This document shows positions 1-26,988 of a stretch of 26,988 nt of DNA, piece after piece. This DNA is from a virus. The stretch lies in the IMG/VR virus record IMGVR_UViG_3300030331_002773, positions 1 through 26,988 of that record. One strand, written 5' to 3'. Position 1 is the first letter of the stretch. Each line of letters begins with the position of its first letter. The notes under the pieces were generated by a model that did no database searches, was not told the origin of the DNA, and saw only the letters and a program-made list of their open reading frames with translations. The translations under genes and the position numbers were made by a program.

Positions 1-520
1 ACAATGTATCAATTATTTCTAATGCTTTCTCGTAATAACTTAACGGAAGAACTGGATGATATGTTGGTTTGACCAAGTGATCAGTGCGTCGTATGTGGAG
101 GGAAATAGCCTTGCCACCAATACTATCAAACATATCTTGGCAAAGATTCCTAACGTCATCACGCCAAGTAAAGTCCTCCCTGATTTCTTTCTCAATATGT
201 TTGAAATATTTTTCACATTGAAAGTATCCATATAGGTTAATATTATCTTTACAGTAAAGGAATAATCTATGATCAAAAGTAAAACTACCCTCCTGTTCAT
301 ATGGGGCAGGATAATCTTTGACTACCTTTGCACCATCCATTTTGAATGCCATAAAAAGTTTGTGTTGATTCTCTTCATCAACAAACTCTTCATCTGTTCT
401 AGGGCCATCTGGTATGCACCAATCGTATCCACGTTTTGCTGCGATACCTCTGGTTGCTGCATACTGGAACATCTGATTACCAAATCTTCCATTCTTTCCT
501 AAGTGATTATGTCCGATCAT
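1..520 (-). CDS. GT11-family alpha-1,2-fucosyltransferase-like protein (3' end cut by window edge)
   Basis: The frame is open from the ATG at 520-518 to the left edge, so about 173 N-terminal residues are visible and the C-terminus is missing. Family signals are the N-terminal GRFGNQMFQYA block (GT11 enzymes begin with a G-x-GNQ-F-Y motif), LYGYFQCEKYF in mid-protein, and LHIRRTDHL, the HxRRxD motif that contacts the GDP-sugar. GT11 enzymes transfer L-fucose from GDP-fucose to a glycan; the actual donor here is not proven. The start overlaps the stop of the upstream gene as ATGA (517-520), so it is translationally coupled within the sugar cassette. It is the second GT11-like gene in the window and differs clearly from the one at 1184-2110. 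Identity as a GT11-like glycosyltransferase is firm; substrate is inference. Confidence 0.85.
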   Translation of the reverse strand, partial: MIGHNHLGKNGRFGNQMFQYAATRGIAAKRGYDWCIPDGPRTDEEFVDEENQHKLFMAFKMDGAKVVKDYPAPYEQEGSFTFDHRLFLYCKDNINLYGYFQCEKYFKHIEKEIREDFTWRDDVRNLCQDMFDSIGGKAISLHIRRTDHLVKPTYHPVLPLSYYEKALEIIDTL

Positions 521-1191
521 AATATAGTTCCGGGTGGTAAATGATAATGAAATCCAAACGGTGTGATGCCCTGTGTTTCTGGCAACTGCTTCTCATGAGA
601 GAACTTTGCAGCAACTTCGACAGGCGCAAACTTACATCCTAGTTGTTCGTATATATGCCTATTATGCACACAGATATTTCCATCCTCTGCTGTGTTGCCA
701 TATCCAAAGTGTTTATAAAAGTCTCCCCAGTTTACATCAAATTGTATATGTGCTCTCTTTGGAATATCTAATAATTTCTTACTGCGAAAAGAAAAGCCTC
801 CGTTACCCACACGATGTGGTTTACCCCATGGATCAAGATAGGAATGATCTACCTTCTCCCATGGTGCACCTATGTAATCATACTCATAGAATTCATCCGA
901 CCATTTATCTGGATTTATAACAAATCCATCAGGTTGAACCAGTAAACAATAGTCGGTATCAATGTGTCTGGTAAGGTTATAGATGCAATAGTAATTGTAG
1001 TCGTGAATTGATTTAATTTCATAGCACTCAGAGAACTCAATTCCTTGCGGTAGGTTGTCAGGGATCTTATGTGTGATGAGTTTGACATCACCATAATCAA
1101 TACCCCTCATACTATATTGCAAAGCCGCGATTGCACCATCTGTATTATCAGAAGATATGCAAAATAACGTTACATTACCAAGATCAAGCAT
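517..1191 (-). CDS. DUF5672-like putative glycosyltransferase
   Basis: A 224-aa protein. It matches what I remember of DUF5672 proteins: a central block with VQPDGFVINPDKW followed by YDYIGAPW, then GNGGFSFRSKKLL and a late AEDGNIC stretch. Such proteins lie in bacterial and viral glycan clusters and have a GT-A-like layout in which the QPDG region stands where DxD metal-binding motifs lie. No signal peptide or membrane segment is visible, so it should be cytoplasmic. It overlaps the upstream GT11 gene by 8 bases and the downstream one by 4, consistent with coupled translation. The acceptor and donor sugars cannot be read from the sequence. Family assignment is fairly confident; enzymatic role is inferred from context. 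Confidence 0.75.
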   Translation of the reverse strand: MLDLGNVTLFCISSDNTDGAIAALQYSMRGIDYGDVKLITHKIPDNLPQGIEFSECYEIKSIHDYNYYCIYNLTRHIDTDYCLLVQPDGFVINPDKWSDEFYEYDYIGAPWEKVDHSYLDPWGKPHRVGNGGFSFRSKKLLDIPKRAHIQFDVNWGDFYKHFGYGNTAEDGNICVHNRHIYEQLGCKFAPVEVAAKFSHEKQLPETQGITPFGFHYHLPPGTIL

Positions 1192-2110
1192 AGTATTCTT
1201 TTGCTAATTTAATACAAGTTTTACTTTCAAATAGTCCACCAAATTTGTCCATCCATAACCACGCAGGATCGTTTACAATCCCATCTTTAGGTCTCCACCA
1301 CCCATCTGATCGATTATAATCAAACCAATACTTTGGTGCAATCACATTTAGTAATTTTTTATTTGTCCAAATAGGCCAAAAAGCAAAGGTTGATGATGAT
1401 ATTATAGCATACTTTGCATGATTTAGTATGGTGTAATCCATCGATACAGGCCCTCCTGTATATTCATACCAACTAATAAACTTTTGATCAGGATCTTTTT
1501 CCTCTGCTGTCGCTGATCCAATAATAGGTGTATTAGGTATCATTCTTTGTGCAGTCTTAGGATCATCCGTAACAATTACAAACTCGACATCTGGATTATT
1601 TTGTCTCATGTGATGCATCGCCTGATGATAATATTCTGGAGGTAACATTGAATGCCCTGTTGTATAATCACCACCTCTTAATTGGATGACACATATATTA
1701 TTATCTGAGAAATCTGTGATCTTATACTTATCATCATAGGTCAACCACCCGCATATTTTATCACGATAATCCTCTACATAACTCATCTTTTGGAACGTGC
1801 CATTGATATATGTGTTGTCTTCTAGGGTATCAAATTTTAAGTCAGCATCACCAATCTCTCCGGGTGCTGACGCATGATGTATTGACTCCTCTTTGTAATA
1901 TGAAAATCCAGAACTTGATTGATAATCAGAGTCTTCTTCTACATTCATCTTAGGATCTTCACCCCAATCAATGTTTAAAAATTTACCTCTCCAACCCGGA
2001 TGACTCACTCCAAAGTTGTATCCTAGTTTCTCTGCAAATACACGACAACAAACGTATCTCCATATTTGATTTCCTAATCCTGCATGCTCATGAATACTTG
2101 CTGCTAACAT
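1184..2110 (-). CDS. GT11-family fucosyltransferase-like protein
   Basis: A 308-aa protein, about the usual GT11 length. The N-terminus carries the GLGNQIWRYVCCRVFAEKLGY-type donor-binding block. The motif that is normally HxRxGD reads IQLRGGDY, with Gln at the His position. The C-terminal half has DYTILNHAKYAIISSSTFAF, close to the D...L..C...I.SNSSFSWW region of bacterial alpha-1,2-fucosyltransferases. The start is supported by AGGAG five bases upstream of the ATG, one of the best ribosome-binding sites in the cassette, and lies one base after the upstream methyltransferase stop. Likely role: adding fucose or a related GDP-L-sugar to a cell-surface or virion glycan. The His-to-Gln change could alter donor handling. 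Confidence 0.82.
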   Translation of the reverse strand: MLAASIHEHAGLGNQIWRYVCCRVFAEKLGYNFGVSHPGWRGKFLNIDWGEDPKMNVEEDSDYQSSSGFSYYKEESIHHASAPGEIGDADLKFDTLEDNTYINGTFQKMSYVEDYRDKICGWLTYDDKYKITDFSDNNICVIQLRGGDYTTGHSMLPPEYYHQAMHHMRQNNPDVEFVIVTDDPKTAQRMIPNTPIIGSATAEEKDPDQKFISWYEYTGGPVSMDYTILNHAKYAIISSSTFAFWPIWTNKKLLNVIAPKYWFDYNRSDGWWRPKDGIVNDPAWLWMDKFGGLFESKTCIKLAKEYYA

Positions 2111-2111
2111 A

Positions 2112-2699
2112 CTATCTCCTATGATATTTGTTGCTATACTTTTTACGTAGTATAGTCAATCCATTGTTCCATGGCAACGTTGACCACTCCCAGAACTGAG
2201 GATTAAGTTCTGCCACTGCCCTGTATGGCCCACCACTTGCCCATTGACCCTCGTGATGTGATAGATCCACATGATAAAAAGGTTCGGTATTACCATACAT
2301 CAAATCGTGTAATAGAATAATACTACTAGGGCCTACCAACTCATCTAATAATTCTAATTGTCTTTTGACATGCTCATATGAATGCCAATCATCAACGTAT
2401 GCAACATCTATTTTTTTATCTCTAGGCCATTCCTCTAAAAACTTGATACTATCTTTTTTAGTGAAGGTGTAATTGCCATTATTAGGTTTATATTTTGTAG
2501 GGTCATTTAAATCCACTGACCATAAATGTGCACCAGTCAGTTTTGCTGCCTCATATAATGGTTGTGTTGTATGCCCCTCTCTCACACCAAGTTCGATAAA
2601 AACCTTACCCCTTGAGGCAAGTGCCATTGCAAAAATCGACACCAAGTGTCGATCAGAATCCATGTTTCCGTGTAGTGCCTTTTCTATAAAGGTGTTCAT
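2112..2699 (-). CDS. Class I SAM-dependent methyltransferase (Methyltransf_24-like)
   Basis: A 195-aa single-domain protein. Motif I is FIELGVREGHTT (E/D-x-G-x-x-x-G type SAM loop) near residue 35, an acidic residue closes the next strand in WSVDLND, and YVDDWHSYEHVKRQL followed by IILLHD matches the small methyltransferases often found beside glycosyltransferases. The probable reaction is O- or N-methylation of a sugar or a small acceptor in the glycan made by the neighbours. The start overlaps the upstream stop as ATGA (2696-2699). No membrane segment. Methyltransferase fold is well supported; the substrate is unknown. Confidence 0.8.
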   Translation of the reverse strand: MNTFIEKALHGNMDSDRHLVSIFAMALASRGKVFIELGVREGHTTQPLYEAAKLTGAHLWSVDLNDPTKYKPNNGNYTFTKKDSIKFLEEWPRDKKIDVAYVDDWHSYEHVKRQLELLDELVGPSSIILLHDLMYGNTEPFYHVDLSHHEGQWASGGPYRAVAELNPQFWEWSTLPWNNGLTILRKKYSNKYHRR

Positions 2700-3631
2700 C
2701 TAATCACATACCTATCAACGATATTATCAAAGAATTTTGGTAGAGTCAAATGTGACAAATCCATTGTTTGTGCTTGCTGAAATAAATGATCATTTGCAAG
2801 CAATAACTCTTCAGTGACATCGCTATATTTATCTACGAATAAGACAGGATATTTTTCAAATAAATCTTCTAGATATGGATCTTTTGTCATAATCGGAACT
2901 CTTCTCATATACAAAACCTCCCAGTTACGATGACAATCAATGGCATTACCTTTTGGACATATCATAAACTTTGCGTTAGAAAGATTGAATAAAAACATAT
3001 TATAGGGATCTCTTAGATTGCTTACACCTGCCCATGGCTTGTCGTAGAATAAACTTTTAATACCCTCTCTTTCTGTATTAGAATTTTCATTATGACTTAC
3101 GTATAAAAGACTAACTGGTTTGCTTGATGCATCTTTCATCCGTTCTATAAGTTGTTCAATACGATCATCATCTGGATTCATTCTCCTTTGAACACCGTAA
3201 GGTGCAGGAATAACTTTTCCTCCATGATTTTTTGCGTTTACTGCAGATATGCAAAGCACATTATTTGGTATTGCTTTGTAGATATGCTCATCTATCGGAG
3301 TATCTTCAAGGTTTGTGAATATTATAAACTTCATATCAGGAAATGATTCACAAAGTTTTAATAAATCACTCTTCTCCATAAGAGAGTCCACAATTTTTTT
3401 ATCAGCTGGTTTTACATCCTTTATATCTCTTTTATACAAACGGATATTATCAATAAAGAGAGTCATATAGTTTCTCTCTTTTTTTACATCAAAAAGTTTT
3501 GATACAAACTCCGTATTAAGGAGGTTTGCATCTTTCATAAAGTGTGTGTATATTTGACTCCATTGTCCAGATTGATCTCCGAATGAATAATCACAAAGTT
3601 CGGAGAGGGCAACTCCCTCAATTACTTCCAT
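2696..3631 (-). CDS. Exostosin-like putative glycosyltransferase
   Basis: A 311-aa protein. The C-terminal half carries the clearest signal: AKFMICPKGNAIDCHRNWE followed by VLYMRRVPIMTKDPYLEDLF and PVLFVDKYSDV. This is the layout of exostosin/GT47-like domains, where a Pro-rich F-x-x-x-P-x-G segment, then R-x-WE and a downstream P-v-v form the nucleotide-sugar site. The N-terminal half has no motif I recognise. It overlaps the upstream GT17-like gene by 10 bases and the methyltransferase by 4, placing it in the same transcription unit. A GT-B type transferase is likely; donor and acceptor are unknown. Confidence 0.65.
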   Translation of the reverse strand: MEVIEGVALSELCDYSFGDQSGQWSQIYTHFMKDANLLNTEFVSKLFDVKKERNYMTLFIDNIRLYKRDIKDVKPADKKIVDSLMEKSDLLKLCESFPDMKFIIFTNLEDTPIDEHIYKAIPNNVLCISAVNAKNHGGKVIPAPYGVQRRMNPDDDRIEQLIERMKDASSKPVSLLYVSHNENSNTEREGIKSLFYDKPWAGVSNLRDPYNMFLFNLSNAKFMICPKGNAIDCHRNWEVLYMRRVPIMTKDPYLEDLFEKYPVLFVDKYSDVTEELLLANDHLFQQAQTMDLSHLTLPKFFDNIVDRYVIR

Positions 3632-4485
3632 GGTTTGATAAGAGAGGAGTATTTTTCTTGATTATTGACAATGTATTCTGGATATGTATCATCTATCGGT
3701 ACAGCCTGATACATCTGACCTCTACCCAATGGATCTAATCCTTTCTCTACCTTTTCCTCTGCGTTAGCGGTTACACTTGAATTATTATTCTCAGTGTGCT
3801 CATATGATGCTAATTTTAATTTAAAGTTTTCTGCATCACCTAAAAAACTAAAATGCCATGCAGCATCTTCAATACGATATGCCTTTTGATGATCTTGACG
3901 TAACTGATCAATAGTTGTATTTCTTAATGTGAACCAATTACATATTCTTGGCCCCATCCAATCATCCTGATATTTAAAGTTTAATTTAAAATAAAACGCA
4001 GGGCCTGTAGCAACGTAGTGATTAAATCCATTAAACCAATCTAAATTTTCTAAAACTCTTGGATCAAGAATCTCATCAGCATCACTTGTAATAATAATAT
4101 CATCTTGTTTTGGTCTTGCCTTTTCTATACCGAAGGCACTATTATTACGATTAAACAATGCTCTTTGATATCTTACGGGAAGGTCAATCATGGGTGTGCC
4201 ATAAGGATCCTTCTCTTTATATGCACAATGAAACTTTGTTTTTTCTAATAAGTGTGTATAATCATTTGGAATTTCTTCAGTAACATGATGAATTATCTTA
4301 TCACTAAACTTACTAAATCTATCTTTATTTTCTGCATAGTAAAGAGGTTTTTCATTACCACTCACAGTATATGGAGACTCAGTAATAACAAAATAATCTA
4401 CAACATCACCTAAAATGTTGAGACGCATCTCCAATAATTCAAGTTCATTGAAGAAAATAATAGAATCAAATACTTTTCTTTTCAT
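3622..4485 (-). CDS. GT17-family glycosyltransferase-like protein
   Basis: A 287-aa protein. The N-terminus FDSIIFFNELELLEMRLNIL followed by VDYFVITES and later KPLYY is characteristic of GT17, the family of beta-1,4-mannosyl-glycoprotein N-acetylglucosaminyltransferase (MGAT3). A metal-binding DxD-like motif is present as SDADEI near residue 135, and H and W residues cluster in EDAAWHFSFLG. GT17-like proteins occur in many large viruses and marine bacteria, where the donor need not be UDP-GlcNAc. The ATG overlaps the upstream epimerase stop by one base (TAATG). Family call is strong; the product linkage is not known. Confidence 0.82.
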   Translation of the reverse strand: MKRKVFDSIIFFNELELLEMRLNILGDVVDYFVITESPYTVSGNEKPLYYAENKDRFSKFSDKIIHHVTEEIPNDYTHLLEKTKFHCAYKEKDPYGTPMIDLPVRYQRALFNRNNSAFGIEKARPKQDDIIITSDADEILDPRVLENLDWFNGFNHYVATGPAFYFKLNFKYQDDWMGPRICNWFTLRNTTIDQLRQDHQKAYRIEDAAWHFSFLGDAENFKLKLASYEHTENNNSSVTANAEEKVEKGLDPLGRGQMYQAVPIDDTYPEYIVNNQEKYSSLIKPWK

Positions 4486-5477
4486 TAGTTTTTCCAGTAA
4501 TCGTAAATGCCTTCAGTAACTTCATACTCCATATCTTTCACCTTTCTTTTTGGTTGTTTCATTGCCCAGACAAACATATTTTCAATAAGTTCTTCTAGTT
4601 TGGTATCATCTCTAAACTTGAGTAAATTCTTTGCTTTATCATGGTTACAGTAAGCATGTTTTACCTCATGTCTAGGAGGGCCATGTTCAATTGGAACATC
4701 ATACCCATACTTTTTACCAATCTCTTGAACTGTTTCTGCAACTTGATTCAACGTAAAGAACTTATCAGCACCGATATTAAATATTTCACCATCAAATTCA
4801 TTCAGTAATATATCAAACGGATCCATATAGTACCTAATATCAGAGAAAGCGCGAGTCTGTTCTCCATCACCATAAACAAGAATCGGTTGACCGTTTAAAG
4901 TTTTACGAATGAAAATACCAATAACATTACGATATCTATCCCATATATTTTGATAGATTCCAAGGACATTGTGAGGACGCACGATATTATATCTTAATCC
5001 AAACTGTTTATGAGCCATTTTAAGATCACATTCAACAGCATACTTTGCCATACCATATGGATCTATTGGTTGTGGTTGTTTATCCTCCGTAAAAGGTGTT
5101 TCTTGATTACCATATACTGCCATTGATGATGTAAATATCATCTTAGTTTTGTATGTAATGCAAGGATTAATTAAGTTTGCAGAGCAAAGAAGATTGTTAC
5201 GGTAATTATAATTACGAATAAAAGGTGATAATCCTTCAGCAGCATACGCAGCAAAATGAAGCAAAACTTGAGGTTTGTGCTCCTCAAATAATGCTTCGAC
5301 TTTTTTTCTTCTTTCTAAATTTAATTTTACAAACTCAAAGTTCTCACCTTTACAGATAAACGCTTTATGTCCACCTGATAGATCATCAATTCCAATTACA
5401 TGATGTCCATTTTGTATAAGATGACGAGTATAGTTTGCACCAAGAAGCCCGGCACAACCTGTCACAAAGATTTTCAT
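4485..5477 (-). CDS. NAD-dependent nucleotide-sugar epimerase (extended SDR, GalE/WbpP-like)
   Basis: A 330-aa extended short-chain dehydrogenase. The Rossmann glycine motif is GCAGLLGANY at the N-terminus with IGIDDLSGG following, typical for NAD(H) use. The catalytic region shows TSSMAVYG and the YxxxK pair as PYGMAKY; FNIGADKFFTLNQV lies where C4-epimerases bind the sugar nucleotide. Length fits UDP-sugar 4-epimerases (about 310-340 aa). It overlaps the upstream gene by four bases (ATGA) and the next by one. It probably interconverts or oxidises a nucleotide sugar for the adjacent transferases. SDR class is certain; the exact sugar (UDP-Glc/Gal, GlcNAc or other) is not resolved. Confidence 0.85.
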   Translation of the reverse strand: MKIFVTGCAGLLGANYTRHLIQNGHHVIGIDDLSGGHKAFICKGENFEFVKLNLERRKKVEALFEEHKPQVLLHFAAYAAEGLSPFIRNYNYRNNLLCSANLINPCITYKTKMIFTSSMAVYGNQETPFTEDKQPQPIDPYGMAKYAVECDLKMAHKQFGLRYNIVRPHNVLGIYQNIWDRYRNVIGIFIRKTLNGQPILVYGDGEQTRAFSDIRYYMDPFDILLNEFDGEIFNIGADKFFTLNQVAETVQEIGKKYGYDVPIEHGPPRHEVKHAYCNHDKAKNLLKFRDDTKLEELIENMFVWAMKQPKRKVKDMEYEVTEGIYDYWKN

Positions 5478-6286
5478 CTATAATCTAGAATAAATTTACG
5501 TTGTTCTTCAGTATTTTTCCAACTACATGGAAAAACAGGAAGATAGTTTTCCAAATTCATTTCATGAACTTCAACATCCGTATTATACATCATACTGTAA
5601 TTTAGATGCTCTGTCAATAATAAATTTGTAGTATATAGGTTCTTTATTTGAGTGGAGCACAGGGCTGCTGCCATTGCAAAAGTTCCCACACCTGATAATG
5701 CTACGTTTCTTGCATTCATCAATGTTGCAAAGTCATCTGCCACTGTAGAAGATTGAATCTTAACCTTATCAATCTTCATAAGTTCATGAACGATAGGATT
5801 ATTTCTATCTGGTTCTGTGATGAGAATACATTTATCAAATGAATCAATAAGATTAAGATAAAAAACGAGTGGATTGGGAATATAATTTGTTGGTGGATCA
5901 AATATGCGATGATAATTATCACCACTACGAAGATGCATCACAATCGTATCATCACCGATAGAATCTTTCTTTGGCAATTTTAAATTGGGTGCAATACGTT
6001 TACATATACGACGCATATTACGATACACATGCTCTACACCTACACCTATCTCATTACCACCCTCATAACATCCATGCTCACAATGAACTAATGCCTCCCA
6101 AGCATAAAATCTTCCTGATTGATATACATTATCAGAACCAAAATTAACTGTGAATTTAGATATTATATCGTGATCAAGTGTCTGAGTAAAATCAGTTTTA
6201 TTCTTTTCAGCAGCCATAATGCAGTTTGCAACTTGCTGAATATTATTCCCTAAACGACCCGACCAATGGGAAACAGAAAATGTCAT
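5474..6286 (-). CDS. Putative GT-B glycosyltransferase, fucosyltransferase-like
   Basis: A 270-aa protein with WSGRLGNNIQQVANCI at the N-terminus and VMHLRSGDNYH in the middle, the G-x-GN and HxRxGD motifs shared by GT11 and related fucosyltransferases. The C-terminal part (SGVGTFAMAAALCS) occupies the place of the S-S-F acceptor-side motif of GT11. It is more distant from classical GT11 than the two other such genes here, so it may use another donor. It starts two bases after the upstream epimerase stop and overlaps the next gene as ATGA. Fold assignment is likely; substrate unknown. Confidence 0.68.
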   Translation of the reverse strand: MTFSVSHWSGRLGNNIQQVANCIMAAEKNKTDFTQTLDHDIISKFTVNFGSDNVYQSGRFYAWEALVHCEHGCYEGGNEIGVGVEHVYRNMRRICKRIAPNLKLPKKDSIGDDTIVMHLRSGDNYHRIFDPPTNYIPNPLVFYLNLIDSFDKCILITEPDRNNPIVHELMKIDKVKIQSSTVADDFATLMNARNVALSGVGTFAMAAALCSTQIKNLYTTNLLLTEHLNYSMMYNTDVEVHEMNLENYLPVFPCSWKNTEEQRKFILDYR

Positions 6287-6288
6287 AA

Positions 6289-7134
6289 TTAATAATCTTT
6301 TTTCATCTCCTCAAATACTTTTGTTATACCTTTTTTGAGGGAGGTTTTTGATCTCCAAAACTTTTTAATATAAGGATCTGGTATATTACGTGCATCTTTT
6401 TGAACTTCATCCTTGGATTCTGCCGGTTGAATCACTACATCTTTTTCGATGTTTGAGAATAATCTCTGAATGATTCTCGCAACTTCCAATATAGTTGTAT
6501 GGCTACCAGTAGTAATATGAAGTTCGTCGTCAGAAGTAAGTTGATCATAGTTTTCCATGATGGATTCCAACGCTTCGCAACAGTCCTCGGCATAAAGAAA
6601 CTCCCTTGCTTCAGTTCCATCTGTCATCATATCAATGACACCAGTTTCAAATCCTTTATGAATGAAATCTGTGATGACATGTGCCTTTTCCATATCCTTT
6701 TCAATACCATATACATTCCAAAACTTAACTATCAAACCCTCAAGAGATTTAGTGTATAATTCACCAACTTTTTTCATCACACCATAAGGTGAGTATGACA
6801 TATTACTCATTTGTGATGAGGCAAATACAAACGGCACTTTGTATTGATTCAAGTAACCAAATACGTTTGCCATAATTCTTGTATTGTTATCAATAAATTT
6901 GAAAGTATGTTGATACTTTTTAAGATAATGTGATCCACCAACATCAAACGCAAGAAAGAAAACAAACTCAGACGTTGCAATACGAGCATGCAAATCTGGG
7001 TTTGGGATCTTTGTCATGTCCTGATCTTCGCCATTAACCACATCAAACTCGCGAACATCATGACCTTTGCCACGAAGATATTCTGTGAGGTATGCTCCTA
7101 TTTGTCCACTGGAGCCTAATATAGTGATTCTCAT
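6289..7134 (-). CDS. NAD-dependent epimerase/dehydratase (extended SDR)
   Basis: A 281-aa SDR protein. Visible elements are the N-terminal GSSGQIGAYL dinucleotide motif, FASSQMSN with the catalytic-region serine, YSPYGVMKK with the YxxxK pair, and FLYAEDCCEAL, the conserved R/Y-D region of nucleotide-sugar epimerases. It is somewhat shorter than GalE-type enzymes. Its ATG overlaps the GDP-mannose epimerase-like stop by one base, so the two are probably translated together. Likely role is a further modification (reduction, dehydration or epimerisation) of the nucleotide sugar made upstream. Which reaction cannot be told from sequence alone. Confidence 0.8.
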   Translation of the reverse strand: MRITILGSSGQIGAYLTEYLRGKGHDVREFDVVNGEDQDMTKIPNPDLHARIATSEFVFFLAFDVGGSHYLKKYQHTFKFIDNNTRIMANVFGYLNQYKVPFVFASSQMSNMSYSPYGVMKKVGELYTKSLEGLIVKFWNVYGIEKDMEKAHVITDFIHKGFETGVIDMMTDGTEAREFLYAEDCCEALESIMENYDQLTSDDELHITTGSHTTILEVARIIQRLFSNIEKDVVIQPAESKDEVQKDARNIPDPYIKKFWRSKTSLKKGITKVFEEMKKDY

Positions 7135-8288
7135 TAACCTGCTGCCATCACCTCTGCTGATTGATAAGGATTAAAATCTGGGTCATCATAGGGAGGAACT
7201 CCATACAAATCCTTTGATATTTGATATGATATCCAACCATAGGTTTTTTTGATACCTTCTTCTAGAGTCTGCTCATAATCCCATCCAAGTTTTTCACGAA
7301 TAAGATCATTATTTGAATTACGACCACGCACTCCAAGAGGGCCATCAATATGGTTCTTTTTAATTTTCTTTCCGGATACCTTTGCTGCGATGTCAACTAA
7401 TTCATTGATAGTCACCATCTCTTCTGATCCAATGTTTACGGGGCCAATGAACTCGGAGTCCATGAGCCGTCTGGTTGCCTCAATACACTCGTCGATGTAT
7501 AAGAAGGATCTCGTCTGTTCTCCGTCTCCCCATACTTCGATCTCATCTCCACTGTTTGCGTATGCAACTTTTCTACATATCGCTGCTGGAGCTTTTTCAC
7601 GACCTCCTTTCCACGTTCCTTCTGGCCCGAAGATGTTATGGTAACGAGCAATCCTAACAGGAATACCGTGGTTACGATTATAAGAGAGATATAACCTCTC
7701 TGAGAAAAGTTTTTCCCATCCATATTCGGAATCTGGGTTAGCAGGGTAAGCGGATTCTTCACGGCAATCAGGGTTGTTAGGGTCTAGTTGATTATGTTCT
7801 GGATACATACATGCTGATCCAGAGTAGAATATCTTTGTCTTCCAAAGTAACTTAGGTCTATTTGCTTCTGTCCAATCTCTCTTTGCACCATCAAATGTTT
7901 CGTTTAACTTTCTTTGCTCCTCAAGAACATTCAAGTTTATTGATACAGAGTTATGCATGATATCCGCATCATTTTCACCAGTAAATACAAAACCTGCACC
8001 ACCCATATCAGCAGCAAACTGATAGATCTCATCGAATGGTTCAATGTGTTGGTAAGGAACTGAATTATAAAAATTTCCCTGATAACCTTTGAATTCAAGG
8101 ACACGTTTTACAAAGTGAACATCACGAAGATCACCTTGCACAAATTCATTTGCTTTTGTTTCATCAAATTCTGGATACTTAAGGTCTACACCACGAACCC
8201 AGTATCCCTCCGATCTGAGTCGTTTGACCATGTGACTTCCAATGAAACCACCCGCACCAAGAACAAGTGCAGTCTTTTTATATGTCAT
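7134..8288 (-). CDS. GDP-mannose 3,5-epimerase-like protein
   Basis: A 384-aa extended SDR. The signature AADMGGAGF is diagnostic of GDP-mannose 3',5'-epimerase, the plant enzyme making GDP-L-galactose. Agreement continues through SGSACMYPEHNQ, the YxxxK in SEYGWEKLF, YNRNHGIPVRIARYHN, GTWKGGREKAPAA, WGDGEQTRSFLYIDEC and GPLGVRGRNSNN. The NAD motif is LGAGGFIGSH near the N-terminus. The enzyme takes GDP-D-mannose to GDP-L-galactose and/or GDP-L-gulose. It is the first gene of the sugar cassette and starts three bases after the previous stop, without an obvious Shine-Dalgarno sequence. Name confidence is high because several separate motifs agree. Confidence 0.88.
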   Translation of the reverse strand: MTYKKTALVLGAGGFIGSHMVKRLRSEGYWVRGVDLKYPEFDETKANEFVQGDLRDVHFVKRVLEFKGYQGNFYNSVPYQHIEPFDEIYQFAADMGGAGFVFTGENDADIMHNSVSINLNVLEEQRKLNETFDGAKRDWTEANRPKLLWKTKIFYSGSACMYPEHNQLDPNNPDCREESAYPANPDSEYGWEKLFSERLYLSYNRNHGIPVRIARYHNIFGPEGTWKGGREKAPAAICRKVAYANSGDEIEVWGDGEQTRSFLYIDECIEATRRLMDSEFIGPVNIGSEEMVTINELVDIAAKVSGKKIKKNHIDGPLGVRGRNSNNDLIREKLGWDYEQTLEEGIKKTYGWISYQISKDLYGVPPYDDPDFNPYQSAEVMAAG

Positions 8289-8291
8289 AAT

Positions 8292-8501
8292 TTAAAAAAT
8301 GTCTCCGATGTCCTCTTTTTTAGCCATGTGTGCAATAATTTTATCAACTCTTTCATCAGTGCCACCTGATGTTCCATGAGAGTGTTCCTTTAATTCTGCA
8401 ACTGCTGCTTCTAATGCTTGAAGTCTTTTCTCAACCTCTACATCATATTTTGACATAGAGTAACCGTTTGCAGATTTACCTGCTGTTCCTTTTGCTGCCA
8501 T
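8292..8501 (-). CDS. Small conserved phage protein, unknown function (69 aa)
   Basis: A 69-aa protein. The N-terminus is Ala/Gly/Lys-rich with GKSANGYSMSKYDVEVEKRL, followed by a heptad-like stretch LQALEAAVAEL that would form a short coiled coil, and a C-terminal DERVDKIIAHM segment. I recognise the general type from T4-like cyanophages but know no function. It lies 18 bases after the 76-aa gene and 3 bases before the epimerase, so it is probably co-transcribed with the sugar cassette. Only weak ribosome-binding sequence (AAGA) precedes the ATG. Confidence 0.7.
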   Translation of the reverse strand: MAAKGTAGKSANGYSMSKYDVEVEKRLQALEAAVAELKEHSHGTSGGTDERVDKIIAHMAKKEDIGDIF

Positions 8502-8519
8502 GATCTTAAATGTTTTTTT

Positions 8520-8750
8520 CTATTTAGTTTGATTATAGCAAGGAACATCAGCAGGATCAAGCCACTTTGTATATTCAAAGTCCTCCATCGCCGTCTCTAA
8601 TTGATCTCCGTTATCGCAGAGATACATATCTTTATATCTTCCTGTGTCCTCATTATATTTTTGTATTCTATAATCTGGAAATCCATTTTCAAGTACTCCC
8701 ACATCAACATAACGATAGGGATAGCGTTCGTGAATAACTTTAAGAGTCAT
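8520..8750 (-). CDS. Small conserved phage protein, unknown function (76 aa)
   Basis: A 76-aa acidic, aromatic-rich protein with no membrane segment and no recognised domain. The start is very well supported: AAAGGAGG lies a few bases upstream of the ATG, the best Shine-Dalgarno sequence in the window. A sigma70-like promoter (TTGGCA, 16-base spacer, TATAAT) lies about 40 bases upstream. This suggests strong, probably early expression and makes it the first gene of a unit that may run into the sugar cassette. Function unknown. Confidence 0.75.
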   Translation of the reverse strand: MTLKVIHERYPYRYVDVGVLENGFPDYRIQKYNEDTGRYKDMYLCDNGDQLETAMEDFEYTKWLDPADVPCYNQTK

Positions 8751-8788
8751 AGATCCTCCTTTATATTTTGAATGTTATCTATAACTAT

Positions 8789-8816
8789 ATTATAATACAG
8801 ATTGGAATTTTGCCAA
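8789..8816 (-). promoter_or_regulatory. Sigma70-like promoter upstream of the 76-aa gene
   Basis: On the minus strand TTGGCA (8816-8811) is followed after 16 bases by a perfect TATAAT (8794-8789), placing a start site near 8782, about 30 bases before the ATG at 8750. The interval lies in a 107-base AT-rich gap with no ORF. Host-type promoters of this kind drive early genes in T4-like cyanophages. It may serve the small genes and the downstream sugar cassette, where no other promoter is evident. Confidence 0.55.
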
Positions 8817-8843
8817 TAAATTCTATATTTTCTTTAGATTTAT

Positions 8844-8858
8844 AATACCCAGTATTAT
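8844..8858 (-). terminator. Short hairpin after the 45-aa gene
   Basis: The minus strand reads TAATACTGGGTATTA, six paired bases with a three-base loop, starting in the stop codon of the 45-aa gene. No U-tract follows, so it is at best a weak terminator or an mRNA 3'-end stabiliser. It sits just upstream of the promoter at 8789-8816, a position that fits a boundary between transcription units. Confidence 0.3.
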
Positions 8859-8995
8859 TAACATCCGTCATTATTTTCTGTGATATGCACACGTATGATC
8901 TCATCATCAACTGTTTCTTCTTTCGTTTCCTTACTTTTCATCATCTTTCTATAATCATCGTGCAATCTCTCAGTCGCAGATTTTTTGTTAGGCAT
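8858..8995 (-). CDS. Small ORF, 45 aa, unknown function
   Basis: An intact 45-codon frame from the ATG at 8995 to a TAA at 8858, filling most of what would otherwise be a 270-base gap. The protein begins MPNKKSATERLHDDYRKMM and is strongly charged, with alternating basic and acidic stretches and a C-terminal Cys; it looks helical and soluble. Support for coding: correct strand, correct position between two genes, biased charged composition and no competing feature. No clear Shine-Dalgarno sequence precedes the start, as for several neighbours. I recognise no domain. Confidence 0.6.
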   Translation of the reverse strand: MPNKKSATERLHDDYRKMMKSKETKEETVDDEIIRVHITENNDGC

Positions 8996-9023
8996 TGAAC
9001 ACATAGCATACGTGTATTATATA

Positions 9024-9257
9024 TCATTTACGAATGATAATAACATCTCCCTCGTCATCATCATCATCTTGATTTGCGTTAAAAACTAATAATTCATCAC
9101 CGGTTTTCACATCTTTCATTTCTGGATGTATTTTTCTTTTACCCGGATTATAAAACTCATCAAGTGTGGCTCTCATCGACGTGTACATAAATGCAAAAGT
9201 CATGCCCACTACAGCAGCGAACATGACCAAATATAATAGAACAGTAAAGTTGTTCAT
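9024..9257 (-). CDS. Small membrane-anchored conserved phage protein (77 aa)
   Basis: A 77-aa protein with one N-terminal transmembrane helix (about residues 4-24, LLYLVMFAAVVGMTFAFMY), then a conserved-looking LDEFYNPGKRK block and an acidic C-terminal tail with a run of five Asp followed by EGDVIIIRK. It resembles a family common in T4-like cyanophages but without known function. It overlaps the upstream 127-aa membrane protein as ATGA (9254-9257), so the two are probably made together in the host inner membrane. A role in envelope modification or superinfection is possible but not shown. Confidence 0.72.
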   Translation of the reverse strand: MNNFTVLLYLVMFAAVVGMTFAFMYTSMRATLDEFYNPGKRKIHPEMKDVKTGDELLVFNANQDDDDDEGDVIIIRK

Positions 9258-9637
9258 CTTAAAAATAGTTTTTGAATTGGCACTTGTTTTACTTTATCTA
9301 TGATATCTAATTCAACTCTATCAGCAATCTTTTGAAGAATATCAATATCTATGTGCATAAATGGTGGAACAATACCCAATAATCTAAGTAAACCATCTAC
9401 AAATAATGCGAGCGCAGTGAATCCAAGAATCATGCTTATGACTGTGGCATCACGATTATGTTTTGCCATTGATGCTTCATCAATCTTTCTTGCCTCTTCC
9501 ACAGCCTCCTCTACCGCTTGAGCGATCATGACATCAACTTCTTCTTTTGTATACGCAACTTGACGTATTTTTTCTTCTGTCATGGAGATTTCGATTAAAT
9601 CTGTGACGGGAAACTCCCTAATTAACCCTTTAATCAT
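9254..9637 (-). CDS. Conserved phage membrane protein with coiled-coil N-terminus (127 aa)
   Basis: A 127-aa protein. Residues 25-60 are acidic and helical (YTKEEVDVMIAQAVEEAVEE), followed by a hydrophobic stretch at about 66-92 (TVISMILGFTALALFVDGLL) that should span the membrane, and a C-terminal helix ending near KVKQVPIQKLF. The ATG at 9637 is chosen because AAGG stands five bases upstream; an internal ATG at 9583 lacks any ribosome-binding sequence. It is translationally coupled to the 77-aa membrane protein. Function unknown; the pair may form a small membrane complex. Confidence 0.7.
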   Translation of the reverse strand: MIKGLIREFPVTDLIEISMTEEKIRQVAYTKEEVDVMIAQAVEEAVEEARKIDEASMAKHNRDATVISMILGFTALALFVDGLLRLLGIVPPFMHIDIDILQKIADRVELDIIDKVKQVPIQKLFLR

Positions 9638-9644
9638 TTATACC

Positions 9645-9896
9645 TTACCTCTCTTCAAAGTCAAGTTTTCTAATTTTTCTTTTACTTCTTTTTTCATGGA
9701 AGGCACGATCTTGTGCTGATAAGGTGCTTTCATCTTTTCTTTTTTTATTTGAGTTTAGCATAATAATCCTAGTTAGGTCATTTGCAGTGACACGTTCATC
9801 AATTACAGTCATCATGTTAGGACATCCGCATGTTAGTGTTTTGCCAGGCCTGCTTTGTAATTCCACATTGCAGTCTTTGCATCTTACGTTAAACAT
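9645..9896 (-). CDS. Small zinc-ribbon-like conserved phage protein (83 aa)
   Basis: Starting at the ATG at 9896 the protein is 83 aa and begins MFNVRCKDCNVELQ. CxxC at the N-terminus and CGC about 17 residues later form a plausible zinc-binding site, followed by TANDLTRIIMLN and a very basic C-terminal tail ending KRKIRKLDFEER. A longer start at 9923 would add nine residues and overlap the upstream cupin gene by 35 bases; I prefer 9896, which overlaps by 8 and starts just before the conserved Cys pair. It resembles a small family widespread in T4-like cyanophages, function unknown. A nucleic-acid-binding role is plausible from the zinc site and basic tail. Confidence 0.72.
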   Translation of the reverse strand: MFNVRCKDCNVELQSRPGKTLTCGCPNMMTVIDERVTANDLTRIIMLNSNKKRKDESTLSAQDRAFHEKRSKRKIRKLDFEER

Positions 9897-10245
9897 CTTG
9901 TTCAATCCATTCCTCTCTTCCATATTGATCTTCCAATCTTACAATATCATCCTCTCGACATTCACCTAATTGAACCTCAACAAATACAAGATGACTGTTT
10001 TTATCAGCCGTAGCACGATGTATTTGTCTTTTGTTTATGAAAAATCTTGATCCAATTGTTGCTTTAAAAGTATCATCACCAACTCTCACTGTGCCAGATC
10101 CACTTACAATTGTCCAATGTTCTTCTCTCTCATTGTGAAATTGTAATGATATTTGTTGTTGGGGTAGAATGATGATTCTCTTTACCTTGTAGGTATCATC
10201 CTCTAATAATGTTTCGTAGGTTCCCCAAGGTCTATGTACAAGCAT
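9889..10245 (-). CDS. manA: Mannose-6-phosphate isomerase, stand-alone type II (ManC C-terminal) cupin
   Basis: A 118-aa single cupin domain. It starts VHRPWGTYE and continues YKVKRIIILP, LQFHNEREEHW (metal-binding His residues about 37 and 43 with nearby Glu), VSGSGTVRVG, INKRQIHRA and VEVQLGE...DDIVRLEDQYGR. This is the full signature of the isomerase domain at the C-terminus of bifunctional ManC/AlgA proteins, here without the pyrophosphorylase half. It interconverts fructose-6-P and mannose-6-P, the entry to GDP-mannose, the substrate of the GDP-mannose 3,5-epimerase-like gene downstream. No Shine-Dalgarno sequence precedes the ATG; a late-promoter octamer abuts it and a structured RNA with terminator lies just upstream, so expression is probably tightly regulated. 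Confidence 0.85.
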   Translation of the reverse strand: MLVHRPWGTYETLLEDDTYKVKRIIILPQQQISLQFHNEREEHWTIVSGSGTVRVGDDTFKATIGSRFFINKRQIHRATADKNSHLVFVEVQLGECREDDIVRLEDQYGREEWIEQDV

Positions 10246-10253
10246 TATTTATA
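10246..10253 (-). promoter_or_regulatory. T4-like late promoter octamer abutting the isomerase start codon
   Basis: The minus strand reads TATAAATA directly in front of the ATG at 10245, an exact match to the T4 late consensus. A late transcript would start about 6-7 bases beyond the octamer, inside the coding sequence, so the match may be an AT-rich coincidence, or may give a shortened or unconventional transcript. It matches the octamers upstream of other late genes in the window. Confidence 0.35.
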
Positions 10254-10260
10254 TCTATAG

Positions 10261-10306
10261 AAAAAAAAAACCATCTGCCCGACTCTTCCGAGTTGCATCT
10301 TAGGTT
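10261..10306 (-). terminator. Intrinsic terminator at the end of the structured RNA
   Basis: On the minus strand a stem made of AACC/GGTT, TGC/GCA and ACTC/GAGT, with a GGAA tetraloop and small internal loops, is followed immediately by ten T residues (10270-10261). This is the only hairpin plus long U-tract I found in the window. It lies 15 bases before the isomerase start codon, so it would either end an independent small RNA or act as an attenuator for the gene. Confidence 0.65.
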
Positions 10307-10505
10307 TATGATAATAAAGGGGGAGGTTGGATTCCTGTATACCAACAAGAGCAGGGCATTTCTACAGTTAGAATTACCACTCTGCCTACGACCTACTTGG
10401 TTTGTAGTTCTGCCATTCCTGACAGCGAGCACCACCTCTGTCGCATCACCTTAACCAGCTATATGCCAGTAAGTTTATTCAGTCACTCCCAGTGTTGCGT
10501 CCAAC
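10261..10505 (-). ncRNA. Structured leader or small RNA, candidate manA RNA motif
   Basis: This 300-base stretch lacks a credible gene and is clearly GC-richer than its surroundings. Read on the minus strand from the promoter, it forms several helices. P1 pairs 10499-10491 with 10450-10442 (CGCA/TGCG and CAC/GTG around one A-A mismatch). A 13-pair hairpin spans 10385-10351 (GCAG/CTGC, GGTA/TGCC, TTCTA/TAGAA, loop ACTG). A GTTGG/CCAAC hairpin lies at 10346-10326, and a terminator follows. The loop of P1 holds GGGAG, which can pair with CTCCC at 10325-10321 as a pseudoknot. Known biology: the manA RNA motif, a candidate cis-regulatory RNA of complex structure, was reported from cyanophages and marine metagenomes upstream of sugar-metabolism genes including manA. 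Position and complexity fit, but I could not run a covariance search. Confidence 0.65.
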
Positions 10506-10511
10506 AAATAT

Positions 10512-10540
10512 AATATAACAGTAACTAAATTGTTTGTCAA
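10512..10540 (-). promoter_or_regulatory. Near-consensus sigma70 promoter for the structured RNA
   Basis: On the minus strand a perfect TTGACA (10540-10535) is separated by exactly 17 bases from TATATT (10517-10512). A start near 10505 is predicted, just before the first helix of the RNA. It lies seven bases after the stop of the 63-aa ORF. It is the best host-type promoter in the window and implies early, strong transcription of the RNA. Confidence 0.7.
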
Positions 10541-10546
10541 CCCCCT

Positions 10547-10738
10547 TCAATCTTTGTAATATTCTGAAAGGTTTTCAAGATATAGAACCTCCATATCTTC
10601 ATCATCAGGTTCAATTTCAATCCACTCTTCAAATTCTTTGTAAATCGCATTTTTATCAGCAACAGGTTCTGCCGTTGATATCCGATTCATAGACCATTTT
10701 CTCGCGTCATAGAGTGTCGCTTCCGGACTCTGTTCCAT
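10547..10738 (-). CDS. Small acidic ORF, 63 aa, unknown function
   Basis: A 63-codon frame from the ATG at 10738, overlapping the end of the GIY-YIG-like gene by 32 bases. The product begins MEQSPEATLYDARKW and becomes very acidic (EEWIEIEPDDEDME), ending LENLSEYYKD. The frame stays open further upstream, but that part is antisense-like shadow of the nuclease gene with low-quality composition, so the start is placed at 10738; an alternative ATG at 10690 would avoid the overlap. No strong ribosome-binding site precedes either. Acidic composition and the promoter directly after its stop support a real gene. No domain recognised. Confidence 0.5.
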   Translation of the reverse strand: MEQSPEATLYDARKWSMNRISTAEPVADKNAIYKEFEEWIEIEPDDEDMEVLYLENLSEYYKD

Positions 10739-11159
10739 AGTAATCTTTTCTGAAATATCTTGATAAGATGTTACTATTGTAGAACTTTGGGGTGCCGTCG
10801 TCAAGCTGTTCTGTAAGGACTTTGTTTTTGAAGAGTTGTCTCGTTTCTTCGTAGTTTGTTTTGCCCTTTGTATAATGTAATGATAGGATAGTTCGACTAA
10901 AATTTTGTCTACCAAATTGCTTAATCTCTTCTTTAAGTTCCGGACAAGACCCATAGTACTTTTTCCAATCAGATTCAGACTTTACTTTGCGTTTCTTTCC
11001 TTTAGGAGTTCTAAACTTCCAGAAATATTTACGTCCGATGTATTGTCTCCCATTTTTAGTATTTGTAATGAGGTAGACGTAACCGAAGAAATCGCCAATA
11101 TCGTCAGAAGTAAAAGTTGTATTTTTGTATAGCCAGGGATTTTCATAATCAACGCTCAT
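10707..11159 (-). CDS. GIY-YIG-like endonuclease
   Basis: A 150-aa protein. GYVYLITNTKNG near residue 26 and QYIGRKYFW near residue 39 correspond to the GIY and YIG strands of the GIY-YIG nuclease fold. A basic region follows (FRTPKGKKRKVK), then SDWKKYYGS and TNYEETRQLF, where the catalytic Glu would lie, and YYNSNILSRYF-like residues near the C-terminus. Similar proteins are frequent in T4-like cyanophages and are annotated as endonucleases. AAGGA lies two bases before the ATG inside a perfect ten-base palindrome (11162-11171). It follows nrdB by 44 bases, a common place for homing-type nucleases in T4 relatives, though nothing here shows mobility. Nuclease fold likely; target unknown. Confidence 0.68.
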   Translation of the reverse strand: MSVDYENPWLYKNTTFTSDDIGDFFGYVYLITNTKNGRQYIGRKYFWKFRTPKGKKRKVKSESDWKKYYGSCPELKEEIKQFGRQNFSRTILSLHYTKGKTNYEETRQLFKNKVLTEQLDDGTPKFYNSNILSRYFRKDYYGTESGSDTL

Positions 11160-11203
11160 AATCCTTAAGGACTTCTAACGCATTATTTAGTTGTGTAGAT
11201 GAA

Positions 11204-12394
11204 CTATAATTTGAAACCACTAAAGGTATCTTTCTTCACGTCTTGTTTAATACCACCTACCACATATGACTCTACTTCAGTCTCTTGTGGTGCCACTTGA
11301 AGACCCTTAGAAGAGATCCAATGCTGAGTCCATGGTAAAGGATTGTTCCTTGCAGGAATGTCATACTGTGGTTTTAAACCTATAGATTTAAGTCTTTTAT
11401 TTGCAATCCATTCGACATATTTGGTAAGTAATTTATCATTAAGGCCAATCATAGATCCATTTTTAAACAAGTATTGAGCCCATGCTTTTTCTTCATTAAC
11501 ACACTTATCGAACATTGCAATAGTCCACTCCTCTTCTTCCTTCATTATCTGTTGCATCTCTGGATCATCACCTTTTCTCCAATTATTTAAAATGTTTTGG
11601 GTGATTGCAAGGTGTTGGTTCTCATCTCTCGCAATGAGGGATATGATTTTTGCGGATCCCTCCATGAGTTTGAGTTCACCGAAAGCAAAAGAGCAAGCAA
11701 AAGATACGTAAAAACGAATACCCTCCAAGATGTTGACATTAGCTACCGCACGATAAAGTTTTTTCTTAAGTTCTTTTCTAGTAAATTCTTTTAAATAAGA
11801 ACCCTCATTTTCTGGTTTCCATTGATTTCCAGTATCATACTCATGTGCTTCGTTGATAAAATCATCATAAGAACCTGTAACACTTGCAGCACGTTCTAAT
11901 ATTCTTGGATCATTGATAATTGTATCAAATACCTCTGATGGATCAGAGTAAACATTTTTAATTACATATGTGTATGAACGACTGTGAATCATTTCCATGA
12001 ATGACCAACACTCCATGCATGCTTCTAATTCTGGTAGAGAACAGTATGGTAGAAAAGCCATGCCGGGTGCACGACCTTGAACAGAGTCAAGCATAATCTG
12101 ATATTTCAAATTAGAAGTATAGACATGTTTTTGTTCTGGTCTTAATGTTTGATAATCTCCACGATCTTTTTGTAGGGATACTTCTTCTGGTCTCCAGAAA
12201 TAACCGAGTTGTTGTTTTGTTAGATTTTCAAATTGTGGATATTTAAAGTTATCGTATCTTTGAACTCCTAAAGGTTGTCCAAAGAACATTGGTTGTTTCT
12301 TTGTGTCAACGTCCTCTGTGTTAAACACAGTCATACCTTGAACTTTAGTCATTGATTTTTCTGTTGATGAGATTTTAAATTGCACAGGATTCAC
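11204..12394 (-). CDS. nrdB: Ribonucleoside-diphosphate reductase class Ia, beta subunit
   Basis: A 396-aa protein from a GTG at 12394. All radical and iron-site residues are present: Asp103 in LDSVQGR, Glu134 and His137 in EMIHSRSY, the radical Tyr141, Glu224 in LEGIRFY, and Glu258 and His261 in RDENQH. The subunit holds the di-iron tyrosyl radical cofactor and transfers the radical to NrdA for making deoxynucleotides. The GTG start overlaps nrdA by 20 bases and has AAGGA eight bases upstream; ATGs at 12352 or 12334 are alternatives and would give 382 or 376 aa, closer to E. coli NrdB (376). The exact N-terminus is therefore uncertain; the function is not. Confidence 0.95.
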   Translation of the reverse strand: MNPVQFKISSTEKSMTKVQGMTVFNTEDVDTKKQPMFFGQPLGVQRYDNFKYPQFENLTKQQLGYFWRPEEVSLQKDRGDYQTLRPEQKHVYTSNLKYQIMLDSVQGRAPGMAFLPYCSLPELEACMECWSFMEMIHSRSYTYVIKNVYSDPSEVFDTIINDPRILERAASVTGSYDDFINEAHEYDTGNQWKPENEGSYLKEFTRKELKKKLYRAVANVNILEGIRFYVSFACSFAFGELKLMEGSAKIISLIARDENQHLAITQNILNNWRKGDDPEMQQIMKEEEEWTIAMFDKCVNEEKAWAQYLFKNGSMIGLNDKLLTKYVEWIANKRLKSIGLKPQYDIPARNNPLPWTQHWISSKGLQVAPQETEVESYVVGGIKQDVKKDTFSGFKL

Positions 12395-14672
12395 ACTCCT
12401 CTTCCTTTTCGTTGTCTATTTCGTTTATTAAATCTTGTAAATCAGATTTTTCTGATTCTATTTCATCAGTCTTCATATCGTTGGTATTCTGATAATAAGA
12501 TGTCTTCCAACCATACTTGTATGTGGTTAGTAAGTCTTGAGCCATGACACTAACGGGAACTTCAGAGTCGTCAAAATGCTCTGGGTTGTATGACCAGTTC
12601 CCAGAGATCGCTTGATCGAAAAACTTCTGCATTACAGAAACTATGTTAATATATCCAGTGTTATCAGGCATATCCCAAAGAAGGGTATAGTTGTTTTTCA
12701 GGCTTCCATAAGATGGAACTACCTGCTTAAGAGGCCCTTTCTTTGATTTTTTAACGGATAGGTAATCTCTAGGAGGTTCAATTCCATTTGTTGCGTTTGA
12801 CACAACGGAACTGCTTTCTGAGGGCATCTGCGCGGATAATGTTGAGTGTCGTAAACCGTGTTCCAAGATAGATGCTCTAAGAGATTCCCAATCATGTTGA
12901 TAGTCAGGATTGCTGATTTCGTCCACGTCCTTCTTATATGTATCAATTGGAAGAATTCCATCAGCATACTTTGTTCGACCAAAGTTTTCGCAGTATCCTT
13001 TTTCTTTCGCAAGATTATTTGATGCTTTTAGTAAGAAATACTGAAAAGATTCTGTTAATTTATGAACAGCATCCCAAGCTTCTTGAGAGTCATATTTAAA
13101 CCCCAATTTTGCCAAATAATGTGCAAGACCTATGAATCCTATACCAAGTGATCTTCTCGCTCTTGTAGCGGTCTCTGCTGCCTTTACAGGGTATTCCTGA
13201 TAGTCAATCAACTCATCTAGTGAACGCACTGAAAGATCACATAATTCTTCTAATTCTTTATCGGATTGAACTTTACCCACATTAATCGCAGATAAAATAC
13301 AAAGTGCAATTTCACCAAGGTGATCATCAATATGTTGAAGTGGATATGTAGGTAAAGTTATCTCCTGACATAGATTACTCATTGTAACTTTGTCTTTAAA
13401 TGAAGAATGAGTATTACAATGATCGATATTCATAATGTAGATACGACCAGTCTCTGCTCTTTCTTTTAATAATTCAAGAATTAATTCTTGTGCTTTAATC
13501 GTTGTTCTTGGAATAGAATCATTTGACTCGTATTCCACGTATAAATCATCAAAGGACGGAGTGCCAAAAGCATCGTAGAGGCCAGGAACATCGTGAGGAC
13601 TGAACAAAGAAATACTCTCATCGTCAATAAATCGCTGATAAAATAATGAACTTAATTGAATTGAATAATCAAGTTTACGAACTCGATTATCCTCTGTACC
13701 TTTATTATTTTTAAGAACTATTATGTCTCTTATTTCTTGGTGCCAGATTGGGAAGTGGACAGTCGCTGATCCACCTCTAATGCCGTTTTGAGTGCAACAT
13801 CTGACAGTTGCTTCAAACTTTTTGAGAAAAGGTATAACCCCTGTGTGCTGTACTTCTCCACCCCTGATTTTAGCGTTGATCCCACGGATTCGCCCTGCGT
13901 TAATACCGATTCCAGCCCTTTGTGCGACATAACGACCAATGGCCATATCAGAACTAAAAATACTATCCAAGGTGTCATCAATATCAACGAGAACGCAAGA
14001 TGCAAATTGCCTGAGTGGTGTCCTGACTCCCCCCATGATCGGGGTGGGGATGTTGAGTTTGTGTTTTGAAATGGCATCGTAGTACTTTTTAACGTAATTA
14101 AGTCTAATTTCTTTAGGATACTCTGCGAATATTGTCAGAGCAATCATAATATACATGAACTGTGGTGATTCGTAAACCCCACCACCACTGCGGTCTTGAA
14201 CAAGATACTTATCAACTACTTGGCGAAGTCCGGCATATGTAAAGAGAAAGTCACGACTATGATCTATAAAACCATTCGCTTTATCAATCTCCTCTTTTGA
14301 GTATTTGGTGAATATATCTTTATCATATACGTCAATATTCGTGCAAGAATAGATATGCTGCTCTAAATGAGGTAGATCTCTGATACCACCGTATAAACTT
14401 TTACGAACAGAGAACAACAATAAACGTGCAGCTACATACTGATAATTCGGATTATCTACAGAAATGAGGTCACTTGCTGATTTTATCAAGATTTCCTGTA
14501 TTTCAGCAGTGGTTATACCATCATAAAACTGTATTCCTGATTGTATCTCAACTTGACTTGCAGATACTCCTCCAAGACCCTTACATGCCTCTTCAACCAT
14601 GATGTGCATCTTATCTAGGTCTAATAGTTCAATTGAACCATCTCTTTTTACAACTTTTGTTCCGTTGCTCAT
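12375..14672 (-). CDS. nrdA: Ribonucleoside-diphosphate reductase class Ia, alpha subunit
   Basis: A 765-aa protein from the ATG at 14672. The N-terminus VVKRDGSIELLDLDKM begins an ATP-cone, so allosteric control is probably retained. The catalytic set is complete: Cys in RQFASC (226), MSNLCQEI giving Asn433, Cys435 and Glu437, and the second redox Cys in ALCILSA (458). The tail ends CESCAI, the CxxC pair re-reduced by thioredoxin or glutaredoxin. The frame extends to a TTG at 14684, but the ATG at 14672 makes a classic ATGA overlap with the primase stop and has GGA about ten bases upstream, so I choose it. With nrdB it supplies deoxynucleotides for phage replication. Confidence 0.96.
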   Translation of the reverse strand: MSNGTKVVKRDGSIELLDLDKMHIMVEEACKGLGGVSASQVEIQSGIQFYDGITTAEIQEILIKSASDLISVDNPNYQYVAARLLLFSVRKSLYGGIRDLPHLEQHIYSCTNIDVYDKDIFTKYSKEEIDKANGFIDHSRDFLFTYAGLRQVVDKYLVQDRSGGGVYESPQFMYIMIALTIFAEYPKEIRLNYVKKYYDAISKHKLNIPTPIMGGVRTPLRQFASCVLVDIDDTLDSIFSSDMAIGRYVAQRAGIGINAGRIRGINAKIRGGEVQHTGVIPFLKKFEATVRCCTQNGIRGGSATVHFPIWHQEIRDIIVLKNNKGTEDNRVRKLDYSIQLSSLFYQRFIDDESISLFSPHDVPGLYDAFGTPSFDDLYVEYESNDSIPRTTIKAQELILELLKERAETGRIYIMNIDHCNTHSSFKDKVTMSNLCQEITLPTYPLQHIDDHLGEIALCILSAINVGKVQSDKELEELCDLSVRSLDELIDYQEYPVKAAETATRARRSLGIGFIGLAHYLAKLGFKYDSQEAWDAVHKLTESFQYFLLKASNNLAKEKGYCENFGRTKYADGILPIDTYKKDVDEISNPDYQHDWESLRASILEHGLRHSTLSAQMPSESSSVVSNATNGIEPPRDYLSVKKSKKGPLKQVVPSYGSLKNNYTLLWDMPDNTGYINIVSVMQKFFDQAISGNWSYNPEHFDDSEVPVSVMAQDLLTTYKYGWKTSYYQNTNDMKTDEIESEKSDLQDLINEIDNEKEEECESCAI

Positions 14673-15637
14673 ATTTTTTTCCAAGTATTGAATTTAAGTT
14701 TTGCTTTTAATCCAGAGAATGTATTTAATTTTAACACACTCTTTACGTCATGTCCACCTAAGATCATGTCATTAATGTCCTTTTCCTCAATATTCTGAGG
14801 CCAAATGACTACTTTCTCTCCTCGATCAATGACTTTGGAGATTCTGTTGTTGATTTCTCGATTGCGAGGTTCGTTATCAAAAACCCAAATATGATCGCTC
14901 CAACCAAACGACCCAATATCAAGATCGGAGCCGCACATAGCAACCGAGTTTTCCACGAATGAGGAATCGAAAGGCCCTTCGAGAATATAAATGGGTTTTT
15001 CTGTATCAACTTCATCAAGTCCATATATTTTAGGGGCATCCTCATCTAACATGATAGTAATATATTTAACAGAATTAGGGCCTAGAGATCTTCCCTGTAC
15101 TCCAATTAGTTGATTTTCATATATTAACGGTATAATTATGCGTGGTTCATCATATGTTATGTCATCAAACTTTGTGACTAAGGTATTTACCCACTTTTTA
15201 AAAGTATCTGTGTAATAAAATTTAGATGGATTTATATTTCTTTTCTCTAGATATTGCTTTGATATCTCATTTTCTGATGCTTTTGGTAAATCTAACTTTG
15301 GTTTAAACTTTGGTGGTTCAAAGTTAAACTTAGGTTGTTCTACTACAAAATTACGACCGGTATGACCATCCTTAAACTTCTCAAAGGCATATTGTTTATG
15401 CACATAAGGGTCTACAGTCTTTAAAAAGTTGTTTAAAGACATCGATGCACCACAATTATGGCACTTAAAGTTAACATTTGTCTTAACTGCGTACAAATAT
15501 CCCCTAGTTTTACTCTTATTCTTCTTTGAGTCACCACAAATAGGACATCTAAAATTGTAAAGGTTTGATTTTACTTTTTTAAATTTTTGTAGTTTAGGTG
15601 ATACGAGTCCAATAAATTTAGAATCAACGTGATCCAT
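14669..15637 (-). CDS. T4 gp61-like DNA primase
   Basis: A 322-aa primase. The N-terminal zinc ribbon is CPICGDSKKN followed about 22 residues later by CHNCG, used for template recognition. The Toprim-like catalytic core shows YILEGPFDSSF (Glu), MCGSDL and IWVFDNEPRN (acidic metal ligands), and a later NIEEKDINDM segment. Length and motif order match T4 gp61 (342 aa) and its cyanophage relatives. It lays down RNA primers on the lagging strand with the gp41-like helicase whose gene lies at the right of the window. It overlaps the upstream 133-aa gene by 14 bases and nrdA by 4. Confidence 0.9.
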   Translation of the reverse strand: MDHVDSKFIGLVSPKLQKFKKVKSNLYNFRCPICGDSKKNKSKTRGYLYAVKTNVNFKCHNCGASMSLNNFLKTVDPYVHKQYAFEKFKDGHTGRNFVVEQPKFNFEPPKFKPKLDLPKASENEISKQYLEKRNINPSKFYYTDTFKKWVNTLVTKFDDITYDEPRIIIPLIYENQLIGVQGRSLGPNSVKYITIMLDEDAPKIYGLDEVDTEKPIYILEGPFDSSFVENSVAMCGSDLDIGSFGWSDHIWVFDNEPRNREINNRISKVIDRGEKVVIWPQNIEEKDINDMILGGHDVKSVLKLNTFSGLKAKLKFNTWKKI

Positions 15638-16025
15638 TCACAAAAGCGACTACTGGTTGTATTGTAACACTACTTGCAGAATTAAACAACGGCTTTATCA
15701 TTCTTAACGCTTGTGGGTTAGATATTACGACTACTGCTGCCAACGCTCCGATAGCAGACCAAACTCTCCGTTCCAATACTGATAATCTTGCACGAATGAT
15801 GTCATGATCCCCGTCCATTTTATCACGGAGTTCGTCGATTTTAGTAAAGAGTATTCCGTCAATCTCTTCTTGCTTTGATATTTTCTCTTCATGGACTGCA
15901 AGCATCTTACTCACATTAGTATTTACCTCTGCAATTTTTTCGATTGCAGAATCAAGTTTGCCTACAAATTGTTCTAATACTTCTTGCTTCTGTTCTAGAA
16001 TGGCAACTTTTATTTCTTCATCCAT
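15624..16025 (-). CDS. Coiled-coil membrane protein, unknown function (133 aa)
   Basis: A 133-aa protein. Residues 1-85 are a long amphipathic, charged helix with heptad-like spacing (QKQEVLEQFVGKLDSAIEK and following), then a hydrophobic segment at about 88-103 (VWSAIGALAAVVVI) and a short external or periplasmic tail. The layout, coiled coil plus one C-terminal membrane span, recalls XhlA-type phage proteins and holin-associated proteins, but no sequence signature proves that. It overlaps the 66-aa gene by 8 bases and the primase by 14, so expression is coupled with both. Recognised as a cyanophage-type protein; function not known. Confidence 0.7.
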   Translation of the reverse strand: MDEEIKVAILEQKQEVLEQFVGKLDSAIEKIAEVNTNVSKMLAVHEEKISKQEEIDGILFTKIDELRDKMDGDHDIIRARLSVLERRVWSAIGALAAVVVISNPQALRMIKPLFNSASSVTIQPVVAFVNGSR

Positions 16026-16218
16026 CGCTTTCTAGATCCCCGGCCGAGACCGATAATTTTTTTTTTCTCCTCACTTTTCCCATTACGGGATCAAAACCTG
16101 CTGTTGGCCCTTTGGCATCTGCCTTAGAACTAAATCCTGGCTTTCCTGTGGTGCTACCAGTTGACATCATTTCTTCACGAATGATGCTGATAATCTTATC
16201 TAGCGGTGTTTTTTTCAT
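16018..16218 (-). CDS. Small basic conserved phage protein (66 aa)
   Basis: A 66-aa protein beginning MKKTPLDKIISIIREEMMS, an amphipathic helix, then a Gly/Ser/Thr-rich linker and GPTAGFDPVMGKVRRKKK, a phrase I associate with small marine phage proteins of unknown role. Strongly basic C-terminal half. It overlaps the 131-aa gene by 23 bases and the 133-aa gene by 8. No function can be named. Confidence 0.65.
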   Translation of the reverse strand: MKKTPLDKIISIIREEMMSTGSTTGKPGFSSKADAKGPTAGFDPVMGKVRRKKKLSVSAGDLESDG

Positions 16219-16591
16219 TGTAATCCCGATAGAGTTCCTTTAAACAGTCCACATCAACCTGTACATCATGCATGCTTGTTCTTGGATACTCAGGCATCCT
16301 GTTCAAGAATATGACAAAACTTTTCATTGTATCCCACAATTCTCTATCAATTTTGAAAAAGAGCATTGGAGTAGTTGCTTCACCCCAAATGTTGTAAAGC
16401 ACTATAAAATGATTTAGTAAAAGATGAGATTTGAGAACACCAGTGTTCTTATACCTCTTCAATAATCTTTTAATGTATTTGAAGTGGTTTAAATCCTTAT
16501 CGAAGTCATCTTTTGTGACAGCTTGCGGATTTTCATAATTTTTAATTGCAAATAAGAGGAAGTTATCCTCATTCAATTCATCAAATCTCAT
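16196..16591 (-). CDS. Conserved phage protein, unknown function (131 aa)
   Basis: A 131-aa, all-helical-looking soluble protein: MRFDELNEDNFLLFAIKNY at the start, then FKYIKRLLKRY, LLNHFIVLYNIWGEATTPML and a C-terminal CLKELYRDY. It is typical in length and style of a conserved protein carried by T4-like cyanophages, but I know no function for that family. It lies 13 bases after the 183-aa putative virion gene, so it probably shares the late promoter upstream of that gene. No Shine-Dalgarno sequence is evident. Confidence 0.7.
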   Translation of the reverse strand: MRFDELNEDNFLLFAIKNYENPQAVTKDDFDKDLNHFKYIKRLLKRYKNTGVLKSHLLLNHFIVLYNIWGEATTPMLFFKIDRELWDTMKSFVIFLNRMPEYPRTSMHDVQVDVDCLKELYRDYNEKNTAR

Positions 16592-16604
16592 GTTATGTCA
16601 TAGA

Positions 16605-17156
16605 TTAGTTTGCGTCTTCAATGTTTGGATATGATGGTGTGTTACCTGTGGTTATACCCGACAATGCACAGAATATTTCTTTCTTTACTCTTAGTTCACC
16701 ACTTGTATCCACGTATGTTGTAACTCCAACCCAACCAACACCAGTTTCGTATACAGTTCCAGCAGCGTCTTCAGCACCTGCTTTAGCTACACCGTAAACA
16801 TGTGATGAGTAATCAGAGTTTCTCTCGCTAAATTGACTGTTACCAGACACGAATTTAGGTGATTGTGATACAGAAAATGTAGTTGCTGCGATTGCTGCAC
16901 CACTTAATCCTGCAGTAGATGCTATTGATAATGATGTTGTGCTTGCGATACTCGCGACCACCGCGTCTCCAAAGTAGACACCTCCTTCGGTCTTAACACC
17001 AAAACTTATAACGTCACCCTCTTGAACTTGGCCACTTTCACCAAATTGACCACCCAATACACCAGATCCTGCTGCCCCAGTTACAGTCTTGGTTGCGTAG
17101 TTTACACTGACTGATCCAGCGGCTCCAACGTTGTCCTTGTTTCCCCAAAGTGCCAT
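16605..17156 (-). CDS. Putative virion structural protein (183 aa)
   Basis: A 183-aa protein rich in Gly, Ser, Ala, Val and Thr with very few basic residues, beginning MALWGNKDNVGAAGSVSVNY. Alternating short hydrophobic strands and turns (VSFG-, VVASIAS-, SLSIAS-like units) suggest a beta-rich fold, as in phage surface or fibre proteins. The N-terminal MALWGN start is shared by a protein family in T4-like cyanophages that I believe is structural, but I cannot cite proteomics for it. Late expression is supported by GATAAATA at 17195-17188 and a good AAGGA site five bases before the ATG. Function as a virion component is inference. Confidence 0.6.
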   Translation of the reverse strand: MALWGNKDNVGAAGSVSVNYATKTVTGAAGSGVLGGQFGESGQVQEGDVISFGVKTEGGVYFGDAVVASIASTTSLSIASTAGLSGAAIAATTFSVSQSPKFVSGNSQFSERNSDYSSHVYGVAKAGAEDAAGTVYETGVGWVGVTTYVDTSGELRVKKEIFCALSGITTGNTPSYPNIEDAN

Positions 17157-17187
17157 GTTTTTCCTTCTGAATTTCTTTGCTAATGAA

Positions 17188-17195
17188 TATTTATC
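17188..17195 (-). promoter_or_regulatory. T4-like late promoter octamer upstream of the 183-aa gene
   Basis: The minus strand reads GATAAATA, matching the NATAAATA form of the T4-like late promoter. A start near 17181 would give a leader of about 25 bases containing the AAGGA ribosome-binding site of the 183-aa gene. It lies immediately after a perfect hairpin, a tidy terminator-promoter boundary. Confidence 0.6.
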
Positions 17196-17215
17196 AAACT
17201 GTAATCTTACAGTTT
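17196..17215 (-). terminator. Perfect inverted repeat after the 64-aa gene
   Basis: AAACTGTAA and TTACAGTTT, nine complementary bases separated by two, form a hairpin of at least eight pairs with a four-base loop. It begins within the TAA stop of the 64-aa gene and ends one base before the late promoter octamer. There is no long U-tract, so termination strength is doubtful; mRNA end protection or processing is possible. Confidence 0.5.
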
Positions 17216-17408
17216 ATCTGGCCACAATTGCCTTTTCTACTTGCTCTAAGAGTTTGTCATCCATGTCAGTTTTTGTTAATTTAACTGCCTTTTTAAGGAT
17301 AACTAAACACACTTCGATAAGTTTTTCTCCAAGTTCCTCATTTTCTGGAATCTTGTTTACAGCATCGGATATGATCTTTGATGCAAATGGTAGTAGAAAT
17401 GATAGCAT
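17214..17408 (-). CDS. Small conserved phage protein, unknown function (64 aa)
   Basis: A 64-aa protein, probably two helices. The first 20 residues (MLSFLLPFASKIISDAVNKI) are hydrophobic to amphipathic and could contact a membrane; the rest has KLIEVCLVILKKAVKL and a charged C-terminus. AGG stands nine bases upstream of the ATG. It follows the 770-aa gene by 30 bases, in a gap containing TATAAT-like sequence that is too AT-rich to interpret. No domain recognised. Confidence 0.65.
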   Translation of the reverse strand: MLSFLLPFASKIISDAVNKIPENEELGEKLIEVCLVILKKAVKLTKTDMDDKLLEQVEKAIVAR

Positions 17409-17438
17409 AATAATTACCTGAACTTCATATTATATAGG

Positions 17439-19751
17439 TCAGCAGTTCCAACGTCTTCTTGCTTGTCTTAATCTGCTGTTAGGATCTTTCGCTGCTTTTG
17501 GAAACTTCTTCATCTGCCCTGCACTTCTGGCACAATAACTCTTTCTTCTATTAGCAGCTTTACTACCTTTTTTAAGTTTAGATGGTTTTGTTGTCACTGC
17601 AGTTTTAAGTTTAGATCCGGGATTACGACGACGATATGCTTCCACACCTTTTTGTGTCATTCCAGCACCAGATTTTGTGGGTCTTTTGTGCCCTGACTTG
17701 ACACTCATACCCTTCATATCATCCTCGTAAACGTGCTCTACTTCTTCTTTCCTAGTTTTTTTTTTCTTTACGCAGTTTGGATATCTCTTTCCAAACATAG
17801 TCTTCATACCTTTCTTTTCATAACCAGGCCAACATTTCTCTTGAAACTGCATGAATGAGATACCATCTCTTTCAAACTCTTCTTTACGACTATTACCCCA
17901 GTTTGCAGCACCCACCTTACGACACTTGACTAATGCACCTGATGCGTATGCAGATGGCCACACAGAATATCTTGACTTAACCTTGTGATAGCAAGCATCT
18001 TTAGATCCACTACCCTTGCCTTTCTTGTCCTTTGCTTCATACTGTACCTCATCATTTAATTTATTTCCAACCATTGTGCCTCTTTTTGTTGGTTCAAACG
18101 GTTTTCTTTTAGGATTATTTTTTGCATATTCAGCATCTGCTTTCTTTCTTGCAGGTGTATTCAGGTACCCTCCCTGTTTTTTATACGAACCTACACCCCC
18201 ATCACCTCTGTCAACCATTTTCCCACCTACATTAACATATTTTTCACTCACCCCTGCTTTTCTTAATGTTTTTGCTTGTTTAGAATGCATTGCAACTGCC
18301 TTGTCAAGTTGTGCTGGAATTGCATTTGCTGCTTTTCCTGCATCTTTCTTTACCTCATCAGAGTCTCTTAATCTTTTTGCCTGACTCTTATGTAATGCAA
18401 CTGCTTTATCAAGTTCTGCTGGAATTTTATTTACAGATGCACCGTAATGTCTCTCCGAAAGTTTCTTTTTGTTTCTGAGATATGCTTGTAGGGTTGGATT
18501 CTTGGTTTTAACTTCCATACCAGCCCTCCTTGCTGCTTTGTTACCTGATCCCCTATCAGTTTCTGTAGGAATGTTTTTGATTGCTGCCTGTGCAGTAGGA
18601 GGATGAATTGATGCTAATTTTGCTTTTCTCGATACTCCTTTTCCACCGTATGCTTCGTTCATTTTCTTTTTGGGGTCAGTTGATACCATTGTGGGTTTTG
18701 CTGCACCTGTTTTTTGAGGTTGACCGGGATCAGCGGCCCTCTTTCTTCTTGCAGCACTGTCTCTTTCTTTGTCACTCATTGATCTTCTTTTTGCAGAAGA
18801 TACACATTTAGGGGTTGTTTTTTGTCCGGGTTGGCGAGCACATGGTTTCCCATCATACTTACCACCAACTTGAACCCATCCTCTAACTTTACGTCCTGAC
18901 TTGGTGGTTCCACTAGATTTACCAAACCAATCACGTAAACCCTCTTCACTCACATCTTTAGGTTTTTTACCCCTCTTTTTCATATTTATTGCAATCGCAG
19001 CTTGTTGAGCAGGGTTTGCTGCTTCATTCATCTTCTTAGTTTTCTTCTTCATCGTATTGATAAACTTACGATAAACGGCCGCTTCAGAGGTTTTACCCAT
19101 CTCTCTCGCCCTTTGTTCCATAGCAACAGCCGCTTGAATTTTATGAGCATGTGATCGAGAAGAATTCCTGATCTTTGAGACAGATGCTTTAGCAGTAGCC
19201 ACGTCCTTAAAACCAAGTCCATGTATAGTTCCTTTAGGATTTTCATCAGTATATAAATCGGAGTGTTTTTTAGATCCCGCTGGTTGACCGGGTTTTCGAG
19301 GAATACGAGGGTTTGATTCCTCTTTCATACCCTTACCATATGTCTTACATGGAGTCTGACCACAACCACAATTATTTTCTTTTACTTCCTTACTGTCAAG
19401 ATAATCTGCAGCAGTATCTAAGTAATCAGATGCCTTTGTTATCTTTGATTGAACCCATGCTTTAAAATTTTTCTTACTACGTGAATGTTTCTCAATTCTT
19501 TTTGATGCTCTACCAGCAGTTTTTAGTTGATTACGAATCATCTCTGGTTCATGATCACCATTTTTTTCTTCCTTTGTAACCTTTTTCTCAGGAAGACCCT
19601 TATGTTTTGTTGATGCAAACTTTTTTACATCACTCTTCTTCATATCTGCAGCTGCCTTTGCAGTCTCAGGTGTAGTCGGTGTTTGCTCACCCTTTTGAAT
19701 CGCACGGACGATTCCAAAAAACTTTTGTTGTTTCTTAGATAATGCTGGCAT
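17439..19751 (-). CDS. Very basic multi-module phage protein (770 aa)
   Basis: A Lys/Arg-rich protein built from short modules separated by disordered linkers, each of which I recognise from other marine phage proteins. Residues 1-57 (KKQQKFFGIVRAIQKG to FASTKHKGLP) are DUF3008-like. At 161-235 lies KKHSDLYTDENPKG to AHKIQAAVAMEQRA. At 271-345 is WFGKSS, a GWVQVGGKYDGKPCARQPG block with two Cys, and the SMSDKERDSAARRK segment. The 35-residue tandem repeats follow at 443-500. At 584-620 is DACYHKVKSRYSVWPSAYAS, and at 639-661 CWPGYEKKGMK to YPNCVKKK. The C-terminus (680-770) is DUF6321-like, ending DPNSRLRQARRRWNC. Paired Cys in most modules suggest metal binding. Its ATG overlaps the 685-aa stop (TAATG). 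A head-interior or DNA-binding role is possible; function unknown. Confidence 0.7.
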   Translation of the reverse strand: MPALSKKQQKFFGIVRAIQKGEQTPTTPETAKAAADMKKSDVKKFASTKHKGLPEKKVTKEEKNGDHEPEMIRNQLKTAGRASKRIEKHSRSKKNFKAWVQSKITKASDYLDTAADYLDSKEVKENNCGCGQTPCKTYGKGMKEESNPRIPRKPGQPAGSKKHSDLYTDENPKGTIHGLGFKDVATAKASVSKIRNSSRSHAHKIQAAVAMEQRAREMGKTSEAAVYRKFINTMKKKTKKMNEAANPAQQAAIAINMKKRGKKPKDVSEEGLRDWFGKSSGTTKSGRKVRGWVQVGGKYDGKPCARQPGQKTTPKCVSSAKRRSMSDKERDSAARRKRAADPGQPQKTGAAKPTMVSTDPKKKMNEAYGGKGVSRKAKLASIHPPTAQAAIKNIPTETDRGSGNKAARRAGMEVKTKNPTLQAYLRNKKKLSERHYGASVNKIPAELDKAVALHKSQAKRLRDSDEVKKDAGKAANAIPAQLDKAVAMHSKQAKTLRKAGVSEKYVNVGGKMVDRGDGGVGSYKKQGGYLNTPARKKADAEYAKNNPKRKPFEPTKRGTMVGNKLNDEVQYEAKDKKGKGSGSKDACYHKVKSRYSVWPSAYASGALVKCRKVGAANWGNSRKEEFERDGISFMQFQEKCWPGYEKKGMKTMFGKRYPNCVKKKKTRKEEVEHVYEDDMKGMSVKSGHKRPTKSGAGMTQKGVEAYRRRNPGSKLKTAVTTKPSKLKKGSKAANRRKSYCARSAGQMKKFPKAAKDPNSRLRQARRRWNC
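18252..18425 (-). repeat. 35-residue tandem repeat inside the 770-aa gene
   Basis: Residues 443-465 and 478-500 repeat the pattern IPAxLDKAVAxHxxQAKxLR with a 105-base period. The DNA copies (18425-18357 and 18320-18252) are similar but diverged, so the duplication is not recent. A degenerate third start, IPTETDRGSG, lies further upstream near residue 394. Confidence 0.7.
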
Positions 19752-21808
19752 TATTTTTTACCCACATCCATGATGGCACCTTTACCATACTTTTTCCTAA
19801 TATCTGCTTTTACAATGTCAAGTGCAGATCTACCCTTTGCTGCTTTTTGTGCAGCAGTCATGCCTTTTGATGGTTTTTCTGGTCTTCTTGGCATGGTTGT
19901 TGCATCTTTCTTATCAGGTGAACTTGGATCACCACCAGCCATTGCTATACGATCTTTATAATGATCATACTCCTCTTCTGGAATATAATCCTCTCTCGTT
20001 GTCATTGCCTTTGCTTTTTGTTTCACTCGATCACCAATTGATGTAGCAACCATTTTCATTCTCTTACCTGCTGAGTACGGATTTTCTTTTTGTTCCCTTC
20101 TCTTCGTTTCTGCCTTAATCGCAGACATCTTTAATTTATTTGAAATAGCACTACGTTTGCTACCCATTCTTGGCTTTGGATTTGTTTTATCAATCGCACG
20201 AGCAACTCTTAATCTTACACCAACTCTCGGATTACCATATTCATCAAGTTGTTCACCTTCTGGTTCATATTGATCAAGCATTTTTAAGGCATCACGAGTG
20301 CTTTTATTCATCAATCCAGTTCCACTTTTCTTTGCATCTTTAATTGCATTTACACCTCTTTGAAAGTTACTACCACCACTTGATGAGGAGGAATTTGAGG
20401 TTGCAGGAGATTTACTTAATGCTTGTTTTACTACTCTATTACCATGCATTGTGCCGAGTTTTGATGATATTCTTTGAGTTGCGAACGCAAGAGCCCCTAA
20501 ACCTGCTAATTTACCAAAAACTTCATCAACTTGTTCACCTTCTGGTTCATAAGATGCTGTAATATCCTCACCACCAGTTTGTCTTACTGCCTGTAATTTA
20601 CGAAGTAATACTTGTTTTTTTAATTGTCTCTGACGAAGTTGTTTTGATTTTAATTGTGGATCATCCTCTTTGGTTTCACCATTCATCTCAACAATCTCTA
20701 AAACTTCACCACCAATCTCCTCAACTGCCTCACCTAACTTTGGATTGATTATAATTTTATTCTTTACTTTCTTTTCTTTTACTTCTTTTTCCATCTGCTC
20801 TTCATCAGCTTCCCATACATAATCCTCTCTCCAATTAGAAAGTGCTTCCATTTTAACTTTTGTTTTCACACCACGTTTTGCCTTATGTTCTTCTCTCCTC
20901 TTGGTTATAAGTTCACCTCTTGTTGCATCTTTTGTAACCTTCTTTCCAGTCAATGGATCAGGTAACTCGCCAGATGTCCCAAACTTTCTTTTATTTCTGA
21001 TTGTTGCTTTACCATAAGTTGAAGCACCTGCCTCATACTTTGCTTCTAACTGTACCTCTTCTGCTCTTGATCTAGCAACAGCTGGGTCTTTACTATTAGG
21101 TGAAGTGCTATCAAAAGCGGGATTGTTTCTAGCAGCTTGAGATTGTGATGCTCTTTGTTTTTCTAGTTTCTTTGCTCTCTTATCAAGAAAATCTTTCATG
21201 ACACCAGATGGTTTGCCAGATCCTTTTGCCATACCTGTTTCAGCAAACGCTTCACCCATCTCTCTTTTCTTCTTCGCAACTTTAAGTGCCTGTAATCTAT
21301 CAAGAGCTGCACTTAACTTTGCTTTCTTCTTCATGTTAGATGGTCTCATTGATTGAGATACTGCTTCATCAACTTCCACTTCCTCTAATGATTCGTGAGT
21401 AAACTTCATGCCCTTAGTTGCTTTATCCTTAAGTGCCTGACGTTTCTTGGGATCCATATTCTTTTCATAGTTTGCCAACTTTTTAGCATAACTAGGATCA
21501 TCCATTTTTTTAATTAACTTTCTATCTCCTTTGTTAGGGCCTGTATATTCAACTCCTTCTCTTGCAGTTCTTGCAGCGTTTGCAAAATCTTGTGATGATG
21601 GTGCTCCTTTGTCACCTTTCTTTCTCATTTTACCACCACGTTTTCTCTTTGCATGAATGTTGGCATAAAGACCAGCACCCTCATCAACATCTTCACCTTC
21701 ATGAGGAATAGTATTACCATCTACGTCTTTCTTATGATGCTCACTGATCTGTGAAAGATAGACCTCAGATATCTTGTTTAATGGGTTTGGGGATATTCCT
21801 TGTGGCAT
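19751..21808 (-). CDS. Very basic low-complexity phage protein (685 aa)
   Basis: A Lys-rich, largely disordered protein with short recognisable blocks: GLYANIHAKRKRGGKMRKKG near residue 46 followed by KGAPSSQDFANAARTA (a block seen in phage and algal-virus proteins, perhaps DUF5872), MDDPSYAKKLANYEKNMD, and acidic VDEA-type spacers. Two YEPEGEQ(V/L)DE repeats are followed by FGKLAGLGALAF and YGNPRVGVRLRVARAI; the C-terminus is basic. Overlapping CATAAATA and AATAAATA octamers upstream (21837-21826) suggest late expression. It precedes the similar 770-aa gene with one-base overlap, so the two are probably co-produced. A virion-internal or DNA-binding function would fit charge and timing but is not shown. 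Confidence 0.65.
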   Translation of the reverse strand: MPQGISPNPLNKISEVYLSQISEHHKKDVDGNTIPHEGEDVDEGAGLYANIHAKRKRGGKMRKKGDKGAPSSQDFANAARTAREGVEYTGPNKGDRKLIKKMDDPSYAKKLANYEKNMDPKKRQALKDKATKGMKFTHESLEEVEVDEAVSQSMRPSNMKKKAKLSAALDRLQALKVAKKKREMGEAFAETGMAKGSGKPSGVMKDFLDKRAKKLEKQRASQSQAARNNPAFDSTSPNSKDPAVARSRAEEVQLEAKYEAGASTYGKATIRNKRKFGTSGELPDPLTGKKVTKDATRGELITKRREEHKAKRGVKTKVKMEALSNWREDYVWEADEEQMEKEVKEKKVKNKIIINPKLGEAVEEIGGEVLEIVEMNGETKEDDPQLKSKQLRQRQLKKQVLLRKLQAVRQTGGEDITASYEPEGEQVDEVFGKLAGLGALAFATQRISSKLGTMHGNRVVKQALSKSPATSNSSSSSGGSNFQRGVNAIKDAKKSGTGLMNKSTRDALKMLDQYEPEGEQLDEYGNPRVGVRLRVARAIDKTNPKPRMGSKRSAISNKLKMSAIKAETKRREQKENPYSAGKRMKMVATSIGDRVKQKAKAMTTREDYIPEEEYDHYKDRIAMAGGDPSSPDKKDATTMPRRPEKPSKGMTAAQKAAKGRSALDIVKADIRKKYGKGAIMDVGKK
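20240..20551 (-). repeat. 30-base direct repeat inside the 685-aa gene
   Basis: The segments 20240-20269 and 20522-20551 are identical except for one base (C or G at the ninth position) and encode the YEPEGEQ(V/L)DE motif. The offset is 282 bases, a whole number of codons. Near identity at DNA level suggests a recent duplication or gene conversion of this acidic spacer. Confidence 0.75.
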
Positions 21809-21809
21809 G

Positions 21810-23090
21810 TCACTTTTTTAGTCTGTATTTATTTATGAACTCCTTAATATCAAAGTTCTGTATTTTCTTCATACCCATCTTATCCATGACGTTTTTACGG
21901 TAGCCACTGGTGCCGATCAAGTAATTTGGATGAGTTTTATCTCTCATTCGACGGCTCATCTTAACTTCTGTGTACTCCATGACATCTTTGATCCATGATT
22001 TAAACATATGATTCTCTTCTGTTACACAAATAAGGTGATTTGTACCTCTTCTTATAATTTTACCGATCAATCCTGTATTAAGATTCTCAATCACATCACC
22101 GATACGATATAGTTTTCCTGTGACATATTGTTCTCTTAATCCTCTTGCATCATACTTCGGAGCAATTTGCCATAACTCAGTAACCGATGTTTTCTTCAAC
22201 TTCATACCAGATCTCACTGCGTTGAATATTGATTGAATGTCATCATCTTTTATATTCTTCGGTGTTCCACTCTTAAATGCTTTGAAATTACCATCAACAA
22301 CTGCTTTTCTCATCTTAGATGCAGACATTCCCTCCACACCTTCGGCATCTGCATCACGAATACCAGCAGATACAACACGTATATCTTTAAAATTATATAA
22401 TTCACCATTATATTTTGTAGCAAGATTCTCAAATTCAGCCTGACGATCTGCTCCTACAACAATATTCACATTGTCATATCCCTCTTCATCTGCTGCGATT
22501 AATACATTGAATATTGATTTCATCTCACCATCATTTATAATGTTATCTTCAAAATCTGGGAATAGTTTTTTCATAAATGATATTTTCATATCAGGATCAA
22601 GTGGATTCTTCTTAGAATCTTGTGTTCTTGACGGATATATCTTAAGTGGGCCGCCCATTGCAACCTTATCTGCTGCCTTCATTAATTTCTCATGACCAAT
22701 TGTAGGTGGATTAAATCTACCAAATGCAACTGTGATCGTATCACTCTCTGCCTGATCAACTTCATCAGGTTTTTTTGTTCCCTCTGGTGTTTTTAAATCT
22801 GGATCTTTTGTCTTTGTTGCTTTTGGATCTTCTAATTGCTTTGGGGATATCTTTCTCTTGATTGGTTCTGGTGCTGGTCTTCTCTTTGCCTCTGGTTCTT
22901 CCTCTGCCTTCTTACCTCTTCCTTTAAAAAATACTAACTTGCCTTTCTCAGTTTTTGCCACATATTTTCCAGTACGATCCGTCCATCCACCATGACCGTC
23001 ACTTGTAAGTTGTAATCTCTTTGCTTGTGCGGCCGCTTGTGATGTCTCTGCTTCAACTAAAAACTGGGAAAATCCTTTCATATTAGGCAT
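21810..23090 (-). CDS. HIGH-family nucleotidyltransferase with N-terminal capsid-targeting-like peptide
   Basis: A 426-aa multidomain protein. Residues 4-14 (MKGFSQFLVEA) resemble the T4 internal-protein capsid-targeting peptide MKTYQEFIAEA, with a gp21-type cleavage site LVE/A after Glu13. Residues 30-60 hold DGHGGWTDRTGKYVAKTEKG. The catalytic domain (about 115-300) has GRFNPPTIGHEKL (T/HxGH nucleotide motif), VVGADRQAEF and MSASKMRKAV (the ISSTxxR-like motif), as in cytidylyl- and NMN-adenylyltransferases. A C-terminal SH3/KOW-like segment (325-372) reads YRIGDVIENLNTG to FKSWIKDV. Starts at 23090 or 23081 are both possible; neither has a good ribosome-binding site. The substrate is unknown. 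Late context and the peptide suggest packaging in the head and delivery to the host. Confidence 0.78.
   Translation of the reverse strand: MPNMKGFSQFLVEAETSQAAAQAKRLQLTSDGHGGWTDRTGKYVAKTEKGKLVFFKGRGKKAEEEPEAKRRPAPEPIKRKISPKQLEDPKATKTKDPDLKTPEGTKKPDEVDQAESDTITVAFGRFNPPTIGHEKLMKAADKVAMGGPLKIYPSRTQDSKKNPLDPDMKISFMKKLFPDFEDNIINDGEMKSIFNVLIAADEEGYDNVNIVVGADRQAEFENLATKYNGELYNFKDIRVVSAGIRDADAEGVEGMSASKMRKAVVDGNFKAFKSGTPKNIKDDDIQSIFNAVRSGMKLKKTSVTELWQIAPKYDARGLREQYVTGKLYRIGDVIENLNTGLIGKIIRRGTNHLICVTEENHMFKSWIKDVMEYTEVKMSRRMRDKTHPNYLIGTSGYRKNVMDKMGMKKIQNFDIKEFINKYRLKK
21826..21837 (-). promoter_or_regulatory. Overlapping late promoter octamers upstream of the 685-aa gene
   Basis: The minus strand reads CATAAATAAATA, which contains CATAAATA (21837-21830) and AATAAATA (21833-21826), both matching NATAAATA. 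They lie within the last codons of the nucleotidyltransferase gene, 18-29 bases before the ATG at 21808. The predicted start leaves a leader of about 12-15 bases. Confidence 0.45.
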
Positions 23091-23112
23091 TCTTATACAC
23101 TTATTTAGCGAT

Positions 23113-24570
23113 TTACAATGATGAGATGTCAGATGCTTTGATATGCGGTGAGGATTGCGCTGTTCTTGAACCTGCGTACATTACTAAATTTAATACCATA
23201 TCATCAGCGTCTTTAGAAGATGCTCTTTCAAAAGACTCTATCAATCTACCTCCCATAAATTTTCCAAATAAAAATTGTGCTCTTGCTCTCTCTACTAAAA
23301 GTTCACTTTCAAGTCGCACTTTACCACCATTTTCTTTGACCATTATAGAAGTGCCTTCTCTAGAAAACTGAGGATGATTAACTAATTCTTCATAAAAAGA
23401 TTCCATAGATCCTATCGAAGTGCCAGAATATTTTACCGCATATTCATACACTTTTTTACATATCATATTCTGTATTGAATTTGATAAAACTCCATCAACA
23501 TCTATTTCTTTTTGCATTTTTTGCGCTATCGCATACGCTGATTGAATTATTCTTGTTTGACTTGCCGAAGAAAATCGTCTACCTAATTGTGGATTAATTT
23601 GATATAAAACATTACCTATGGCATCACCCGCGAGACTACCATCAAGAGCTTGCTTACCTCCAGCTATAATTCCTTGATATGAAAAGGTAGGCCTTTGTCC
23701 ACCACCAGTTCCACCTTTATCTCTAAATTGTAATTTAAATTTGTTAGGTGTTATTTTAATATAAACATCTTTTGAATTAAAAACATCTTTTGTTTGTGAA
23801 AAAATATATCCATGATATTTTATATTATTTTTTGCTAAAGTTTTTGAAACATCATTTTCAAAAAAATTTATTGTTTTTATACGAACACTTTTTTGATCGG
23901 GTGCTTTTTTCAAAGATAGTGGAAGCAAATCACCATCTTTTATCATTTGTTTCATTAAAGCGTTCAACACTGCAAAACTCTGCATGTTCGTTAGTGAATC
24001 TATCTTTGTTTTACCAATTTTTACTCCTCTAGATATAACACTTCCACTAGCTAATTGTCGCATAACCATTTTTCCTCTTTGAGAAACAAGGTAGATGTCT
24101 GCAGGACTCCATTTGTTTAAATCATTAAAGGTAAGATCATTCTGACCACTATCTCGATTTTTTCTTTTAACATAATCATTTGTATATTTCCAAATAGTTG
24201 CAACATCAGACATGACATCTCTACTTGTTTTATCACCTCTAACGTAAAACAAAGATATTCCCGGAGGTTTTATTCTATTAAAAGTTTTTCTTGATATAGT
24301 TTGTGTGGCACGAAAAAGTTCATTAGCTATATTAATCGATGAATCATACCAATCCTTATTTTTTGTCAGAAAGTCATCTATATTTTTTTGTGTTACCGAT
24401 CCTGTTTTTACTTTACTTTTTACTCTACTAATTACTGATCCATACTCCTCTTGAAAAGCGGGGTAGTTAGGAGGTCTCTTATTACCGATAATTGGTTTTC
24501 CTAAGTAATCAACAACAGCACAAAAAAGTGCTTGTGAGGATTCAAATAATTTGGTATCAGATGCGGCCAT
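23113..24570 (-). CDS. Conserved phage protein, unknown function (485 aa)
   Basis: A 485-aa protein with no domain I can name. The N-terminus MAASDTKLFESSQALFCAVV is followed by a helical region (NIDDFLTKNKDWYDSSINIA), a central basic part with FYVRGDKTS and KWSPADIYLVSQRGK, a Gly-rich turn GGTGGGQRPTFSYQG, and a C-terminal RARAQFLFGKFMGGRLIESF, ending VMYAGSRTAQSSPHI. No signal peptide or membrane segment. The gene is more AT-rich than its neighbours, with many A and T runs. It lies 4 bases after the 84-aa gene and 22 before the nucleotidyltransferase, so it belongs to the late block. The KWSPADIY region recalls large hypothetical proteins of marine phages, but no role is known. Confidence 0.7.
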   Translation of the reverse strand: MAASDTKLFESSQALFCAVVDYLGKPIIGNKRPPNYPAFQEEYGSVISRVKSKVKTGSVTQKNIDDFLTKNKDWYDSSINIANELFRATQTISRKTFNRIKPPGISLFYVRGDKTSRDVMSDVATIWKYTNDYVKRKNRDSGQNDLTFNDLNKWSPADIYLVSQRGKMVMRQLASGSVISRGVKIGKTKIDSLTNMQSFAVLNALMKQMIKDGDLLPLSLKKAPDQKSVRIKTINFFENDVSKTLAKNNIKYHGYIFSQTKDVFNSKDVYIKITPNKFKLQFRDKGGTGGGQRPTFSYQGIIAGGKQALDGSLAGDAIGNVLYQINPQLGRRFSSASQTRIIQSAYAIAQKMQKEIDVDGVLSNSIQNMICKKVYEYAVKYSGTSIGSMESFYEELVNHPQFSREGTSIMVKENGGKVRLESELLVERARAQFLFGKFMGGRLIESFERASSKDADDMVLNLVMYAGSRTAQSSPHIKASDISSL

Positions 24571-24574
24571 TTAT

Positions 24575-24829
24575 CTACTCGCTTGATCTTCTGTCAATGT
24601 CAGACAAAGTTTGAGAAGACATAAAGTACTTCTTGATCACATCTATCTGATCTTGATACTTTGCAATAGCATCCAATTCCTTTTCAATGGACTCTAGTAT
24701 GTCAGTGTGTTCACCAACACCTGCAGGATGTTCTAAGTAAATCTCAATGTTTGCTTTGTGTTTTGCAATATCACCTTGAGCATGTGCAATCAATGCTCTT
24801 AGAATTTGCTCACGCATATGTAATGCCAT
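24575..24829 (-). CDS. Small helical conserved phage protein (84 aa)
   Basis: An 84-aa, apparently all-helical protein: MREQILRALIAHAQGDIAKH, then NIEIYLEHPAGVGEHTDIL and ESIEKELDAIAKYQDQIDVI, with heptad-like hydrophobic spacing that would allow a helical hairpin or coiled coil. It is of a type common in T4-like cyanophages. A perfect late octamer TATAAATA lies 20 bases upstream, so late expression is likely; no Shine-Dalgarno sequence is seen. Function unknown, possibly a small virion or assembly protein. Confidence 0.7.
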   Translation of the reverse strand: MALHMREQILRALIAHAQGDIAKHKANIEIYLEHPAGVGEHTDILESIEKELDAIAKYQDQIDVIKKYFMSSQTLSDIDRRSSE

Positions 24830-24849
24830 AGTAATTAAAGTATCTTAGA

Positions 24850-24857
24850 TATTTATA
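24850..24857 (-). promoter_or_regulatory. T4-like late promoter octamer upstream of the 84-aa gene
   Basis: An exact TATAAATA on the minus strand in the 50-base gap between the 310-aa and 84-aa genes. A start near 24843 would give a leader of about 15 bases. It probably drives the 84-, 485- and 426-aa genes. Confidence 0.65.
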
Positions 24858-24879
24858 TTATAGCATGCAATATTTAATA

Positions 24880-25812
24880 TTACATTCCTCTATCTGCCAT
24901 GAACTTCTTGAAAGCAGGAGAGTTGATCCCTCTCTTAGGATCTCTCATTCTAGCAGCTCTTGATCTCTGTCTATAAGGTTTATCAGATTCGTCTGGATCT
25001 TTATGCTTTTCAGGTTCCATGGCGACTTGTCTGTTTTCCTCAAACTCACCCCAAAGAATACCAGTTATTTCTTCCTCATTAAAGAAACCAGATTTAATTA
25101 ATGCATCTACATTTTCTTTTGTAATTTTCTTAGCAGCACGAGCGATCCCTTGCTCACGCTTATCCAATTTCTTATCTTCTTTTTCATCAGCCTCATCAGG
25201 ATCATACTTTCTTTTTTCACTATCGCCCTGATCAAATCTTCTATCAGCAAGATCTTTTGATGCCTTTGCTATATAAGAACCCATTGTGGTTTTTTTAAGT
25301 TCACCAAGATAAGCATTGACATAATTATATTCTGTTTCTTCTTTCTTCTCTTTTGCTGCCTTCTTCATAGGTTCTTTCTTGTCACCATCTTTATCTAAGT
25401 CAAGAAAGTCTGGTTTTGATCCTTTTGATCCATTACCATTACCATTACCATGATCCTTGCCATTGCCATGATCCTTTCCGTTACCATTATCTTCTTTCTT
25501 GTCACCGTTACCTTTCTTTCCTTTCTTTTTATCAATATAGGCTTGAAGTCCTGCAGGTATTTTACCTTCATCCAATCTTCTTAATTCCTGTAAGGTTTCA
25601 TCAATTATTGCAATGAGTTCTTCCTCGTATGCCTCTTTGAGATGATCTGCCATCTCATAAAGCATTTCGCCAGTTGACTCGTTTACTTTAAACCTATTTT
25701 GCCATGCGGGTGTATTTCCAACCTTGTCTGCATTCGTTAGCAAATATCTGCCGTCGTTCATGGAAGCATACGCTGCTGCCAAACCGGTCATATCATCATT
25801 GAATAATCCCAT
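24880..25812 (-). CDS. Lys/Asp-rich modular phage protein, probable late gene (310 aa)
   Basis: A 310-aa protein. Residues 1-80 look folded and helical (YEMADHLKEAYEEELIAIID). Residues 84-95 GKIPAGLQAYID lead into a Lys/Gly/Asn/His low-complexity linker (about 98-130, with GKDHGN repeats). DLDKDGDKKEP (138-148) resembles a calcium-binding Asp loop as in EF-hands or dockerins. Then come LGELKKTTMGSYIAKASKD (169-187), a basic helical segment and a C-terminal SPAFKKFMADRGM. These modules recur in other cyanophage proteins. A late octamer lies 30 bases upstream. The product is likely a virion or assembly protein, but no family function is known. A possible protease site (LDE/G) precedes the linker. 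Confidence 0.68.
   Translation of the reverse strand: MGLFNDDMTGLAAAYASMNDGRYLLTNADKVGNTPAWQNRFKVNESTGEMLYEMADHLKEAYEEELIAIIDETLQELRRLDEGKIPAGLQAYIDKKKGKKGNGDKKEDNGNGKDHGNGKDHGNGNGNGSKGSKPDFLDLDKDGDKKEPMKKAAKEKKEETEYNYVNAYLGELKKTTMGSYIAKASKDLADRRFDQGDSEKRKYDPDEADEKEDKKLDKREQGIARAAKKITKENVDALIKSGFFNEEEITGILWGEFEENRQVAMEPEKHKDPDESDKPYRQRSRAARMRDPKRGINSPAFKKFMADRGM
25419..25475 (-). repeat. Gly-Asn-Lys-Asp-His low-complexity repeat in the 310-aa gene
   Basis: Imperfect short repeats of the codons for Gly-Asn-Gly and Lys-Asp-His give the peptide pattern GNGKDHGNGKDHGNGNGNG. On the plus strand this appears as repeated CCATTACCATTA and CCATGATCCTT units. Such tracts expand and contract easily by slippage, so linker length probably varies among relatives. 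Confidence 0.7.
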
Positions 25813-25841
25813 TGGGGAAACCTACTGAAATTTATCAATAG

Positions 25842-25849
25842 TATTTATA
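25842..25849 (-). promoter_or_regulatory. T4-like late promoter octamer upstream of the 310-aa gene
   Basis: An exact TATAAATA on the minus strand at the end of mazG, 30 bases before the ATG at 25812. Its first bases overlap the mazG stop region. It marks the change from replication-type genes (helicase, mazG) to the late block. Confidence 0.65.
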
Positions 25850-26252
25850 GATCTCCCGCCTTACGATTTTCAGATTGATGCACATTAAACTCACCACCGG
25901 GATATCTCTTCTTGAGTTTCTCTACATTCATTTCAATGATTTCATCAAAAGAAGTGTCAAGTGCCATACAAGCCTGTGCGATGTACCAACAAATATCACC
26001 AAGTTCTCTCTTCATATGAAAAACATTATCTTCATTATATGGTTTTCCTTGTAGTATGATCTTTTTAACTATCTCAGTAAACTCACCTGACTCTGCTGTC
26101 AATCCAAGTGCAGCCGTCAATAACTGTGATAAGTTACAGTCATCTTCTAACTCAAGTTTATTCATACGAGTCAAAAGTGCTGCGTAATCTAAACTCTCTG
26201 TGCTTGTTACACCATGCACAAAGTCTACATATTTTTCAGTATCTACAGTCAT
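25845..26252 (-). CDS. mazG: MazG-like nucleoside triphosphate pyrophosphohydrolase
   Basis: A 135-aa single-domain all-alpha NTP pyrophosphatase. The metal-binding pattern is present: Glu54, and E57xxE60 in AESGEFTE, then E83xxD86 in RELGDICWY, followed by the conserved NVEKLKKRYPGG tail. It hydrolyses nucleoside triphosphates, or related alarmones, to monophosphates. Cyanophage MazG proteins have been proposed to affect host ppGpp or to recycle GC-rich host nucleotides, but the real substrate here is unknown. Its ATG overlaps the helicase stop by one base (TAATG), so it is co-translated with a replication gene. Its length matches phage-type single-domain MazG, half of E. coli MazG. Confidence 0.9.
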   Translation of the reverse strand: MTVDTEKYVDFVHGVTSTESLDYAALLTRMNKLELEDDCNLSQLLTAALGLTAESGEFTEIVKKIILQGKPYNEDNVFHMKRELGDICWYIAQACMALDTSFDEIIEMNVEKLKKRYPGGEFNVHQSENRKAGDL

Positions 26253-26988
26253 TAGAATTTAAAGTCGCCGAATGATTTTTTAAATTTTGATTTGTCCTCA
26301 TCATACTCTGTTTGTTCAGTATTGTCAACAATATCTTCTTGTGCTTTCTGTTCACAATCATACAATCTCATCTTTGCACGATCGATACCAACAACAAAAC
26401 GTTTATGAATTGTAGGATCATTATATCTATTCTTTAATTGCTTAACTAATATTTGATTTAAACTTTCCAACTCTTCTGTACTAATGAGAGCAAACATAAG
26501 GTCAGCAGTAGCGGGAAGACCGAATGACTCAGAGGTATCAGTAAGATCAACGTCGCTACTAGCAAACCCACTACGAGTTGTTTGAGTTGCCGAGACGATG
26601 GGAACATTTGCTTCAACCGCAAGACCACGGAGCTCTTCTGCAATCGCTTTGATATATGAGTAAGAATTGACATTACCTGCTGCTCGATAACGTGAGGATG
26701 CACATATATTTAAGTAATCTATGAATATAATATCCGGTCTAAAAGATTTCTTCAATGCAAGTTCATTAAGTAAACCCTTGAAGTGACCTGAGTGTGCTGC
26801 TGCTGTTGGATATTCTTTAATGATTAATGTGCCTTGAGTTTTCTTTGATAAGTCAGTAACCTTACTTTCAAACATTGTTTTAGGTAAGTCTGTAATATCT
26901 TGAATATTAAGATTTAAAAGATTCGCATCAATCCTCTCCGCAATCTTTTCTTCAGCCATCTCAAGCGTAATATACAAAACGTTTTTAC
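26252..26988 (-). CDS. Replicative DNA helicase, T4 gp41/DnaB-like (5' end beyond window)
   Basis: The frame remains open to the right edge, so this is the C-terminal half (about 244 codons; T4 gp41 has 475). The first visible residues KNVLYITLEMAEEKIAERID are the H1a region of DnaB-type RecA domains. Walker B follows as IIFIDYLN, then VSATQTTRSG (motif H3), SFGLPATADL, and a late VVGIDRAKMRL holding the arginine-finger region. A TTG near the edge should not be taken as the start. The ring helicase unwinds the fork and works with the primase encoded at 14669-15637. The C-terminus ends in an acidic tail and KKSFGDFKF. Confidence 0.92.
   Translation of the reverse strand, partial: KNVLYITLEMAEEKIAERIDANLLNLNIQDITDLPKTMFESKVTDLSKKTQGTLIIKEYPTAAAHSGHFKGLLNELALKKSFRPDIIFIDYLNICASSRYRAAGNVNSYSYIKAIAEELRGLAVEANVPIVSATQTTRSGFASSDVDLTDTSESFGLPATADLMFALISTEELESLNQILVKQLKNRYNDPTIHKRFVVGIDRAKMRLYDCEQKAQEDIVDNTEQTEYDEDKSKFKKSFGDFKF

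Follow-up and report, generated by a model that had tools for sequence, protein, structure and literature searches.

The window, that is the whole stretch of 26,988 nucleotides analysed here, belongs to a virus record of 27,270 bases and has the gene order of T4-like cyanomyoviruses: a gp41-type helicase, MazG, several unknown genes, a cytidyltransferase and two long open reading frames (ORFs) encoding proteins B and A, then small genes, a primase, nrdA, nrdB and sugar genes. The same order is present in P-SSM4, with T4-GC190 (cytidyltransferase) and T4-GC119 (a relative of protein A). The source is a marine virus of cyanobacteria, of the T4-like cyanophage type. All features described below lie on the minus strand. 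Both ORFs are real: that of protein A (17439-19751) encodes 770 aa and that of protein B (19751-21808) 685 aa. The start codon of A overlaps the stop codon of B, and B starts one base downstream of the stop of a cytidyltransferase/NMNAT-like gene of the T4-GC190 type (21810-23090), a family carried in the virions of S-SM1, S-CREM2 and S-SCSM1; a virion-borne NMNAT is already in print. The pair is basic, as a preliminary description of this DNA had proposed, with net charges of +112 (A) and +47 (B). That description also placed late octamers before the pair, which holds for B, where two overlapping late-promoter-like ATAAATA boxes (21826-21836) lie just upstream, but not for A, which has no ATAAATA directly before its start. 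Enrichment of late promoters across the whole window was rejected, since the octamer core ATAAATA was found 8 times vs 12 expected from shuffling; all eight copies (8/8) are on the coding strand. Further along, a 66-aa protein (16018-16218) imitates the N-terminal arm of mature gp23 (phrog_696, major head protein, E 8e-9). Strict co-evolution of this imitation with its own phage was considered and dropped, the own-phage match being the best in only 3 of 5 phages.

Both proteins are strings of short blocks, as first described, with 12 modules in A and 10 in B; the corresponding 22 seeds were cut by eye and the module edges are hand-drawn. Briefly, A opens with the DUF3008-like A1 (aa 1-57; 19581-19751), which is N-terminal in 73 of its 82 matches and has a lone relative, SSCSM1_93, that is a virion protein. 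It is followed by A2 (aa 66-120; 19392-19556), A3 (aa 127-145; 19317-19373), A4 (aa 147-236; 19044-19313; predicted to be helical), A5 (aa 245-269; 18945-19019), A6 (aa 272-359; 18675-18938; a predicted small alpha/beta unit), A7 (aa 368-429; 18465-18650), A8 (aa 435-492; 18276-18449; with a tandem repeat inside) and A9 (aa 520-563; 18063-18194). The C-terminal part comprises A10 (aa 575-623; 17883-18029), which is nearly invariant and has a lone form elsewhere, A11 (aa 638-663; 17763-17840; a predicted beta hairpin) and A12 (aa 696-770; 17442-17666), a DUF6321 module that is C-terminal in 69 of 83 matches. The modules of B other than B7 extend overall from 19766 to 21748 and are B1 (21689-21748), B2 (21587-21673), B3 (21392-21550), B4 (21245-21382), B5 (21092-21235), B6 (20864-21034), B8 (20240-20521), B9 (19973-20206) and B10 (19766-19867). 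B7 (aa 327-428; 20525-20830) is acidic, encloses six [LIVMF]-x-E sites and also occurs in the virion protein SSCSM1_92. Paired Cys, claimed for many blocks, are a property of A (11 Cys in all, two each in A6, A10, A11 and A12, and three in A3) and not of B, which has no Cys. The Lys/Glu-rich, VDEA-type spacers between the blocks are real and above chance.

Three Pfam likenesses had been suggested, and they fared differently. A12 matches DUF6321 with 39.2 bits (gathering cut-off 28.5; aa 696-768), as do 14 of 14 aligned relatives, and this is the sole Pfam family above cut-off in A and B. A1 matches DUF3008 (aa 3-57) with 15.8 bits, below the cut-off of 24, and is called DUF3008-like because the alignment is full-length and N-terminal. 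DUF5872 gave no match at E <= 1 in A, B or the aligned relatives. Weak Pfam matches to EHN, MMPL, FANCAA and CaATP_NAI were under their cut-offs and were taken as chance; the NCBIfam search of A and B returned nothing, and no enzyme family was above cut-off in either protein in Pfam or NCBIfam. In PHROGs, pieces of A and B match families of unknown function, phrog_727 being the best for A. Searches with PDB sequence profiles found none for A4-A6 and only E about 0.5 for A10-A12. AlphaFold models, of low confidence, consist of small ordered units joined by disordered stretches. Since their mean pLDDT is 58 (A4-A6) and 54 (A10-A12), and Foldseek of the A4-A6 model against the PDB gave nothing at E <= 0.001 (best E 0.59, a designed filament, with ferritin-like helices next), no fold is claimed.

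The distribution of each module was established by iterated HMM searches with the 22 seeds against all ORFs of 173 sources (the window and L001-L172). Module-bearing ORFs number 277 (230 distinct) in 166 of the 173 sources and form 114 architectures; at least two modules occur in 189 distinct ORFs, in 105 orders. Modules are thus common to many ORFs outside the pair, as had been predicted, and most recur elsewhere in different orders and combinations, A9, B4 and B8 being rare (4-5 matches each; 4 for A9). Module exchange is real, because 72 of 78 nonredundant multi-module ORFs differ in architecture and, when two modules of the same proteins are compared, their identities show almost no correlation (Spearman -0.08 to 0.49 over ten module pairs); many protein pairs share at least 95% identity in one module and less than 75% in another. 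Modules accordingly have little shared history, and this part of the earlier proposal stands; a recombination hot spot as such is a possibility. Some modules also occur alone in ORFs of at most 160 aa (DUF6321, DUF3008, B2 and B10), and lone A10 proteins of 47-85 aa are present in several marine MAG contigs, some with a short acidic N-terminal stretch and others without it. One such contig (335 kb), assigned by binning to Neomarinimicrobiota, has phage genes for DNA polymerase and protease, and a cytidyltransferase gene immediately precedes its lone A10. Relatives are also found in Pelagibacter, Roseobacter and Methylophilales phages.

Purifying selection on A-type modules is strong, with pN/pS of 0.06-0.23 in the eight measured (0.06 for A11, 0.07 for A4). 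It is 0.18-0.35 for B3, B5, B6 and B9, and 0.63 for B10. Median pS is 0.42-0.85 across modules and 0.20 for B10 alone (6 pairs). Because synonymous differences are large and pN/pS is low, the sharing of modules is not due to recent copying. Such selection suggests a role more specific than bulk charge, and the conservation of single modules together with the existence of lone forms argues that each module has its own specific job.

A virion location is well supported by relatives in three cyanophages whose virions were studied by mass spectrometry (MS), namely S-CREM2, S-SCSM1 and S-SM1. Indeed, the A-matching genes encode virion proteins in 2 of 2 cases in S-CREM2, 2 of 2 in S-SCSM1 and 1 of 1 in S-SM1, the last by an inferred tag. 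The S-CREM2 virion table (Table 3, PMC10665884) includes gp160, which we found to be A6-A11-A10 (7 peptides, 13.1%), and gp137, which is A12 (4 peptides). Modules occur only in these two among 218 translated CDS (of 219, gp85 being left out), 51 of which encode virion proteins; the association of modules with the virion has a Fisher p of 0.054, with small numbers. For S-SCSM1, whose authors report 45 virion proteins by MS, 13 of them unknown, virion status was taken from the authors' marks in the record, over the stretch 36001-100000. The proteins annotated as virion proteins are _29 (A6-A10-A11-A12), _93 (a 69-aa lone DUF3008 (A1) protein), _91 (NMNAT), _97 (the counterpart of the gp23-arm imitation) and _92, which occupies the place of B directly behind the NMNAT and contains a B7 module; the neighbours _94, _96 and _30 carry no virion mark. 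Against the whole S-SCSM1 record, A matches only _29 and _93. B matches nothing at E 0.01 in that record, so that the assignment of _92 rests on its place and on a 30.8-bit B7 match. S-CREM1 was kept outside these counts, being represented by one 50-kb stretch without virion marks; the accessible part of its paper reports only 14 virion proteins. Co-purification in MS is by itself compatible with a non-interior position.

The S-SM1 virion comprises 41 proteins, only some of which are named in the readable text of the report (Sullivan 2010, PMC3037559). In S-SM2, the note 'similar to Synechococcus phage S-SM1 protein' is attached to 18 CDS, all virion-type or hypothetical: gp3, 4, 6, 13, 14, 15, 18-21, 23, 25 and 53, and further VrlC, PA14, GC15, GC190 and GC119, the relative of A. 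Orthologous replication genes do not carry it, nor do gp16, gp17 and gp22, nor gp8 and gp26. Nine newly detected S-SM1 proteins are named in the readable part of PMC3037559, and the seven that share an S-SM2 gene cluster are all tagged (7/7). The tag, fitting the nine named proteins, probably means 'orthologue found in S-SM1 virion'. The proposed location in the head or virion is thus borne out by relatives of A in the virions of three MS-studied phages (one by tag) and by N-termini that resemble head-targeting signals; from these we infer an interior rather than a surface position of A and B in the head.

One such N-terminus belongs to the cytidyltransferase upstream of B, whose capsid-targeting-like start, MPNMKGFSQFLVE/AET (23037-23090), resembles the T4 targeting sequence. 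The pattern K.[FLYM]..[FLYW][LIVMF].E is matched by 29 of 33 distinct N-termini of its relatives; of the four others, two come from cut ORFs. Directly downstream of these genes follows a module ORF in 56 of 58 cases. Applied to S-CREM2, the strict pattern picks out gp6, 13, 14 and 154, all virion proteins (p 0.003), and a looser form also catches gp44, gp91 and gp175, all non-virion. B starts with a related amphipathic helix ending in I-S-E, which differs from the T4 pattern. A has no classic targeting sequence at its N-terminus and begins with the DUF3008 module. In T4, IPIII is targeted to the head by its ten N-terminal residues, and cleavage by gp21 follows L/I-x-E (accessible text of PMC9026906).

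Joints between modules carry a motif of this gp21 type, [LIVMF]-x-E/A, which is newly found. In A, ten sites (17724-19589; Glu at aa 55, 125, 144, 243, 269, 366, 433, 503, 638 and 676) occupy 10 of the 11 joints, one site each; A9/A10 is the joint without a [LIVMF]-x-E site. All ten lie in the joint zones (188 of 770 aa), defined as linkers plus a 3-aa padding that was set after the site positions in A and B were known, a result that circular shifts equal in 3 of 770 cases. Of the Glu residues of A, 10 of 24 in joints and 0 of 17 in modules have a hydrophobic residue at -2. In B alone the signal is weak (7 of 16 sites in joint zones, equalled by 35 of 685 shifts), and B7, with its six internal sites, is the exception to the joint rule. 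In the 78 nonredundant ORFs, which include the window's own proteins via identical copies, Glu is preceded by a hydrophobic residue at -2 in 200 of 501 cases in joints vs 151 of 925 in modules (OR 3.4, p 2.5e-22). This effect peaks at -2 and is absent when D or K takes the place of Glu; Y or W at -2 of the joint Glu is not enriched. In the linkers of these ORFs, L/I/V/M/F two residues before Glu was counted 504 times vs 325 expected and Ala right after Glu 172 times vs 115; Ala at the other offsets is at or below expectation, and a hydrophobic residue at +2 is also enriched. Linkers of at most 40 aa contain 35 [LIVM]xEA vs 3.0 expected, altered motifs giving 0.3-2.2 fold, whereas the same motif in S-CREM2 controls was near expectation (non-virion proteins 34 vs 27.2; other virion proteins 16 vs 16.7). 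When a single linker was kept per joint type, a site was present in 42 of 65 vs 17.3 after shuffling (no more than 27 in any of 500 shuffles). V and M are commoner at P3 of the joints than the T4-type L/I, with MxE[AGS] at 23 vs 1.7 and [LI]xE[AGS] at 12 vs 4.5 in short linkers. Of the 10 sites in SSCSM1_29, a chain found in virions, 8 are outside modules, 1 is at the first residue of A11 and 1 is in A12. The protease itself, gp21, is encoded by S-SM1, S-SM2, S-CREM2 and S-SCSM1, and was found in 7 of 18 module-bearing records, most of which are fragments. The idea of polyproteins cut at L-x-E therefore gains from the joint-specific statistics in A and the pooled relatives, and is weakened by B and by a P3 that is often V or M.

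We slightly favour the view that A and B are late, head-packaged precursors similar to the T4 internal proteins, strung together and cut between modules. Both would be expressed late, and an N-terminal element would bring each chain into the prohead core: DUF3008 for A, the amphipathic helix for B and the classic targeting sequence for the neighbouring cytidyltransferase. The gp21-type prohead protease of the phage would then cut after the Glu of the [LIVMF]-x-E sites between modules, and so release small mini-proteins, most of them basic, which would remain with the DNA and probably be ejected along with it. Because such joints frame every module, an exchange of modules would require neither a new gene nor a new targeting signal. 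As for what the modules do, a role as host-directed or DNA-protecting cargo has close to an even chance in our judgement, DNA packing, close to the DNA condensing first proposed and in keeping with the charge, is possible but more doubtful, and a chopped-up scaffold is distinctly unlikely.

The chains may also be packaged whole, as flexible basic virion proteins that escape cutting and coat or condense the DNA, with acidic joints that only separate the modules. The virion membership of relatives, the charge and the low-confidence AlphaFold picture of ordered units with disordered links agree with this, but it leaves unaccounted for the aliphatic residue exactly at -2 and the Ala at +1 of the joint Glu, as well as the lack of a D/K effect and of Y/W enrichment at -2; moreover, B7 is acidic and purifying selection exceeds the need of bulk charge. 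We consider it unlikely. Quite improbable, in our view, is that A and B are prohead core (scaffold) proteins, standing in for T4 gp67/gp68, chopped by gp21 and mostly expelled before packaging. Such cutting of T4 core proteins is described in the accessible text of PMC9026906, and many sites per chain are also seen in gp22 (S-CREM2 gp22 has 10 [LIVM]xE[AGST] vs 3.0), but module peptides persist in purified virions, the sites of A avoid modules, unlike those of a chopped scaffold, and the modules are strongly conserved and also occur as lone proteins. Finally, it is very improbable that the joint motif has no protease role and is left over from gene fusion (former ribosome-binding sites and start codons, such as the M of MNEA) or reflects common ancestry of the spacers: MNEA is indeed the commonest form (18 cases) and M the most enriched residue at P3, but the signal persists in the absence of M ([LIV]xEA 17 vs 2.4), when each joint type contributes one linker ([LIVMF]xEA 12 vs 1.4) and in distinct linkers only.

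Read as cut precursors, A and B share with the T4 internal proteins IPI-IPIII and Alt a basic, late and head-associated character, a putative L/I-x-E rule and variable cargo, as well as a CTS-like start, here on the upstream cytidyltransferase. However, T4 has one small gene per protein with one or few cuts, compared with up to a dozen modules per chain here, and its internal proteins start with a CTS whereas A starts with a DUF3008 module; no Pfam family common to them and A/B was found. In phiKZ and SPN3US, inner-body proteins are cut by prohead proteases. As far as the accessible text of PMC9026906 goes, these proteins are likewise head-internal and a gp21 relative cuts them after Glu, but the cuts remove propeptides, and that text mentions no interchangeable module string. 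Polyvalent proteins, e.g. DarA/DdrB of phage P1, also have many domains per chain and extensive shuffling (114 architectures here), and some are packaged in the head and cut (accessible parts of PMC5512222). According to the same parts, their domains are largely enzymes or nucleic-acid binders, often with their own peptidase, and they are scarce in cyanobacteria; here the modules are tiny and of no known enzyme families, and the proposed cutting would be by gp21 in trans. The cyanophage family T4-GC119/phrog_727 is the orthologous group of A and a virion protein by tag; hitherto it was treated as one hypothetical protein, and the readable text of PMC3037559 describes neither its modular make-up nor the joint motif.

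A literature search for DUF3008 and DUF6321, most subscription journals being outside its scope, found no paper, and one for DUF5872 found only an algal-virus gene table. Among the papers listed on phage polyproteins and prohead protease (titles and abstract openings) and on cyanophage polyproteins (titles), none concerned such a case; we therefore take the present system as a variant of head-internal cargo and the polyprotein as the bold reading. According to the latter, marine T4-like cyanophages have true polyproteins, with about ten mini-proteins per chain as one prohead cargo, in which the protease site is the joint and modules are plug-in cassettes; we hold this tentatively, at somewhat less than an even chance. 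Were it true, any marine-phage module could be inserted and would still be packaged and delivered, one late transcript would give such chains, and DUF3008 and DUF6321 would be two of the cargo modules. DUF3008, DUF6321 and some twenty unnamed modules, common in marine phages, gain a location: the virion, probably the head. If the cutting is real, phages would use their head protease to process polyproteins, and the joint motif together with a targeting N-terminus would form a sequence rule that predicts packaged, probably injected cargo of cyanophages, with a bearing on the takeover of Synechococcus and Prochlorococcus by these abundant phages.

Modules that are chained in protein A of the window also occur as lone genes on contigs binned as bacteria. 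The 335-kb contig L186, from a Neomarinimicrobiota MAG, encodes a cytidyltransferase, whose C-terminal part weakly matches phrog_727 (the PHROGs family that best matches A), followed by lone A10 and A11/A6 module genes. This contig has the appearance of jumbo phage DNA that was sorted into a bacterial bin. On a contig binned as Myxococcales (L192:5602-6153), a lone DUF6321 gene adjoins a lone A10 gene without linkers; five of the larger ORFs on this contig had no Pfam match at 0.001. In two further bacterial MAG contigs (L196:4054-4461 and L197:6213-6482), lone A10 adjoins an A6-like module that is circularly permuted, with the Cys/SMSK half first and the LRDWF half last. Finally, a 408-aa protein combining an A10-like module with Cys-rich blocks (L194:5782-7008) is encoded on a 2.85 Mb contig titled as a WOR-3 chromosome, and its gene may be of either phage or host origin.

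Within the window, a 310-aa protein encoded four genes upstream of protein B (24880-25812, minus strand), whose gene is preceded by a TATAAATA box, also looks modular. By eye, its N-terminal part resembles that of the S-SCSM1 virion protein _89.

The N-terminal arm of the mature major head protein gp23 is imitated (..G[YF][TS]..AG[YF]DPVL..) in small proteins and in one module chain. The carriers are window 16018-16218 (minus strand), S-SCSM1 _97, S-SM2_108, S-SM1_197 and S-CREM2 gp160, the last being fused to modules. The phage's own gp23 was the best match of the imitation in three of the five phages. Such an arm might serve as a tag that binds the capsid, or as a decoy.

The lone DUF3008 virion protein SSCSM1_93 (L198:41626-41835) ends in TFKEFLEYIE, a stretch that resembles a capsid-targeting sequence but is C-terminal in position.

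Capsid-targeting-like N-termini are present on S-CREM2 (L173) gp6, gp12 (LRFASFMAEA), gp13 and gp14, all found in virions and comprising a SAM hydrolase, a Cas9-like nuclease, a small protein and a kinase-like protein. Their shared possession of such termini suggests that packaged cargo is predictable from the motif.
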